Source of the DNA: Clostridia bacterium
GTDB lineage: Bacteria; Bacillota; Clostridia; Peptostreptococcales; Anaerovoracaceae
Length of the DNA: 64,000 nt
Direction: 5' to 3'
NCBI GenBank assembly: GCA_910575405.1
Contig: CAJTER010000021.1
Location: 1 to 64,000, forward strand
The notes below the pieces were generated by a model. It saw only the letters and a list, made by a program, of their open reading frames with translations, made no database searches and was not told the DNA's origin. The position numbers were made by a program, and so were the translations under genes. This document shows positions 1-64,000 of this stretch, in pieces. Within the stretch, counting starts at the first letter, position 1. Each line of letters opens with the position of its first letter.

Positions 1-114
1 CATGCGCTGTTCCCGTAAAGGATTTCTCCTTAGTCGGTAAGGCAGATTGTTTCGCACACTGCCGTGTGCGGCAGTACCTTAAACTGCTTTGCACAGCGCC
101 CTATCTGGGCGCAC
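1..114 (-). mobile_element. 5' end of a group II intron (Ll.LtrB-like class) inserted in virB4
   Basis: Read on the minus strand from position 114, the sequence begins GTGCGCCCAGATAGGG, the 5' end typical of bacterial group IIA introns related to lactococcal Ll.LtrB. It continues with AGTTTAAGGTACT and, near position 15, with ACGGGAACAG, both in the order and spacing I recall for domain I of that intron. The insertion falls exactly between codons of virB4, after the TQNVK motif. The rest of the ribozyme, the reverse transcriptase ORF and the 3' exon lie beyond position 1. Identification rests on recalled consensus, not on a search. Confidence 0.85.
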
Positions 115-2181
115 TTTCACGTTCTGCGTGAGGGCCGAGGGCACACAGCCCTTTTTGCGGAGCATCTTCCACACCGCCACAAAGTAGCTGGCGGTCAGCG
201 GGTCGCGGAGCAGGATGTGGAACTCGTCAAAGTAGCACCATGTCGCCGCGCCGCTTTTATAGTTGGTATTCACCGCCGAGGTGACAAACTCGTTGGTGAC
301 GTGCATCGCAATCTTGCGGAGGTTCTCCCCCAGCCCTTTTAACACGATGCACACCACCCGGGAGCTCAAGTCCACGTTGGTCGGGTGGTTGAAAAGATTA
401 AGGGAGCCCGTACAGTAGAGCTCCAGCGCAGTCGCCACACGTTTCGCCTCCGGCTCCGGCTGTTTGAGTAATTCCTCGTACAAGCTCTGGAGCAAAGGCA
501 TCTTTGCGCCCTCCAGCCCCAGCGCAAGCTCCCGGTACACCAGCCGCACACAGCGGTCAATCACGGTCTTTTCAATAGGTTGCAGGCCGTCCTTGCCGCC
601 TACCACCAGCTCACAGAGGGAAAGCAGAAAATCCGCTTTCATGGAAAGGGGGCTGTCCTCGTCATTCAAACCGATTTCAATATCCATCGGGTTGATATGG
701 TGGGGGCTGTCCGGGGCAATCTCAATGACCTGCCCGCCCAGCCGCCGCACCAGCGGGGAATATTCCCCCATTGGGTCAACGATAACGATGCGGTCACTTG
801 TGGCAAGAAAGACGTTTATCAATTCCCGCTTGGCGGCAAAGCTCTTGCCGGAGCCCGTGGAGCCGAGATACATCCCATTGGCGGATTTCAGCTTTTTCCG
901 GTCAGCCATGATGACATTGTGGGAAAGCGCGTTCATGCCGTAGTAGAGGGCCTGCCCGCCCATACGGAGCTCCCGGGTCATAAAGGGAATGAAAATCGCG
1001 GTGGAGCTGGTGGTCATGCCCCGCTGTATCTGCACCTCGTTATAGCCGAGGGCCAGCGAGGACATAAAGCCCTGTTCCTGCTGCCAGTCCAGCCGCTTTA
1101 AGGCGCAGTTGTATTTCTGCGCGATGCCGGAAACGGTGAACACGTCATTTTCCAGCCGCTGGCGGGTGGGGGCAAGGTTGATGACGGTGAACGTCAAGAG
1201 GAACATCCGCTCATTCCGGGACTGCAAATCCCCTAAAAGCTCCGCCGCGTCCTTGCTGAACGTGATAAGGTCGGGGGGAAGAATATCCATGTCGTACCCG
1301 GCGCGGACGGCCTTTTTCTGCTCCTCCACTTTCATCTTGTCAATGTCTGAGATTTTCCCCTTGATGGTCTTTATCGCCTTGAGCTGGTCAACGGTCTGGA
1401 TGTGCATGGTGACGGTGAGCTCCGCGTCAAGCTCCAGAATTTCCCGCAAAAGGCGGTCAGAGAGCTCGGACGCCAAAATCTGAAGATAGGATGCCGCGCC
1501 CCAAAAGCCGCCCACACGGAAGAACCGGGAGCCCCGGAAGTCAAAGCCGCCGTTTGGGGTGATAAAGTCCTTTGTCCCCATGCCCGTTCTGGAAATATCG
1601 CCCCATGAAAAGCGGAACGGCTCCCGCCGTCCGGGGTGCATCTGCCCATGCAGGAGGGCCAGCCGCTCCCGCCCGTCCAGCGGGGACGAGGGAACGCCCA
1701 GCCGGTGGAGGTTCCCCATCACGTCCGCCTCTACCCGGTCAAGCCGGGGCCGGGCGGCGGCAATCCCCTCGGCGGGCACGCCAAAGGTGATATATTTGGA
1801 GCGTTCAATGCCGTTGTTGCTCCGGGCAATCTGCCGTTTGAGCATCCCCACGAACTCGCCCCGGATGCTGTCAAAATCGTCCGCCTGGGCGGGGATGTTC
1901 ACATGGTAGCGGCTGGTGGAGTGGGAGCGGCGGTTGATAAAGGAGAGCTGGACGGGGAGCGCGCTGTCGAAGTAGTTGAGGAACGAGCTCCACCCGCTGA
2001 ATATCGCGGACTGATCCTCGGTGGATGCCACGGAATAATTGATGTCCTCATATTCCACGGTCTTTGTGTAGAGCCCTCCGGGGAGCTGGCACACCCCGTC
2101 CGGGTGCATCGCCACATAGGGGATGGACTGCTGGGCGGATAAGGCCGCCTTATTCTTTCTTTTGCTTTTTCGGTTTTCCAT
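115..2181 (-). CDS. virB4: VirB4-type conjugation ATPase, 5' exon (split by group II intron)
   Basis: ATPase of the type IV secretion channel that powers DNA transfer of the ICE, acting at the inner face of the membrane. The exon gives 689 residues. Walker A GSTGSGKS lies at about residues 440-447 and the Walker B-like segment with FDEFHILL at about 651-658. Relatives are near 790-800 residues, so about 100 C-terminal residues are missing here; after K689 the reading frame enters intron sequence and stops at 79-81. Removal of the intron should restore the frame because the junction is phase 0. Start ATG at 2181 has GGAGG nearby and overlaps prgI by 32 bases, indicating coupling. Without splicing the product would lack the last ATPase motifs. 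Confidence 0.92.
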
Positions 2182-2524
2182 TCACTGCCTCCTTTCCCGC
2201 CTGCCCGGTAAAGGGCGCGTAGATATTCCCGGTCTTGTAGGGCCTCACGCCGGGCCGCAGGTACTTGGCCCGGAGGATGTTCTTTACCACCTTTTCCAGC
2301 GGCAGGCCGTCTTTCTCGTACATCGCCAGAAGAAACGCCGGGAGCATGATGCCCAGCATCAGGAACAACGCCGCCGTGTTCCCAAACGAGCTCCGGGCCA
2401 GCAGGTAGGAGGGGACTCCCACAAGGGCCGCGCCGCCGAAACACACAAGCTGGCGTTTTGTCAGATTGAAAGCGATTTTGGTCTTGATTTTCGATAGGTC
2501 GTTAGGTACGTTCACATAGGGCAT
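2150..2524 (-). CDS. PrgI family protein (VirB3-like channel subunit)
   Basis: Small membrane protein of about 124 residues found directly before VirB4 in Gram-positive conjugation modules, where it corresponds to VirB3. The N-terminus MPYVNVPNDLSKIKTKIAF is typical of the family. Two hydrophobic segments follow (about residues 27-65), then a basic tail rich in lysine. The start at 2524 is chosen over an upstream in-frame ATG because GGAAAGGAGG sits directly before it. It overlaps the start of virB4. Confidence 0.88.
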   Translation of the reverse strand: MPYVNVPNDLSKIKTKIAFNLTKRQLVCFGGAALVGVPSYLLARSSFGNTAALFLMLGIMLPAFLLAMYEKDGLPLEKVVKNILRAKYLRPGVRPYKTGNIYAPFTGQAGKEAVNGKPKKQKKE

Positions 2525-2526
2525 TT

Positions 2527-3198
2527 TTAGCCTCCTTTCCTTTGGGACTCGTCGGCACAAACTTCACTCCGCTCACTTCGGGACATTTTGTCCCAAAGCT
2601 CGCCCCGTTCCGTTGTGCCTCCTCTCCCCACAAAGTCTGCCGACTTTGCGGGGGCCCCGAAATTTTGAAGTCCCTCAGTGGGCTCTACCTCGTTCCCCCA
2701 CACGTCCCAGCCGGGGGCCGTCTGGCGGGCGAACAGCTCCACCCGGGGCACGTCCCCCATAAGGGCCACGATTTTTTCACGGGCCTCGTCCGGCTTTTTG
2801 CTGTGGCCCTCGATAGGGGAGATGATGAACTGGTGGACGTTGGGGGCCTTGCGCCGGGGATGCCCACGGGTCGCCAGCAGGCACACCTCCGCGTTGGCCC
2901 GCGTCCAAAAGCCCAGCCCATAAAACCAGCTATCGGCTTTCTTGTTCTTTTTCAGCCAGACAAAGCCCACGGACTTATACTGAAAGCCCCACGCCTTGAT
3001 AAGCCGCAGGGCCTCCGGGAGCTGGGGGAACGTGGCCCACAGAAAAAGAACGCTGTCCGGGGCCGCCAAATCCGCCACGGGCAACGCGCATAATTCCTCA
3101 ATCCCCATCGTGGGGTAGTGCCGCTCCGCCGCACCTTGCAGGCCCTTTTGGGCGTACCGCCACGGCGGGTCGGCATAGATAACAGAATAGCTCTTGAT
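2527..3198 (-). CDS. MT-A70 family adenine methyltransferase, no standard start codon
   Basis: Adenine-N6 methyltransferase of the MT-A70 family, probably acting on DNA to modify or protect the ICE. The catalytic DPPW motif is encoded at about 3,157-3,168, upstream of the first in-frame ATG (3,108). In this frame a TGA at 3,202-3,204 ends the preceding gene and no ATG, GTG or TTG occurs before DPPW. A well-placed Shine-Dalgarno sequence (AAAGGAG, 8 bases away) points to ATC at 3,196-3,198 as the original or actual start. Starting at 3,108 would remove the catalytic motif. The C-terminal 30 residues after GWDVWGNEVEP look unrelated to the family and contain one ICE palindrome. Length from ATC is 223 residues. 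Confidence 0.75.
   Translation of the reverse strand: MKSYSVIYADPPWRYAQKGLQGAAERHYPTMGIEELCALPVADLAAPDSVLFLWATFPQLPEALRLIKAWGFQYKSVGFVWLKKNKKADSWFYGLGFWTRANAEVCLLATRGHPRRKAPNVHQFIISPIEGHSKKPDEAREKIVALMGDVPRVELFARQTAPGWDVWGNEVEPTEGLQNFGAPAKSADFVGRGGTTERGELWDKMSRSERSEVCADESQRKGG
2576..2598. repeat. ICE palindrome copy a (GGGACA-n3-TGTCCC)
   Basis: Core GGGACATTTTGTCCC flanked by CTTC and AAAG, forming near-complete 10-base arms around three bases. It lies inside the non-conserved tail of the MT-A70 gene. Confidence 0.8.
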
Positions 3199-3201
3199 TT
3201 T

Positions 3202-3996
3202 TCACACTCCTTTCCCGCCAGCGGCCACAGCCGCCCGCGCCTGCATGATGCGCTCCGTGGCCGGGCCGTAAAAGGCCGGGGCCGTCTCAAAGCAGATAAA
3301 CTCCCGGCCCGTGTTCAGCGCGGCGATGGCCGTCGTGCCGGAGCCAGCGCAGATGTCCGCCACCACCTCGCCGGGGGCGGTGTAGGTCTTTATCAGATAT
3401 TCGCACAGCTCCACGGGCTTTTGGGTGGGGTGGACGGTATGGGCCACGGTCTGGAACGAAAGCAGGTTCCCCGGGAACCGCCGCCCGTCCTCCGAGCCGC
3501 TCCCGGAGCGGACGAACTTTCCGTAGTTGGGGCTCTGGTCGCGCTGGGACGCAATCTTTTTGTAGGGCTTGCCCTGTTCAAACTGCGGGTTGTATAAGGG
3601 GAGCCGCCGATAGAACACCAGAATATTCTCCGTCTTTTTCAGCGGGGCGCGGCGGGCGTTGAGAAATCCCGTACAGCGGCTTTTATACCACACCCACTCA
3701 TAGCGGAGCATGGAGAGGTTGGACGCGCCGAGGATTTTGTCATAGGGGCACTGCGCGAAGAACAGCACCGCCCCGGAGGGTTTGACCGCCCAGCGCACCG
3801 CCTCCCACAGCTCCGGGAGCGGCAAAGGCACGTCCCAATAGTTGCGGGTCGTGCCGTAGGGCGGGTCGGTCAGCAGCATATCTACTGAGTGCTCCGGGAG
3901 GGAACGCAGGCCCGCGATGCCGTCCATAAGGTAGAGCCCGGAGGGTTCCGGGGTAAGGTTTGGGACATTTTGTCCCAAAGCCGGGCTATCTGGCAT
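3202..3996 (-). CDS. Site-specific DNA methyltransferase (DPPY type)
   Basis: DNA amino-methyltransferase (N6-adenine or N4-cytosine). The motif LLTDPPYG occurs at about residues 41-48 and an AdoMet-binding FxGxG-like segment, ADICAGSGTTAIAA, near the C-terminus, so the motif order (catalytic first) resembles beta-class enzymes. Length is 264 residues from ATG 3,996, preferred over an upstream start because AAAGGAGGGACGGG precedes it. It overlaps the end of the SpoVG-like gene by 11 bases. The N-terminus carries one ICE palindrome. No cognate restriction enzyme is seen, so a protective or regulatory role within the element is inferred. Confidence 0.85.
   Translation of the reverse strand: MPDSPALGQNVPNLTPEPSGLYLMDGIAGLRSLPEHSVDMLLTDPPYGTTRNYWDVPLPLPELWEAVRWAVKPSGAVLFFAQCPYDKILGASNLSMLRYEWVWYKSRCTGFLNARRAPLKKTENILVFYRRLPLYNPQFEQGKPYKKIASQRDQSPNYGKFVRSGSGSEDGRRFPGNLLSFQTVAHTVHPTQKPVELCEYLIKTYTAPGEVVADICAGSGTTAIAALNTGREFICFETAPAFYGPATERIMQARAAVAAGGKGV
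3959..3980. repeat. ICE palindrome copy b
   Basis: Core GGGACATTTTGTCCC with perfect TTT/AAA flanks. It overlaps the first codons of the DPPY methyltransferase. Confidence 0.8.
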
Positions 3997-4774
3997 CCCG
4001 TCCCTCCTTTCCCTTTGCCGGGGCGGGGCGGACGGCATTTTTCTGCGCGGCCTCCTTTCCCGCCTTATCCATCTGCTCCCGGATGGGCGCGGGGCGTACC
4101 GCCTCGGCCCGGGCGATAAGTTTCTCAACCGCCGAATGGTAAGCCTCCACCCCCGCCGCGTTCAGCCGCTCCTGGGTGGCCCGGTCATTGATACGCACCG
4201 TGGCCCGGTAGCCTGTCCTGCTGGTGGGGTCGGGTTTTGAGGGCGCACCCAAAAAGATGCCGTTCTGCCCGTTCACCACCTTGAAGTCATCCACCACCAC
4301 GCCGCCGAAGTTGACGCTGGCAAAGCCTATCAGCTTGCCCTGGGGCTCAATGGGCCGCACCGACACCTCGATGGGGATAGTGGCGGCGGCAAGGTTCTGC
4401 TCCACCCGGAGAGCCACGGCCTCGTCCACGCTGATGCCCTGGTGTTTTGCCAGCTCCGCGATAGGGGCCTCGAAAATCAGACGGCGCATTTCCTCCTGGG
4501 CCGCCGCCAGCTCCTCGGCGGTCTGCACCGCCGTCTGTGTGTTCGCCATAGATAAATCCTCCTTTCCGGGACGGGGGATGACCGCCCCGCCCATATAGTC
4601 ATAGCCTGCCGCGTTTATCGCGGACAGGGTTTCCGCTGATACCGCCCCTTGCAGTTGCAGGTCGGTTTCAGCCATGAACGCCAGCATATCCCGCTGGTCA
4701 AATTCCTCCGGGAGCTTGCCGCCCCACGCCCGGCGCATCTCACCCTCCGGGCCCAGCTTGTAACGCCTCGGCAT
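3986..4774 (-). CDS. SpoVG-like protein with N-terminal extension (possible two starts)
   Basis: The C-terminal two thirds match the SpoVG family (segments like VSVRPIEPQGKLIGFASVNF and VVNGQNGIFLGAPSKP); SpoVG proteins are small nucleic-acid-binding regulators. A first start at 4,774 (MPRRYKLG, with GGAAAGGAGG) gives 262 residues. A second in-frame ATG at 4,549 (MANTQ) also has GGAAAGGAGG and would give about 187 residues, close to the SpoVG part alone. Two products from one frame are therefore possible. The N-terminal 75 residues are not recognised. The gene overlaps the methyltransferase downstream, consistent with one transcript. Confidence 0.75.
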   Translation of the reverse strand: MPRRYKLGPEGEMRRAWGGKLPEEFDQRDMLAFMAETDLQLQGAVSAETLSAINAAGYDYMGGAVIPRPGKEDLSMANTQTAVQTAEELAAAQEEMRRLIFEAPIAELAKHQGISVDEAVALRVEQNLAAATIPIEVSVRPIEPQGKLIGFASVNFGGVVVDDFKVVNGQNGIFLGAPSKPDPTSRTGYRATVRINDRATQERLNAAGVEAYHSAVEKLIARAEAVRPAPIREQMDKAGKEAAQKNAVRPAPAKGKEGRDAR

Positions 4775-4794
4775 ATCCGGCCTCCTTTCCCGGA

Positions 4795-4817
4795 CTTTGG
4801 GACAAGTTGTCCCGAAG
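4795..4817. repeat. ICE palindrome copy c
   Basis: Core GGGACAAGTTGTCCC with CTTT and GAAG flanks, between the stop of the VirB6-like gene and the start of the SpoVG-like gene. Confidence 0.8.
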
Positions 4818-4827
4818 TGCCGCTCAA

Positions 4828-5694
4828 TCAGTGGGCTCCGAAGATGCTGCGGGCGATTGTCCCGGTCTTGAACAGCATGAAACAAAGGAGCACCGTATAG
4901 CCCACGGTTCCCCATATCGCGCCGATGGGGTCGCCCCCAGCGGCGATGTTCTGCACCAGCACCGCATAGATGCCGACGCAGACTAAAATCAGCATCCCTT
5001 GAAAGCCCACGGCGAAAAGGGATTTTAAGTAGTTCTGCCCCATGCCGCCCACCTCCCGGTTGGAGAGGGTCGCCACGGGGATGGGCGCAAGGCTGGTCAG
5101 CAGATATATTTCAATCATTCTTCCGTACACCAGCACGAAGATGATGATGCCCAGCGCCTGCATGGTGAGCCCGATGACCGAGGACTGGAGCCACAGCCCA
5201 AGGAGCGGGCCCAAGTCCATCCCCTCCAGCGTGGTCTGGAGGTTGTTCAGCATATCCGGCGAAACCGCCGTGGAGCCTTGTATCAGCCCGGCAGAGCGGG
5301 AAATCACGCTCTGCGACACGTCAAAGACGGCCATCACGATATTGAACGTGTTGGAAAGTATCAGCACCGCACACGCGGTCTTGAACATCCATTTGTAGAG
5401 GTTCGCCACGTCTACTTCGTGCATATTGTTTTTTTCAAGGAGCATCTGTATCAGCTCATAGGTGGCAACAAAGGTCAGCACCAGCCCGGCGATGGGTAAA
5501 ATCACCGTCTCGGAAAGCTGGCGGATAAGGGAGAAAACCCCGGCGTTCCATGCCGCCGGGGTCGTCCCTACCTGCACCGCAATCTCTCCGACCTGGGCAT
5601 TGACGGTATCAAAGAGCCCCTCAAGGTTCCCCATGATGCCGCCAATCAAAAGCTCCTTGAGCCAGTCTGTGAGCCAGTCGGTGAGAAAGTCCAT
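4828..5694 (-). CDS. VirB6/TrbL-like conjugation membrane protein
   Basis: Polytopic membrane protein of 288 residues forming part of the conjugation channel. An N-terminal amphipathic stretch (MDFLTDWLTDWLKELL) is followed by at least five or six hydrophobic segments, with a conserved-looking cytoplasmic EKNNMHEVD stretch. It belongs to the VirB6/TrbL group placed between Maff2 and PrgI/VirB4 in this ICE family. Start ATG at 5,694 follows GGGCGGCGG, a weak ribosome site, and lies 12 bases after the maff2 stop. Confidence 0.88.
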   Translation of the reverse strand: MDFLTDWLTDWLKELLIGGIMGNLEGLFDTVNAQVGEIAVQVGTTPAAWNAGVFSLIRQLSETVILPIAGLVLTFVATYELIQMLLEKNNMHEVDVANLYKWMFKTACAVLILSNTFNIVMAVFDVSQSVISRSAGLIQGSTAVSPDMLNNLQTTLEGMDLGPLLGLWLQSSVIGLTMQALGIIIFVLVYGRMIEIYLLTSLAPIPVATLSNREVGGMGQNYLKSLFAVGFQGMLILVCVGIYAVLVQNIAAGGDPIGAIWGTVGYTVLLCFMLFKTGTIARSIFGAH

Positions 5695-5706
5695 AAGCCG
5701 CCGCCC

Positions 5707-5781
5707 TTAAAACAGGCCCGACAGCAGCGGGATGAGGGTCGTGCCGATGACGATGATGCCGCCCCCGGCCATGAGCTGTTT
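5707..5781 (-). pseudogene. 3' part of maff2, split by the nested IME
   Basis: The minus strand encodes KQLMAGGGIIVIGTTLIPL and then LSGLF and a stop at 5,707-5,709, the usual C-terminal half of Maff2 family proteins (VirB2-like small membrane proteins). The 5' half lies 10.6 kb away at 16,368-16,519. Joining the two at the shared 14-base repeat gives a continuous frame of 70 residues. Confidence 0.9.
5768..5781. repeat. Left attachment repeat of the nested IME
   Basis: GCCATGAGCTGTTT; the partner at 16,368-16,381 is GCCATGAACTGTTT (13 of 14 identical). Both lie at the break points of maff2, so they are the probable att sites left by serine-recombinase integration. Confidence 0.8.
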
Positions 5782-5848
5782 TATCCCCAATTAGGTGTAA
5801 AAACTCTGCTCGATGGCGGGCGGCGGCGTACAAAAAATCTATATGGTG

Positions 5849-5898
5849 TTGTTAAGAGAACCGTCCCGGCGGGACAGGTCAGGCAGTGACCTGTTCCA
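5849..5898 (-). terminator. Hairpins at the end of the serine recombinase gene
   Basis: On the minus strand CAGGTCAC/TGACCTG and GTCCCG/CGGGAC form two adjacent hairpins around the recombinase stop codon, followed by only a short T-rich stretch. Termination is plausible but weak. Confidence 0.4.
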
Positions 5899-7549
5899 CC
5901 TCCGGGATGGGTTTGAGATTAAAATGAATTTCGATAGAAATGTGTCTTGTTTTATTTTCGTCAATGCGCTCATGCACGACGATTTCTTTGATTAAGCGGT
6001 TGAGGGTGGCTGCGTCCAGCTCTGTGATGTTGGCGTATTCCTGAATGGCTTCCACCCATTGTTTTGCGTCATTGGCAAGCTGGACTTCATCGGACAGCCG
6101 CTTCCTGCCCTCGGACACTTTTGTTTTAAGCTCCGTCTGCTCGGTCTGTGTCCTTTCCAGCATGGTGTTGAAGTTCTGCTCACTGATACGCCCTGCAATC
6201 ATATCCTCATAAAGCCGCATTACCATTTTGTCCAGAACCTCAATCCGTTCCTCGTCCCTTGTAAGGGAGCGTTCCATTGCTTCCCGCTGTTCCCGCTGCT
6301 CGGCTTCACAGGTATTGGTCAGGCGGTCGGCAACCGCTTCCCCGTCCATCAGGGCAGCTCTGGCACATTCCCGTATTTTCCGTAGCACATGGCTGTAAAG
6401 GGTGTCATAATCAATCCGGTGCTGGGTGCAGTGGTTCTTTCCAAAGGCATTGTAGGTTTTGCAGGAGTATATCCGCTGGGGATGTTTTGCGTTTGTGTAG
6501 CGTATCGTCAGCGACTTCCCACACTCGCCGCATTTTAGCAGTCCGGCAAACAGGCTGATTTCATTGGTCTGCCCCGGACGCTGGCGGGATTTCAGCTTGT
6601 TCTGCACAATGTCAAAACTCATGCGGTCAATCAGCGGTTCATGCTGTCCCTCCACCACAATCCAGTCCTCCGGCTTCTTTTCCCCAATCGTGCCGATTTT
6701 GAAGCGGTAGTCTTTTTTCTGGGAAGCAATCGCCCCGGTGTAGACGGGATTCATCAAAAGGTCTTTGATAACGGAGAAGTCCCACATATACCGCCCGTTT
6801 TCCGGGTCTTTCTTTTCCCATTTGGTGCGGGTATTGCGAAGCCCCCGTTCCCGATTCCACCATGTGGGGCAGGGGATTTTTTCTTCCTCCAGCCGTCTGC
6901 GGATATAGTTCGGACCATGACCGTTCAGGGCATATCCGAAAATCAGCCGCACAATCGGGGCGGTTTCCTCGTCAATGAGCAGATGGTTTTTGTCCTCCGG
7001 GTCTTTCCGATACCCAAACGGGGCAAGACACCCGGTAAACTGTCCTTTCTGCGCTTTCAGAAGATAAGAGGAATGGACTTTCTTGGAAATATCCTTGCTG
7101 TACATCTCGTTCAGGATATTTTTGAACGGGGCGATGTCGTTGTTATCCCGCAGGGTGTCGATACCATCATTCATGGCGATATAGCGGACACCGTTTCTTG
7201 GGAAAAAGTCCTCAATCAAATGCCCGGTTTGCAGATAGTTCCGCCCCAGTCGGCTGAGGTCTTTCGTGATAACAAGGTTGATTTGCCTGCGCTCAATGGC
7301 TCTCAACATCCTCTGTAAATCAGGACGCTCCATGTTAAGACCTGTGAAGCCATCGTCCTGATAGACTGCCACAACCTCCCATCCCTGCTTTTCGCAGTAT
7401 TTTTCCAGCATATCACGCTGGTTTGCGATACTGGCACTTTCGCCTTGCAGGTCATCGTCCTTTGACAGCCTGCAATAGACCGCCGCACGATAGCCCCCGG
7501 CAAGTGCCTTTCCGATTGTTCTGTATTCCATTTCGTTCATCATAGCCAT
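5879..7549 (-). CDS. Large serine recombinase (integrase of the IME)
   Basis: Site-specific recombinase that would integrate and excise the IME. The N-terminal resolvase domain starts with YCRLSKDDD, placing the nucleophile at about Ser29. A recombinase domain follows, then a zinc ribbon with Cys340, Cys343, Cys363 and Cys374, and a coiled-coil C-terminal part; 556 residues is normal for TnpX/Tn4451-like enzymes. The start ATG at 7,549 immediately follows the stop of the 65-residue upstream gene (TAAATG), so translation is probably coupled. The gene lies next to the left att site as expected. Confidence 0.93.
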   Translation of the reverse strand: MAMMNEMEYRTIGKALAGGYRAAVYCRLSKDDDLQGESASIANQRDMLEKYCEKQGWEVVAVYQDDGFTGLNMERPDLQRMLRAIERRQINLVITKDLSRLGRNYLQTGHLIEDFFPRNGVRYIAMNDGIDTLRDNNDIAPFKNILNEMYSKDISKKVHSSYLLKAQKGQFTGCLAPFGYRKDPEDKNHLLIDEETAPIVRLIFGYALNGHGPNYIRRRLEEEKIPCPTWWNRERGLRNTRTKWEKKDPENGRYMWDFSVIKDLLMNPVYTGAIASQKKDYRFKIGTIGEKKPEDWIVVEGQHEPLIDRMSFDIVQNKLKSRQRPGQTNEISLFAGLLKCGECGKSLTIRYTNAKHPQRIYSCKTYNAFGKNHCTQHRIDYDTLYSHVLRKIRECARAALMDGEAVADRLTNTCEAEQREQREAMERSLTRDEERIEVLDKMVMRLYEDMIAGRISEQNFNTMLERTQTEQTELKTKVSEGRKRLSDEVQLANDAKQWVEAIQEYANITELDAATLNRLIKEIVVHERIDENKTRHISIEIHFNLKPIPEVEQVTA

Positions 7550-7747
7550 TTACCCACACAATCCAGACGGTATCTGGCTCTTTTGAACCTCATCTTCATT
7601 ATAGCTCATATCTTTCTTTTTAGCAAGATATTCTTTCGTATTTATCTTTCCGTATTTCTGGGAAATCAGGCTGACGAACACATCAGTGGCGTCCAGTTCT
7701 CCGTCAAACACAGTAGTCACATGAATCTCTGTTTTGTTTTTTGCCAT
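7550..7747 (-). CDS. Small protein preceding the serine recombinase
   Basis: A 65-residue protein (MAKNKTEIHVTTVFDGEL at the start, IPSGLCG at the end) of unknown function. From memory, similar short ORFs often sit directly before this type of recombinase in Clostridia elements. The stop codon abuts the recombinase start, so it may act as a translational coupler or accessory recombination factor. Its last codons contain an 18-base sequence also found near the right end of the element at 16,320-16,337. Confidence 0.7.
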   Translation of the reverse strand: MAKNKTEIHVTTVFDGELDATDVFVSLISQKYGKINTKEYLAKKKDMSYNEDEVQKSQIPSGLCG

Positions 7748-7791
7748 AGGCAGTTATCCTCCATACATGAAAATAGCCAGACAGAGGGTGT

Positions 7792-8073
7792 CGGCAACGA
7801 AGTCCGGCAACGGGCTTCAAAAGACCTTGCAAACAATCTCAATCTGGCACTACTTACTATTTATACTTTTCTTTTATTTTTCTGTTGTTTTGGTTGTTAT
7901 AAGGGAGAAAAGCCCGGAAATAAGGGATTTTCCCCGGCAACCGGCTCGGCAACGGGATAGCAACAGGAGGTGCAACGGGCTGTCATTCTCAGAATGGAAG
8001 CTCCATCTGTTCTGTGACCTCCACAAAACCGTCCATCGTTTTTTCAGACGGGTTGCCGGAGTCCGTTGCCGGG
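7792..8073. repeat. Cluster of CCGGCAACGG-type repeats
   Basis: Copies or part copies of CGGCAACGG occur at 7,792-7,800, 7,804-7,814, 7,934-7,942, 7,946-7,956, 7,959-7,967 and 7,971-7,979, and on the other strand at 8,051-8,059 and 8,063-8,073. They fill the 240-base gap after the VapE-like gene and reach into its 3' end. They look like iterons or protein-binding repeats; function is unknown. Confidence 0.5.
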
Positions 8074-9383
8074 TTTTCACGCTCCCAGCCCTTTTGTCTG
8101 CCATATTCTGAAAACATTCTTGGGTTCGGGAAGTACCGCCAGCCGGAAATGCACTGGTTCATAATCTCGTTGATTTCCCGGATTTCCCATTGCTTCGGCT
8201 CGTCAAAGGCATGGTTCAAGGCTTCCTTGTAAAGCTGCTTGGAGCAGACCATGCTCCCGGTGTACTTATCAAGATACGCCTGTATCATTCCGGCTTTGGT
8301 GTCCTCCGGCATAAAATCCCGCTGGTGTTCTTTGAGATACCGCTGCATGGCGGGGCTGAAAGCCAGCTTGAACCTGCCGCTTCGGTAAATCTCCATCGCT
8401 TCCGCCCACATCTGCCCGATATAGGCTCTGGAAGCAGTTTCGTCCTCCAAAATGTGAACCTCGGCTTGCTCCGGGTACACCATGACCGGGATAAAGCGGC
8501 GGTTGCCGGAACGGTCAAGGGGCAGGAAGTCAAGGGCATTGGAAGTGCCGCCAAACACGCACTGACGGGGGCGGTCTGCCGGGTGGGTTTCATAGGGTAT
8601 CTTGTAAACCTCTTTCTGCCGGCTTAAAAACGACTTGATTTCCTCAATGCTCTTGGCGTTGGCGGTTGCCATCATTTCCGACATTTCGATAATCCAGTGA
8701 CCTTGCAGCTTACGGTACACATTGTCATCGTCCAGCTTCCGCAAATCATCGGAGAACCACTCGTCCCGGACTGCCAGCAGACGGAAGAAGGTGGACTTGC
8801 CAGCCCCCTGACCTCCGACCAGACAGAGCATGATTTCAAACTTGCACCCCGGCTGAAAGGCTCGTGAGATAGCGCCCATCAGGAACAGCTTCAACGCTTC
8901 ATAGGTGTAATCATCTGCGTCAGCTCCCAGAAAGTGCCGTAGGCAGAAGCGGATTCGTTCCTTCCCGTCCCACACAAGGGAACTTAAATAATCCCGGATG
9001 GGATGATACTTGTTTTCATTCGCCACAATCCCGATGGCGTTATCAATCTTTTTCTCATTGGTAAGCCCGTAGGTTTCTTCCAGATAGAGAAGCAGATACT
9101 TCATGTCCGTATCGTTCAGGGCGGTGCTTTCCCTTTGAAAACCGATGGGCTTTATAATATCTTTGCGGTCGGTCAGGATGTTGTATGCGATAGCTCCGGA
9201 AAGCAGCGGGTCACGCTGGAATACGGTCAGGCAGTTCCGTATACTCTGACGGACGCCGCCTTTCTCGGTGGTTTCCAGCCCCGCCTTGATTTCCTCAATG
9301 CTCTGGGGCGGCTGCATGGCGTTCATGGTGTTTTTTAGTTCTTGCTGCGTCTGTGGCTGCAAGCTCTGCCATTCGCTGTTCAA
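7989..9383 (-). CDS. VapE-like P-loop ATPase (virulence-associated E family)
   Basis: Protein of 464 residues with Walker A GGQGAGKST at about 190-198, typical of the virulence-associated protein E / D5-like helicase group that accompanies mobile-element primases. It probably helps replicate the excised IME. It overlaps the primase gene upstream by 89 bases, with no clear ribosome site at 9,383; ATG 9,326 is an alternative start. The 3' end overlaps the CGGCAACGG repeats. Confidence 0.82.
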   Translation of the reverse strand: MNSEWQSLQPQTQQELKNTMNAMQPPQSIEEIKAGLETTEKGGVRQSIRNCLTVFQRDPLLSGAIAYNILTDRKDIIKPIGFQRESTALNDTDMKYLLLYLEETYGLTNEKKIDNAIGIVANENKYHPIRDYLSSLVWDGKERIRFCLRHFLGADADDYTYEALKLFLMGAISRAFQPGCKFEIMLCLVGGQGAGKSTFFRLLAVRDEWFSDDLRKLDDDNVYRKLQGHWIIEMSEMMATANAKSIEEIKSFLSRQKEVYKIPYETHPADRPRQCVFGGTSNALDFLPLDRSGNRRFIPVMVYPEQAEVHILEDETASRAYIGQMWAEAMEIYRSGRFKLAFSPAMQRYLKEHQRDFMPEDTKAGMIQAYLDKYTGSMVCSKQLYKEALNHAFDEPKQWEIREINEIMNQCISGWRYFPNPRMFSEYGRQKGWERENPATDSGNPSEKTMDGFVEVTEQMELPF

Positions 9384-9939
9384 GCTGTATCACATCCTTT
9401 CCGTAGTCCGTAATCAAAGCCGCTTTTTCCTCCGTCTCCCCAAACAGCAGCACATCCAGCAGATATTCCACATGGGCTTGCTTCTGTAAGGCTTCCACAA
9501 ACCGGGGATGAAAGGCTTCCTCCGGGGAGTGCGGGGCGTAGTCCATTCTCCATGCCATCAGCAAGTGAAGATAATCGGCAAGGGTACGGAAGCAGCGGCT
9601 CTTTGCTTCCTGAAACTGTTCCTCCGGGGATTTCTGCCGGGGCTTGGGCTTTTTTGCCTTTCCCGGCGGTTTCCAGTCCTCATAGGAAAGCCCGAAGTCC
9701 TGTGCCAGTTGTACGGCGGCTTCTTTCTTTCCCAGCCCATACAGGGCGGCGGCAAAATCAATCACATCCCCATCCGCACCGCAGCCGAAGCAGTGGTAAC
9801 GCCTATCCAGCTTCATGCTTGGGGTTTTATCGTGATGGAACGGGCAGCAAGCCATCCCGTTCCGACCTATATGGATTCCATAATGCTCCGCAGCCTGTCT
9901 GGTTGTGACGGACTGCTTCACAGCTTCAAATAAATTCAA
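9295..9939 (-). CDS. CHC2 zinc-finger DNA primase (short form)
   Basis: Protein of 214 residues with the DnaG-type zinc finger CCPFHHDKTPS and YHCFGCGADGDVIDF (Cys/His ligands) in the first 65 residues. No TOPRIM catalytic domain is visible, so primase activity may require the VapE-like partner or be absent. The start is TTG at 9,939, set by GGAGGGATAGA upstream; no ATG fits. The long C-terminal part is charged and unrecognised. Confidence 0.82.
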   Translation of the reverse strand: MNLFEAVKQSVTTRQAAEHYGIHIGRNGMACCPFHHDKTPSMKLDRRYHCFGCGADGDVIDFAAALYGLGKKEAAVQLAQDFGLSYEDWKPPGKAKKPKPRQKSPEEQFQEAKSRCFRTLADYLHLLMAWRMDYAPHSPEEAFHPRFVEALQKQAHVEYLLDVLLFGETEEKAALITDYGKDVIQLEQRMAELAATDAARTKKHHERHAAAPEH

Positions 9940-10003
9940 ATCTATCCCTCCTTAAAAAGAAAAAAGCACCTGACATTCTCTGCTTGAAAATGGCAAGTGC
10001 CTG

Positions 10004-11584
10004 TTAAAGTTCCATATCCTGTTGTCTGTGTTTCGTCTGCGCCGGGGCGGTTCTTTGTGCTTTTTTCTCGTCTGCCTTATCCTGCAAGACTTCCTTGATA
10101 GGCTGCTTCTTGGGCGGCTCTTTGCTTTCCTCTGTGCCGGGTGTGGCTTTCCGTACCCAGTAGCGGATGTCCCGCAGCTTCTTCAAATCCTCCTGTACCT
10201 CGGTCAGCGGTACTTTCAGCTCTGCGATTTCGCTAAGAAGCGTTTCCTGCTCCTGTTGCAGCTCATTTTTCGTTTTATCCTTATCGTCCGGGTGCTTGGC
10301 AAGATAGGCGGCGGCTTTCGCATATCGGGCAACCTCCGGGTGTTCCTGTTTGAATTTCTCCTTTGTTTTCTTGAAAAATATCTTCTGGTACTTCTCATAG
10401 ACAGGCTTACATTCCTTGCAGTCTGTCCGGCTGGCAAGAATCCCATCAATCACTTTGCTGCGGGCTTCCTTTGGCTTCATCTGACTGCGGTAATCGGCGG
10501 CTGATTTCCCGGAAGATTCCAGAAACGCTTCTAAGTCCTCCACAGTGGAAAGCCCCTTTTGCCGGAGATAGGACAGGGCTTCGCTGACTGCCTTTAAGTC
10601 CTGTGAAGTCCCCCGGTTCTGTCCAGCCCTTGTCCAGTCCTTCCGTTCTTCCTTTCGTATCTCCATATACTTCATCAGCAGATTGGGAAGAAGTGTTGCC
10701 TCCTCCGCCGCCTTTTGTGCAAGCAGCTCTTTCCGTTTTTCGCCCAGCTCGGTAATCCAGCCTTTGAGGTTTTGGATAAGCTGCCGGATCGACTTCATCA
10801 GATTGTTGGCGGCTTTGATTTCCCGGTTCAGGCTGCCGATATTCGTCTGAATACCACGCTTTTCCATCTGACGGACAGCAGCCCCCTCATGGACAGTAGG
10901 GATAATATCAAGCCCCTGTCTGGCATAGGAACGCAAGTCCACACGCTCCGGGCGGTCATTGGCTTCCAGATAGCGGTTCTGGATGACCTCCCATTCATGC
11001 CGCCAGATTTCGCAATACTTCTGGTCGTTCCAGTCCACCGTATCCTCCTTGTGGCTTTTCCACCTGCCAGACGGAAGTTTGATCCGTTCCCCGTTTTCGT
11101 CAAGGTCATAAACTTTGCGGCTCTTGGGAAGCCATTTCCCATGTTCGTCCATTGCCCGCATGGTCAGCAGGACATGGGCGTGGGGATTATGTCCCGGCGG
11201 ATGGGGGTCATGGATAGCAAAATCAGCAATCATGCCTTTGGAAACAAACTGCTTCTGGCAAAACTCCCGGACAAGGACAGCGTACTGGTCGGGCGGTATT
11301 TCTCTGGGGATGGTAAGCACCCACCGCCTTGCAAGCTGAGAGTTCCATTGCTTCTCCACCGCTTCGGCGGCGTTCCATAAGGTATTGCGGTCTGCATATT
11401 CCTGTGGGGCATTTGCCGGGAGCAGGATTTCATTGTGGACGATACCACGCTTTTCTGGGTAGTGCTTCACTTGCTGGTCGTATTCACAGAACAGCTTTTC
11501 GCCACTCTGGTAAGCAGCGGCGGCAACCGCAGACTGCCGCTGGCTGCGCTGAACAATCGTGATTTCGTTGTGTGGACAGGGCAT
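10004..11584 (-). CDS. mobL: MobA/MobL family relaxase
   Basis: Relaxase that would nick the IME oriT and lead the strand into a helper channel. The N-terminus carries AAYQSGEKL with a candidate catalytic tyrosine near residue 25 and the metal-binding histidine motif HDPHPPGHNPHAHVLLTMR near residues 123-141. The C-terminal half is rich in lysine and glutamate and probably coiled-coil. Length 526 residues. The start is fixed by GAAAGGAGGGACACGA. The family is MOBQ, matching the nick-site sequence proposed at 12,916-12,929. Confidence 0.92.
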   Translation of the reverse strand: MPCPHNEITIVQRSQRQSAVAAAAYQSGEKLFCEYDQQVKHYPEKRGIVHNEILLPANAPQEYADRNTLWNAAEAVEKQWNSQLARRWVLTIPREIPPDQYAVLVREFCQKQFVSKGMIADFAIHDPHPPGHNPHAHVLLTMRAMDEHGKWLPKSRKVYDLDENGERIKLPSGRWKSHKEDTVDWNDQKYCEIWRHEWEVIQNRYLEANDRPERVDLRSYARQGLDIIPTVHEGAAVRQMEKRGIQTNIGSLNREIKAANNLMKSIRQLIQNLKGWITELGEKRKELLAQKAAEEATLLPNLLMKYMEIRKEERKDWTRAGQNRGTSQDLKAVSEALSYLRQKGLSTVEDLEAFLESSGKSAADYRSQMKPKEARSKVIDGILASRTDCKECKPVYEKYQKIFFKKTKEKFKQEHPEVARYAKAAAYLAKHPDDKDKTKNELQQEQETLLSEIAELKVPLTEVQEDLKKLRDIRYWVRKATPGTEESKEPPKKQPIKEVLQDKADEKKAQRTAPAQTKHRQQDMEL

Positions 11585-11645
11585 TTCGTGTCCCTCCTTT
11601 CGGTAATTGGTGGATGGGGTGGCGTTTTACCACCTCATTTGGGGC

Positions 11646-11681
11646 AGAAAAAAAGCAGGAGACCTTTTCAGATTTCCTGCT
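11646..11681 (-). terminator. Rho-independent terminator before mobL
   Basis: On the minus strand AGCAGGA and TCCTGCT form a stem followed by eight T residues. It ends transcripts from the LspA-like cargo gene and separates them from mobL. Confidence 0.8.
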
Positions 11682-11769
11682 CGGTGTGCCGCTGTGTGGG
11701 CGGCGGGTATTTAGTTGTAAAAGTTCGGGGCAAGTTGACCCGATGTATAAGAAATAATAAACCAGAAGT

Positions 11770-12288
11770 TTACAAGCTAAATTTGTTACAACAAAAATGT
11801 AAATACTCTTTAACCGATATTTCTTTGCTATTCAAAATTCCAATAGCAACAAATATAACTTCTGCAACTGTAAGATAGCAGTCTTTCAAATCAAAAATAA
11901 AAAGGGTAGGTATCTGCAAAAAATCTAAACTTCCACCCCAAAACAGCTTATCAATCAAGCTACATAAACATCCCGATATGCCACAAATCATTATTATTTT
12001 TACCCAAAAACTTATATGTGCTCTTTTTGCCTGATATAGCATATATCCTGAAAAAAAGAGGAACAAAACAAACACATTCAATAAAATGGTAACAAACGGA
12101 CTTGATAATAATTCGAAGAAATTTCCAGCATAAGATAAACGAGTATTTAGTTCTGGATTAAATCTTAAAACTTTGGCTATTATATCAAATTCGCATTTCA
12201 TAAATACTTTTGAAATTACTATTTTAACCGTCTGGTCAATTAAAACCAATAATGCCACAGGTATAATAAACGGCTTAAACTTTTCCAT
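11770..12288 (-). CDS. Lipoprotein signal peptidase II homologue (LspA-like), cargo
   Basis: Membrane protein of 172 residues with four hydrophobic segments. The C-terminal part matches the LspA pattern: GCLCSLIDKL, then LDFLQ (Asp122) and FDLKD (Asp136), positions equivalent to the two catalytic aspartates of signal peptidase II. It is clearly more AT-rich than the mobilization genes and looks like an acquired cargo gene. A second LspA on a mobile element could protect against inhibitors of this enzyme; that role is inference. The start ATG 12,288 follows AGGAAG at suitable distance. A diverged or inactive homologue is possible. Confidence 0.75.
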   Translation of the reverse strand: MEKFKPFIIPVALLVLIDQTVKIVISKVFMKCEFDIIAKVLRFNPELNTRLSYAGNFFELLSSPFVTILLNVFVLFLFFSGYMLYQAKRAHISFWVKIIMICGISGCLCSLIDKLFWGGSLDFLQIPTLFIFDLKDCYLTVAEVIFVAIGILNSKEISVKEYLHFCCNKFSL

Positions 12289-12316
12289 CAGTAACACTTC
12301 CTCTCAAATTATTATT

Positions 12317-12640
12317 TTATTGTTTCTTCTTTTTCGATTTAGGGGTAGGCAATTCCTCATACATAGCATTAAACAATCCTGTCAAAAACTCTTTATTATC
12401 AACTTCATCTACCAACAACATTTCTTTTGCTCCCTCGTAAGGTAACTCATACGAAACCGTTGGCATATAACTTATTGCTGATTTTACTGGTTTAACAAGT
12501 AATCTATCATCATAGATACCGCCTACAATCTTACCACGATAATAAATGACAAATTCGCCCATCATAGCTCGATAGGTAATTTCATTCAAGCCAGATAACT
12601 GACCTAAAATAAATTCTAAATATTCTTTGCTGGATGCCAT
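12317..12640 (-). CDS. TfoX N-terminal domain protein
   Basis: Protein of 107 residues with the TfoX/Sxy N-terminal fold pattern (YRAMMGEFVIYYRGKIVGGI near residues 23-42). In Gram-negatives TfoX regulates competence; stand-alone copies in Firmicutes have no proven role. It is AT-rich like the LspA homologue 28 bases downstream and likely forms one cargo unit with it. The start has TTGAGGTAAAG before it; the C-terminus is lysine-rich. A TATAAT lies at about 12,677-12,682, but no good -35 is seen. Confidence 0.78.
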   Translation of the reverse strand: MASSKEYLEFILGQLSGLNEITYRAMMGEFVIYYRGKIVGGIYDDRLLVKPVKSAISYMPTVSYELPYEGAKEMLLVDEVDNKEFLTGLFNAMYEELPTPKSKKKKQ

Positions 12641-12887
12641 AACTTTACCTCAATTTCTAAATTTATTACTGACTTCATTATACTTTATTGCTTATCGAAA
12701 AGATAGCATATTTTATGAAACTTGTCGGCTGGGAACAGCTTGCATTGCAAGGTGTCCCCAGATGGCAAGTCCACAAAAGGGTAGCTGGCGGCAGCCAGCG
12801 CAGGGGAAGCGTAGCGTCCCCTGTTTGATTTGGAGCAGACCTTGACTGCGGAAAATCACAGCCCTCCGGCGAGGAGCCTTCGGAGAA
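12641..12887. other. Non-coding stretch with hairpins upstream of the oriT
   Basis: No gene is seen. The stretch contains several inverted repeats: CTTGCATTGCAAG near 12,739, CAGGGGA/TCCCCTG around 12,801-12,822, and CTCCG/CGGAG around 12,864-12,885. Such structure is common around transfer origins; nothing more can be supported. Confidence 0.5.
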
Positions 12888-12940
12888 CGCAATGCACCAA
12901 CCTCTGGGTGGTGTATAATTGCGCCCTTAGTAAACTAAGG
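12888..12940 (+). other. Putative MOBQ-type origin of transfer (oriT)
   Basis: The arms CGCAATGCACCA (12,888-12,899) and TGGTGTATAATTGCG (12,908-12,922) form an inverted repeat with a small bulge. It is followed by TAATTGCGCCCTTA (12,916-12,929), very like the MOBQ nick region TAAGTGCGCCCT known from RSF1010- and pSK41-type plasmids. Position of an inverted repeat just 5' of the nick core matches those systems. A second hairpin CCCTTAG/CTAAGGG follows. The relaxase of matching class is encoded 1.3 kb away. Confidence 0.65.
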
Positions 12941-12943
12941 GGT

Positions 12944-13231
12944 TTACGGCTTCTCTCGTTCCAGAAGTTTTTTCAATAGTTCCTGCGTGTCCTGCCTGTG
13001 AAAAATGAGTTTCAACAACAGCATGACATCATCATCGGTCAGGCGTTCCGGCTCTTGCAGATAACTTTCCAGCATGCCGCCACGAGTACAGAGCCGGTGT
13101 GTCCGTTCCTTTCGGGTAAGCTGCTTTAACTGGTGCTGCAATGCCTTTTCATCATTGATGGCTTTCCGCAGTTTCTTTTCGCTTTTTTCCAGCTCCCGGT
13201 TGAGCTTTTCCAGCTTTGAGGTATCAGGCAA
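12944..13231 (-). CDS. DUF3847 family protein
   Basis: Protein of 95 residues, predicted almost fully helical: a coiled-coil N-terminal half (KLEKLNRELEKSEKKL), then RTHRLCTRGGMLE and a leucine-rich end. DUF3847 proteins are common next to mobilization genes in Clostridia elements; function unknown. It overlaps the RepA-like gene by 8 bases, so it is translated from the same transcript. It begins directly beside the proposed oriT, which would suit an accessory mobilization protein. Confidence 0.75.
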   Translation of the reverse strand: MPDTSKLEKLNRELEKSEKKLRKAINDEKALQHQLKQLTRKERTHRLCTRGGMLESYLQEPERLTDDDVMLLLKLIFHRQDTQELLKKLLEREKP

Positions 13232-13565
13232 GGGCAGCGTCCTCCTTTCCCGGTATCAGCACATAAATCCGGTTTGGTTCTCCCACGCCCTGACGCACCC
13301 GCATGATAAGTCCGGCGGTTTCCAGTTCATTCAGAGAACGCTTGACCGTCATGGGGCTGCGGGACAGGACAGTGGCAATGGCTGTGACAGGGAAGCAGAC
13401 AAACAGGATTCCGTTCTCGTCCTCCTGCCCTTTGGATAGCATAGCGTCCAGCATCCGGCAGTACATGACCTTTGCGGTGCTGCTGACTGGAAATCCTGTC
13501 AACGCTCTGGGAAATGGCATACAGGGCGGCAATGGTGTGTCTATCGTCATAAATTCAAAATTCAT
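13224..13565 (-). CDS. RepA-like replication initiator / winged-helix protein
   Basis: Protein of 113 residues resembling the N-terminal DNA-binding domain of replication initiator protein A. A winged-helix is suggested by FPVTAIATVLSRSPMTVKRS and LNELETAGLIMRV, followed by a basic wing (RQGVGEPNRIY). It likely binds an origin or its own promoter; clustered TTTCGG repeats lie upstream at 13,780-13,979. It overlaps its neighbours on both sides by 4 to 8 bases. Confidence 0.7.
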   Translation of the reverse strand: MNFEFMTIDTPLPPCMPFPRALTGFPVSSTAKVMYCRMLDAMLSKGQEDENGILFVCFPVTAIATVLSRSPMTVKRSLNELETAGLIMRVRQGVGEPNRIYVLIPGKEDAALA

Positions 13566-13750
13566 TCGGTGTGTTCCTCCTTTTTCTTGGCTCGTTTGGA
13601 TAAATAACGGGGGCAGTCAACCACAACCGCCCGGAAGCTCTGCCTGCACCCATGCTGGCATTTCCGGCATAATTCGTTGTAAGTGACACGCCCCCGGTCA
13701 TTGAGGTAAAAGGAAAGCTCATGCTTCCTCTTTTTGCTCATTCTCGGCAT
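13562..13750 (-). CDS. Small basic Cys-containing protein
   Basis: A 62-residue protein, strongly basic (MPRMSKKRKHE start), with CRKCQHGCRQS in the middle, a possible metal site. Not recognised by function. The start at 13,750 has GGGAGG nine bases upstream. The stop overlaps the start of the RepA-like gene by 4 bases, making it the first gene of the three-gene set 13,750-12,944. Confidence 0.6.
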   Translation of the reverse strand: MPRMSKKRKHELSFYLNDRGRVTYNELCRKCQHGCRQSFRAVVVDCPRYLSKRAKKKEEHTE

Positions 13751-14233
13751 ATTGCGCTTCCTCCCGTTTTCGTGTATAGTTTCGGGGCGATTTTCGGCAA
13801 AATTACGGTCATAGAGCCGCCTAAAATCTCCCGAAGTATCAGCGATAGGGTAGACTATCCCCCTATCAGATTGTCGTGTTTCGGTATCATTTCGGTGTCA
13901 GTCCGCCAGTTCTCCCCGGTGTCGTTCCTCCCCTGAATCTCACAGCGGCGTATCGCTCCCTTTGGTACGCTCGTTTCGGTCAGGGTTCCTCCACATCCCT
14001 GCCAAAAGTCATGGCGCTACATCGCCGGGGAAGCATATCCCACACAGGCTGGTCATTCGATTGGAATAATCCATCGATGAACTACCTGTATCATAGAACA
14101 TTTTTGTGCCCTGTGCCGTATGTCCACAAAGTAGGAATTAGGGGTAAAAAGCGGAAATTTCCACGATTGCGGAAAGTGTGATATAATCCAGATAAGCGGC
14201 AGCAATCAAACCGCCGGAAAGGAGCGTGCGCCC
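13751..14233. promoter_or_regulatory. Divergent control region with TTTCGG repeats and XRE promoter
   Basis: A 483-base stretch without a convincing gene. Five TTTCGG copies occur at 13,780, 13,792, 13,879, 13,890 and 13,974, in two pairs about one helical turn apart. GATAGGG (13,844) and CCCTATC (13,861) form an inverted repeat between them. At the right end TATAAT lies near 14,180, preceded by the inverted repeat TTTCC/GGAAA, a likely operator for the XRE gene that follows. The arrangement would suit an origin or a shared regulatory region. Confidence 0.5.
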
Positions 14234-15040
14234 ATGAAAGGAGCAACAAGCATACAGGAACGCCTTTGGGAACTCCGCAAGGACAAAGGCTTAAATCTGG
14301 AAGAATTATCAAAGCTGACGGGCATTTCCAAATCAGCTCTTGGAAATTATGAAAAAGAAGATTATAAGGAAATCAATCATGGCAACCTTATCACGCTGGC
14401 AGACTTCTATGGGGTTTCCGTTGATTATCTACTGTGCCGGACAGAGAACCGGGAGCAGATCAACACGCCACTAACGGAGCTGCATTTGAATGATGAAATG
14501 GTGGCACTTCTGAAAAGCGGTCGGATTAACAACCGCCTGCTCTGCGAACTTGCCACCCATAAGGACTTTATCAAGTTTCTTGCGGACATTGAGATTTATG
14601 TGGATGGGATTGCCACCATGCAGATTCAAAATCTCAACGCTCTTGTCGATACCGTCCGGCATGAAATCATTGAACGGTATCGCCCCGGCGAAGATGACCC
14701 GCATTTGAAAGTGCTGCAAGCCGCCCATATCAGCGATGATGAATATTTCAGTCACATGGTTCTGGATGACCTCAACCTCATTATCCGGGATATTCGGGAA
14801 GCTCACAAAAAAGACAGCGAAAGTGCTCCCCAGACCACCGTTGCCGATGAACTGAAAGAAAATCTGGAAGCGGTCGAAAATTTCAAGGGCAGCCGGGATG
14901 AAAAGCTGGTTGTTCTTTACTGCAAGCAGCTCGGTATCAACTATAAAAATCTGTCAGACGAAGAATTTCGCTGGCTGATTCGGATTCTCAAAAAATCAAA
15001 GAAAATGGGAACGCCTATCAGCCAGAGGAAAAAACGGTAA
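14234..15040 (+). CDS. XRE family transcriptional regulator
   Basis: Protein of 268 residues with an N-terminal helix-turn-helix of the Cro/CI type (IQERLWELRKDKGLNLEEL, then TGISKSALGNYE, residues 6-45). The C-terminal 200 residues are not assigned. It reads against the rest of the IME and probably controls its mobilization and recombination genes and itself. GGAAAGGAG precedes the start. The inverted repeat TTTCC/GGAAA upstream of the -10 is a candidate operator. Confidence 0.85.
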   Translation: MKGATSIQERLWELRKDKGLNLEELSKLTGISKSALGNYEKEDYKEINHGNLITLADFYGVSVDYLLCRTENREQINTPLTELHLNDEMVALLKSGRINNRLLCELATHKDFIKFLADIEIYVDGIATMQIQNLNALVDTVRHEIIERYRPGEDDPHLKVLQAAHISDDEYFSHMVLDDLNLIIRDIREAHKKDSESAPQTTVADELKENLEAVENFKGSRDEKLVVLYCKQLGINYKNLSDEEFRWLIRILKKSKKMGTPISQRKKR

Positions 15041-15047
15041 AGAAAAA

Positions 15048-15092
15048 ACCGCTGTTGCATGGTTTGTTGGCTCCCATGTAGCAGCGGTTTAT
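15048..15092 (+). terminator. Hairpin after the XRE gene
   Basis: AAACCGCTG and CAGCGGTTT form a long stem with a second inner stem GCATGG/CCATG, directly after the stop of the regulator. The T tract is short, so efficiency is uncertain. Confidence 0.55.
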
Positions 15093-15129
15093 GCTGTGGT
15101 TATTCAATTAAAATTTCAAAGTGACGAAC

Positions 15130-15546
15130 TTAAACTTCTTCAACATCAATAACATTATATCCTCTTTGCTTTAATGCCTTCGCAAAAAATCCCATTCCAG
15201 AAATTAGTTTTCCAGTAAAGCTACCATCGTATATTTGATTTACACCACAAGTAGGACTTCTGGATTGTAATATAACCAAATCAATATCTTCATTTTGAAT
15301 TTTTGATAATGCCATTGACACTGCTTTATTATATTCAGAATTAACATCATTTCCATTTTCATCTACTACAATCCCATTCACAATTTCTGCACAAGGTCTA
15401 GGAATTTTCATGCCAGCTAATATTTCTGGGCAAATAGAAATAACTTCTTTATCCTTTAAGAAATTGATAACTGCTAAATTTTTATTGTTTGTTCCGTTAT
15501 ATTTACAGTTTGTTCCCATAATACAGGCACTAACTAATACCTTCAT
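15130..15546 (-). CDS. DUF523 family protein, cargo
   Basis: Protein of 138 residues starting MKVLVSACIMG with conserved-looking Cys positions (SACIMGTNCKYNG, RSPTCG), characteristic of the DUF523 family, whose function is unproven. The gene is AT-rich, unlike the flanking IME genes, and stands alone, so it looks like an inserted cargo gene. The start ATG 15,546 is preferred over an upstream GTG because GGGGTGA lies at a suitable distance. Confidence 0.8.
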   Translation of the reverse strand: MKVLVSACIMGTNCKYNGTNNKNLAVINFLKDKEVISICPEILAGMKIPRPCAEIVNGIVVDENGNDVNSEYNKAVSMALSKIQNEDIDLVILQSRSPTCGVNQIYDGSFTGKLISGMGFFAKALKQRGYNVIDVEEV

Positions 15547-15595
15547 ATTTATCACCCCAAATCAAATTTATTTACATAATCATTCTACCACACCG

Positions 15596-15973
15596 TTATG
15601 AATAAATCATCTCATGCAAAACAATTTCTTCTGCCCGGTTATGGATGTTATTACATCGTTGTACCCATTCCATTTGACAGGTACGCTTTAATTCCTCTGT
15701 CACGCCCTCGGTAGCTTTCAGCTGTTCCATGATAGTGTCTAACCGTTCCTGTGCCTGTTCGTTCAGGTCTGCAAGATATGTCCACAATTCTCCGGTCAGT
15801 ATCAATGTGTTCAATCTGGCTGGGTGGGCTTCTCTTAAATATTCCCGGTGTATCCGTCCGTACTTTCCGATAGGGCGGTGTTCCTCCGGCAGCTTCAAAT
15901 CCGGGATATAGTAATCTCCAACAAGGATATAATCAATTCCGTTTTCCGTTATTCTTGGTTTCAATTCGCTCAT
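15596..15973 (-). CDS. tnpV: TnpV family transposon-encoded protein
   Basis: Protein of 125 residues matching the TnpV family of Tn4451-like elements (IGKYGRIHREYLREAHPARL, residues 35-54, followed by a helical region with LIL, LADLNEQAQERLDTI). TnpV accompanies serine-recombinase elements; its role is unknown. It overlaps the upstream XRE gene by 41 bases, so they are co-transcribed. Confidence 0.82.
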   Translation of the reverse strand: MSELKPRITENGIDYILVGDYYIPDLKLPEEHRPIGKYGRIHREYLREAHPARLNTLILTGELWTYLADLNEQAQERLDTIMEQLKATEGVTEELKRTCQMEWVQRCNNIHNRAEEIVLHEMIYS

Positions 15974-16205
15974 GTTCCTTACCTCCTGTGGAAGCAGGCT
16001 CGTCTGGTACTAACTCAATCACATCGGTAATCTCACAATTCAGCGTTTCGCAGATACGGGCTAATGTATCCATACTGATGTGCTTTCCCTCTTTACTCAT
16101 GTTGGCAATCATATTTGTTGTCATACCAGCGGCAAGCCTTAAATCCTCTTTTCTCATATTACGCTCTAACAGTGTGTGCCAGAGTGGTTTATAGCTGATG
16201 TGCAT
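15933..16205 (-). CDS. Small XRE-type repressor
   Basis: Protein of 90 residues made mainly of a helix-turn-helix domain (LRLAAGMTTNMIANMSKEGK, then HISMDTLARICETLNCEITD). The start ATG 16,205 follows GGCAGGAAAACA; a longer in-frame reading to 16,295 lacks a ribosome site. The promoter at 16,269-16,297 contains the palindrome TTGTG-n4-CACAA over its -35, a likely autoregulatory operator. A GC-rich hairpin (CCGGGGC/GCCCCGG, about 16,234-16,254) lies in the leader. Confidence 0.82.
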   Translation of the reverse strand: MHISYKPLWHTLLERNMRKEDLRLAAGMTTNMIANMSKEGKHISMDTLARICETLNCEITDVIELVPDEPASTGGKEHERIETKNNGKRN

Positions 16206-16268
16206 ATTGTTTTCCTGCCTTTCTACCCATACCACCGGGGCGGCTGCCCCGGCAGGAACTTTTCTCTT

Positions 16269-16297
16269 ATTATAACACCAATCTTGTGTAATCACAA
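16269..16297 (-). promoter_or_regulatory. Promoter and operator of the small XRE gene
   Basis: Minus strand: -35 TTGTGA (16,292-16,297), 17-base spacer, -10 TATAAT (16,269-16,274). The repeat TTGTG/CACAA (16,284-16,297) overlaps the -35. Confidence 0.7.
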
Positions 16298-16319
16298 TTT
16301 ATTCTTGTATCTTGCCGCT

Positions 16320-16337
16320 GATACCGTCTGGATTGTG
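16320..16337. repeat. 18-base sequence repeated inverted at 7,557-7,574
   Basis: GATACCGTCTGGATTGTG on the plus strand here; the same 18 bases are on the minus strand at 7,557-7,574, inside the last codons of the 65-residue gene. This copy lies 30 bases from the right att repeat. Confidence 0.75.
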
Positions 16338-16360
16338 CTTTTCCTTTCTTTTTGTTCCCT

Positions 16361-16519
16361 TTAATTAGCCATGAACTGTTTCATGCCCTGGCTTTTGGAG
16401 CCGGGGTTGTCCGAGCCGTAGCCCTCCAGCAGATTGACAACGCCCCAAACGCCGAGGCCCGCGCCCAGCGCGATAACAAGGGTCTGCAAAGTGGTGATAG
16501 CGGATGCGAAAAATGCCAT
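16361..16519 (-). pseudogene. 5' part of maff2 (VirB2-like), split by the nested IME
   Basis: Encodes MAFFASAITTLQTLVIALG and GVWGVVNLLEGYGSDNP, then SKSQGMKQFMA, after which IME sequence adds one codon and a stop. Maff2 family proteins are small membrane proteins next to VirD4 in these ICEs, probably a VirB2-like pilin or channel part. The start at 16,519 is set by GGAGG five bases upstream. Excision at the 14-base repeats would join it in frame to 5,707-5,767. Confidence 0.9.
16368..16381. repeat. Right attachment repeat of the nested IME
   Basis: GCCATGAACTGTTT, matching 5,768-5,781 with one difference. It marks the right border of the IME within maff2. Confidence 0.8.
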
Positions 16520-16588
16520 ATAGTCCTCCATTTCTCCGGGATTTTCCCGGGCACAAGAAAAGCCGCCCGGTGTAGGCGGCAGGTGACA

Positions 16589-16611
16589 CTTCGGGACAAA
16601 ATGTCCCAAAG
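16589..16611. repeat. ICE palindrome copy d
   Basis: Core GGGACAAAATGTCCC with CTTC and AAAG flanks, directly after the virD4 stop codon. Confidence 0.8.
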
Positions 16612-18453
16612 CTATACAAAAGCGTCCGGGTCGTCCAAATCGTCATAGTTGAGGATGTCCTCGTCCTCGTCTATGGGCGTTCCGTCCGGCACGTCCGCCT
16701 CGTACACGGTGTACTGCTCGTTGGGATTGAGCTTTTTTATACGGCGGCAGATAAGCCGCTCCAGCGAAAAGGCGTTTTTCTTCTTGTCCGCCTCCGCCGT
16801 GTATCGGTAGTTGGGGTGCTGTTTCAAATCGTATTTCCGGGAGTAGAACGGCGGCAGGCCCCGCAGTTGCAGGATGCACCTGTCGCCGGGCATGGTGGCA
16901 AGCTCGGCGGGGGTCATAAGCTCCCGGCCCAGCCGCTGGGTGTTCTGGTTGTAGCTTTCCGACTGCCCACGGGAGCGGCCCTCGGTCTGCATGGAGATAG
17001 TCGCTTTCCCCAGCCAGTTCTCGGAAATCTCCTTGATAGTGCTGGCCTCCCGGCCCCCGAGGAATACCACGCTGTCCATGTTGCCTAAAATGGTTTCCGC
17101 GTTCTTGTCGTAGATTGCCTTACATTGGGCCAACTGCTGGTAGAACAGCGTCAGGCTCACCTCCCGGGAGCGGATGACCGCCACCAGCTTTTCGAGGTTC
17201 GGCACCTGCCCGGTGTTGGCGGCCTCGTCCCACAGCACCCGCACATGATGGGGCAGGCGGCCCCCGTGTACGTTGTCCGCCCTTTCGCACAAGAGATTGA
17301 ACATCTGCGAAAACGCCAGAGCTACAATAAAGTTGTAGGTGGTGTCGGTATCGCTGATGATGAAGAACGCCGCCGTCCGTCTGTCCCCCAGCTTGTCAAG
17401 CTCCATCTCGTCATAGCTCATAATCTCCCGGAGTTGCGGGATGTCAAAGGGGGCCAGCCGCGCACCGCATGAAATCAGTATGGAGCGGGCAGTCTTGCCG
17501 CTGGCCAGCTTGTACTTTTTGTACTGCTTGACCGCGAAACAGTCCGGCTTGCGCTTTTCCAGCCCGGCGAACATATAGTCCACCGCGTTCATGAAATCGT
17601 CATCGTCCTCCTTGACCTCCATGCCGGAAATCATGTCTACCAGCGTGTTCATGTTCTTGTCCTCGTCCGGGCCCTCGAAGATGATATAGGCGATAAGGGC
17701 GCAGTATAAAAGCGTTTCTGATTTCGTCCAGAACGGGTCGCCCTCCTTGCCCTCGCCTTTGGTGTTGGCGATTAAGGTATTGACGAATTTCAAAATATCG
17801 GCCTCGTTGCGGATATACGCTAACGGGTTGTAGTGCATGGAGCGGGAAAAATCAATGCTGTTAAAAACCTTGATTTTATATCCCTTTTTCCGTTGCAGGA
17901 AAAAGCCCGCCTGCTCCAGCACCCCGCCTTTTGGGTCTACCACCACATAGGAGGAATGGGCCTGGAGTAATTGCGGGGTAAGCCAGAACCGGGTCTTGCC
18001 GGAGCCGGAGGAACCGACAACACAGCAATTCAGGTTCCGGGCGTTGGCGGGGACGGCGGGCCGGGTGTTGGTGGTGAGAAATTCCGTCCCGGTCAGAATG
18101 ATGTTGTTCTCAAACCTGGGGTCGGTGAACGGCTTGATGTCTTTTTCCGTTCCCCAGCGGGCCGAACCATATTCTTCATCCCGGCGGTATTTTTGGGCTT
18201 TTTTGCTTTTCTGGTAGATAATCAGCCGGATCGCCACGGCCCCCGCGATGCCAGTGAGCCAGTCAAAAGGATTGAGCCCCGGCGCGAAGTCGGCAAAGGC
18301 CGGGCCGAGGGCCGCCACCATCCCCACCAGCTTGTGGGCCAAATCCGCCCCCGCCGCCAGACGGTAGGCCGTCCCCACTTTCAGGCAGGCCCACGCGATG
18401 AACAGATAGGGGAGGTTCGGCAAAAGGTACTTTTTCAGCTTATCTGTCCTCAT
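16612..18453 (-). CDS. virD4: VirD4/TraG-type coupling protein
   Basis: Coupling ATPase that delivers the relaxase-DNA complex to the channel. 613 residues: two N-terminal hydrophobic segments (about 12-31 and 65-80), Walker A GSSGSGKT at 147-154, the VVVDPKGG segment typical of VirD4, and LWDEAANTGQVPNLEKL as Walker B region. The tail is acidic (DEDEDILNYDDLDDPDAF), possibly a contact surface for partners. The start overlaps the pcfB stop by 14 bases. The gene stands just before maff2, as in related ICEs. Confidence 0.94.
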   Translation of the reverse strand: MRTDKLKKYLLPNLPYLFIAWACLKVGTAYRLAAGADLAHKLVGMVAALGPAFADFAPGLNPFDWLTGIAGAVAIRLIIYQKSKKAQKYRRDEEYGSARWGTEKDIKPFTDPRFENNIILTGTEFLTTNTRPAVPANARNLNCCVVGSSGSGKTRFWLTPQLLQAHSSYVVVDPKGGVLEQAGFFLQRKKGYKIKVFNSIDFSRSMHYNPLAYIRNEADILKFVNTLIANTKGEGKEGDPFWTKSETLLYCALIAYIIFEGPDEDKNMNTLVDMISGMEVKEDDDDFMNAVDYMFAGLEKRKPDCFAVKQYKKYKLASGKTARSILISCGARLAPFDIPQLREIMSYDEMELDKLGDRRTAAFFIISDTDTTYNFIVALAFSQMFNLLCERADNVHGGRLPHHVRVLWDEAANTGQVPNLEKLVAVIRSREVSLTLFYQQLAQCKAIYDKNAETILGNMDSVVFLGGREASTIKEISENWLGKATISMQTEGRSRGQSESYNQNTQRLGRELMTPAELATMPGDRCILQLRGLPPFYSRKYDLKQHPNYRYTAEADKKKNAFSLERLICRRIKKLNPNEQYTVYEADVPDGTPIDEDEDILNYDDLDDPDAFV

Positions 18454-18922
18454 GGGCGGCCTCCTTTACGCGGTCTTTCTTTTGGGGCGCGGGCTGGCGC
18501 AGTATCTCGGCGGCGGCCCGTCTGAGCTGTTCCCGGATGGGTACGCGGTCAGTCTTTGCCTTATCCAGCACCCGGCGGGAATACTCCCCAAAACAAGCTG
18601 TGATTGCATCCGCCTGCCCGGACTTGAAGAACAGCAGATATTTGTCCGGCCCGGCCTTGTAAAAGGCATAATCCACGTTCCACTTCCGGGCCACCCGGTC
18701 AAATTCTTCTGGGGCCCCGGTGAGCTCGATACTGTTCGTGGCCGCGCCGTGGGCCATGAGCTTTTTCACGGACTGCCTGCCGTGGGGCGTCTGGTGGGCC
18801 CGGTGCTCCTTTTGTATCTTCCGGCCAGCCGCCCGGAGCGCATAGGCCAGCACCCGGGCCGTCAGCTTTCCCGTCCGCATGGATAGCGCGATAGTGCGCC
18901 GGGAAACATCCTCGTCAATCAA
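18440..18922 (-). CDS. PcfB family protein (DUF3801)
   Basis: Protein of 160 residues similar to PcfB of enterococcal pCF10, a relaxosome accessory protein that contacts the coupling protein. The match covers SRRTIALSMRTGKLTARVL at the start and the central RKWNVDYAFYKAGPDKYLL. The C-terminal 40 residues are basic. The start is TTG at 18,922, nine bases after GGAGG. It overlaps virD4, consistent with co-translation. Confidence 0.88.
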   Translation of the reverse strand: MIDEDVSRRTIALSMRTGKLTARVLAYALRAAGRKIQKEHRAHQTPHGRQSVKKLMAHGAATNSIELTGAPEEFDRVARKWNVDYAFYKAGPDKYLLFFKSGQADAITACFGEYSRRVLDKAKTDRVPIREQLRRAAAEILRQPAPQKKDRVKEAAHEDR

Positions 18923-18961
18923 TCAGAACCGCCTCCTTTCATGGGGGATAGGCCCTCCGGC

Positions 18962-18984
18962 CTTTGGGACATTTTGTCTCGAAG
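18962..18984. repeat. ICE palindrome copy e
   Basis: Core GGGACATTTTGTCTC, one arm base changed, with CTTT and GAAG flanks. It starts immediately after the ArdA stop codon. Confidence 0.75.
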
Positions 18985-19686
18985 TCACCGCCCCTCACGG
19001 CCCGGCTCCGGGTGGGCCCGGTTAGCCGCAGGGGGAAAGCGGTCAATCACTTCCTTGTAGGCGGCCATCTGCTCCCGGATAGAGAGCTGGGGGAGGGCAA
19101 AAATCTTGTGCTCCTTGGGAATATCCTCTATCCCGTGATAAACTTCCTTAATATCGCCCGTCTGGACGATATAGCCGCCGGGGGCAAGGTGGCCGCCCTC
19201 GTTGATGGATATGTCCCGCCCGTATGCCTCATAGTCAAAGTAGTCTTTCAGCTCGGCGGGTATCGGCAAGTCCTCTGCATAGCAGCGGCCCAAATCGTCC
19301 TCGCTTTCAATATCCGGGTAAAATTCAAAGCAGTCCAGATTTTCCGCAAGGTTGATGATGTCCGCCACGCTGGAGGTATGCGCCCCCATATGGAGCGCGG
19401 CCTCGAATTTTTCAATCTCGCTTTGGGGGAGCTCCGAGAGCAGGCAGGCCAGATGGTTCAGCTCGTCCAGATTTTCATACTCGCCCAGATAGTCATAGAG
19501 CCCCAGTACATCGCCGTCAAAGCTGGTGATGAAAAATTCCTCGTAGCGTATGCCGTCCACGCCGATATTCTTTAACAGCGCCTCCACCGCCTGGGGGCTG
19601 GTGGGGAATTTCAGCGTTTCCCCCACCAGCTCGCCCTCGTTGTATTTCCCCAGATTGGTGATGTACGCCTCGAACAGTGCGGCCAT
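18985..19686 (-). CDS. ardA: ArdA-like antirestriction protein
   Basis: Acidic protein of 233 residues of the ArdA family, DNA mimics that block type I restriction enzymes when the element enters a new host. Typical features: AYITNLGKYNEGELVGETL at the start, the central LDELNHLACLL helix, and many Asp/Glu residues along the chain. The C-terminal 20 residues are basic and beyond the usual domain. The start lies two bases after the previous gene's stop. Alongside two methyltransferases it gives the ICE a counter-restriction set. Confidence 0.9.
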   Translation of the reverse strand: MAALFEAYITNLGKYNEGELVGETLKFPTSPQAVEALLKNIGVDGIRYEEFFITSFDGDVLGLYDYLGEYENLDELNHLACLLSELPQSEIEKFEAALHMGAHTSSVADIINLAENLDCFEFYPDIESEDDLGRCYAEDLPIPAELKDYFDYEAYGRDISINEGGHLAPGGYIVQTGDIKEVYHGIEDIPKEHKIFALPQLSIREQMAAYKEVIDRFPPAANRAHPEPGREGR

Positions 19687-19687
19687 G

Positions 19688-20029
19688 TCAGCGGCGGCCC
19701 TGGCCCTTGACGGTCAGGATGCCCTCAAGGGTGGTGGCAGTGATGCCCAGCCGCTGGGCCACAGCAATGTCGTTCTTCATGGACTCGGTGACGGTATGCC
19801 CGCACACCACCAGCACCCGGGAGCGGCGGAGCAGGTCACGGCCAATGTCGATGCTGCTCTTGTGTTCCTCGGGAACCGCGTCATTGAGGAAAAGGGGCAG
19901 AAACAGCGCGGGGCAGATAGGGGCAAAGCCCGCATCGTAAACCGCCCGGCAGTACTGCGCGGCAAGCTCCGCGTTTTCCGTGTCGCCGCCATACCAAGCG
20001 GCGGTGATGTAAGCAAGGGGTCGTTTCAT
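19688..20029 (-). CDS. DUF7768/nucleoside deoxyribosyltransferase-like small protein
   Basis: Protein of 113 residues with the fold pattern of nucleoside 2-deoxyribosyltransferase-like and DUF4406/DUF7768 proteins: AYITAAWYGGDTENAELA at the start, FAPICPALFLPLFL, and VLVVCGHTVTESM. Homologues are common in ICEs and phages of Clostridia, where the substrate is unknown. Start at 20,029 with GGAGG 10 bases upstream. The stop is followed two bases later by the ArdA start. Confidence 0.7.
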   Translation of the reverse strand: MKRPLAYITAAWYGGDTENAELAAQYCRAVYDAGFAPICPALFLPLFLNDAVPEEHKSSIDIGRDLLRRSRVLVVCGHTVTESMKNDIAVAQRLGITATTLEGILTVKGQGRR

Positions 20030-20077
20030 AGTCGTTTACCTCCGATATTTTGATAGTTGTCGTTCAGCCCTATCCCC

Positions 20078-20109
20078 CCGCCCTTTCCCATTCATGGGAA
20101 AGGGGGCGG
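20078..20109. terminator. Strong hairpin between parB-like gene and next gene
   Basis: CCGCCCTTTCCCAT and ATGGGAAAGGGGGCGG form a long stem with a three-base loop. No T tract follows. It lies in the 157-base gap with palindrome copy f. Confidence 0.45.
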
Positions 20110-20161
20110 CTCTGGAGGATATATCCCCCGCCGCGCCGGGAGGGGCGCGGGAAAGAGAAAA

Positions 20162-20186
20162 GCCTTGGGACAAAATGTCTCAAGGC
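20162..20186. repeat. ICE palindrome copy f, also terminator-like
   Basis: Core GGGACAAAATGTCTC extended by GCCTT/AAGGC arms. On the minus strand it follows the ParB-like stop codon and ends in TTTT, so it can serve as a Rho-independent terminator. Confidence 0.75.
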
Positions 20187-21668
20187 TTACTTTTCCCGGT
20201 CAGTCTTTTTCTCCGGCGCGGTGCGCTCCGGGGGCTGTTTCTCTTTCCATGCATCCAGCAGGGACATAATCTGGTCTTTCATCTCCCGGGGCGTGGTGTC
20301 CTTGCCGAAATACTTGTTCAGTTCAGCGGCGGAAATAATCACCTTGTCTACCTCCTTTTTCTCACGGCTCAAAATGCCGTCAATCACATCGCCGTTCAGT
20401 TTCCCCTCCTTATCCAGCTTGCGGAGCTCCTGGGCCTGGGAGAGCGAGGGGGATGCCTGCTCGCCCTCAATGGAAACGGCGATAAACCTCTGGTTTTTGG
20501 GCTTGATGAACGAGATTTCAACAGCGGGGGTGAAAGACAGCTTTTTCTCGTTCACCATAGACTGGAGCTCCGGCACAAGCTCGGTCAGCCGGATATACCG
20601 CTGTACCTGCTTGTAGTTCATGCCGTTCCGTTCCCCCACGATTTCCGTGGAGCGTTTCCCCACGTCCCCGGCGGCCACGCCCTCCATCTTCGTCCCCTGG
20701 TGGCTGATGGCCTCCACCTGCATTTTCAGAGACTGGGCCTTTTCCATCGGCAGAATCTTTTCCCGGTGGCGCAGGTTGTCGTCCGTCATCGCAAGGATGG
20801 CCTCGTCATCCGTCATGTTGCGGACGATACAAGGCATATTTGCAAACCCGGCCAGCTCACTGGCCCGCTGGCGGCGGTGGCCCGCGATGATTTCATAGCC
20901 GCCGCCCTCCCGGGGACGCACCAGCGCGGGCTGGTGTACGCCGTTGTCCTTGACGGACTCCACAAGCCCTTTCATTTCCGCATCGTCACGGACACCAAAG
21001 GGATGGTCTTTGAACGGGAACAGCTCCGAGAGGTTGAGATAAACAATCTCTTCCTTTTCGGCGCGGGTCGCGTCACGGGGCTGGGGCGGCGCTTCCGGCG
21101 CAGGCTGGGGAGCGGCGGGGGCCTCTTCTTTGCCCTTTACCGTGGCGGCTTTTGTCCCTTTGCTTTGGGACATTTTGTCTCGAGGTGGGGACGGGGGCTT
21201 GTCCGTGGCCGCCTTGTCAGCCTTGGCCTGGCGGCCACGGCGGGCCCCCGTCCCTCCCGGCTTGCCGGGCTCCGCTTTTTCCTCCTTCGGCTTGCGGCCA
21301 CGCCTGCCCTTGGGCTTATCCTCCGGGGTGGGCGTTTTTTCCTCGGCGGCCTTTCCCTTTTTGGCGGGGGCCTTTTCCTCCGGGGCCGGGGTGGGCGGCT
21401 GTTCCGGTTCGGGCGGCTCGTTCTTCTCCACCTCCGCACGTTCCGCCGCCCGGCGCTCCGCCATCAGCTTTTCAATCTGGTCAGCGGATACGTTCACCTC
21501 GCCGGGGGCCCCAGCGGGGGCATCCTGCGCGGGTGGTTCCCCGGCGGCCTGCTCGGGGGCTTTCTCCGGGGCCGGGGGCTCCGGCGTGGGAGCCTCAGCC
21601 GGGCCCGTATCGAACAGGCTGGGCTGGGGATTTTCCTCCGGGCTCGTGTTCAGCTTTTCGTCTGCCAT
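20187..21668 (-). CDS. ParB/Spo0J-like DNA-binding protein with long N-terminal linker
   Basis: Protein of 493 residues. About the first 200 residues are low-complexity, rich in Pro, Ala, Glu and Lys. A ParB N-terminal domain follows (LNLSELFPFKDHPFG, then GYEIIAGHRRQRASELAG) and a KorB/ParB-type helix-turn-helix region (ERNGMNYKQVQRYIRL). It probably supports maintenance or transfer of the ICE. One ICE palindrome is inside the linker (peptide RDKMSQSKG), so the repeat can be tolerated in coding sequence. Start has GGAGGTAACGA upstream. Confidence 0.85.
   Translation of the reverse strand: MADEKLNTSPEENPQPSLFDTGPAEAPTPEPPAPEKAPEQAAGEPPAQDAPAGAPGEVNVSADQIEKLMAERRAAERAEVEKNEPPEPEQPPTPAPEEKAPAKKGKAAEEKTPTPEDKPKGRRGRKPKEEKAEPGKPGGTGARRGRQAKADKAATDKPPSPPRDKMSQSKGTKAATVKGKEEAPAAPQPAPEAPPQPRDATRAEKEEIVYLNLSELFPFKDHPFGVRDDAEMKGLVESVKDNGVHQPALVRPREGGGYEIIAGHRRQRASELAGFANMPCIVRNMTDDEAILAMTDDNLRHREKILPMEKAQSLKMQVEAISHQGTKMEGVAAGDVGKRSTEIVGERNGMNYKQVQRYIRLTELVPELQSMVNEKKLSFTPAVEISFIKPKNQRFIAVSIEGEQASPSLSQAQELRKLDKEGKLNGDVIDGILSREKKEVDKVIISAAELNKYFGKDTTPREMKDQIMSLLDAWKEKQPPERTAPEKKTDREK
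21163..21184. repeat. ICE palindrome copy g
   Basis: Core GGGACATTTTGTCTC with CTTT and GAG flanks, inside the disordered linker of the ParB-like gene. Confidence 0.75.
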
Positions 21669-21763
21669 TCGTTACCTCCTTTTTATTTTCGTGAATGTTG
21701 CACAAATTTTGTGTTAAAAGTTTGTTACTATTTTTTCGCCTCCCTCCCGGCTATCCACGCAAA

Positions 21764-21797
21764 AAAGCCGCCCGTTTTTTCTTCCCGGACGGCTTTC
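21764..21797. terminator. Terminator-like hairpin at the right end of the ICE
   Basis: GCCGCCCG and CGGACGGC form an 8-base stem with A and T runs on both sides, so it could act in either direction. It would insulate the parB-like gene from chromosomal transcription. Confidence 0.65.
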
Positions 21798-21885
21798 TGC
21801 GTAATGTGATAGCTCTAATTTTATTTTTTTGTGGTTGCAGGCTCCGAAAAGCCTTGATATTACAGTGTTCCTAATAGGAGCCATT

Positions 21886-22365
21886 CATATGGAAAAGCTG
21901 CACCTGTTCCGTCATGCCGCACCGGAGTGCGTTAATATGAAAATCGCGCAAATCAAAAAGACCTGCCCTGCCGTTACCAAGCTGGGAACCGATATGTCTG
22001 TACCGGACCGGTATCTTGGGGAAGTCTTTTCCATGTACCGAGAAGGGCTTGCTGAAGAAAAGCTGGAATCCGCAATCTTTGGGCATATTGGAGATAATCA
22101 TCTTCATGTAAATGTAATTCCAGAGAGCATGGACGAATTTTATCGTACAAAAGAGCTCTTTGCCAGGTGGGCGCAGCAAATCGTATCCTATGGCGGCTCG
22201 GTCTGTGCGGAGCACGGAGTAGGGAAATTAAAAACCGGACTTTTAAAGCATTTATATTCGGAAGAACAGCTTGACTCCATGCGTGCCTTAAAAAAAGTCT
22301 TTGATCCAAAGGAGATATTAAACCGGGGAACTATTTTTACCGATGTTTCGCAGCAACAGCAGTAG
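21886..22365 (+). pseudogene. C-terminal fragment of a GlcD-like FAD-linked oxidase
   Basis: About 160 residues match the C-terminal domain of glycolate/D-lactate oxidase (GlcD, FAD-oxidase C) proteins: EKLHLFRHAAPE, GHIGDNHLHVNV (metal/flavin side), CAEHGVGKLKT and FDPKEILNRGTIF. The FAD-binding N-terminal 300 residues are missing because ICE sequence begins just upstream. Either the ICE integrated within the gene, leaving the other part beyond the window, or this is an old remnant. Codons and composition fit the chromosome, and the frame is intact to the stop. Confidence 0.82.
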
Positions 22366-22566
22366 TTCCCACTTTGGACTCTCTGAAAAGAACAGTTCAA
22401 TTTGAAAAAAAATAATTCAAAAAGTGAGGAAAAAGAGCCAGATGCGGCTTCAGACATCTGACCCTTTCCAAGGCCGCGTGGACGGACTACCAGGGGATCG
22501 CATGCTCCTGAGCAAAATTCACCGGAATCCCCGGAATGCAAAGCGGAAGCCGCGGTATCCTTCAGC
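22366..22566. other. Intergenic stretch
   Basis: No gene or clear terminator seen between the oxidase fragment and the small Cys-rich gene. Confidence 0.4.
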
Positions 22567-22749
22567 CTAGAACAGCCCGCCGAACAGGCCTCCCCTTCCA
22601 TGCCCGTTGTTATTGCAGAACAGTAAGTACAAGAGAATCAGAATCCAAATAATATTTCCGCCGTTATTGTTGTCACAACAGCAGTCTTCATAACATTTTT
22701 CCCTGCAGTCTCTCAGACATTCTCTTTCACAGCATTCTCTTTCATCCAT
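22567..22749 (-). CDS. Small Cys-rich membrane protein
   Basis: 60-residue protein: a Cys/charged N-terminus (ECCERECLRDCREKCYEDCC), a run of Asn, one hydrophobic segment (IIWILILLYLLF) and a Gly-rich tail. Not recognised; the layout resembles small spore or membrane proteins with CC clusters. The start at 22,749 is favoured by GGAGG eight bases upstream; the in-frame ATG at 22,764 contains that ribosome site. It has its own gap on both sides. Confidence 0.65.
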   Translation of the reverse strand: MDERECCERECLRDCREKCYEDCCCDNNNGGNIIWILILLYLLFCNNNGHGRGGLFGGLF

Positions 22750-22883
22750 AGAAAAAACCTCCATAATACATTTAATACAATTGTTTACGTTATACTATGC
22801 AGGCCTTATGCGTTTTGTGATAAAGAGAACATGCGATTTTTGGATTCCTACAAAATCGAATAAAGTGTCCACCAGACTATGAA

Positions 22884-23516
22884 CTAATTCAGTTTCTTTG
22901 GCGTAAAAATCCGATCCGTATATTCGATCCCTGGAATATCAAGCCCGGCAAGCTCCGGATCCGGCCCTTCTTCCTCGCCGCCCAGTTCCTCCTGCAGCAG
23001 ATCCGCAAAGCTCATGGTATATTGATCGATCTCAAATTCCAGCGCTCCCTCAAAGTCGTATTCATATGTTTCACCGCCCAGTCGTTCCATCCGCACTAGA
23101 GACAGCGCATCCCGCAGCGGCATTTCCGCTTCCTTAACAGCATCATCTTCCAGAGTCTGCACCCATACGACCGACTCAATGGAATACCAATTTCGGAAAC
23201 GGCAGAATTCATCTGCCAGAAGAACCAGATCGTTTTCCTCCTCCAGATTGCGGCACATTCCCATCAGCGCCATTTTAACAGAATCCAGCCGTGTATAGAG
23301 CTCCGCCTCTTCCTCTGGCACAGATTTCAGCAGGTCCTCAAAATAGGTTTCAAAGAGTTTACTGAGGGTCTCCTTGTCTGCCCCGTCAAAAAGCTTAAAG
23401 ATAGCTTCCGGTGCAATTTCCATATCCGCCTCTGTCAGATCCGCCAGATTTTCAAAAAATTCAAATTCCGAAGCATCCTCCAGTTCCAGATATTCCAGCA
23501 GTGTCTCGTAATTCAT
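22884..23516 (-). CDS. Acidic protein of unknown function after murI
   Basis: 210 residues, strongly acidic, with no signal peptide or membrane segment. The N-terminal part is a run of Glu/Asp-rich helices (LEYLELEDASEFEFFENLAD), the C-terminus EEEGPDPELAGLDIPGIEY. Not recognised. Its ATG overlaps the murI stop by 4 bases (ATGA), so it is translated together with glutamate racemase, which suggests a conserved pair but not a function. Confidence 0.7.
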   Translation of the reverse strand: MNYETLLEYLELEDASEFEFFENLADLTEADMEIAPEAIFKLFDGADKETLSKLFETYFEDLLKSVPEEEAELYTRLDSVKMALMGMCRNLEEENDLVLLADEFCRFRNWYSIESVVWVQTLEDDAVKEAEMPLRDALSLVRMERLGGETYEYDFEGALEFEIDQYTMSFADLLQEELGGEEEGPDPELAGLDIPGIEYTDRIFTPKKLN

Positions 23517-24340
23517 CGTTTTTCCCCCACTTCTTCCAGTTCCAGGTTTTTAAATTTTACTTTAATTTCTTCATTGTGGAAAATGCGCTCAATCATGTTT
23601 ACAAAGTTTTCCGACAAGTCGCTGGCGTAAAACACATTCTCAAAGTCAGGCTGTTCTGCCAGCATATCCTTTTCCGAGAGAATCCGCTTCACGCTGTGAA
23701 CGATTTCCTCCGATGGATTGATGATCCGCAGCGCCGGGTAAAGCCGTTTGATATTGGAACGTATTAAGGGGTAATGGGTGCACCCTAAAACGACGGTGTC
23801 CAACCTGTTTTCCAGGATAAAATCATCCATATAATATTTAATCGTCAAATCCATGATGTCGTTTTGAATGATGCCTTCTTCAATAAGAGGTACAAATGCC
23901 GGGCACGGTGTCTCGTAAATATCCAGCTCATCATTAATATGATGCACCAGTTCTTTGTACTGGCCGCTCTGAATAGTGACCTTGGTGCCGATGATGCCGA
24001 TTTTGTTCATAATGGAGCAGGTTCTTGCGATTTTCTCTGCTGCCGGCTGTATAATGCCTACTACAGGTACATCCGGATACCGCTTTTGCAGCTCTGAAAG
24101 ACAGGTTGCGCTGACTGTGTTGCAGGCGATTACAATCATTTTGACGCCTTGATTCACAAGAAAGTCGGCAATCTGACTGGAAAAGCTGCGAATGGTAGAA
24201 GCTGCCTTAGAGCCATAAGGCGTTCTCGCCGTATCACCGAAATATATAATCCGTTCCTTTGGGAGCATTTTCATCAAATTTGGAATGCAGGTAAGTCCCC
24301 CCAGTCCAGAATCAAAAAAACCTATGGGTCTATTATCCAT
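23513..24340 (-). CDS. murI: Glutamate racemase
   Basis: Cytoplasmic cofactor-independent racemase making D-glutamate for peptidoglycan. FFDSGLGGLT near the N-terminus, catalytic cysteines in IACNTVSA (Cys73) and in GCTHYPL near residue 185. 275 residues, normal for the family. The start at 24,340 (MDNRPIGFFDSG) is preferred over an upstream in-frame start since it matches the family N-terminus and follows GGAAAGGAAAA. It overlaps the next gene by 4 bases. Confidence 0.95.
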   Translation of the reverse strand: MDNRPIGFFDSGLGGLTCIPNLMKMLPKERIIYFGDTARTPYGSKAASTIRSFSSQIADFLVNQGVKMIVIACNTVSATCLSELQKRYPDVPVVGIIQPAAEKIARTCSIMNKIGIIGTKVTIQSGQYKELVHHINDELDIYETPCPAFVPLIEEGIIQNDIMDLTIKYYMDDFILENRLDTVVLGCTHYPLIRSNIKRLYPALRIINPSEEIVHSVKRILSEKDMLAEQPDFENVFYASDLSENFVNMIERIFHNEEIKVKFKNLELEEVGEKR

Positions 24341-24567
24341 CCTAGTGATTTTCCTTTCCCTTTTGTGGTATAATAATGAGTATTGCAGATTATACAAACC
24401 CTTTTACTACTAAAGTACGTTTCATTATACGATAAAATTTCTCCTGCCGCAATCCTTCCCGGGATTTTTCACCACAAAATCCGCTGGGCAGGTCTGTGGG
24501 CAGGCAGATGCAGAGGGTGCAGGAAACGCGAATCAAATACGGATATATTCATAAGGAGGTTCATCAC

Positions 24568-26367
24568 ATGGGTGATAAAGCATTAAAAACAAGGGATCAG
24601 ATCGACAGTAAGTACAAGTGGAACATCGAAGCCATGTTTCCGGATGAAACGCAGATAGAAGCGGACATTGAGGATGTTCTTGCTCAGACAAAGGAATATG
24701 AACAGCTGGCAGGCCATTTGACAGAAAGCTCCGCAAGTCTTTTAAAGGCTCTGAAAAGCCGGGATGCTATATGGCAAAAGCTTGAAAAGGTATTCGTTTA
24801 TGCCCGCATGAGAAGAGATGAGGATAACAGAAGAACCCAGTATCAGGCAATGACGGATCGGTGCCAGACTGTGATTGCCCAGGTTTCTGCAGCCATGTCC
24901 TTTTTCACACCTGAGCTTTTGGACGCGCCCGAGGAAACGCTCCTCTCCTATATTAAGCAGGAGCCCGGACTGAAAGAATACGAATTTTTAATCCGGGATA
25001 TTCTCAGAGAAAAGGCTCATGTCCTGACTAAGGCAGAAGAAAATATTCTGGCTCAGATGAGCGAAATCACAGGCGCTACCAACGATATTTTCACTATGCT
25101 CAATAATGCGGATATCAAATTCGGAACCATTACGGATGAGGACGGCGATGAAGCAGAGCTGACCCACGGCAATTATATTACCTTTATGGAAAGCCATGAC
25201 CGGAGAGTGAGAAAGGATGCCTACGATCATATGTACGGCGCTTTTAAGTCTCTCATCAATACGATTTCCTCTGCCTATAATTACAATACAAAAACAGATG
25301 TCATCTCCGCCAGAATCCGCAAATACGATTCTGCCCGCCAGGCCGCTCTCTCAGGAGACAATATCCCAGAAGAGGTTTACGACAATCTGGTTAAAGTAGT
25401 AAATGACAATCTGCCTGCGGTGCACCGCTATATGGAAATCCGCAAAAAGATGCTGAATGTGGATAAGCTCTATATGTATGATGTCTACGTGCCTCTTGTG
25501 GAGCTTCCCAAAAAGGATATTCCTTATGAAGAGGCCCTCGACATTATGCGGGCAGGGCTCGCTCCTCTGGGCGAAGAATATATCTCCCGGATGAATGCCG
25601 GGCTGAAGGAAGGCTGGATCGATGTTTATGAAAATGAAGGAAAAACAAGCGGCGCTTACAGCTTTGGAAGCTATGACAGCATGCCTTACATTCTTCTCAA
25701 CTACACGGATACGCTGAAGGATGTCTTTACTATTGTCCATGAAATGGGCCATTCCATGCACTCCAGTTATACCAGAGAAGCACAGCCCTATATTTACGGC
25801 AGTCATTCCATTTTTACAGCCGAGGTAGCCTCAACTGTTAACGAATCCCTGCTGATGCGCCACCTTTTGGACAAGGAAACCGATCCGAAGATGCGCAAAT
25901 ATCTGCTGAACTTATATATTGAAGAGTTCCGCACGACTCTCTTCCGCCAGACCATGTTTGCCGAGTTTGAACAGCTGACTCACAAGGCCATTGAGGATGG
26001 AGAAGTCCTCACAGCCGAATGGATGTGCGAGGAATATCAAAAGCTCAATGACAAGTATTTTGGACCAGCAGTAGAACAGGATGATACCATCCGCTATGAA
26101 TGGGCGCGTATTCCGCATTTTTACAATGCCTTTTACGTTTACAAATATGCCACCGGTTATTCGGCCGCAACCGCGATTTCCAGTAAAATCCTAAAGGAAG
26201 GCGCCCCGGCCAGAGACGCTTATATTGAATTTCTGAAAACCGGTGAAAGCGACCACCCCATTGAGCTTCTCAAGCTGGCGGGAGTCGATATGAGCAGCCC
26301 GCAGCCCATACAGCAGGCCATGGAAACCTTCCGCGGCCTTGTCGAAGAATTTGAACAGCTGGTATAA
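24568..26367 (+). CDS. pepF: Oligoendopeptidase F (M3B metallopeptidase)
   Basis: Cytoplasmic zinc peptidase that trims short peptides. The zinc motif HEMGH has His391, Glu392 and His395, with a further Glu in SHSIFTAEVAST downstream. 599 residues, usual for PepF. Start ATG 24,568 has AAGGAGG seven to eight bases upstream. It heads a plus-strand set with nadK and rluA, the next start lying two bases after its stop. Confidence 0.95.
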   Translation: MGDKALKTRDQIDSKYKWNIEAMFPDETQIEADIEDVLAQTKEYEQLAGHLTESSASLLKALKSRDAIWQKLEKVFVYARMRRDEDNRRTQYQAMTDRCQTVIAQVSAAMSFFTPELLDAPEETLLSYIKQEPGLKEYEFLIRDILREKAHVLTKAEENILAQMSEITGATNDIFTMLNNADIKFGTITDEDGDEAELTHGNYITFMESHDRRVRKDAYDHMYGAFKSLINTISSAYNYNTKTDVISARIRKYDSARQAALSGDNIPEEVYDNLVKVVNDNLPAVHRYMEIRKKMLNVDKLYMYDVYVPLVELPKKDIPYEEALDIMRAGLAPLGEEYISRMNAGLKEGWIDVYENEGKTSGAYSFGSYDSMPYILLNYTDTLKDVFTIVHEMGHSMHSSYTREAQPYIYGSHSIFTAEVASTVNESLLMRHLLDKETDPKMRKYLLNLYIEEFRTTLFRQTMFAEFEQLTHKAIEDGEVLTAEWMCEEYQKLNDKYFGPAVEQDDTIRYEWARIPHFYNAFYVYKYATGYSAATAISSKILKEGAPARDAYIEFLKTGESDHPIELLKLAGVDMSSPQPIQQAMETFRGLVEEFEQLV

Positions 26368-26369
26368 CC

Positions 26370-27179
26370 ATGAGAACGATAAACGTATTTACAAACGGCA
26401 CTGAGGTGTCGAAAAAGACAAAAGCGATTTTAGTAGAAAAGTTTGAAAAAAACGGGTTTACTGTGGGGGAAAAATGCTCCCCCGACAGTGAGCTCCTGGT
26501 ATGCATCGGCGGTGACGGAGCCTTTCTTCAGGCCGTACATACCTACCATTTTCCTTCCATCCCCATTATCGGCGTCAATACCGGGCATCTGGGTTTTTTC
26601 CAGGAAATTTCCCCCGATGATCCCGGTCAGCTGGATGCCTTTATCCGGGATTACAAGGCTGGGCGCTATACCCTGCAGCAGTTGAGCACCGTACAGGCTG
26701 TGGTCACCACTCCTGATGGAGAAAAGCATGTTCACCGGGGCCTCAATGAAATCGTCATCCGCGGAAATCATTCCTATTCAGTTCATCTGGATATTTCCAT
26801 CGGAAACAGCCCCATTGAGAAATTCAGTGGCGACGGCATCCTGGTGGCCACCTCTGCTGGAAGCACTGCCTACAATTACTCGCTGGGTGGCTCTATCGTA
26901 GATCCCCGCATCCGGCTTTTGCAGGTGACGCCCATTGCGCCTATGAATACAACGGCTTACCGCTCCTTCACCTCCAGCATTCTCCTGCCTTCTGAGCTTT
27001 CTCTGGGCATTGTGCCGGAGCTGGGCAAGGGAGCGGAAATTCTGCTGATGAACGACGGTATTGAGCACGCTTACGAAGAAACCTGCGAAATCAAAATCGA
27101 ATTTTCGGATACCATTATCAACCTGCTGCGATTCGAGTCCTATGATTTTTGGGACAAGGTAAAAACAAAATTTTTATAG
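26370..27179 (+). CDS. nadK: NAD kinase
   Basis: Phosphorylates NAD to NADP in the cytoplasm. Motifs: GGDGAFL (catalytic Asp49), NTGHLGFF, LNEIVIRG and GDGILVATSAGSTAYN. 269 residues, complete. Start ATG follows the pepF stop with almost no gap and lacks a strong ribosome site, so coupled translation is likely. Confidence 0.95.
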   Translation: MRTINVFTNGTEVSKKTKAILVEKFEKNGFTVGEKCSPDSELLVCIGGDGAFLQAVHTYHFPSIPIIGVNTGHLGFFQEISPDDPGQLDAFIRDYKAGRYTLQQLSTVQAVVTTPDGEKHVHRGLNEIVIRGNHSYSVHLDISIGNSPIEKFSGDGILVATSAGSTAYNYSLGGSIVDPRIRLLQVTPIAPMNTTAYRSFTSSILLPSELSLGIVPELGKGAEILLMNDGIEHAYEETCEIKIEFSDTIINLLRFESYDFWDKVKTKFL

Positions 27180-27187
27180 GGAGCATT

Positions 27188-28087
27188 ATGACGGAATTTA
27201 AATATATCATTACAGAGGAAGATCGTGATTTGGATATTAAAGGCGTGCTGCGCCAGCACTTTCAGTTTTCCGCCCGCACGAGGAATAAAATCAAGCGAGA
27301 AAAGCTGGTACGCCTCAATGGAAAGGAAGTGGCAGGCTGGATCCGCACAAAGCCGGGGGATGTTGTCAGCATCTGCTTCCCCGAGGAACGCAGCAACTTT
27401 GTGCCGGAGGATATTCCCCTTTCCATTATATATGAAGATAGCAGTCTGCTGATTATCAATAAGCAGCCCGGTCTCATCGTTCATCCTACCAAGGGACATG
27501 TGGGACATACGCTGGCAAATGGAATTATGAAGTACATACTGGACTCGGACCAAACCTTTAAAATACGGTTTATGAACCGCCTGGACATGGACACCTCAGG
27601 CGTTATTGCAGTAGCAAAAAATTCTCACTGTCAGGCCAGCTTTATGAAGCAGAGTCAGGCGGGCGTTGTGGAAAAACAGTATCTTGCTATTGTAAAGGGC
27701 ATTGTGACAGCGGATAACGGAACCATCGATCTCCCTATCGGCCAGCCGGATCCAGAGCGGGTAGAGCGGGCCGTTACGGAAGACGGCGCCCCTTCCCTCA
27801 CCCATTACCGGGTCCTAGAGCGATACCGCGCCGGCTATTCCCTAGTGGAACTTTCCCTGGAAACAGGCCGCACCCATCAGATACGGGTTCACATGGCCCA
27901 CATCGGCCATCCAGTTGTCAGCGATCATCTCTACGGGGAGACGAACCCCTTCCTCATCGAACGCCAGGCGCTCCACGCCAGAAGGCTCGCTCTGATCCAT
28001 CCGGTAACAAACGAGCCCGTGGATTTTGAAGCAGAGCTGCCGGATGACATGAAGCGCCTCATCGAAATGCTCAAGCGGCCCTCTTAA
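27188..28087 (+). CDS. RluA-type pseudouridine synthase
   Basis: RNA pseudouridine synthase of the RluA group; the RNA target is not predictable from sequence. An S4-like N-terminal domain (RNKIKREKLVRLNGKEVAGW) precedes the catalytic motif RLDMDTSG with the conserved Asp, and HQIRVHMAHIGHPV follows. 299 residues. Start 27,188 has GGGAG before it. It ends the pepF-nadK operon and converges on the lipoprotein gene. Confidence 0.92.
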   Translation: MTEFKYIITEEDRDLDIKGVLRQHFQFSARTRNKIKREKLVRLNGKEVAGWIRTKPGDVVSICFPEERSNFVPEDIPLSIIYEDSSLLIINKQPGLIVHPTKGHVGHTLANGIMKYILDSDQTFKIRFMNRLDMDTSGVIAVAKNSHCQASFMKQSQAGVVEKQYLAIVKGIVTADNGTIDLPIGQPDPERVERAVTEDGAPSLTHYRVLERYRAGYSLVELSLETGRTHQIRVHMAHIGHPVVSDHLYGETNPFLIERQALHARRLALIHPVTNEPVDFEAELPDDMKRLIEMLKRPS

Positions 28088-28099
28088 ACGATGTTCCTT

Positions 28100-29569
28100 T
28101 TAATCACTCACTTGTTTTAATAATTCATACGGTTTTAGTGAAGTTTGATTGTAATGAATTCTGGTTAAAGCATAGCGCAGTAAGCGTGCCTTGTCTTTAG
28201 CCAGTTTTTTTACATTATACTTTAAAAAGGCATTGGCATCATCACAGGTGTACTTTTGTGTATCTTTGCCGCTGCGGATTTCCACATAATCCAGATTTTC
28301 AATCAGACCCAGCAGGTAAATGGCCTCCGAATCAAAATCCAACTTTTTAAAGTTTTTCACAGGCTCCGTATAGCAGACGGCAAGGCCGTAGGGCTCTTTT
28401 TTGGTATCCAGCTCTATGGTGTATGGGCCGCACTCTTTGAAGTCCGTTTCCTGCAGCAGGCGCCCCACCGCCGAGTTGTCGCCCACGTATTGCAGCCTGT
28501 TTTCCCAGAGACCGTTTACCTTGGCTTCTATTTCTTTTTCATCTGTCAGAGAGTTGAGAATCGCCGTATAGCTGACATGCTCATCATATGGCGCAAAGAA
28601 ACAGGAATCCGCATTGCCCTTCTTATCCTGCAAAAAGACGGCTGACATATTCTCCTTGTAGACTTCACGGCTCTCCTGAGGAGCCATGGTCAGTCTTACA
28701 TCCGTCTGAATGGCCGTCCCTATAGCGGAATCGATCTTCTTTTTCCTTACAATCTGGATATCTGCATCCATATCTTTTGAGATACCCGGACTCAGGAGTT
28801 CCCGGATGGTCTGCTCCATCAGCGGCTCATCCAGCTTTTGGGGCTTCATTTCATAGACGGTCAGAGCCTCCATGTTTTCGGAGGTATAAAGAACTTGATT
28901 TTTCATTTCTGTTCTGGTGCTCCAGCTTTGAAGGGAAAAGACATAGCCTGCCGCCTGTCCCGTATTTGCCGCAAAGACCTCCGGATCCTCCTTATCCGTC
29001 AGATGGACGGAGTCCAGCAGCTTCTCATATTCCTGCTTCATGTTTTCATAAGCATCGTCCGAGCGGCAGATGCCCTTCAGGGTATAGATGCCCATATCCG
29101 TCTTAAAAGCGGTGAGAGTGGCATGTCCTGTTTCACCTGGCTTTTGAGGCTCTACGCTGGAAGCTCCCGTCACTTCCCAGATATAGGTCTGTTGCTTTGC
29201 CGGCAGCTTGCCTGCTCCCAGCTCTGTATCCTTCAGCTTTTGCTCTATCTGCGCATCCTCTTCTAACACACTCAGAGACAGGGACTCTTTCATAGCCTCC
29301 TCCAGATCTCCATCCACTCCCGCGGAAAAGCGCACGCTGAGCCGGAAGCCATCGTATTGATAAGCCTTTTCCCTTGGATCCGATAATTGGGAAAACGAAG
29401 TTACCGTTTTGCTTCCACTCTTGCTTTCATCTATCCAATAGGCAGCTTCAAATACCTGCTGGTTTGCCTCAGAAGAGCGTTCCGCCTCTTTTGAACCGGA
29501 ATCAGAGCCGCAGCTGCAGATGAAAAGCAGACTCGCCGCAAGGCAAAGTAAGAATAAAATTCGTTTCAT
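28100..29569 (-). CDS. Predicted lipoprotein of unknown function
   Basis: 489 residues with a signal peptide (MKRILFLLCLAASLLF) and lipobox ICSC, so Cys20 would be lipidated after cleavage. The mature protein is hydrophilic with no recognised domain. A -35 TTTACA and -10 TATACT, 18 bases apart, lie upstream near 29,666-29,696. Likely anchored on the outer face of the membrane. Confidence 0.75.
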   Translation of the reverse strand: MKRILFLLCLAASLLFICSCGSDSGSKEAERSSEANQQVFEAAYWIDESKSGSKTVTSFSQLSDPREKAYQYDGFRLSVRFSAGVDGDLEEAMKESLSLSVLEEDAQIEQKLKDTELGAGKLPAKQQTYIWEVTGASSVEPQKPGETGHATLTAFKTDMGIYTLKGICRSDDAYENMKQEYEKLLDSVHLTDKEDPEVFAANTGQAAGYVFSLQSWSTRTEMKNQVLYTSENMEALTVYEMKPQKLDEPLMEQTIRELLSPGISKDMDADIQIVRKKKIDSAIGTAIQTDVRLTMAPQESREVYKENMSAVFLQDKKGNADSCFFAPYDEHVSYTAILNSLTDEKEIEAKVNGLWENRLQYVGDNSAVGRLLQETDFKECGPYTIELDTKKEPYGLAVCYTEPVKNFKKLDFDSEAIYLLGLIENLDYVEIRSGKDTQKYTCDDANAFLKYNVKKLAKDKARLLRYALTRIHYNQTSLKPYELLKQVSD

Positions 29570-29715
29570 AATTCTTTACATGGCAAATGCCACGTATCCT
29601 CCTTTCTCTGTTTACACACTTACTACACGATCTATATCAGGGAAATTTATACATTTCTTGTTGCTAGTATAGCATATTTCACAATCTTCTGTAAAGTACA
29701 AAAAAAGATTCACCC

Positions 29716-29744
29716 TTTACGAATCAAGAGGATAAGCCTATAAT
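29716..29744 (+). promoter_or_regulatory. Promoter of the alpha/beta hydrolase gene
   Basis: TTTACG (29,716-29,721), 17-base spacer, TATAAT (29,739-29,744), about 30 bases before the start codon. Confidence 0.7.
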
Positions 29745-29774
29745 AAAAGAAAAACGAAAAGGAGTGATGTGCCA

Positions 29775-30602
29775 ATGGCTTATTTTGAAACAACAGACAA
29801 GTGTAAAATCTATTATGAAGAGCATGGCAGCGGTGAGCCCCTGATTTTCATCCACGGCTGGTCCTGCAACCACAAGTTCTTCAAGTATCAGATCGAAGAG
29901 TTCGCTAAGAACTACCGGGTAATTCTGTACGATTTCAGAGGACACGGCCAGTCCGACCGTTCCGAGGCAACGGAGCGGGGAATGTGCCTCAAGCGTTTTG
30001 CTGCAGATCTCCACGAGCTCATTGAACACTTAGGGCTTGATGATGTTTGTACAGTAGGCTGGTCTATGGGAACCAGTACCCTTTTAGCTTATGCCCGTGC
30101 GTATAACTGTCAGTATCTGAAGAAAATGTGCTTTATCGATATGACGCCAAAACTGTTAAATGATGATGAGTGGAAGCTGGGGCAGAGCTGTACGTTTGAC
30201 ATGCCGCAAAATCTGGCCTTTATGTCCCTTCTGGCTGTCAGCTGGGAAATGGCAGCAAAGATGTTTGTACCGAATGTTTTTGCAAAGGGATATGATCAAA
30301 ACTCGGAGGAATACAAATGGGTCATCAATGAAGCCTTGGACAATACGCCCCACTGTATGATGAATATGTGGGTTTCCATGGCTGCTGAGGATTTTCGCAA
30401 CGTTCTTCCCACAATTAAAATCCCTGTACTTCTTACCTACAGCGGTGATGGCCTGATTTATGGACCATCCCATGGTGAATATATGAGGGATAATCTGGGC
30501 GGCGAAAGCAAGCTGGTCATCTTCCCCGGCTGCGGACACGGTCTGTTCCTGGAGGATCCGGAAAAATTCAATAAAGAGCTTGCAGATTTCCTCAAAGCAT
30601 AA
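29775..30602 (+). CDS. Alpha/beta hydrolase
   Basis: Cytoplasmic hydrolase of 275 residues; substrate unknown. Oxyanion segment IHGWSC near residue 26, nucleophile elbow GWSMGT with Ser97, and catalytic His in GCGHGLFLE near the C-terminus. No signal peptide. Start ATG 29,775 is preferred over a GTG six bases upstream that sits too close to GGAG. It is monocistronic, with its own promoter and terminator. Confidence 0.88.
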   Translation: MAYFETTDKCKIYYEEHGSGEPLIFIHGWSCNHKFFKYQIEEFAKNYRVILYDFRGHGQSDRSEATERGMCLKRFAADLHELIEHLGLDDVCTVGWSMGTSTLLAYARAYNCQYLKKMCFIDMTPKLLNDDEWKLGQSCTFDMPQNLAFMSLLAVSWEMAAKMFVPNVFAKGYDQNSEEYKWVINEALDNTPHCMMNMWVSMAAEDFRNVLPTIKIPVLLTYSGDGLIYGPSHGEYMRDNLGGESKLVIFPGCGHGLFLEDPEKFNKELADFLKA

Positions 30603-30606
30603 TCAG

Positions 30607-30643
30607 AAAATCCCGCATCCGTTTTCCCTTGGATGCGGGATTT
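30607..30643. terminator. Bidirectional terminator between converging genes
   Basis: AAATCCCGCATCC and GGATGCGGGATTT form a 13-base stem followed by T7 on the plus strand and T-rich sequence on the minus strand. Confidence 0.9.
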
Positions 30644-30645
30644 TT

Positions 30646-31674
30646 TTACTCCATACTTTGTATCAGATCGATATTTTTCAGTTCAAAATCGTTAAGCTCA
30701 CTTACGTTCTGACTGTCAAAGGTTTCCGGATCAATGTCTCCGCTGTACCATTGCTTGCTTTCAAAATAGGCGGCAAGAGCCGGATCATTGAACTGTCTTC
30801 CGTGTCTTGCCAGTATTTCGTTTCTGGCAATCCGCAGCTCCTCCGGTGTCATTCCTTCCAGATCCTCCGGTATCAAATATCTGCTGTCGCTGTCCGGCAG
30901 AATGTAGTCATCGTCCGTCCGATTTTCCGATGTTTCCTCCGTTTCCTTCTGCGGCTTTTCCGCTTTCTGCTGCTTTTTCTTTTTCGGAAGAGAATTGGAA
31001 ACCTTTACAACCTGGTAATGAACCGGCTTGTCCTTGTTGATGATGCTCTTCCATTCAATATCCCTACCGTGGAAGGTCAGCACGCCGTTTCCACTGTTTC
31101 CATAGCCATCGTTTGAAAAGCTATAATAAGCGGCGCCATCTTTCAGCACTGCTCCCACCTCTTCTGCCCGAATGCTGCGCTCTCCCCTGCTGTCATAAAA
31201 TCCCATGGAAATTTTCATGGTGCTGCCGTCAATTTCCCGAATCTCCAGCTTAACTCCGCCCTCTTTTTCTACATCCTCTCCTGCCCGTTCCTGCCAGACG
31301 CCGATATAATCGTTATAATCCATTGCACTGGGGCTGCGAAAGAGAGAACTGTTCATCACAACTACCGCAATGCAGATCAGCAGGATAACGATAATGCCAA
31401 TGCCGATAAATCTGGGTGGAATGGGAAATTCTTTATCTTTTTCAGAACGCAGTTTAAAACTGGATTCTTCCGTTTGTTCTTCTTGTTCTTCTGTCTCAGT
31501 TGAAAGAGACTTTTTTTCCTTTTCTTCTATTTCCTGTTTCATGTCTACTTTTATTTCTTCTTCGTTTTTTGTTTCTTCCTTGTCCTTTTGATTTTCCTGT
31601 CCGGTCGGAGCCCCGCAGTATTTGCAGAACTGGCTCCTGTTACTGATCTTTTTCAAACATTTTTTGCAATACAT
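30646..31674 (-). CDS. Zinc-ribbon membrane protein with YARHG domain
   Basis: 342 residues. N-terminal zinc ribbon (CKKCLKKISNRSQFCKYCG), an acidic/glutamate-rich linker, one membrane segment (IGIGIIVILLICIAVVVM, about 91-108), an extracellular part, and a C-terminal YARHG domain (RIARNEILARHGRQF). Proteins with this layout are common in Clostridia and probably sense or bind at the cell surface; no role is proven. Start ATG 31,674. Confidence 0.82.
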   Translation of the reverse strand: MYCKKCLKKISNRSQFCKYCGAPTGQENQKDKEETKNEEEIKVDMKQEIEEKEKKSLSTETEEQEEQTEESSFKLRSEKDKEFPIPPRFIGIGIIVILLICIAVVVMNSSLFRSPSAMDYNDYIGVWQERAGEDVEKEGGVKLEIREIDGSTMKISMGFYDSRGERSIRAEEVGAVLKDGAAYYSFSNDGYGNSGNGVLTFHGRDIEWKSIINKDKPVHYQVVKVSNSLPKKKKQQKAEKPQKETEETSENRTDDDYILPDSDSRYLIPEDLEGMTPEELRIARNEILARHGRQFNDPALAAYFESKQWYSGDIDPETFDSQNVSELNDFELKNIDLIQSME

Positions 31675-31767
31675 ACTGTTCCCCTGAGTCCATTATAATG
31701 AATCAATGCTGTAATCTATTGATTATAACCCAACAGGAGCATATAAGTCAATTTTTCCACAAAATAT

Positions 31768-32805
31768 TTATAAGATTATCATAGCATCTCCATAACTAAA
31801 GAAGCGATATTTCTCCTCCACAGCCTGATTGTAAATATCTAAAATGCGCTCTCTGTCATAAAAGGCAGAAATCAGCATGAGCAGCGTTGATTTGGGCAGA
31901 TGAAAATTCGTAATAAGCGCATCCACCAGCTTGAATTTGTAGCCGGGATAAATGAAGATACCCGTGCTACCTCCCCCTTCTTCTATTCCGTAGGCTCCAT
32001 GTTTTAAAACGGCGGCGCTCTCTAGGGTTCTGGCCGATGTGGTTCCTACGGAAACGATCCTGCCGCCAGCCGCTCTTGCCCGGTTGATCTGCTGCGCATT
32101 TTCCGCCGTAATATGATACTCCTCAAAGTGCATCTGGTGCTCTTCGATATTCTGGCACTTTACAGGGCGAAACGTTCCGATTCCCACATGAAGCGTTACA
32201 TAGGCAATGGAAATTCCTTTATCCTGTGCTTTTTGCAAAAGCTCCATTGTAAAATGAAGCCCTGCTGTAGGGGCTGCAACGGATCCCTCTTCCCGGCAGT
32301 AAACCGTCTGATATCGTTTGCTATCCTCCTCACTGCTTTCCCGCTCAATATAGGGTGGAAGGGGCATTTTTCCAAGCTCCTCTAAGCGCTCCATAAAGAT
32401 TCCGCTGTACTTAAAATCCGCAATGCGCGTTCCATCCTGCCCGTAATCTGTGATTTCCGCTTTAAAATCCGGTGAAAAGACCACCGTATCCCCTGGTTTC
32501 AGCCGCTTTCCCGGCTTTACCATAGTCTCCCATTTATCTCCGGAAATGCGCTTTATCAGAAGGAATTCTACCTTTGCACCGGTTTTCTCCTTTACGCCAA
32601 AGAGTCTGGCGGGAAGCACCTTGGAGTTGTTGAGAACAAGGCAGTCGCCCGGCTGCAGATAGTCCAGCACATCGTAAAAGTGTTTATGTTCGATCTGGCC
32701 TGTGTCTCTGTGAACAGCCAAAAGCCGTGAACCATCCCGTTTATCTGCCGGCCTTTGGGCAATCAGCTCCTGGGGCAGATGATAATCAAATTCATTTATG
32801 TTCAT
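31768..32805 (-). CDS. queA: AdoMet:tRNA ribosyltransferase-isomerase
   Basis: Forms epoxyqueuosine in tRNA by transferring the ribosyl part of AdoMet. 345 residues; [14 protein letters not shown] at the start, [12 protein letters not shown], and [16 protein letters not shown] at the end are family signatures. Start lies five bases downstream of the ruvB stop region, so it is cotranscribed with ruvCAB, a common arrangement. Confidence 0.95.
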
Positions 32806-32809
32806 TTCG

Positions 32810-33850
32810 TTATTCCTCTATTTTCATTTTAACCTGCTCGGCCTGTTCTTCCTCGCAGGCGATCCCCAGATGGCGATAGGCCAGTTCGGAAACAACCCTC
32901 CCCTTCTGTGTTCTATGCAGAAAGCCTGCCTGAATCAGATAGGGCTCGTAAACATCCTCAATGGTCACCCGTTCTTCTCCAATTGATGCAGCAATGGTAT
33001 CAATTCCCACCGGTCCGCCTTTGAATCGTTCAATAATGGTCCTCAAAATTTCCCGGTCAAGACTTTCAAGGCCCATGGGATCCACGCCCAGCGCTTTCAG
33101 GGCCTGCTCTGTAATAGGAAGATCGATCGTTCCATTTCCCTTTACCTGGGAAAAATCCCGGACTCGTTTCAGCATACGGTTTGCTACCCTGGGTGTTCCC
33201 CTGGATCGCTTTGCCATTTCCTGCAGAGATGCCTGATCCGTTTCTACCTTTAAAAGACCAGCCGAGCGGTGTATAATGCTCATCAGTTCTTCTGTCGTAT
33301 ACATTTCAAACTTGCAGCTGACACCGAACCGATCCCTCAGCGGCGCGGAAAGACTTCCTGCACGGGTGGTCGCTCCAACTAAGGTGAACCTGGCAATATC
33401 CAGACGGATGGAACGCGCGGAAGGCCCTTTTCCTATAACAATATCCAGAGCAAAGTCCTCCATTGCCGAGTAGAGAACCTCCTCTACCTGCCGGTTTAAT
33501 CTGTGTATTTCATCAATAAAGAGCACATCGTTTTCATTGAGATTTGTCAGTATGGCTGCCAGATCCCCTGCCCGCTCAATAGCAGGCCCGGATGTGATCC
33601 GCAGATCAACCCCCAGTTCATTGGCAATAATGCCTGCAAGTGTGGTTTTTCCAAGCCCTGGAGGGCCATAAAACAGCACGTGATCCAGAGGTTCTCCCCG
33701 GAGCTTTGCAGCTTCAATAAAAATTTTCAGATTTTCCGTCGCCTTTTTCTGGCCAATATAATCGTCCAGTGTCTGTGGCCTTAAAGAGAATTCTGCCAGT
33801 TCCTCATGTTCTTCTGCGCTGGCCGCAGTAATTCGTTCTTCGTATTCCAT
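32810..33850 (-). CDS. ruvB: Holliday junction helicase RuvB
   Basis: AAA+ motor for branch migration with RuvA. Walker A GPPGLGKT at about 62-69, Walker [11 protein letters not shown], sensor segments [21 protein letters not shown], and C-terminal winged helix. The start at 33,850 ([11 protein letters not shown]) matches family length at 346 residues; an in-frame start at 33,916 has no ribosome site. Confidence 0.95.
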
Positions 33851-33956
33851 AACTTCTTCTTTCTGATTTTCCACTGGTTTATGACTGGTTGCCTCTGACA
33901 AGTTCAGGCGAATCATTCAGACAGCCCAAGAACCTATATTCCAGCTTCAGTCCTTG

Positions 33957-34556
33957 TTAAAACAGCTTTTTCAGCGCCTGTTTTACATACTCCTCAGCGG
34001 TTTGACATTCTTCTTTCACCGCCGCAAGGGCATTAATCGCTTCACTTCTCGTATACCCAAGCGCTATCAGAGCGCTGGCGGCTTCTGCTTTGCTGTCCTG
34101 CGTTCCCTCCTGCACGCCGTCTTCAAAGCCCTGCGGGAAAGCTGCCTCCTCAAGGCTTCCGAACTTGTCTTTTAGTTCCAGGACAATGCGCTCCGCTGTT
34201 TTTTTGCCAATTCCGTTGGCCCTGGTCAGAGTTTTGAAATCTCCCATTATAATGGACTGATGCACTTCCCGCAGGGGCATAGCCGATAAAATAGCAAGAG
34301 CCGCCCTGGCGCCGACACCACTTACAGTAATCAGCTTGCGAAATGTATCAAGCTCTTCCCGCTCCCCAAATCCGTAAAGGCTCACATCATCTTCCCGAAC
34401 CATCATGGCCGTATATACAGTAATTACCTCCCCTTCCTTTGCCAGATAAACGCTGGAATTTGCCGGAACCGACAGCTCATATCCGAGTCCTCCCGCTTCC
34501 ACCACAATGCTGCCTTCCAGCTTCATAGAAAGAGTTCCTTTTATGTAATGAAGCAT
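33957..34556 (-). CDS. ruvA: Holliday junction helicase subunit RuvA
   Basis: 199-residue DNA-binding subunit that targets RuvB to four-way junctions. N-terminal OB fold (MLHYIKGTLSMKLEGSIVVE), helix-hairpin-helix pairs (LITVSGVGARAALAIL and LTRANGIGKKTAERIVLEL), and a C-terminal UBA-like domain. Follows ruvC by one base. Confidence 0.95.
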   Translation of the reverse strand: MLHYIKGTLSMKLEGSIVVEAGGLGYELSVPANSSVYLAKEGEVITVYTAMMVREDDVSLYGFGEREELDTFRKLITVSGVGARAALAILSAMPLREVHQSIIMGDFKTLTRANGIGKKTAERIVLELKDKFGSLEEAAFPQGFEDGVQEGTQDSKAEAASALIALGYTRSEAINALAAVKEECQTAEEYVKQALKKLF

Positions 34557-34557
34557 C

Positions 34558-35061
34558 TTAACCTCCTATTATCCGTTTGAGACGGTTGCGGCTGCCCGCC
34601 GAATGTCCGTGGCATACTGCCGCAGCAAGGGCATCAGCTGTATCATCCGGCTTTGGAACCTCCTTCAGGTTGAGCAGGGTCTTTACCATGAGCTGAACCT
34701 GTTGTTTTTCCGCTCTTCCATATCCCACCAGAGCCTGTTTGATCTGCAGGGGTGTATATTCTGCTATCTCAAGACCCGAGTTAGCACACGCCAGAACGGC
34801 CACGCCTCTTGCCTGTCCCACCAAAATGGCTGTCTTTGCGTTTGTATTAAAAAACAGCTCTTCAACAGAAGCAACGTCCGGCTCATATTCCAGGATCAGT
34901 TCCATCAGCGAATTGTACAGAATCTTCAGCCTGTCTGGCATATCTGTCTTTGCATCTGTTGTAACCGCGCCATAGTCGATAGCTTTAAAACGGTTTCCTT
35001 TCATTTCAACGATCCCATAGCCTAAAATCGCATACCCAGGATCGATTCCAAGTATTCGCAT
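34558..35061 (-). CDS. ruvC: Holliday junction endonuclease RuvC
   Basis: Resolvase of 167 residues with acidic catalytic residues in [12 protein letters not shown] (Asp7), VASVEELFF and [14 protein letters not shown]. Heads the ruvC-ruvA-ruvB-queA operon and is divergent from argR. Confidence 0.95.
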
Positions 35062-35223
35062 AATCCCTCCCTGCTTTCATGATGCATATTCATATAGTAT
35101 ACCACACAAACATACGTTCCGCAATTCTGAAATGCCATTTTTTCCTGTGGCATTTTTCTAAAACTGATGGTATAATTATAAATGTATAATTTTAATTCAT
35201 CATGCATAATAAAGGAGCGTATC

Positions 35224-35673
35224 ATGCGTTATTCAAGGCAAAATAAAATTTTGGAATTAATTGAGCAGTATGAAGTGGAAACACAGGACAAGCTGGCTTC
35301 TCTGCTGAAGGAGTTCGGCTATGATGTAACACAGGCTACAATTTCCAGGGATATTAAGGAGCTGCATCTAATCAAAACGCTGTCTTCCACAGGAAAATAT
35401 AAATATGCAGCAGCAACGAGTATGGAAGGCCCTATTTCGGATCGTTTTGTAAATATATTCAGAGAAACCATTAAAACAGTCGATTCTTCAGGGAATATCG
35501 TGGTGGTCAAAACCTTGTCCGGATGCGCGAACGCTGCGGGAGAAGCCATTGACTCTCTGGGTTTTCCGCATGTAATCGGCTCTGTTGCCGGTGATAACAC
35601 GCTGATGATCGTCATTGATAATCCGGACAACACACCGAATTTTTTAAAAGAGTTTAATGAAATGCTTGGATAA
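35224..35673 (+). CDS. argR: Arginine repressor ArgR
   Basis: Arginine-responsive regulator, 149 residues. N-terminal winged helix (KLASLLKEFGYDVTQATISR), C-terminal oligomerization and arginine-binding domain ending GSVAGDNTLMIVI. Start 35,224 has AAAGGAGCG; an extended TATAAT lies near 35,171. The AT-rich leader (about 35,176-35,215) could hold operators but no clear ARG box is seen. recN follows after 14 bases, a common pairing in Firmicutes. Confidence 0.94.
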   Translation: MRYSRQNKILELIEQYEVETQDKLASLLKEFGYDVTQATISRDIKELHLIKTLSSTGKYKYAAATSMEGPISDRFVNIFRETIKTVDSSGNIVVVKTLSGCANAAGEAIDSLGFPHVIGSVAGDNTLMIVIDNPDNTPNFLKEFNEMLG

Positions 35674-35687
35674 GGGGTAAGAAACAT

Positions 35688-37307
35688 ATGCTTTCTCATA
35701 TCAGTATTAAAAATTTTGCAATTATTGAAAATGTGGAAATTGATTTTCACGAAGGCTTAAATATTATTACAGGCGAAACCGGAGCCGGTAAATCCATCGT
35801 CATTGAAGCAGTAAGCCTTGCCCTTGGAAGCCGCGCGGATACGGCGTTCGTACGTTCTGGTACAGATAAAGCGATCGTACAGCTCGTCGGTACTTACCGG
35901 GGTGAAGAATACGTCATTACAAGAGAAGTTTCTGCTGCTGGAAAAAATTTGTGCAAAATCAACGGTGAAATTGTAACCCTCAACCATTTGAATTTGCTCT
36001 GCCGAAAGCTCGCGGATATTCACGGTCAGTATGATCACCAGTCTCTGCTGAATCCGGACTATCACATCAAGCTCATCGATCTGTACAAGAAGGACGAAAT
36101 CCTTCCTGCAAAGGAAAAAGTATCTGCGATCTTTCATCAATACCGGGATATTTCCTCTAAGCTGAAAAACCTGATTGCCGATGCTGCCGAAAACAGGAGA
36201 CAGCGCGACTTTATGGCATTTGAGCTGGAAGAAATCAAAAACGCGGAGCTGAAGGCCGGCGAGGATGAAACTTTGGAAGAGGAAATCTCTTTGCTTGAAA
36301 ACAGCGAGCATATTTATGAGGGTCTGGCTGGCGCTTACGAGCTGTCCAACAGTGAGGAGTTTTCCGCTCTGGGAAATATGAAAAAAGCGGTAGATCAGAT
36401 CGGTGAAATCAGCGAGTATTCCAAGGAGCTTTCCGAAATCCACCAGCAGATGTCGGATACGTATTACGTGTTTGAAGAGCTGTGCAGCCAGATTCGCGAG
36501 CTGCGGGACAAAACGGTCTTTTCACCGGAAGAGCTGGATCGCTCCATCTCACGCCTTGAATTATTAAACGGCCTCAAGCGCAAGCACAGCACTTCCATCG
36601 AAGGTCTCATTGCCTACGGAAAAGAGCTGTCCGAAAAGTTGGATCAGGTCGAAAATTTAGATGCCATGAAGGATGAGCTCACTTCCCTGCAGAAAAAATG
36701 CGAAACAGACCTGAAAGCAGCCTGTCAAAGCCTGTCTGGACTTCGCAAAGCAGCGGCAAAGGAGCTGCAGGAAAAGATACTCTCCGAGCTTTCCGAGCTT
36801 AATTTTAAAGATGCAAAGCTGTCCATCGACTTTAAGGAAAGTCCCGACTTCAGCGCAAATGGCACTGATGTTGTAGAATTTATGATCAGCAGCAACAAGG
36901 GTGAAAAGCTAAAGCCCCTGTCCAAAATCGCTTCCGGCGGTGAAATGTCCCGCATCATGCTGGCATTCAAAAAAATCGTCGGAGATTATGATGAAATACC
37001 CACCATGATTTTCGATGAGATCGACGCGGGAATCAGCGGTATTACGGCCAGCATTGTGGGGAAAAAATTAAAGCAGATTGCGGAAAACCACCAGATCATC
37101 TGCATCACCCACCTGCCGCAGATTGCCGCCTTTGGCTTCCACAATTATAAAATTGCCAAGGAGTCCGATGAAAGCAGCACTTACACAACGGTAATTCAGC
37201 TCCGTGAAGATGAAAAAATCCAGGAAATCGCCAGGCTGCTGGGTGGGATCAACATTACAGAAACCACATTGCAGTCGGCAAAGGAGCTTGTTGAGGCCTC
37301 CAAATAA
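35688..37307 (+). CDS. recN: DNA repair protein RecN
   Basis: SMC-like ATPase in double-strand break repair. Walker A GETGAGKS at residues 29-36, central coiled coil, signature and Walker B near the end (ASGGEMSRIMLAFK, MIFDEIDAGISG). 539 residues, complete. Start has AAGGGG upstream. Confidence 0.95.
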   Translation: MLSHISIKNFAIIENVEIDFHEGLNIITGETGAGKSIVIEAVSLALGSRADTAFVRSGTDKAIVQLVGTYRGEEYVITREVSAAGKNLCKINGEIVTLNHLNLLCRKLADIHGQYDHQSLLNPDYHIKLIDLYKKDEILPAKEKVSAIFHQYRDISSKLKNLIADAAENRRQRDFMAFELEEIKNAELKAGEDETLEEEISLLENSEHIYEGLAGAYELSNSEEFSALGNMKKAVDQIGEISEYSKELSEIHQQMSDTYYVFEELCSQIRELRDKTVFSPEELDRSISRLELLNGLKRKHSTSIEGLIAYGKELSEKLDQVENLDAMKDELTSLQKKCETDLKAACQSLSGLRKAAAKELQEKILSELSELNFKDAKLSIDFKESPDFSANGTDVVEFMISSNKGEKLKPLSKIASGGEMSRIMLAFKKIVGDYDEIPTMIFDEIDAGISGITASIVGKKLKQIAENHQIICITHLPQIAAFGFHNYKIAKESDESSTYTTVIQLREDEKIQEIARLLGGINITETTLQSAKELVEASK

Positions 37308-37369
37308 AAAGCCTCAACCGCTTTCTCTGTCATCAGAACGTGTTTTCATTGTTTCTGCAGACACATCTA

Positions 37370-37408
37370 AATAGCAGGGATTTTCGAGTATCCCTGCTAT
37401 TTTATATT
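37370..37408. terminator. Bidirectional terminator between recN and the LRR gene
   Basis: AAATAGCAGGGAT and ATCCCTGCTATTT form a 13-base stem with T-rich sequence on both sides. Confidence 0.9.
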
Positions 37409-37422
37409 TTTTGTCTCTATTT

Positions 37423-39681
37423 TTATTTTACAAGTGCCCTTTTGCCCAACCCTTTGGACTGTAAGAGCCTTTTGTATGTTTTAACTTTTCCTTTTGGCAC
37501 CTTGACCCTTGCGTTTGCAGCCGTCCCTTTGAACGCGCCGGCTCCTATCTTCTTGCTTGTCAGTTTCGCTGTTTTAATCGTAATACTTTCTAAATTCCTG
37601 CAGTTTGCAAATGCGCCATTTTGGATGGCCGTTACCTTATTCGGAATGATAATCTTCGTCACCTTAGTGCAGTTCTTAAAAGCATTTGCTCCAATGATCT
37701 GAACGTTGGAGCCTATTTTGACGTTCTTGATTTTGGAGTTATTTTGGAAGGCATTATCCGCGATTCGGTTTACCTTATACGTCTTCCCTGCAATTTTTAC
37801 AGTTGCTGGAATGATGATGGATGTCTTCCTTTTGTCGGTTGGCTTCTTATAGGTAACCGTTTTGCTGCTTCCTGTCTTTGTTACAACATACGATGCTTTG
37901 CTGTTCTTATCCTGCACCACAGCTCCTGTCTTAATTGGAGCGGGAGTTTCTGGCTTCTCAGTTGGTTCCGCTGCTGTGGGCTGTTCCGGCTCAGTTGGTA
38001 CGATTGGCTCTTCTGGTTCTGTCGAAGGCTCCGTCGGCTCCGTACTCGGCTCAGTTGGCTTGGTCGGTGTTGTACTTGGCCTTGTTGGCGTTACCGTTGG
38101 CCTGGTCGGAGTTACACTGGGCTGTGTTGGTGCTGTACTCGGAGTTGTCGGCATTACGCTGGGAGTCGTCGGTGTAGTCTCCGATGGCTTTTCAGGCCCA
38201 GGGCTGGTGCCGGGGATGTAGTTATAATGCATTGTCGCCTTTGACACTGCTGCTGCCGTATCGCCTATTTTACCTATACGGTTCCACTGCTCTTCGGTGC
38301 CAGTAAAATAAATATCTGTTAAAGGACAAGATGCGAATGCGGCTATTCCAATTGTCGTTATGCTGTCTGGAATTATAACAGTAGTGAATCTGGAACAGGA
38401 AGCAAATGCCCAACTTCCAATGCTTTCCGCTCCCTGCGGGATTTCCACTCTAGGAAGATTTAGGCAATTTTGAAACATACCCTCACCGATGCGGTCTATC
38501 CTTTTGGGCAATGTTACACTCATCAAATAATAGCATTCCGAGAAGAGATTATCGCCCAGCTTTACCTGCTTGCTGCCTGGAGCAAAGGTCGCGCTTGTCA
38601 TTTTCTGGCATTGAAAAAATGCAGCAGCTCCCACTTCCCCAATACTGGCAGGGAGGGCTATGGAGGTGAGACTCATGCAAGATCGGAACGCATTTTGACC
38701 GATTGATTCCACTCCTTCGGAAAGAGTCACGGAGCTAAGATTTTGACATTGGCAGAAGGCACTGTCACCGATGGTTTTCACGCTGGATGGAATTGATACG
38801 GAAACAATCGAAGAATCCTGGAACGCGCTGTTTCCAATTGCAGTCACGCTGGAGGAAATCTCTGCACTGAGAACTCCGCAGTTCCAAAAAGCACAGGAAC
38901 CGATGCTGGTTACACCATCGCCTATCACAATCTTACGGATTTGGTCGCTGTAAGAACTCCACGGCTGATCTCCGGCGCTGCTGAAATCCGGCATAGCTCC
39001 ACTGCCGGAGATAGTCATAACGCCCGCTTTTGTCAGGTTCCAGGCAAGCCCTCCATCAAGGGTTCCATTTACAATTGATAGATTAGCATCTGGATCACTT
39101 GGCGGAATGTAGCCTTCCGGATAACGGGTGATGTAATGGCTGGCATCGCGCATCACTTCTTCCTTAGAGATTACCCGGCCCCAATGGACCTTACCTTGGT
39201 GATCCCCGGTGCTGATGTTTCCTTCTGCCACAATCACGCCCGCCTCGCTCACCTCCAGCACGATCACGGTATGGGTGTCGTTATTTACCCGCAGGATATC
39301 GCCGACCTTGATATCCTCAAAGGTAAAACTGCCTGCTGCATACATCCTGGCCGGCAGATTGCCAAAGGCCGCGTCACTGAGTATAAAGGCAAAGGCTACG
39401 CAGCCCACAGCGACGATATTACTCCCATCAAGGGGACCGCCCCGCCAACGGTAATATCCCTTTGAGTCTGAATAAGGTTCATCATTAGTCCAGGGGGTTC
39501 CCTCCTTATACGCATCCTGATCCTTCAGCGCCACCATGGCCTCATAGACTCCCTGCGGGTTGGGCTCCACTGCCGCACTGGCTTCCCGCATATTGACCGG
39601 AACCAGCCATGCTATCATGGTCAGCAAAAGCGCAAATACGGTCACCCTTGTAATTGATTTTTGTTTTAATATTCCTGACAT
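37423..39681 (-). CDS. Secreted BspA-type leucine-rich repeat protein with amidase-like N-domain
   Basis: 752 residues with a signal peptide (about 1-36). Residues 40-190 resemble a papain-like NlpC/P60 or CHAP-type domain: candidate Cys94 in VGCVAFAF, His137 in NDTHTVIVLE, and AEGN after it. Then two blocks of BspA-type leucine-rich repeats (SIGSCAFWNC, TIGDSAFCQC and similar), separated by a Thr/Pro/Glu-rich linker of about 80 residues. A basic C-terminus follows. No sortase motif is seen, so it is secreted or held non-covalently. Catalytic activity of the N-domain is inference. Confidence 0.85.
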   Translation of the reverse strand: MSGILKQKSITRVTVFALLLTMIAWLVPVNMREASAAVEPNPQGVYEAMVALKDQDAYKEGTPWTNDEPYSDSKGYYRWRGGPLDGSNIVAVGCVAFAFILSDAAFGNLPARMYAAGSFTFEDIKVGDILRVNNDTHTVIVLEVSEAGVIVAEGNISTGDHQGKVHWGRVISKEEVMRDASHYITRYPEGYIPPSDPDANLSIVNGTLDGGLAWNLTKAGVMTISGSGAMPDFSSAGDQPWSSYSDQIRKIVIGDGVTSIGSCAFWNCGVLSAEISSSVTAIGNSAFQDSSIVSVSIPSSVKTIGDSAFCQCQNLSSVTLSEGVESIGQNAFRSCMSLTSIALPASIGEVGAAAFFQCQKMTSATFAPGSKQVKLGDNLFSECYYLMSVTLPKRIDRIGEGMFQNCLNLPRVEIPQGAESIGSWAFASCSRFTTVIIPDSITTIGIAAFASCPLTDIYFTGTEEQWNRIGKIGDTAAAVSKATMHYNYIPGTSPGPEKPSETTPTTPSVMPTTPSTAPTQPSVTPTRPTVTPTRPSTTPTKPTEPSTEPTEPSTEPEEPIVPTEPEQPTAAEPTEKPETPAPIKTGAVVQDKNSKASYVVTKTGSSKTVTYKKPTDKRKTSIIIPATVKIAGKTYKVNRIADNAFQNNSKIKNVKIGSNVQIIGANAFKNCTKVTKIIIPNKVTAIQNGAFANCRNLESITIKTAKLTSKKIGAGAFKGTAANARVKVPKGKVKTYKRLLQSKGLGKRALVK

Positions 39682-39745
39682 ATACTTAACAACCTTTCAA
39701 TTTTCAAGTCAGCTGAATTTTGATAATGGTTCACCTTTCGATGCC

Positions 39746-39775
39746 CCAAAAAGGAGCCTGTAGCGGCTCCCCCTT
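39746..39775 (-). terminator. Terminator of the metY-metA transcript
   Basis: Minus strand GGAGCC/GGCTCC stem followed by TTTTT, 40 bases after the metA stop. Confidence 0.85.
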
Positions 39776-39812
39776 CTTTTGTTCATAATATCCTTATGGA
39801 ATCTCAACGTTC

Positions 39813-40730
39813 TCACCGTATCTGCCTCAGATCATACGGGGTACTTTGGTAGACGTAATAATTGAGCCAGTTTGAAAACAGCAGGTTCGCGTGGGCCCGC
39901 CAACGGAACAGGATCTCCTGTTTCGGGTCATCGTCCCGGAAATAATTAGCCGGAACCTTAATATCCAGCCCTTTGTTTACATCCCGAAAGTATTCGCCTG
40001 CCAACGTATCCTTGTCGTATTCCTGATGTCCCAGAATGAAGATCTGACGGCCGTTGTCCGTGGAAATAATATGAGGCCCCACTTCCTTTGACTCTGCCAG
40101 AATCCGCAGCTCCGGATGCTCTAAGATTTCTTCTTTTTTCACCTCCGTATGCCTGGAATGAGGTGCGTAAAACAGAGAGTCAAAGCCGCGAACAAGGGGG
40201 TTGTGCGCCCTTGTTACATTATGCTCAAAGACGCCGAAGACCTTTTTATCCAGCAGGTGCTTGTCAATACCAAAGTAATAGTAGAGAGCAGCCTGAGCGC
40301 CCCAGCAGATAAACATATTGCTGTATACGTGAGTTTTGCAGAACTCAAAGATTTCGCACAGTTCCTTCCAGTAATCCACCTGTTCGTAAGGCATCTGCTC
40401 CACCGGAGCACCAGTCAGAATCATGCCGTCAAAATAGTCGTTCTTGATTTCATCCAGAGTTTTGTAAAAGGTATCCATATGCTCCTGTGAAATGTGGGTG
40501 GAGGCGTGGGAGTCCATCTGCACCAGGGTCATTTCCACCTGCAGCGGGCTGTTTGCCAGAACTCTTGCCAGCTGAGTCTCCGTTGCGATCTTAGTAGGCA
40601 TCAGGTTGACAATGACGATTTTCAGCGGACGGATGTCCTGGGTCATGGCGCGCGCCTGATCAATTGTAAAAATATTCTCTTTCTGCAGCGATTCTGCTGC
40701 CGGTAATTCGTTTGGTATAATTAAGGGCAT
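39813..40730 (-). CDS. metA: Homoserine O-acetyltransferase (MetA family)
   Basis: Activates homoserine for methionine synthesis. Catalytic residues line up with the E. coli enzyme: Cys142 in FICWGAQAAL, His235 and Glu237 in LGHQEYD. Residue 111 is Glu, reported to favour acetyl-CoA over succinyl-CoA, which suits the neighbouring O-acetylhomoserine enzyme. 305 residues, GAGGAG before the start, 20 bases after metY. Confidence 0.94.
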   Translation of the reverse strand: MPLIIPNELPAAESLQKENIFTIDQARAMTQDIRPLKIVIVNLMPTKIATETQLARVLANSPLQVEMTLVQMDSHASTHISQEHMDTFYKTLDEIKNDYFDGMILTGAPVEQMPYEQVDYWKELCEIFEFCKTHVYSNMFICWGAQAALYYYFGIDKHLLDKKVFGVFEHNVTRAHNPLVRGFDSLFYAPHSRHTEVKKEEILEHPELRILAESKEVGPHIISTDNGRQIFILGHQEYDKDTLAGEYFRDVNKGLDIKVPANYFRDDDPKQEILFRWRAHANLLFSNWLNYYVYQSTPYDLRQIR

Positions 40731-40750
40731 TTAATCTCCTCTTTTCCTGC

Positions 40751-42040
40751 TTATTTTACCTTATCCAATGCCTGATCAAAGTCATAAATAATATCTTCAA
40801 GTGCTTCCAGGCCAACAGATACCCGGATGAGGGACGGGCTGATTCCCGCGGCAATCTGCTCTTCCTCGGAAAGCTGTCTGTGGGTGGTGCTGGCCGGGTG
40901 AAGTACGGATGTGCGGATATCTCCTACGTGTACTACAATGCTGGTAAGCTCCAGATTTTCCAGGAACTTTTCACCGGCTGCCTTTCCTCCCTTTACGCCA
41001 AAACAGAGTACGCCGCTTTGTCCCTTTGGCAGGTATTTCTTCGCCAGATCGTAATATTTGTCACCCTTCAGCCCCGGATAGGTTACCCAGTCTACCATGG
41101 GGTGATCCTTTAAATGCTGTGCCAGCTTCAGGGCGTTTTCACAGTGGCGCTCCATTCTGATGTGAAGAGTCTGCAGTCCCTGGTGAGTCAAATAGGCGTT
41201 CATCGGCGCCATGGGGCATCCCAGATCCCGCACTAAAACAGCTGTCAGCCTGGTGCAGAACGCCGTTTCTCCAAACTTTTCATAGAATTTCAGTCCGTGA
41301 TAGCTTTCATCCGGCTCGGTCAGTCCCGGGAATTTTCCAGAAGCTGCCCAGTCAAATTTTCCGCTTTCTACAATTGCTCCTCCTACACAGCTGGCGTGGC
41401 CGTCCGCATATTTGGTGGTGGACTGGATTACAATATCTGCTCCCAGCTCAAGGGGCCTGCAGAGGGCTGGTGTGGCAAGGGTATTGTCTACAACAAGAGG
41501 TACGCCGATTTCCTTTGCCACTTTTGAGAACTTTTCAAAGTCCAGGACGCTGAGGGCCGGATTTCCAAGAGATTCACCAAAAACTGCCTTTGTATTTGGC
41601 CGTGCAAATTTGAGGATTTCCTCTGCCGGAAGTGCCTGATCTACAAAATCCACATCAATTCCCAGGTTTTTCAGGGAAACGCCCAGCAGATTGTGGGTTC
41701 CTCCATAAATATTGGAAGCAGAAATTACATGATCTCCCGCATTGCACAGGTTCAGCACGGTTATCAGAGTAGCCGCCTGACCGGAAGAGGTTGCAATTCC
41801 TGCGCTTCCCCCCTCTAAAAGGGCCATTTTGTTTTCCAGCGCTTTCACCGTCGGGCTCCCCAGCCTGGTATACATAAAGTTGGGGCTTTCCAGATCAAAC
41901 AGTTCCGCTACATCCTTTGAATTGTAGTACCGGTAAGTCGTGTTCTGTACAATGGGCAGCACCTGGGGCTGGCCGCTTTCTGCTTTGTATGCGCCGTGTA
42001 CGCACCGTGTTTCAAATGCAGGTTTTCGTTCTTTTGTCAT
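40751..42040 (-). CDS. metY: O-acetylhomoserine sulfhydrylase
   Basis: PLP enzyme making homocysteine directly from O-acetylhomoserine and sulfide. PLP lysine in STTKYADGHASCVGG; ETRCVHG near the start and SVGLEALEDIIYD at the end are family marks. 429 residues from ATG 42,040, preceded by AGGAG; an open frame to 42,136 lacks support. First gene of metY-metA with its own promoter. No S-box leader is seen. Confidence 0.94.
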   Translation of the reverse strand: MTKERKPAFETRCVHGAYKAESGQPQVLPIVQNTTYRYYNSKDVAELFDLESPNFMYTRLGSPTVKALENKMALLEGGSAGIATSSGQAATLITVLNLCNAGDHVISASNIYGGTHNLLGVSLKNLGIDVDFVDQALPAEEILKFARPNTKAVFGESLGNPALSVLDFEKFSKVAKEIGVPLVVDNTLATPALCRPLELGADIVIQSTTKYADGHASCVGGAIVESGKFDWAASGKFPGLTEPDESYHGLKFYEKFGETAFCTRLTAVLVRDLGCPMAPMNAYLTHQGLQTLHIRMERHCENALKLAQHLKDHPMVDWVTYPGLKGDKYYDLAKKYLPKGQSGVLCFGVKGGKAAGEKFLENLELTSIVVHVGDIRTSVLHPASTTHRQLSEEEQIAAGISPSLIRVSVGLEALEDIIYDFDQALDKVK

Positions 42041-42150
42041 ATATATTACATCTCCTATCTTCATGATTTTTATAAAGGCTTTCCGGTCTGCGGCATATAC
42101 ACCATCCGGCCGGGCAGGGCTGAAGAATTCCTCCAAACTCTCACTGAACT

Positions 42151-42179
42151 ATATTACACTATTTACGTTAAAAAGACAA
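42151..42179 (-). promoter_or_regulatory. Promoter of metY-metA
   Basis: -35 TTGTCT (42,174-42,179), 17-base spacer, -10 TAATAT (42,151-42,156), leaving a leader of about 105 bases that holds GC-rich pairs but no known riboswitch pattern. Confidence 0.65.
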
Positions 42180-42290
42180 GACATCCTGAAAAGTCTGGAA
42201 AGTAAGTTCAGAAAATGGTATGATAAAAAGTAGGTTTTATCGAAAAACCGCAGCAAATACAACGCACAAAACAGAGAGGTGGTTTTATCC

Positions 42291-43214
42291 TTGCTTAACG
42301 GAATTATCAGCGTACTGGTCGTTTTTATCATCCTCAGCGTAGGATTCTTTTTTACAGCAAAACAAAGATGGCCTGAAAATACAAATAAAGTGTTTTCCAT
42401 TACCGTAGTTCAGATTGCCGCGCCTGCCCTTGCTATTGTCAGTATTGAAAATCGTTTCACACCAGAACTTTTGAGACACTCTCTTTGGAATCTGCTGCTC
42501 ATTGCAGTCAGCCTGTTTGCCATGTACTTTACAGGAAAGCTTCTGGCCCGGCTGTTAAAACTGACACCGCAGAAAAGGGCTGTTTTTGAGACGACCTTCA
42601 CCTTTAACAATACCATGTTCATCGGCCTTCCCATCAATCAGATCATATTCGGCCACGACGGACTCCCCTATTTATTTACCTTTTATCTTGTAACCATCGT
42701 CCTCTTCTGGAGCCTAGGGGCCTATGCTCTGTGCAGGGCTTCCGATGCGGGAGGAAAGGCCTTTTCCATAAAAAAGGTATTCAGTCCCGGACTGATAGGC
42801 GTTCTCATCGGCTGTATTCTGGCGGAGCTGCAGTGGCACCTTCCTGTCATCCTGGAGACTTCCCTCACCTATCTGGGGGATATCTGCGTGCCTCTCTCCC
42901 TGCTGGTCATCGGATCGAACCTGGCGTCCTCCATCAAAAAGGGAATGTCAAAAGTAACTCTGGATCAGATTGTGATACTGATTGGAAAATTCGTCCTTCA
43001 TCCCCTGATCATCTGGGGAATCTTTTCCCTGACAGGCACCAGCGGCCTGCCTCTGAAGGTCTTTATACTGACAGCCTCCCTTCCATGTCATGCTCAGACA
43101 GCCATACTTTCTGAATTTTACGATGTGGAAGGCGAATATGCTTCCAGCCTGGTCAGTCTTTCCACGCTGGTCAGTCTCATCACGATTCCTGTATATGCAG
43201 GCATCCTGCTTTAG
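42291..43214 (+). CDS. AEC family transporter (auxin efflux carrier/malonate-type permease)
   Basis: Membrane carrier of 307 residues with about ten hydrophobic segments, family PF03547. Substrate unknown; bacterial members move organic acids. Signatures: FNNTMFIGLPI in the first half, CVPLSLLVIGSNLA and LPCHAQTAILSEFY in the second. Start is probably TTG at 42,291 (MLNGIISVLVVF by family likeness) eight bases after GAGGTGG; GTG at 42,279 overlaps that ribosome site. Confidence 0.88.
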   Translation: MLNGIISVLVVFIILSVGFFFTAKQRWPENTNKVFSITVVQIAAPALAIVSIENRFTPELLRHSLWNLLLIAVSLFAMYFTGKLLARLLKLTPQKRAVFETTFTFNNTMFIGLPINQIIFGHDGLPYLFTFYLVTIVLFWSLGAYALCRASDAGGKAFSIKKVFSPGLIGVLIGCILAELQWHLPVILETSLTYLGDICVPLSLLVIGSNLASSIKKGMSKVTLDQIVILIGKFVLHPLIIWGIFSLTGTSGLPLKVFILTASLPCHAQTAILSEFYDVEGEYASSLVSLSTLVSLITIPVYAGILL

Positions 43215-43252
43215 AAAGGTCTCAGGTTCTTCTATGAAATTTTACGCTTTTA

Positions 43253-45499
43253 TCAGCCGCACTTGCTGTAGCCGCACATTCTGCAAATGACGCAGCCGCC
43301 CTCATGCTCTAAGGCTCCCCCGCATTCCGGGCATAGGGATTCGTCCGCTTCCTCTGCGAGCTGGTGTCTTGTGCCTTCCGCCGCTTTGCTCTGGGGTGGC
43401 CTTCTGTCTGGCCAGTTTCCCAGCTTTGTCTGCTTTTCATATTCCTGTTCAATCACCTTTGCAATTGCATCTGGACAGGATGTGCATTTGAGCCCGTGCT
43501 GGCGTATGGTCGAAGGACAGCGGATTCCCCTCAGCTGATCGATAATGGTATGAACATCAATTCCGCTCCGCAGGGCGATGGATGCAAGGCGCGCGGTGGC
43601 TTCACTCTGGCTGGGGCAGCCTCCGGCCTTTCCTGTATTTGTAAACACCTCACAGATCCCCTGTTCATCGTAATTTACGGTAATATAGAGATTTCCGCAT
43701 CCGATTTTGACACGTTCTGTAACACCTGCGGCAACATCGGGTCTCGGGCGCGGTACGATCTGTTGCCCAGTTTCCGGTTCGCTTTCCTTTTTGACAGATC
43801 CGATATTCAAAACCTGCTGGATTCTGCTGCCGTCCCGATAAATGGTTACGCCCTTGCAGCCTGATGAAAAGGCCAGGGAATAAACCTTCTCCACGTCTTC
43901 CCGCTGTGCATCCTTTCGAAAATTGACAGTTTTGGAAACCGCATTGTCCGTTCCCTTCTGAAAAGCCGCCTGCATCCGGATGTGATACTCGGGGCTGATA
44001 TCGTGGGCTGAAACAAAGATGCTGCGTATATCCTCAGGAAGCTCTTTAATGCCGCTGATAGAGCCTGCCTCTGCAATGCGCCGCATCAGATCGTCCGAAT
44101 ACAGGCCTCTTTTTTCAAGCTCTGCTTTGAGAACCGGATTCACCTCCAAAAGCTCGGTCCCATCCATGATATTGCGGATAAACACGTAAGCAAAAATGGG
44201 TTCGATTCCCGACGAACAGCCTCCGATGATAGAAAGCGTTCCTGTTGGCGCAATGGTTGTGATGGTTGCGTTTCTCTGGGGAAAGTCCTGAGGCAGGATG
44301 CTCTTTTCAAACAGAGGGAATACACCCCGCTTCTCTGCCAGCTTCCTGCTGGCCTCCCTGCCCTTTTGCGAGATAAAGGTCATGAGCGTTTCCCCCAGGC
44401 AGACCGCTTCATCCGTGTTATATGGAATACCCATCATTAGCAGGCTGTCTGCCCATCCCATAACGCCAAGCCCTATCTTTCGCGTCTGCTTGGTGGTATA
44501 GGCTATCTGCTCTAATGGATATTTATTCACATCAATTACATTGTCCAGAAAATGAACCGCATTTTTTACAGTCAGCTCTAGTTTGTCCCAATCTATCTCA
44601 ATTTTTTCGCCAGCAGGCTTCATCATCTTCGTCAGATTAACAGAACCCAAATTGCAGCTTTCATGGGGCAGCAGAGGCTGTTCCCCGCAGGGGTTAGTGG
44701 CTTCGATGCTTCCCTGCTCCGGTACAACGTTGTCCTCATTGAGCCGATCCAGGAAAATGATGCCCGGTTCCCCGTTGTTCCATGCTGCGTCTACGATTTT
44801 ATGAAAAACATCTCTCGCATTAAGCTTTTTTACTGTTTTTCCCGTATGGGGATCAACGAGGCCGTAATCCCGCCCCTCCTGCACTGCTTTCATAAAAGCC
44901 TCTGTAATGCCTACGGAAAGATTGAAGTTTGTGATTTCCGCATTATCCTTTTTGCAGTCAATAAAGGATAGAATATCCGGATGATCGACACAGAGAATTC
45001 CCATATTGGCGCCGCGCCGGGATCCGCCCTGTTTGATCGCTTCTGTAGCCATATTGAACACTTTCAGAAAACTGATAGGGCCGCTGGCTACTCCCCCGGT
45101 GGAATTGACCGTACTTCCTTCAGGGCGCAGCTTTGAAAAGGAAAACCCGGTTCCTCCGCCGCTTTTGTGGATCAGAGCCGCCTGCTTGATGGCTTCAAAA
45201 ATGGACTCCATACTGTCTTCAATTGGCAGTACAAAGCAAGCGGAAAGCTGGCCCAGATCCCGCCCTGCATTCATCAAGGTAGGGGAATTGGGGAGAAACT
45301 CCAAGTTCGTCATCATATTAAAAAATATATCCTCTGTCTTGACGCAGTCCGCATTTTCGTCATGCAGTCTGTCTGCTGCTGCAATTGCTTTTGCAACCCG
45401 GTGAAAGAGTCCCTCCACTGTCTCAATGGGGTTGTTGTTTTCATCCCTTGCAAGATATCTCTGCTGCAAAACGGCTCTGGCATTTTCATTGATATTCAT
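43253..45499 (-). CDS. nrdJ: Adenosylcobalamin-dependent ribonucleotide reductase (class II)
   Basis: Reduces ribonucleotides using B12. 748 residues: PNSPTLMNAGR and LSACFVLPIEDSM (substrate and redox Cys), GGGTGFSFS, NPCGEQPLLPHESCNLGS (active site), and a C-terminal TSCPD region with a zinc-ribbon end (CPECGG, CVICRMCGYSKCG). Start ATG 45,499 follows CGAGGAG. No cobalamin riboswitch is seen; the gene has its own promoter. Confidence 0.95.
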   Translation of the reverse strand: MNINENARAVLQQRYLARDENNNPIETVEGLFHRVAKAIAAADRLHDENADCVKTEDIFFNMMTNLEFLPNSPTLMNAGRDLGQLSACFVLPIEDSMESIFEAIKQAALIHKSGGGTGFSFSKLRPEGSTVNSTGGVASGPISFLKVFNMATEAIKQGGSRRGANMGILCVDHPDILSFIDCKKDNAEITNFNLSVGITEAFMKAVQEGRDYGLVDPHTGKTVKKLNARDVFHKIVDAAWNNGEPGIIFLDRLNEDNVVPEQGSIEATNPCGEQPLLPHESCNLGSVNLTKMMKPAGEKIEIDWDKLELTVKNAVHFLDNVIDVNKYPLEQIAYTTKQTRKIGLGVMGWADSLLMMGIPYNTDEAVCLGETLMTFISQKGREASRKLAEKRGVFPLFEKSILPQDFPQRNATITTIAPTGTLSIIGGCSSGIEPIFAYVFIRNIMDGTELLEVNPVLKAELEKRGLYSDDLMRRIAEAGSISGIKELPEDIRSIFVSAHDISPEYHIRMQAAFQKGTDNAVSKTVNFRKDAQREDVEKVYSLAFSSGCKGVTIYRDGSRIQQVLNIGSVKKESEPETGQQIVPRPRPDVAAGVTERVKIGCGNLYITVNYDEQGICEVFTNTGKAGGCPSQSEATARLASIALRSGIDVHTIIDQLRGIRCPSTIRQHGLKCTSCPDAIAKVIEQEYEKQTKLGNWPDRRPPQSKAAEGTRHQLAEEADESLCPECGGALEHEGGCVICRMCGYSKCG

Positions 45500-45532
45500 T
45501 CTTTTATCTCCTCGTGCTAAAGTATACCACAT

Positions 45533-45560
45533 ATTGTATCATTTATTTGTAATTTGTCAA
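45533..45560 (-). promoter_or_regulatory. Promoter of nrdJ, with possible NrdR box
   Basis: -35 TTGACA (45,555-45,560), 16-base spacer, -10 TACAAT (45,533-45,538). ATACAATATGTGG across the -10 partly resembles an NrdR box; a single imperfect copy is weak evidence. Confidence 0.7.
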
Positions 45561-45893
45561 CATTTTGTATTTTATCAAGCTGTAATAATGGAACAGGAAG
45601 TAAAACCCTGCCTGCAGCAGGCAGCAAAACGAGCATCATACTCATACAGCAAGCCTTAATACCAAATTAATAAATTAGAATGTAAAGATAGTATTTATAA
45701 TACACAAATTAATTATACTAATCGGACAACTATAAGCAAATTAATTAAATAAACAGCAAATCAATTCCATGTATACTGCAAATAAATTCTTGCATTACGT
45801 ATAAGAAACACGTAGAATACCATTATGAAAAGCAGCAATAAGAATGCTGTTAAAACGAAAAAAGAAAAGAAAGGATAAAAAGGCGCATATAAC
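45561..45893. other. AT-rich intergenic region before eutH
   Basis: No gene seen in 333 bases. A near-perfect palindrome CTGCCTGCAGCAGGCAG lies at 45,608-45,624 and could be a protein site or hairpin. The rest is AT-rich and likely carries the eutH promoter, which I could not place with confidence. Confidence 0.45.
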
Positions 45894-47048
45894 ATGCGCG
45901 GTGAAATTGTGGATCATTTGAGTTTGAATCAGATTGTTATTGACGTAATGGTTGTGTTTATGGTTCTGGGAGGCTTTGATAAGATAACGAAGAAGCGGTT
46001 TAATCTGGGCCTTGCGGATGAGTTTGAGGCAGGCTTTCATGCCTTGGGAGAGCTGTCCCTTTCTATGCTGGGGATTCTCGCTTTTGCGCCGGTACTGACG
46101 AAAATTCTGTTGTTTGCGGCCGGACCTGTCTATGAATTCCTGGGTGCAGATCCTGCTATGATGGCCGGTTCCTTTTTGGGAATGGATATGGGCGCTTATT
46201 CTGTGGCTCACGAAATGACGGCTTCTGAGGATGTTGCGGATTTTTCCGGCCTGATTTTAGGCGGTATGATGGGAACGACTATTGTATTTACCATTCCTGT
46301 TGCCATTAGCATTTTGAAAAAAGAGGATTATCCTTACCTTGCTCAAGGTATCTTGTATGGTGTAACGACCATCCCTATCGGCTGTCTGGCAGGAGGTATT
46401 GCAGCAGGATATGAGCTTTCCATGATTTTGAGAAATCTGGTTCCTATCATCCTTTTTGCTGGTCTGATAGTTTTAGGTCTGAAGCTAATTCCAGACAAAT
46501 TAATCAAAGGCTTTAAAATATTTGGAGATGTGATCGTTGCAGTCATTACGGCTGCTCTGGTAGCTGCCATTGTAGAGGCGCTTACAGGCTTTACGATTAT
46601 CCCGGGCATGGCGCCTCTGACCGAGGGATTTGAAATCGTAGGGAATATTGCAATCATGCTGGCAGGGGCATTCCCTATGGTATGCATGATTACCAAAAAG
46701 CTGAAAAGGCCTCTGCAAAAGCTGGGCTCGAAAATCGGCATCAATGATATGGCTGCGGCCGGGCTTGTGGCAAGTATGGCCAATAATATTCCTATGTGCG
46801 GCATGGTCAAGGACATGAATCCACGTGGAAAAATTCTAAATGCAGCCTTTGTTGTCAGCGGAACCTTTATTATCGGCGATGATCTGGCTTTTACGGCCAG
46901 CGTAAATAAGGAAATGATCCTGCCGGTTATTATCGGAAAAGGTACGGCAGGAATCACCGCAGTCCTGGTTGCCTGGTTTGCGACTAAAAAAGCTGCTGCG
47001 GCAGATACGAAAGATGAGCCCTGTCAGGTTCCGATGTCTGCAAATTAA
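45894..47048 (+). CDS. eutH: EutH-like ethanolamine permease
   Basis: Membrane protein of 384 residues with about ten hydrophobic segments, family EutH (ethanolamine uptake). Typical stretches: GSFLGMDMGAYSVAHEM, LILGGMMGTTIVFTIPVA, LVASMANNIPMCGMVKDM, SGTFIIGDDLAFTASV. No other eut gene or microcompartment gene is in the window, so it either serves a distant eut locus or another amine. Start ATG 45,894 with AAAGG upstream; a shorter N-terminus is possible. Confidence 0.9.
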   Translation: MRGEIVDHLSLNQIVIDVMVVFMVLGGFDKITKKRFNLGLADEFEAGFHALGELSLSMLGILAFAPVLTKILLFAAGPVYEFLGADPAMMAGSFLGMDMGAYSVAHEMTASEDVADFSGLILGGMMGTTIVFTIPVAISILKKEDYPYLAQGILYGVTTIPIGCLAGGIAAGYELSMILRNLVPIILFAGLIVLGLKLIPDKLIKGFKIFGDVIVAVITAALVAAIVEALTGFTIIPGMAPLTEGFEIVGNIAIMLAGAFPMVCMITKKLKRPLQKLGSKIGINDMAAAGLVASMANNIPMCGMVKDMNPRGKILNAAFVVSGTFIIGDDLAFTASVNKEMILPVIIGKGTAGITAVLVAWFATKKAAAADTKDEPCQVPMSAN

Positions 47049-47052
47049 ATAC

Positions 47053-47094
47053 AAAGCCGGTTGGTTCTTTTCAATAAGGCCAACCGGCTTTTTT
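47053..47094 (+). terminator. Terminator of eutH
   Basis: AAGCCGGTTGG and CCAACCGGCTT form an 11-base stem followed by TTTTT. Confidence 0.92.
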
Positions 47095-47111
47095 AGACAG
47101 CTTTTATTCTC

Positions 47112-48752
47112 CTATCTCCTGTTTCTGCATATCTCGATTTTCCCTGCAGGATTTCTTTTGTAAATTTGTTTTCCATTTATATAGGTTTCTTCTACACAAA
47201 TTGTGTCGATCTCCTCCTGCGGTAGTTCAAAAATATCCTGATCCAAAACAATGAAATCTGCTGCGTAGCCTTCCTTTAGCTGTCCTATGTCTTCAAAGCC
47301 TGCAATCTCTGCGCTTTCCTTTGTGTAGAGCCTGATTGCCGTTTCCAGATCCACGCCTTCCTGCTGTCCGCAGTCCGTCCCATCCCAAGCCTTTCTTGTA
47401 ACAGCCGCTTTTATGGATACAAACGGGTTTGACGGTTCTGCCCAGGCGGTAGCCGGAGCATCTGTAGAAAGGCAGAGCTTTATGCCTGCCTGCAGCATCT
47501 GCTTTATGGGATATGTTTTTTGTGTCCGTTCCATACCCAGATTCGTGATATAGCTCTCAATCTCGGAGTAAAGGAAGATAGGCTGCGTCGCGATGCCATA
47601 CCCCTTTTCTGCCGCCTGCCGGATAGCTCGGCTGTCCGGTTCTGTGACATGCTCCAGCCGAAGGTGGGGAGCCGCACCATTCATCCAGTTTTCCTCCCTG
47701 CTAATCCGATCGATAATCCAGTCGATGGCTGCTCCGCCCATGGCATGGACTGAGAGCTGGCAGCCATATTTTTTACAGAAGGAAATGGCGCTTTCCAGGA
47801 GTTCTTCCGTACAGACGGGCATTCCGGTTTCTTCGGTTCCTGGGTAAGGTTCTTTTACCCAAGCAGTCCTTCCGGAAATGCTTCCATCGCTTATGAGCTT
47901 CAGCCCGGCAATTCGGATCTGCTGATGGTTTCTCAAATATTCGGGCAAAAAACGAAAGCTTTCATCCTCTGCAAAATATTCCCACATATAATAAAGCGCT
48001 GCCTTCTGCGCAAATCCCTTTTCTACCGCTTTACAATATTCTGTAAAATGATCGCCTGGCTGCAGGTTTCCCATATCTCCCATTGCCGTGATCCCCTGAG
48101 AGGCTAGAAGATGTCCGAGCTCTAACAGATCCTCTGTAACATCCTCCTTTGTTTTCTCCGGCATAACTCGTGCTATGAGATCTCTTGCCGCCTCCCGCAG
48201 GATCCCGGTAGGCTCGCCGTTTTCATCCCGCTCAATGAGTCCGCCGGGAGGATCCGGGGTGTTCCGATCAATTCCCGCAAGCTCCAGCGCTCTGCTGTTC
48301 ACACACCGGATATGCAGGCATGTTCTTACAATGCAGACGGGAGCATCGGAGCAGCCTTTATCCAGATCCCACCTGTTTGGGCTTCTGTGTTCAGAAAGCT
48401 TTCCTTCATCATAGCCCCAGCCTAAAATCCACGCTTCTTGGCCCTGTCTTTCACGTACTTCCTGGATCTTCCCTGTCATCTCTTCAATAGAATGCACATT
48501 GGGAGGCAAACAGGATATCTGCCTGCTCATATCGGCCAGCATTACAGGATGCATATGTGCATCGACAAAGCCCGGGAGCACCCGTCTGCTGCCCAACTTT
48601 ATTACAGGATACCCACACGCAGGGAGTTCCTGCTCATTTCCAATCCATTTGATCCTTCCGTTCTCAAGAATCATTGAGTCCGCATATGGCTTTTCTGCAT
48701 CTGCTGTGAAAATTCTGCAATCTGTAATTATCTGGTTTTCTTTCATTTTCAT
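47112..48752 (-). CDS. Amidohydrolase 3 family (YtcJ-like) metal hydrolase
   Basis: Predicted cytoplasmic metal-dependent hydrolase of 546 residues; substrate unknown. Metal motif GFVDAHMHP near residue 60, further His in LSVHAMGG and LRLEHVT, and Asp in LSTDAPATAW. Last gene of the metF-metH set, 50 bases after metH. Start ATG 48,752 has GGAGAGG six bases upstream; a GTG start 12 bases earlier is less likely. Confidence 0.88.
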   Translation of the reverse strand: MKMKENQIITDCRIFTADAEKPYADSMILENGRIKWIGNEQELPACGYPVIKLGSRRVLPGFVDAHMHPVMLADMSRQISCLPPNVHSIEEMTGKIQEVRERQGQEAWILGWGYDEGKLSEHRSPNRWDLDKGCSDAPVCIVRTCLHIRCVNSRALELAGIDRNTPDPPGGLIERDENGEPTGILREAARDLIARVMPEKTKEDVTEDLLELGHLLASQGITAMGDMGNLQPGDHFTEYCKAVEKGFAQKAALYYMWEYFAEDESFRFLPEYLRNHQQIRIAGLKLISDGSISGRTAWVKEPYPGTEETGMPVCTEELLESAISFCKKYGCQLSVHAMGGAAIDWIIDRISREENWMNGAAPHLRLEHVTEPDSRAIRQAAEKGYGIATQPIFLYSEIESYITNLGMERTQKTYPIKQMLQAGIKLCLSTDAPATAWAEPSNPFVSIKAAVTRKAWDGTDCGQQEGVDLETAIRLYTKESAEIAGFEDIGQLKEGYAADFIVLDQDIFELPQEEIDTICVEETYINGKQIYKRNPAGKIEICRNRR

Positions 48753-48802
48753 TTGCCTCTCCACCTGTCCCGTTAAAGTAAATGAACCATATCAGCGCCT
48801 GC

Positions 48803-51184
48803 TCAGATTCCAAAGACTTCTTTTGCTGCTTCTACCGACTTCATAGCATCCTTGCAATAATAATCTGCGCCGATCTTCTGCGCATAATCCGGCGTCAGCA
48901 CAGCGCCTCCCACCATAAATTTGCAATCAGGCGCAGCCTCCCTTACTGCCTGAATGGTATCTTCCATGCTTTTGAGCGTTGTGGTCATAAGAGCGCTGAG
49001 GCCTACTAAGCGGATATCCTTTTGCACAACTGTCTCAACTACTGTTTCTACTGGAACATCTCTGCCCAGATCCAGCATTTCAAATCCGTAGTTTTCCATA
49101 ATAACCTTGACGATATTTTTTCCAATATCGTGGATATCGCCTTTAACAGTGGCGATCACCACCTGTCCTTTTGAGACTCCGGCCTGACCTTTTTGCGCAA
49201 GGCGTTCTTTGATCAGCTCAAAGCCGCTCTGAGCCGCTGTAGCAGCCTGCATCATCTGGGGAAGAAAGATGGTTCCCTTTTCAAAGCCCTGGCCTACTTT
49301 ATCAAGGGCCGGAATCAGGTAATCATTGACTACCTCCATTTCGCTTTTGCTGTTCAAAAGCTCTTTTACTGCCTGGATGGTATCCGCTTTCATGCCCTTT
49401 TCCAAGGCAAAAAAGAGATCCGTACTCCCTTCCTGCGGCTTTTCTGCCGCATTGCCGCCTCCTCTTGTCATAGTTCCCAGACTGGCGTCGCTGTAGCGTT
49501 CAATGAATTGTTCTGCGTTCTTATCCCGGTTATGGAGCATTTCAAAGGCATAGATGGTTCCCATCATATCCTCATCGTTTGGATTGATAATCGGGAGATC
49601 CAGTCCGTTTTCCATAGCCAGCGCCAGAAATGTCCGGTTGACAAGGGGTCTGCAGGGAAGCCCAAAGCTGATGTTGGATACTCCAAGCACTGTATGAAGC
49701 CCCAGCTGTTCCTTCACCATCCGAACTGCTTTCAAGGTTTCTTTGACTTCCGCCTGCTGAGCCGAGGCTGTCAGAGTAAGGCAGTCGATAAAGACATCTT
49801 CCTTTGGAATGCCGTATTCCAAGGCGCTTTTGAGGATTCGCCGGGCAATAGCAAATCGCTCTTCCGCTTTGTTTGGTATCCCCTTTTCATCTAAGGTGAG
49901 TCCCACTACTGCAGCACCGTATTTTTTGACAAGGGGCAGGATTTGTTCCAGAACCGTTGCTTCTCCATTGACGGAATTTACGATTGCCTTTCCGTTGTAG
50001 ATACGCAGCGCTGCTTCGATGGCTGCGGGATTTGATGAATCGATCTGAAGCGGCAGATCGGTAATGGCCTGGATTTCCTTTACTACCTTTGGCAGCACCT
50101 GTACATCATCAATATCCGGAATTCCTACATTGACATCTAAAACCTGGGCTCCCGCGTCGATCTGCTGAACCGCCTGGGACAGAATATAGTCGTAATCCTC
50201 ATCAATCAATGCCTGCTTCAGGCGTTTTTTGCCCGTGGGGTTGATTCGCTCTCCAATGACCGTCACATGATCGATGGCAATGGCTTTTGTGCCGCTGCAG
50301 ATCCGACTCTGCCTGACGGCTTTTGCAGGAAGGGTTCTTGTTTTTTGTGAAAACCGTTTTTTCATTTCCAAGAGGTATTCCGGTGTGGTGCCGCAGCAGC
50401 CCCCTGCCAGACAAATACCCAGCTCCAAATATTGTTCCATAGCATCCGCAAATTGCTGAGGTGAAATGTTGTATTCACCAGTTCTGGGATCCGGAAGCCC
50501 TGCGTTTGGTTTTGCAAAAACGGGGAGATCCGTAAGACTGCACAGCTTTTGCATCAGAGGAAAGATTTCATCCGGTCCAAGGGAGCAATTGATCCCCACG
50601 GCATCGACCCCAAGCCCTTCCAGAGTAGCTGCCATACATTCGATACTGGTTCCTGTAAAGGTTCTCCCATTCTCTTCAAAGGTCATGGAAACCAGCACTG
50701 GAAGCTCTGTCCGTTCCTTAGCTGCCAGCACAGCGGCCTTTACTTCATACAAATCCGTCATGGTTTCAATTACAACGAGATCTGCGCCAGCTTCCTTTCC
50801 CCATTTCATCACTTCTGCAAATGCATCGTATGCTTCCTCAAAGGACAGGGTGCCTATGGGTTCCAGCAGTTCTCCCAGGGGGCCTACATCCAGGGCTGTC
50901 AAGGTGTCCTGGCTGCAGGCGGCTTTTGCTGCTTTTACCGCGCTCTCTATGACCTCTTTTACGGGGTATCCGCAGCCCTCCAGCTTGAAACGGTTTGCCC
51001 CAAAAGTATTGGCATAAATAACGTCAGAGCCTGCCTCCACATATCGCCTGTGAATGGATGTGATCAGCTCTGGATTTGTCAGGCTCAGGAGATCGGGCGA
51101 CTGTCCCGGCGCCAGCCCGCTCTGCTGCAGAGTGGTACCCATTCCTCCATCCAGCATATAAAATTTACTGTTAAAGTTCAGCAC
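48803..51184 (-). CDS. metH: B12-dependent methionine synthase lacking the activation domain
   Basis: Transfers methyl from methyl-folate to homocysteine. Domain order in 793 residues: homocysteine-binding domain (zinc Cys in GINCSLGP and GGCCGTTPEY), pterin-binding domain (VIGERINPTGKK, LDVNVGIPDID), B12 cap, and B12-binding domain with GDIHDIGKNIV. The AdoMet-binding activation domain of the 1,200-residue enzymes is absent and is encoded by the adjacent upstream gene, whose end overlaps this start by 14 bases. Confidence 0.94.
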   Translation of the reverse strand: MLNFNSKFYMLDGGMGTTLQQSGLAPGQSPDLLSLTNPELITSIHRRYVEAGSDVIYANTFGANRFKLEGCGYPVKEVIESAVKAAKAACSQDTLTALDVGPLGELLEPIGTLSFEEAYDAFAEVMKWGKEAGADLVVIETMTDLYEVKAAVLAAKERTELPVLVSMTFEENGRTFTGTSIECMAATLEGLGVDAVGINCSLGPDEIFPLMQKLCSLTDLPVFAKPNAGLPDPRTGEYNISPQQFADAMEQYLELGICLAGGCCGTTPEYLLEMKKRFSQKTRTLPAKAVRQSRICSGTKAIAIDHVTVIGERINPTGKKRLKQALIDEDYDYILSQAVQQIDAGAQVLDVNVGIPDIDDVQVLPKVVKEIQAITDLPLQIDSSNPAAIEAALRIYNGKAIVNSVNGEATVLEQILPLVKKYGAAVVGLTLDEKGIPNKAEERFAIARRILKSALEYGIPKEDVFIDCLTLTASAQQAEVKETLKAVRMVKEQLGLHTVLGVSNISFGLPCRPLVNRTFLALAMENGLDLPIINPNDEDMMGTIYAFEMLHNRDKNAEQFIERYSDASLGTMTRGGGNAAEKPQEGSTDLFFALEKGMKADTIQAVKELLNSKSEMEVVNDYLIPALDKVGQGFEKGTIFLPQMMQAATAAQSGFELIKERLAQKGQAGVSKGQVVIATVKGDIHDIGKNIVKVIMENYGFEMLDLGRDVPVETVVETVVQKDIRLVGLSALMTTTLKSMEDTIQAVREAAPDCKFMVGGAVLTPDYAQKIGADYYCKDAMKSVEAAKEVFGI

Positions 51185-51815
51185 AGTTTTTTCCTTCCTT
51201 TCTCAGGGCGCATACGTCCCGCAATGTACATTCACTGCAAGTGGCCAAATATCCAGTTACCGGATGATCCGCAATTCCCAGAATGGCAGTTACGGATTTT
51301 CTCGGGATCAGAATATGGCTTTGGTTCACAGTGAGGCCGATTTTTCTCGGTGCATCTAGTAGCCGTATCAGAGAGTCCTGCGTTTCGATAGGAAGATCTC
51401 CGTAGCCCGGACTATATCTGCCTGTCATAAAACCCTTTATCTGTCCCTTTATCTGCGCCTGCAAGTTATCACAGATTTGTTCAATCAGTACAGAGGCTCC
51501 GCAGTCCAGCAGAAAGGCATCTGCCATATCTCTTATCTGGCTTGTCCGGATGATCCGGTCAACGGCCGCCCCCAGGGTTGCTGCCATTACGGCTATCTCA
51601 AAACACCCTGCCAGATGTTTTTTAATAGCGCTTCCCTGAAGGGTTAATTCCCCGGATCCGCCAATTCGGTAGATTCCCTGTGGCTGCGCTGCTGCGAGAA
51701 GCTCCTGTTCACAGTGCGTGAGAGAATGTTCCAACTCCGGAGCTGCCTCCGTTTTTACGCCGAGTCTCTGCAGCCACTGTCTTCTATCTATATTTAATGG
51801 TTTTTCCAGTTTCAT
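51171..51815 (-). CDS. Detached MetH activation-domain protein
   Basis: 214 residues matching the vitamin B12-dependent methionine synthase activation domain; RYSPGYGDLPIETQ is the AdoMet-binding signature. It should reactivate oxidized cobalamin on the neighbouring MetH. A Cys cluster (CSECTLRDVCALRKEGKNC) at the C-terminus could bind a metal or an iron-sulfur cluster, an addition seen in clostridial relatives. Start follows the metF stop at once (TAAATG) and the end overlaps metH. Confidence 0.9.
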   Translation of the reverse strand: MKLEKPLNIDRRQWLQRLGVKTEAAPELEHSLTHCEQELLAAAQPQGIYRIGGSGELTLQGSAIKKHLAGCFEIAVMAATLGAAVDRIIRTSQIRDMADAFLLDCGASVLIEQICDNLQAQIKGQIKGFMTGRYSPGYGDLPIETQDSLIRLLDAPRKIGLTVNQSHILIPRKSVTAILGIADHPVTGYLATCSECTLRDVCALRKEGKNCAEL

Positions 51816-52676
51816 TTACAGCAGATCCTTTATTTTTTCGTAAACAGCCAGAGAAACATCCGGATTGTTCATCGTATACAGATGGATCCCATCCACACCA
51901 TGCTCTAAAAGATCGCGAATCTGATTTACTGCATATTGAATGCCCTGGGTGTAAAGCTCCTCTGGATCGTTTTCGTAAAGTCCAATCATTTTTGTAAATT
52001 CATGTGGAAGGCTGGCGCCGCTGAGAGCAACCGTTTTTTCGATCTGCTTTTTATTGACAATGGGCATAATACCCGCTGAAATCGGAACATTGATTCCGGC
52101 ATTTCTCACCTGAGCGAGGAAATTGTAAAAGCATTGGTTGTCAAAAAATAACTGTGTAATGAGGACTTTTACACCTGCCCCTATTTTGTATTTCAGGTTC
52201 TGAATATCTTCCCTGAGATTTTTGCTTTCATAATGTCCCTCCGGATAGCAGGCTCCGAGGATTTGCAGTCCGCTGTTTCTCTGCACCTCAATAGCAAGCT
52301 CGTTTGCATGGAAAAACTCCTTCTGCACCTGTTCTCCCGGTACAATGTCACCTCTCAAAGCCAGTACATTTTCAATGTCTGCCTCAGCAAACCTGTGAAT
52401 CATCTCGGTTACATCCTCCATGGTAGAATTCACGCAGGTCAGATGTGCCAAAGGTTCAATCTGAAATTTTTTCTTTATATTGGATGCGATCTCACAGGTC
52501 GCATTGTTATTCATGCTCCCCCCTGCCCCGTAAGTAACGCTGATAAAATCCGGATTACATACCACCAGCTTTTCTATGGTATCATAGATTTTGTCCAGTC
52601 CGGACTGTCTTTTGGGCGGAAATATTTCCAGCGAAAAAATCGGTTTTTTGTGTTGAAATAGTTCTGGTATTTTCAT
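51816..52676 (-). CDS. metF: Methylenetetrahydrofolate reductase
   Basis: Flavoenzyme supplying methyl-folate to MetH. 286 residues; FSLEIFPPKRQSG at the start with the catalytic Glu, SVTYGAGGSMNN, ALRGDIVPGE and ITQLFFDNQCFYNFL are family marks. Start ATG 52,676 follows AAGGAGGACAGC. First gene of metF-activation domain-metH-amidohydrolase. Confidence 0.95.
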   Translation of the reverse strand: MKIPELFQHKKPIFSLEIFPPKRQSGLDKIYDTIEKLVVCNPDFISVTYGAGGSMNNNATCEIASNIKKKFQIEPLAHLTCVNSTMEDVTEMIHRFAEADIENVLALRGDIVPGEQVQKEFFHANELAIEVQRNSGLQILGACYPEGHYESKNLREDIQNLKYKIGAGVKVLITQLFFDNQCFYNFLAQVRNAGINVPISAGIMPIVNKKQIEKTVALSGASLPHEFTKMIGLYENDPEELYTQGIQYAVNQIRDLLEHGVDGIHLYTMNNPDVSLAVYEKIKDLL

Positions 52677-52694
52677 GCTGTCCTCCTTAGTTGT

Positions 52695-52770
52695 GAGCTG
52701 CCGTTTCATATACAGCAGATGTTTATAAATTGCATCTGCTTTCATACGTTCATGCGGCATTTCATCGCTC
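52695..52770 (-). promoter_or_regulatory. Structured leader before metF
   Basis: On the minus strand three nested pairings occur: GAGC/GCTC, TGCCG/CGGCA, and GCAGATG/CATCTGC with an 11-base loop. The unpaired parts repeat ATGAAA three times. It does not match the S-box, THF or cobalamin patterns I know. The outer GAGC pair may lie at the transcription start and be partly untranscribed. Confidence 0.5.
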
Positions 52771-52771
52771 T

Positions 52772-52800
52772 ATTATACTACTTTTGTTCTTTTTTGTCAT
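52772..52800 (-). promoter_or_regulatory. Promoter of the metF-metH operon
   Basis: -35 ATGACA (52,795-52,800), 17-base spacer, -10 TATAAT (52,772-52,777). Confidence 0.8.
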
Positions 52801-52887
52801 CCTTAAATGTTTTTTTAGAATTCATGGATTTCTCTGTAAATGAAGCTTTCACATCCTGAACTGCGGAATGGAAACCATATATAACAA

Positions 52888-52925
52888 AAGCCGGACAGTC
52901 CACATTTATGTACCATCCGGCCAAT
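52888..52925 (-). terminator. Terminator of the histidine kinase gene
   Basis: Minus strand GGCCGGA and TCCGGCTTTT form a stem with a 20-base loop and a short T run, 23 bases after the stop. Confidence 0.65.
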
Positions 52926-52947
52926 TTAAATCATCAGCAGATTTGAT

Positions 52948-55900
52948 TCAGTTTAAAACTTTATCTAAAGTATCAAATAAATTCTCAATATCAATCGGCT
53001 TTGCAATATGTCCGTTCATTCCGCATCTCAGAGCTTCCTGCTTATCTTCTTCAAAGGCATTTGCCGTCATGGCCAGAATTGGAATGGATGACAAGGCTTT
53101 GTTTTTCAGCTTGCGTATTTCCTTCGTGGCTTCATAGCCATTCATTACAGGCATCTGGATGTCCATCAGTACCAGCTGATAATACCCAGGCTCTGATTTT
53201 TTCATCATATCTACGGCAATCTGTCCATTTTCTGCAATCTCTGTAGAAAACCCAGCATCACCTAAAATCGCTTTTGCAATTTCCTGATTCAATTCATTGT
53301 CCTCAGTCAGCAGAATCCGTCCAGTGCGAAGATTTACAGGCGCTTTTTTCACTTCCGGAATATCTTCCTTATCGCCATTTACAATGGAATAGAGACAGCT
53401 TCTGAGTTCTGATAAAAACAATGGTTTACTGCAAAATGCCGTAACTCCGGCTTCCTTTGCTTCTTCTTCAATCTCAGACCAATCATATGCAGTCAGAACA
53501 ATTACTGCTACATCTGTCCCCATTTCCTTTCGGATCCTTCGGGTCACTTCAATACCGTTCATATCTGGAAGCAGCCAGTCTATAATATACACGCTGTAGT
53601 TGTCACCCCGCATAACAGCCTGATGGGTACGCAGCACTGCTTCTTTTCCGGATAAGGTCCATTCCGCACGCAGTCCTATCTGACTCAACATATACGAAAC
53701 ACTATCACAGGTATTAAAATCATCATCTACAACTAAGGCCCTGCAGTTTTTCAGTTCTGGTATATCCGGCTGCTCTTTTTCTCCAGAATGCAGCTGGAAG
53801 GTAAAGGAAACGGTAAATTCGGTTCCAACGCCCTGCTTGCTTTTCACTTCAATGGTGCCGTTCATCATATCGACAATATTTTTTGTGATTGCCATGCCAA
53901 GGCCTGTTCCCTGGATACCACTGATGGTCGAATTCTTTTCCCGTTCAAATGGTTCGAAAATATGGGATACAAATTCCTCACTCATACCAATGCCCGTATC
54001 CTTGATGCAGAACTGATAATTTGCGTATCCATTAGGAGCCCCGGCTGTTTCTGTAATTCGCATACTGATAATGCCGCCTGCTCCTGTATATTTAACAGAA
54101 TTGCTGAGCAGATTCAAAAGAACCTGATTCAGCCGCAGCTTGTCACAATAAATCTCTTCATCCAAAACATCCACAGCATCAATATAAAGCTCTAACTGTT
54201 TTGCATGGATATCTGCCTGCAAAATGTTTCGCAGGCTATGTAAAATATCTGGCAGGCTGCATGGTTTTTCTTCTAAATGGATTTTTCCGCTTTCAATGCG
54301 GCTCATATCCAAGACATCATTAATTAAGCTCAGCAGATGATTGCCCGATGACATGATCTTTTTCAGGTATTCCTCAACCTGTTCTCTACTATCAATATGT
54401 GTAATGGCAAGAGCCGTAAATCCGACGATAGCGTTCATCGGCGTACGAATATCATGGGACATATTGGACAGGAATATGCTTTTAGCCTTACTTGCCCGGT
54501 TAGCCTGTGAAAGTGCATCTTCTAACAGGCTTTTTTGTTCCATTTCGTTTCGGATTTCCTGATCCACACTGCGAAATCCGATAACAGCGCCTTTTCCGAC
54601 CTCTCCGTCTCCGGTACGAACAGCTTTCATCTGATAATATTTCATTTCACCATTGACAAAGGTGCGGTAATTAACATAGTAAAGATTGTGCTCAGCCATC
54701 TCCTTTTTCAATCTAGCTGGAGAAGCGGCCTGTAGCAGCAGCTCTTTGTCCTCCTCATATACAAATTCCTGCACATAGCGTTCTATACTCTGTTCCAGAT
54801 CAATTTCTCCTCCGAAAATGGATTGGAACATATGGCTGTCATCATCATCAATTCGAAGTGCAATTCCAGAGCCTGTATCAAGATCAAAGACACAAACCAG
54901 GTTATAGTCAATACTAAGCGCCTGTATCAGCTGCATCTGCCGTCTTTCATTTTTCTGTTCCTGCAGTTTTTGCTCCGTGCAGTCTAAAAGGAAACGCTGG
55001 TAAAACAATTCTCCGTTTTCCCGCAAGAGCTTCACATTTCCCATAACATGTAGCAAGTCTCCGCTCTTATGCTGGACACGGTAATCGACGCTGATGCTAT
55101 CGCCCTCCTTCTGCAGCTTTTTAAAGTGTTTTTGCAGTTTGATTTTGTCTTCTGCTACAACGGAGTCTGCCACCATATTAAAACCCCGTTCCTCTAATTC
55201 CTCCTGAGATTCATAGCCCAGAATCTTCAGCGCTGCCTGATTGATTTTGAGAATACGCGATCCATCTACGGAATGACAAAGGATACCGCAGTCCATAGTA
55301 GTAAAAATCGTTTCCAGAGTATGGTTCTTTTGAACAATCTCCTGCTCATAGGCACGCTCCTGCGTTATATCAATTGCCACACCTACTGTTCCCATCACAC
55401 TTCCGTCAAGATCGTACAATGGAGATTTATAGGTGGTCAGAAGTCTGGTACCGTCTCCCGTTTTTACGGTTTCCTCCGATACACAGGTCTCCCTCTTCCG
55501 CATAACCTCGGCCTCTGACTCAATACAGGCAGGATCATCCTGCTCGACATCCCAGATATATGCATGCTTCTGTCCCTGAACCTGTGCTTTTGTTTTATTC
55601 ACAGTTTTGCAAAAGCTGTCGTTTACCTTTTCATGTACACCGTCTTTATCCTTATACCAAACCAGATTCGGCACATTATTAATCGTTGCCTCAAAAAACT
55701 GACTGGTCTGCCAGAAATCCTTGCTCTGCTTATAGCTTTGCTGCCATTTCAGAAAACGGAATCTAACTTCATTGTCCAGCATAGGCAGTGTCCATACATC
55801 CGCAAGCTCCTGCAGCTCATCCGATAAGAGCATGATCTGGTTTTTGTCTGCAAGCAGAATGAGCTCGGCATCCTTCTTTTTTCCTAAAGTCAGCATCCGC

Positions 55901-56091
55901 AGTGCTTCTGTCATACGGATCCCCTGCAGGTCTGCCAGAATCACATCTGCTGCTGCTGCCATTGCTGCATTAGGTGTATCACTTTGAGAAAATGTATGTG
56001 TAAAGCTTTCAAGCGGAGACATCCCCTTGATGGTTTCAAAGATCCTGTTCTGATGGCCTATAAAATAGAACCGAATATGACAATGATACAT
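52948..56091 (-). CDS. Hybrid sensor histidine kinase with PAS domains and two receivers
   Basis: Signalling kinase of 1,047 residues without membrane segments, so cytoplasmic. An unassigned N-terminal region (1-115) is followed by PAS-like domains (about 130-250, 260-375 and 385-515), the histidine phosphotransfer domain with SHDIRTPMNAI (His546), an ATPase domain (NLLSNSVKYTG, DTGIGMSEE, GTGLGMAI), then two receivers (VVDDDFNTCDS with IIDWLLPDMNG; LLTEDNELNQE with LMDIQMPVMNG). Start 56,091 (MYHCHIRF) has GGGAGGATAGG. No response regulator gene lies nearby; signal unknown. Confidence 0.9.
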   Translation of the reverse strand: MYHCHIRFYFIGHQNRIFETIKGMSPLESFTHTFSQSDTPNAAMAAAADVILADLQGIRMTEALRMLTLGKKKDAELILLADKNQIMLLSDELQELADVWTLPMLDNEVRFRFLKWQQSYKQSKDFWQTSQFFEATINNVPNLVWYKDKDGVHEKVNDSFCKTVNKTKAQVQGQKHAYIWDVEQDDPACIESEAEVMRKRETCVSEETVKTGDGTRLLTTYKSPLYDLDGSVMGTVGVAIDITQERAYEQEIVQKNHTLETIFTTMDCGILCHSVDGSRILKINQAALKILGYESQEELEERGFNMVADSVVAEDKIKLQKHFKKLQKEGDSISVDYRVQHKSGDLLHVMGNVKLLRENGELFYQRFLLDCTEQKLQEQKNERRQMQLIQALSIDYNLVCVFDLDTGSGIALRIDDDDSHMFQSIFGGEIDLEQSIERYVQEFVYEEDKELLLQAASPARLKKEMAEHNLYYVNYRTFVNGEMKYYQMKAVRTGDGEVGKGAVIGFRSVDQEIRNEMEQKSLLEDALSQANRASKAKSIFLSNMSHDIRTPMNAIVGFTALAITHIDSREQVEEYLKKIMSSGNHLLSLINDVLDMSRIESGKIHLEEKPCSLPDILHSLRNILQADIHAKQLELYIDAVDVLDEEIYCDKLRLNQVLLNLLSNSVKYTGAGGIISMRITETAGAPNGYANYQFCIKDTGIGMSEEFVSHIFEPFEREKNSTISGIQGTGLGMAITKNIVDMMNGTIEVKSKQGVGTEFTVSFTFQLHSGEKEQPDIPELKNCRALVVDDDFNTCDSVSYMLSQIGLRAEWTLSGKEAVLRTHQAVMRGDNYSVYIIDWLLPDMNGIEVTRRIRKEMGTDVAVIVLTAYDWSEIEEEAKEAGVTAFCSKPLFLSELRSCLYSIVNGDKEDIPEVKKAPVNLRTGRILLTEDNELNQEIAKAILGDAGFSTEIAENGQIAVDMMKKSEPGYYQLVLMDIQMPVMNGYEATKEIRKLKNKALSSIPILAMTANAFEEDKQEALRCGMNGHIAKPIDIENLFDTLDKVLN

Positions 56092-56318
56092 ACCTATCCT
56101 CCCTGTGTTTTGCCGCCTGTTCATATGCCTGCCTGTCATGTTTATCAAATGATTTCAGCAAACATGTCTGCCACAAATAGTCTTTTTGTGGGCCAAGTAA
56201 TTTCTTACTACCTCTTATTTTAACAAGTATGTGAAATTGTGTCAATCATTTGTCAACGTGAAACGGCTTTGATACTTAAAGTTTTCCTTTTTTACGCCAT
56301 TTCCGAAAGCAAAAGAAA

Positions 56319-56342
56319 AGAACGTTGAAATTTCAACGTTCT
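56319..56342 (-). terminator. Terminator of tRNA-Leu
   Basis: Palindrome AGAACGTTGAA/TTCAACGTTCT followed by TTTTCTTTT on the minus strand, just after the CCA end. Confidence 0.85.
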
Positions 56343-56344
56343 CA

Positions 56345-56427
56345 TGGTGCGGCTGATGGGACTTGAACCCATACGGTCGCCCACACGGCCCTCAACCGTG
56401 CGCGTCTGCCTATTCCGCCACAGCCGC
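56345..56427 (-). tRNA. tRNA-Leu (anticodon GAG)
   Basis: 83 bases including encoded CCA. Acceptor stem GCGGCTG/CAGCCGC, anticodon loop TTGAGGG with GAG at its centre, a class II variable arm, and T arm GGGTTCAAGTCCC. Reads CUC/CUU leucine codons. It stands alone between the kinase and the S8 protease genes. Confidence 0.95.
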
Positions 56428-56466
56428 AGGTAAGGAGTACATTCTTTTCTGTAACTCACTTTTATA

Positions 56467-56495
56467 AGTGTAACGGAATTTACTCCTTTTGTCAA
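56467..56495 (-). promoter_or_regulatory. Promoter of tRNA-Leu
   Basis: -35 TTGACA (56,490-56,495), 17-base spacer, -10 TACACT (56,467-56,472). Confidence 0.8.
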
Positions 56496-56536
56496 TCAAA
56501 ATTTATCATTTTTATTAATTTTTTTCCTCATATGCC

Positions 56537-58429
56537 TTATTTTATTCGGACTTTTTTTACTTTGCTGTAAGGCCCGTAAAGATTTTTTCCGCCTGACGTT
56601 TTATATGAGCGTACTTTCACATAATAAACTGCTCCCTTAGGAAGCTTTTTAAAGGTTTTGCTGACAGTCTTATTTCCTTTTACAGACCCAGTCTTCTTCC
56701 CCTTTGTAAATTTGCTGTCTCTTGCAATGGACACCTGGTAGCCGCTTACTTTTTTATCCCGCTTCCAGTTTGCTTTCAAATACCTTTTTCCAGCTGCGAC
56801 TTTAGAGAGAGCAAGGCGCTTTGGTTTGACCGTCAGGAGGATCGTTTCGGAAGCTGCCCTGTAAATCCCAGACTGAGGAAGCGAAACCGTAATCCTCGTT
56901 CTCCCGCTGCCTTTAAGGGTTATGGTGCCTTTACTGCTGACGGTTGCCACATTGGGTCTGCTGGAACTGTATCGGAGTACGCCCGAGCCTTCAAAGGATG
57001 GTCTTAAGGCAAATTGTCTGCTGGAAAGGGATTTTGTATATGCAGAAGCCACCCCTTTAAGGTCTCTATACACCAGATAAAAGTCTCTTCCTCCCTTCAG
57101 CTTTGCATTCTGCACTGCGGCAAGGGGGTTGACGATGCCGTAGCCATAGCGGTCATCTTTTCCTGCCGCTCCTGCATCCCAGGCTGTCCCTTTCAGGATC
57201 CTGGCACATTGAGGCGCTGTCAGTTCCGGATTAGCCGATAAAATCAGGGCTGCAACTCCCGAGGTATAGGCTGTGGAATAGCTGGTGGTACCCCGGTTGC
57301 TGCTGTCCACACAAGCGATATTCGTATTATTTGAATGGGAAACGGTGTACATCATGCTCCCTGGAGCTGCAACGTCGATCTGATCGTTAAAATTGGATCT
57401 GGCAGAAATCTGATAACCAACGACCGAGTTATACGTCAGAGCGGATACAGAAAGGGATTCCTCCCAGGATGCCGGGTAATGATAAGCGCCTGTTCCGGAA
57501 TTTCCGCCGGAGCATACGGTCAGGGTTCCCTTCCCATTATTATACGCCTGCCGGATGAATTCCTCTTCTGCTGCCCTGCCCGCAGGAAATTTCGTATCAT
57601 AATCGCTTCCCAGGCTCAGATTGACAACTCTGCAGTTCTTTTCATAAACAGCCCAGCGCATGCCCTCGATCAAGTCCTCTGTATAAATATTGCCATCCTC
57701 AGAATTTACCTTTACAATATACAGGTTTGCTTTGCAGGCAATACCGGCAATGGAGCGGCTGTTATTTCCCGTTGCCGCGATGATTCCCGCAATGTGTGAG
57801 CCGTGGCCCTGGGTATCCTTTACATAAGCCTTCCCCTCTTGACCTGTTACAGAGTTATAGCAGCCTTTTATATTTGCTTTCAGATCCTGATGGTACACAT
57901 TTGCACCGCTGTCGATAACCGCCACATTGATGCCGCTGCCCTTGGCATAATTCCAAGCAGTAAGTCCCGGACCCGCTATGCCCGTCTGAAACAGATAATG
58001 ATATTTGTAAAGGTTTGCACTGTATTTTGAAGAGCAGATTTCCGGATCATTTGTATAGCCATCAAACCTGTACTTAAAATTAGGCTGAACTGACTTTACA
58101 GCCTTGTCATCCTTAAGCTTTTCGACAGCCTCCTTTGGGCTGACATCAGAAGGAAGCTTAACCGAAGCAATCTGTCCGCAAAGGTAATTTGGCTGCTCTT
58201 CGTCCAGCTCTTCCCGCGCAAGAAGCTTTCTTGCCTGAGCCTTTGTTACATCTTCCTCAAAAACTACAACAATGCGATCATCCGAATACGCTTGCCCAGT
58301 ATCTGCTGCCGCATGCTCCTCACCTGCAAAAACACTGCTGCAAGTCGCTGCGGCGGCGGCAAGGATTCCAAGGAATAGTAAAATCAATTTCCATTTCTTA
58401 TATAATAAACTATATCCCCATGTTTTCAT
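56537..58429 (-). CDS. Secreted subtilisin-like serine protease (S8) with Ig-like and Fn3 C-terminus
   Basis: 630 residues. Signal peptide (about 11-35), an inhibitor-like propeptide (about 50-120), then the S8 domain with Asp173 (AVIDSGAN), His209 (TQGHGSHIAG), oxyanion Asn310 (CSGGNSG) and Ser383 in TTSYSTAYTSGVAAL. The usual GTSMAxP around the serine is altered (T for G, A for P). A Big2-like domain (PNVATVSSKGTITLKGSG) and a fibronectin type III domain (ANWKRDKKVSGYQVSIA) follow. Start has AAAGGAGC. Last gene of the polA-side cluster. Confidence 0.9.
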   Translation of the reverse strand: MKTWGYSLLYKKWKLILLFLGILAAAAATCSSVFAGEEHAAADTGQAYSDDRIVVVFEEDVTKAQARKLLAREELDEEQPNYLCGQIASVKLPSDVSPKEAVEKLKDDKAVKSVQPNFKYRFDGYTNDPEICSSKYSANLYKYHYLFQTGIAGPGLTAWNYAKGSGINVAVIDSGANVYHQDLKANIKGCYNSVTGQEGKAYVKDTQGHGSHIAGIIAATGNNSRSIAGIACKANLYIVKVNSEDGNIYTEDLIEGMRWAVYEKNCRVVNLSLGSDYDTKFPAGRAAEEEFIRQAYNNGKGTLTVCSGGNSGTGAYHYPASWEESLSVSALTYNSVVGYQISARSNFNDQIDVAAPGSMMYTVSHSNNTNIACVDSSNRGTTSYSTAYTSGVAALILSANPELTAPQCARILKGTAWDAGAAGKDDRYGYGIVNPLAAVQNAKLKGGRDFYLVYRDLKGVASAYTKSLSSRQFALRPSFEGSGVLRYSSSRPNVATVSSKGTITLKGSGRTRITVSLPQSGIYRAASETILLTVKPKRLALSKVAAGKRYLKANWKRDKKVSGYQVSIARDSKFTKGKKTGSVKGNKTVSKTFKKLPKGAVYYVKVRSYKTSGGKNLYGPYSKVKKVRIK

Positions 58430-58508
58430 TATATATAAGCTCCTTTATCTGAATATCCGTTTTATATTACTGTATATCTTATAAACCTGCAAGAAAAACC
58501 GGGCCGCG

Positions 58509-59201
58509 TCAGCTCAGAAAGAGAGCCTTCACTCCAAACCAGATAACTGGGACAAAAAGAGACGGCAGCATATTCAGAGCCTTCAAATCTTTGATTTTCA
58601 AAATAGAAAGCCCGGAACTTGCTATAAGAATCCCCCCGATAATTGAGACTTCTGTAAGAAGCTCTGAGGATAAACTGGAGGCTACGCTGAGAGCCAGAAG
58701 ATAAATGCCTCCCTGCCATAAAAATAATACAGCAGCAGCGATGGCAATCCCGATTCCGTATGTAGATGCCAGTACCATCGAGGTTACAAAATCCAGGGTA
58801 GCATTTGTAAACAAAAACGTATGATCCCCGTGAAGCGCGCTTTCGATAGGTCCTAAAATAGACAAGGTTCCGATGCAAAAGAGCATAATCCCCGTAGACA
58901 GTCCCTGGGCCAGATTCGAACCGCCTGAGGAGGTAAATCGATCCGTCAGATTCTGAAACCGCTTATCCAGATCCACAATATAACCAAAGAGGCTTCCCGC
59001 CGCCAGGCTGAGGATAAAGAGTACCGGAAACTGGCTATTTGGCAGATTCTGCACCAGAGTATTGATGCCGAGAGCTACTGCTGCAAGGCCCATGGCATTC
59101 AGCAGGGCATCCTGATACTGCTGCTTGATTCCCTTTTTTATAACACTTCCAATAATACTGCCTGCCAGAATCGTACAGGTATTTACAATCGTTCCTATCA
59201 T
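58509..59201 (-). CDS. DUF554 family membrane protein
   Basis: 230 residues, seven or so hydrophobic segments, family DUF554 (YdfK-like); MIGTIVNTCTILAGSIIGSV at the start is typical. Possible transporter, function unproven. Its ATG overlaps the coaE stop by four bases (ATGA), so the two are translated together. Confidence 0.9.
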   Translation of the reverse strand: MIGTIVNTCTILAGSIIGSVIKKGIKQQYQDALLNAMGLAAVALGINTLVQNLPNSQFPVLFILSLAAGSLFGYIVDLDKRFQNLTDRFTSSGGSNLAQGLSTGIMLFCIGTLSILGPIESALHGDHTFLFTNATLDFVTSMVLASTYGIGIAIAAAVLFLWQGGIYLLALSVASSLSSELLTEVSIIGGILIASSGLSILKIKDLKALNMLPSLFVPVIWFGVKALFLS

Positions 59202-59809
59202 AATGGTTCACAGCCTTCCTGTTTTAAAACTTGATCCAGTTTTTTTACAAGCTCCTGGTGGGAGCCGGAATTATCAATGATCACATCCGCCAGCTTTCGC
59301 TTTTCCGCATCCTCCATCTGGCTTTTGATGCGCTCCTGTACCTCTTCCCGGCTCATCTGATCCCTGGCGCACACTCTGGCAATCCGGGTTTCTGTTTCCG
59401 CCGTTATCAGCCAGATTCTATCGCATTTTTGATCCAGCTTGGTTTCAAAGAGCAGCGGCGCGTCGATGAGAATTCCCGCATGGGATCCGTTCTGGTATTC
59501 GTTTATCTGCTGGTCGATGATTTCGATAATCGCACCATGCATGAGGCTGTCCAACCGTTTTTTCTGCTTCCTATCCTGAAAGACGATGGATGCCAGCGCC
59601 TTTCGCTCCAAGCTTCCATCTTGCCTGAGAATATGCATGCCAAAGCTTTCTGCAAGGATTTTCACAAGAGGTTTTCCCGGCTCAACAATCCGGCGGGCGA
59701 TTGCATCCGCGTCAATGACCGCAAAGCCCTTTTTCTTTAAATAAGCGGATGCCGTGGACTTTCCTGTCCCAATTCCCCCTGTCAAACCAATTATAGCTAC
59801 CTGTCTCAT
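59198..59809 (-). CDS. coaE: Dephospho-CoA kinase
   Basis: Last step of coenzyme A synthesis. P-loop GLTGGIGTGKST at residues 8-19, DADAIARRI with the substrate Asp, and the lid region RDQMSREEVQERIKSQM. 203 residues. Follows polA by nine bases with TAGGAG; the polA-coaE pair is common in Firmicutes. Confidence 0.95.
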   Translation of the reverse strand: MRQVAIIGLTGGIGTGKSTASAYLKKKGFAVIDADAIARRIVEPGKPLVKILAESFGMHILRQDGSLERKALASIVFQDRKQKKRLDSLMHGAIIEIIDQQINEYQNGSHAGILIDAPLLFETKLDQKCDRIWLITAETETRIARVCARDQMSREEVQERIKSQMEDAEKRKLADVIIDNSGSHQELVKKLDQVLKQEGCEPL

Positions 59810-59818
59810 TTCTCACTC

Positions 59819-62485
59819 CTATTTCAAATCGTACCAGCTGTCGCCTTGGTTCAGATCCGCTACCAGCTTTGCTTTCAGCTCAATGGCCTGTTCCATATTT
59901 TCTCTAAGCAGCTTTTCTACGATTTCCTGTTCACTTTTTTCTGTTTCAATAATAAGCTCATCGTGTACCTGCAGGATCAGCCTGGATTTCAGCCCCTGCT
60001 GCCGGAGCTTTTGATACACTTTAATCATGGCGATTTTGATAATATCTGCCGCGCTCCCCTGAATCGGGCTGTTCATGGCAAGCCGCTCTCCCACCTGCCT
60101 TACCATATAATTGGAAGCGGAAATCTCGTTGATATAGCGCTTTCTGCCAAGGATGGTGCTGACATAGCCCTGTTCTTTGCAAAGCTGTACCTGCTCGTCC
60201 ATAAAGGACTTTACGGCAGCGTGCTTTTCAAAATAAGCCTTGATATAGGCGTCTGCATCTTTTCTTGTAATATGCAGCTCAGAAGAAAGACCAAAGGAGC
60301 TCATTCCATAAATGACACCGAAATTAACTGCCTTTGCCCTGCTGCGCTCTTCGATGGTAATCTCCTCTGGCAAAACCCCCAGCACATTGGCAGCCGTTGT
60401 CCTGTGAATATCCTCTCCTTTGTTAAAAGCGTCAATAAGCGCCGGATCCTCCGCCATATGGGCCAGTACCCGCAGCTCGATCTGCGAATAATCGGCTCCC
60501 ACAAACGTATAATCCGCGCTTCCTGGAACAAAAGCCTTTCGCAGCTGCCTTCCAAATGCCTGGCGGATGGGAATATTCTGCAGATTTGGCTCCGTGCAGC
60601 TCAGTCTGCCGGTTGCCGTTACCGTCTGATTAAAATGCGCATGGATTTTTCCATCCTTATCAATAAGGGGGAGCAGCCCCTCAATATAGGTACTGTTCAG
60701 CTTAGTCAGGGTTCTGTACTCCAAAATCAGCGGTACGATCTCATGCTCGTCCAGTATCCGCTCCAACGTTTCGGCACTGGTGGAGTAGCCTCTCTTTGTT
60801 TTCTTTCCTGCCGTAAGTCCCAGCTTTTCAAAGAGAATCGTTCCCAGTTGAATGGGTGAATTAATATTAAAGCTTTCCCCTGCAAGCTCATAAATCTTTT
60901 CTGTAATAGATTCCACTTGCCCGCTGATAATGTTTCCCAGCTCCATCAGCTCCTGCTTGTCAACGGTTACACCGTGATGCTCCATGGCCGCCATAACTTC
61001 AATAAGGGGAAGCTCCACCTTATAAAATACCTGTTCCAGTCCATTGCTGCATATCTTTTCCTTCAGCACAGGAACAAGCTGCTTTACAACGGCACACCAC
61101 AAAAGGCCGTAATCACTGAAGCGCTGTGCTGCACTGCTGAAAAGATCCGTCTGACTGTTGTTTGCAAAGAATTCTTTTTCATCCTCCATTGCCTGAGAAA
61201 AATACTCATACGCAAGGCTCTTCAGATTATAGTTGCTCCTCCCTGAGTCCAGAATATATTGACCCACCGCAGTATCAAAATCAGAGCTGCAGTGAGACAG
61301 TCCATGGCACATCAACATATAATAATCTTCTTTCAGATCATGGCCTGTAAATCCCGGCGTCTTTTCATTCAGGAATTGGATAAAAGCACTCAAAAGACCC
61401 TGCTCCATGCAGTCTATATAATAGTAGGAATCATCAGTAGTCATAATACTGATCCCGTAAACCTCCGGCAAATCCGCATGATTGTGATTTCCCAGAACTT
61501 TAATAACCAGGTCCTGCAAGTCGCCAATTGACTGTAATTCTTCAGGTTTTGTGATGATCGTCTTTTGGATTTTTCCCAGTTCAATGACCGGTTCCCGGGC
61601 TTCCTCCTGCTGCAGCTCTGGCTTATCCAGCTTTTTTAAGAAGCTGTTGAATTCCAGCTTAGTGTAAAGCTGAATCAGCTCATCGTAATCCGGCTCCTCT
61701 AAAAAGAACTGGCTGAAATCAAGCTCAATCGGTACCTTGGTGTTGATGGTAGCAAGACGCTTGCTCATTACAGCAAGCTGGATGTTATCTTCTACCTTTT
61801 CCCGCAGCTTTGCTCCGGAGATGCTCTCGGTATTTTCGATAAGATTTTCGATGCTCCCATATTCCAAAATCAGCTTTTGCGCTGTTTTTTCCCCAACGCC
61901 CGGAAGGCCCGGAATATTGTCGGAAGGATCCCCCATAAGTCCTTTAAAATCAATAAACTGCTGAGGGGTAAAGCCGTACTTATCCACCATAGCCTGGTGA
62001 TCATATATCTCAAACTGACTAATTCCCCTGCGTGTAATCAGAACCCTGGTCTTTTCGGTAGCAAGCTGCAGTTCATCCTTGTCTCCTGTGATAATCAGAG
62101 GTTCCAGCCCCTCCTCTTCTGCTTCCCGGGCAACAGTGCCGATAATATCATCGGCTTCAAAGCCTTCCATTTCCAGAATTTTAATATTCATGGCAAGGAG
62201 GATATCTTTTAAAAGCGGCATCTGCATGGCAAGCTCCGGCGGCATTTTCCGGCGGCCGGCCTTGTATTCCTTGTATTCCTTGTGCCGGAAGGTGGGCGCT
62301 TTTAAGTCAAAGGCCACGGTAAGATATCCCGGTTCATAATCCTTTTTGATCTTCCCCAACATATTGAGAAAGCCGAAGATTCCCTGGGTGTAAATTCCAT
62401 CCTTTGTAATCATCGGCTTTTGCATTGCATAGTAAGCCCGGTTAATGAGACTATTTCCATCAATAATCACAATGGTATTTTTCAT
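59819..62485 (-). CDS. polA: DNA polymerase I
   Basis: 888 residues: N-terminal 5'-3' exonuclease (ALMQKP-like start, ADDIIGTVAREAEEEG, DPSDNIPGLPGVGEKTA), a middle 3'-5' exonuclease-like region, and the family A polymerase with motif A VGADYSQIELRVLAHMA, motif B RAKAVNFGVIYGMSS and motif C LQVHDELIIE. The DxE metal motif of an active proofreading site is not found, as in Bacillus-type enzymes. Start follows AAAGGAGC. Confidence 0.95.
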   Translation of the reverse strand: MKNTIVIIDGNSLINRAYYAMQKPMITKDGIYTQGIFGFLNMLGKIKKDYEPGYLTVAFDLKAPTFRHKEYKEYKAGRRKMPPELAMQMPLLKDILLAMNIKILEMEGFEADDIIGTVAREAEEEGLEPLIITGDKDELQLATEKTRVLITRRGISQFEIYDHQAMVDKYGFTPQQFIDFKGLMGDPSDNIPGLPGVGEKTAQKLILEYGSIENLIENTESISGAKLREKVEDNIQLAVMSKRLATINTKVPIELDFSQFFLEEPDYDELIQLYTKLEFNSFLKKLDKPELQQEEAREPVIELGKIQKTIITKPEELQSIGDLQDLVIKVLGNHNHADLPEVYGISIMTTDDSYYYIDCMEQGLLSAFIQFLNEKTPGFTGHDLKEDYYMLMCHGLSHCSSDFDTAVGQYILDSGRSNYNLKSLAYEYFSQAMEDEKEFFANNSQTDLFSSAAQRFSDYGLLWCAVVKQLVPVLKEKICSNGLEQVFYKVELPLIEVMAAMEHHGVTVDKQELMELGNIISGQVESITEKIYELAGESFNINSPIQLGTILFEKLGLTAGKKTKRGYSTSAETLERILDEHEIVPLILEYRTLTKLNSTYIEGLLPLIDKDGKIHAHFNQTVTATGRLSCTEPNLQNIPIRQAFGRQLRKAFVPGSADYTFVGADYSQIELRVLAHMAEDPALIDAFNKGEDIHRTTAANVLGVLPEEITIEERSRAKAVNFGVIYGMSSFGLSSELHITRKDADAYIKAYFEKHAAVKSFMDEQVQLCKEQGYVSTILGRKRYINEISASNYMVRQVGERLAMNSPIQGSAADIIKIAMIKVYQKLRQQGLKSRLILQVHDELIIETEKSEQEIVEKLLRENMEQAIELKAKLVADLNQGDSWYDLK

Positions 62486-62497
62486 AAGTATGCTCCT

Positions 62498-64000
62498 TTA
62501 TTTTGTCCGGCTCTTCAGCACTTCACTGTAAGCCCCATAGAGCCTTGTGCTGTCCGAAGTTTTGAAAGCGCGAAGCTTTACATAATATAGTTTCTTCGAA
62601 GAAAGGTTTTTTATCGTCTTTTTTGCAGTATCTGCGCTGCTGACTGTAATGGTTTTCTTTCCTTCTGTAAAGTCCCTGTTTGTGGCAAGGGTAATCTGGT
62701 AGCCCGTAACATCGCTCATGGAGCTCCAGCTGACGTTTAATGATTTACTCCCACTGGATACGACCGATTTCAAGCGGCCTTTTTTTGGGTAAACCGTCAC
62801 ATCCACTTTTGCAGCCGCCGATTTACAGGCAGCATCAGGAGAAGCTGCCGCTGTAATGACAGCTTTGCCAGAACCTTTGAAGGCTATGGTTCCCGAGGAG
62901 CTTACCGCAGCTACCTTTGTGTCACTGGATTTGTAAAGCAGCGATCCTCTTCCCTCTGTGCGCTGTGCTCCCATGGAAACAGATGAGTCTCCGCAGGTTG
63001 CTTTAATTGCTGCTTTAGGAACAGACACCTTCTGAGCCTCGGAGCCTGCCTTTACGGTAAAGGCTTTTGCCAGAACGTTTCCAACCTTGTACCGGCCTCC
63101 TCCGCTCTCTATTTTCGCCATCTTTGTGACATCATACCATTTGCCTCCAGTGTACAGGTAGCTCTGTCCCTTGCTAAAGTCAATAGAGGAAAACAAATCC
63201 TGGTTTGTAATCTGTGTTTCTGCTGGGAGGAAGTACCACCGATCCCCCTTGTTGTCATACCGGGTCGTGATGACAACGGAAAATGCATACCCTTTCGGAA
63301 TGCCGATAGATTTGCCTAATTCCAGAGTGTGGTAGCCTGCATAAGGTACATAGAAGGATTTGGAATATTGTTTTACGCCGCTCTCCGGATTAGCGGATGT
63401 GGGACTTGCATAAACGGATACATTGACGGTTGAACCTGCAGCGCTGGTGTAAGTGCCGACTGCCTGGATCTGCTCGTCTTGCCGCGCAATATAGCGATTA
63501 GCAGCAGAAAGCCTTGTACTCATGCTAAATTCAGCATCTCCCGGCCCTATGCCATCGTACTGATAAATACCGGAAAATCTGTGAGCCGTAGTGCCCTTCT
63601 GATATGGTATTTGTTCGGCTTCAAAAAAAGTAGGTTCTTCCAGGCTTTTGTCATAATAGGACAAATAAAAGTATCCGTCCTTTCCCCAGGTGGAGCCCCA
63701 GCTGTTTTTCACAATCCAGGCTCCGTTTCCCGCTGGCTGAGAGACAAAATTCTTTTTGGAAAAAGTGTCATCCCACCCTACAATGGCCACCTCATGGTTT
63801 GCAAGAGCATTGGCACTGCAGTAGTAGGCAGCTTTACTCTTTTTCAAATACCGGTTATCCTCATAATAGCTGATATCTACTGCTCCTTTTGTAGTTAAAT
63901 ACTGCTTGATACATTTTCTTCCCGCAGCGGTCAGCGGATCCGGCAAATAATCGGCATTTTTCAGATGAATATCTGAGACTGTACGGATACCGGAAGATAA
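62498..64000 (-). CDS. C1A (papain-like) peptidase with Ig-like and Fn3 C-terminus, 5' end outside window
   Basis: The frame is open to the window edge, so the N-terminus with signal peptide and catalytic Cys is missing. Present are the catalytic His in NHEVAIVGWDD and Asn in AWIVKNSWGSTWG. About 200 residues of beta-rich sequence follow (YASPTSANPESGVKQYS, PYAGYHTLELG), then a Big2-like domain (DTKVAAVSSSGTIAFKGSG) and an Fn3 domain (SWSSMSDVTGYQITLA). The last two domains closely resemble those of the S8 protease at 56,537. Lies 12 bases before polA. Likely secreted. Confidence 0.88.
   Translation of the reverse strand, partial: LSSGIRTVSDIHLKNADYLPDPLTAAGRKCIKQYLTTKGAVDISYYEDNRYLKKSKAAYYCSANALANHEVAIVGWDDTFSKKNFVSQPAGNGAWIVKNSWGSTWGKDGYFYLSYYDKSLEEPTFFEAEQIPYQKGTTAHRFSGIYQYDGIGPGDAEFSMSTRLSAANRYIARQDEQIQAVGTYTSAAGSTVNVSVYASPTSANPESGVKQYSKSFYVPYAGYHTLELGKSIGIPKGYAFSVVITTRYDNKGDRWYFLPAETQITNQDLFSSIDFSKGQSYLYTGGKWYDVTKMAKIESGGGRYKVGNVLAKAFTVKAGSEAQKVSVPKAAIKATCGDSSVSMGAQRTEGRGSLLYKSSDTKVAAVSSSGTIAFKGSGKAVITAAASPDAACKSAAAKVDVTVYPKKGRLKSVVSSGSKSLNVSWSSMSDVTGYQITLATNRDFTEGKKTITVSSADTAKKTIKNLSSKKLYYVKLRAFKTSDSTRLYGAYSEVLKSRTK

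Follow-up and report, generated by a model that had tools for sequence, protein, structure and literature searches.

Organization of the virB4 locus

The window—the whole 64,000-nucleotide stretch of DNA analysed here—begins within the transfer genes of an ICE. At its left end lies the 5' exon of a virB4 gene of the CD1110 family (positions 115–2181, minus strand), which comprises 689 codons and ends in ...SALTQNVK. The minus-strand frame as a whole (2181–79) encodes 700 amino acids and matches the NF045971 profile (VirB4-like, CD1110 family) with 856 bits, the match stopping at profile position 670/752; beyond it, the frame adds 11 non-VirB4 codons (VRPDRALCKAV) and then reaches a stop—the early end of the VirB4 frame that had been pointed out in the original prediction. 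The final normal virB4 codon is AAA (K, positions 117–115), the exon measures 2067 nt, a multiple of 3, and at position 114 virB4 gives way to GTGCGCCCAGATAGGGCGCTGTGC..., in which an Ll.LtrB-type group II intron opens with its 5' end, GTGCGCCCAGATAGGG. According to the ORF list, in-frame read-through of an unspliced message (79–111, minus strand) would append RPDRALCKAV and a stop, truncating VirB4, and without splicing the protein would lose its last 91 residues. The ORF list places a small putative PrgI-like gene (2150–2560, minus strand), named by its position and look only, directly ahead of virB4 in its transfer operon. The coupling-protein gene of the same ICE, a virD4 of the CD1115 family (16612–18453, minus strand; NF045973, 527 bits; Pfam T4SS-DNA_transf), is uninterrupted.

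The window holds the first 114 nt of the intron (1–114, minus strand), i.e., its 5' end and part of domain I, before the intron runs off the contig. Since window base 1 is also base 1 of contig C21, in an assembly of 125 contigs, the intron is truncated here by a break in the assembly. The GUGYG 5' end stands right at the exon boundary, as GTGCG at position 114 and in all relatives, and the same start is found in complete introns of 2436–2472 nt whose protein aligns to LtrA, in line with the Ll.LtrB-class 5' end that had been read at this position. That reading had covered positions 1–2181; the intron is indeed present at 1–114, while 115–2181 proved to be exon. When the whole window was scanned against Rfam, nothing but a tRNA was matched and no intron, as expected given that just 114 nt of the intron are contained in it, and a search of the first 126 nt against plasmid and phage records returned no match.

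Intron 3' ends and virB4 3' exons in the same genome

The domain V–VI model RF00029 scored above cut-off at two other contig ends of this genome (C45:8–103 and C52:15687–15782). Both contigs read ...CCCTAC|GAY from the intron end into the C-terminus of virB4, in frame, with a 3' exon of 92 aa in C45 (DFLASPEIENI...) and of 91 aa in C52 (DLLASREIENI...), and a comparison of the two intron 3' ends over 102 nt showed no difference. When folded, domain VI shows a bulged A at a distance of 7 nt from the intron 3' end, in support of the 3' boundary; the contigs concerned are paired to the window by inference. The virB4 exons stay open in frame on either side of the intron; when the C21 exon is joined to that of C52, a VirB4 of 780 aa results, which matches NF045971 with 975 bits over profile positions 1–752/752. 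The pairing itself draws on intergenic palindromes: GGGACA...TGTCCC is common to the window and C52, and CGGGCCA...TGGCCCG to C45 and C31, from which we infer that C21 pairs with C52 and C31 with C45. The original prediction had expected an in-phase junction and a 3' exon starting with Asp. Both expectations hold, with a 5' exon divisible by 3 and Asp as the next codon in C52 and C45. It had also looked beyond position 1 for an intron 3' end, a reverse transcriptase (RT) and the continuation of virB4; the 3' ends and exons were located on these other contigs, and the RT frame in relatives. As judged from the sequence, it can thus be considered confirmed that an Ll.LtrB-class group II intron interrupts virB4, that the junction is in phase and that the following codon encodes Asp.

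The interruption is not restricted to one element. Contig C31 carries a second, diverged virB4, whose protein is 72% identical to that of the window in the 300 aa preceding the site. This gene is likewise split by an intron at this codon junction, and the intron's 5' end matches the window copy at all of the 100 nt compared. A search of this genome's assembly for RT and GIIM domains gave no GIIM match and no extra RT for the missing body of these introns; because that body and its protein gene are unassembled, the integrity of the copies in this genome is judged from their relatives.

Complete relatives and target-site pairing

The search pattern AAYGTNAARGTGYGNCCAGATAGGG, run on genome_contigs and IMG/VR, matched 13 genome_contigs stretches and one IMG/VR contig, all of them after TQNVK of virB4; since the NVK codons are part of the pattern, insertions at sites of a different sequence would escape this count. 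Occupied sites were found in Oscillibacter, Flavonifractor plautii (twice), Collinsella aerofaciens, Blautia parvula (complete chromosome), Lachnospiraceae and Peptostreptococcaceae, among others. In the complete relatives, which stem from Blautia, Collinsella and other genomes and occupy the identical TQNVK|D site, virB4 resumes in frame as K|DLLAS, K|DLLSS or K|DFLAS, and every one of these introns keeps an open frame of ~600 aa. The Blautia intron protein has the RVT_1, Intron_maturas2 and AI2M-like HNH domains of an RT/maturase/HNH protein, and its best solved-structure match is LtrA, aligned over its full length (residues 1–596 to 1–598, E 1.5e-195). The features of the relatives, including the D/En (HNH) region of the LtrA-like protein, place the intron by sequence in the Ll.LtrB class (mitochondrial-like, IIA).

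These relatives also bear on whether the junction could be a chimera produced by the assembly, as would be conceivable from its location at the edge of each of the contigs C21, C31 and C39 (described below). In other species, the same junction lies in the interior of long contigs and of a complete chromosome, and contig ends are expected within a repeated element; we therefore rejected a chimera as extremely improbable.

Target pairing was read from the relatives' complete introns, with EBS1 lying outside the window and the EBS region of this genome's copy unassembled. A pairing scan of L026 indicated EBS1 TTTCAC (intron nt 278–283) as the partner of IBS1 GTGAAA in the window exon (115–120, minus strand), a match also drawn from a comparison of 8 introns, and EBS2 TTTTG (intron nt 223–227) as the partner of IBS2 CAGAA (122–126, minus strand). 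Among the relatives, EBS1 TTTCAC pairs with exon GTGAAR, and the C directly before EBS1 can pair with the exon +1 G (delta). The EBS1, EBS2 and delta pairings are complete in L026, L032, L033 and L034, and a single EBS1/IBS1 mismatch is present in each of L023, L024, L027 and L031; covariation between EBS1 and IBS1 across the 8 introns was not significant (p 0.16).

Signs of mobility and an additional copy of the intron

The relatedness of the introns and that of their virB4 hosts disagree. L026 and L034 carry introns that are 98.7% identical in virB4s that are 62.8% identical, whereas the introns of L023 and L024 share 75.8% identity and their virB4s 86.3%—a pattern that fits repeated site-specific homing. 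The empty site is the common state: among 391 sampled Clostridia genomes, 29 contained 33 empty places, a lower bound since the empty-site pattern misses some codon choices, and no occupied site was found in this sample besides the source genome itself.

A third copy in the source genome lies outside virB4. At the end of contig C39 (L003 1501–1627), the 5' end of this intron lies antisense inside a serine integrase gene, at the codons for SRFGRN; the interrupted gene has Resolvase and Recombinase domains and corresponds to the phrog_95 integrase. The flank at this place, CAAAACGTGAAA, differs by one base from the virB4 flank, CAGAACGTGAAA (11/12 match), and an uninterrupted integrase relative, which reads KLSRFGRN across the place, would have a G at +1, just like virB4. 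The simplest reading of the C39 copy is that the same pairing directed an ectopic insertion; being antisense, this copy would not be able to splice from the integrase mRNA. Searching the contigs of this genome revealed no third intron 3' end, nor an N-terminal half of the C39 integrase at any contig end.

Proposed splicing and retrohoming at the virB4 site

We consider it very probable that a mobile Ll.LtrB-class intron has homed into the TQNVK|D junction of virB4, most likely splices to restore full-length VirB4, and spreads by retrohoming. According to this model, the intron would home into the conserved TQNVK|D codons of ICE virB4 genes, and its own LtrA-like maturase would most likely assist splicing from the virB4 mRNA, as suggested by Ll.LtrB biology; splicing would rejoin NVK to DLLASREIENI and yield full-length VirB4. 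Movement between ICE families would proceed by retrohoming, a route likewise suggested by Ll.LtrB, with EBS1, EBS2 and delta pairing with the virB4 codons. Splicing in cells is strongly implied by the sequence features, and transfer of the ICE would then depend on it.

An inactive intron—degenerate, or left without a working protein in trans—would instead knock out virB4 and strand the ICE. The unreadable body of this genome's copies, together with the lack of any GIIM match or extra RT in the assembly, would be compatible with such a state. However, both intron ends are intact and identical between copies, the three copies imply recent mobility, the open protein frame is maintained in every complete relative, and the virB4 exons are open in frame on both sides, so that we regard inactivity as quite improbable in comparison with a mobile, splicing intron.

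A further reading adds to splicing and retrohoming rather than excluding them: the intron might serve mainly to brake the ICE, its excised form re-attacking ligated virB4 mRNA and thereby lowering VirB4. Through EBS/IBS-guided mRNA targeting, Ll.LtrB inhibits both the relaxase gene that hosts it and conjugation (PMC6003770), and the IBS is retained unchanged in the ligated virB4 junction; we entertain such a brake tentatively, as the less likely case. Somewhat more speculative still is the idea of an intron lineage specialised on just one ICE virB4 codon junction across gut Bacillota and Collinsella and acting as a cross-family parasite and throttle of ICE conjugation, with VirB4 dosage set by splicing and by retargeting of the ligated mRNA.

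Comparison with known conjugation-gene introns

Ll.LtrB, from the relaxase gene ltrB of Lactococcus lactis, and its relative Ef.PcfG have the same 5' end as the virB4 intron, and Ll.LtrB shares 68% DNA identity with it over the matched parts. Further likenesses to Ll.LtrB are the full-length LtrA-like protein (in relatives), the location in a conjugation gene and the in-trans target pairing. Unlike in Ll.LtrB and Ef.PcfG, the interrupted gene is virB4 and not a relaxase gene, the EBS/IBS sequences are different, and the host ICEs belong to gut Clostridia and to Collinsella. In Streptococcus suis, virB4 is already known to harbour group II introns in ICEs, as are helicase and coupling-protein genes (PMC12479173); each intron family occupies one conserved protein motif and is shared between ICE families, as seen here. 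The S. suis virB4 site, however, is a DPEXE motif (PMC12479173), and the intron described here is set apart by its TQNVK|D site and its Clostridia and Collinsella hosts. In plasmid pAW63, the introns B.th.I1 and B.th.I2 (the latter reported as a putative ORF-less intron) likewise reside in conjugation genes, but in other targets, Tn916 orf14-like and virD4, and in a plasmid host (PMC1196294). No paper naming the TQNVK site was found in our literature search, itself weak evidence of absence.

VirB4 is a marker for recognising ICEs, and ICEs in gut Clostridia may be undercounted because the intron makes an intact virB4 resemble a pseudogene and breaks assemblies at this place. The intron is also a naturally occurring relative of Ll.LtrB that has a wide range and a defined ICE target, which makes it useful for testing the restraint of conjugation by group II introns.

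Additional features of the ICEs and other introns

Two other kinds of group II intron were observed in the source genome. In the C31 ICE (L013, about 9180–6490), a second, different intron with a 599-aa open frame (RT and HNH) splits virD4, sitting after ...EDDETFKNG with the rest of virD4 following; with virB4 and virD4 each split by an intron, both transfer ATPases of this ICE would need splicing. A third kind, with a 629-aa open frame (RVT_1), lies in L014 (C30, about 5610–3580) and separates two parts of an apparent helicase-like protein, the 5' part of which has no Pfam family. Elsewhere, distant relatives of the virB4 intron (65–77% over parts) in L049, L063 and L050 follow genes read by eye as N-acetylmuramoyl-alanine amidase and ClpP-like protease.

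Within the window, a serine recombinase, a phage-type helicase/primase, a small primase-like gene and a MobQ relaxase are clustered at 5879–11584, between transfer genes at 4828–5694 and virD4 at 16612; this cluster may be a mobilizable element that has come to lie within the ICE. Finally, short palindromes recur between ICE genes, with one type per element. The GGGACA...TGTCCC type is present in 4 copies in the window (2577, 3959, 4796 and 16590) vs. 0.01 expected; palindromes also occur in L011 (638, 2112, 4487 and 6364), L012, L013, L026 and L031, and the CGGGCCA...TGGCCCG type belongs to the C31/C45, Blautia and L031 elements. At one position of the palindrome arm, A-T is swapped for C-G, as in a compensatory change; the palindromes may represent RNA hairpins or sites for a regulator.
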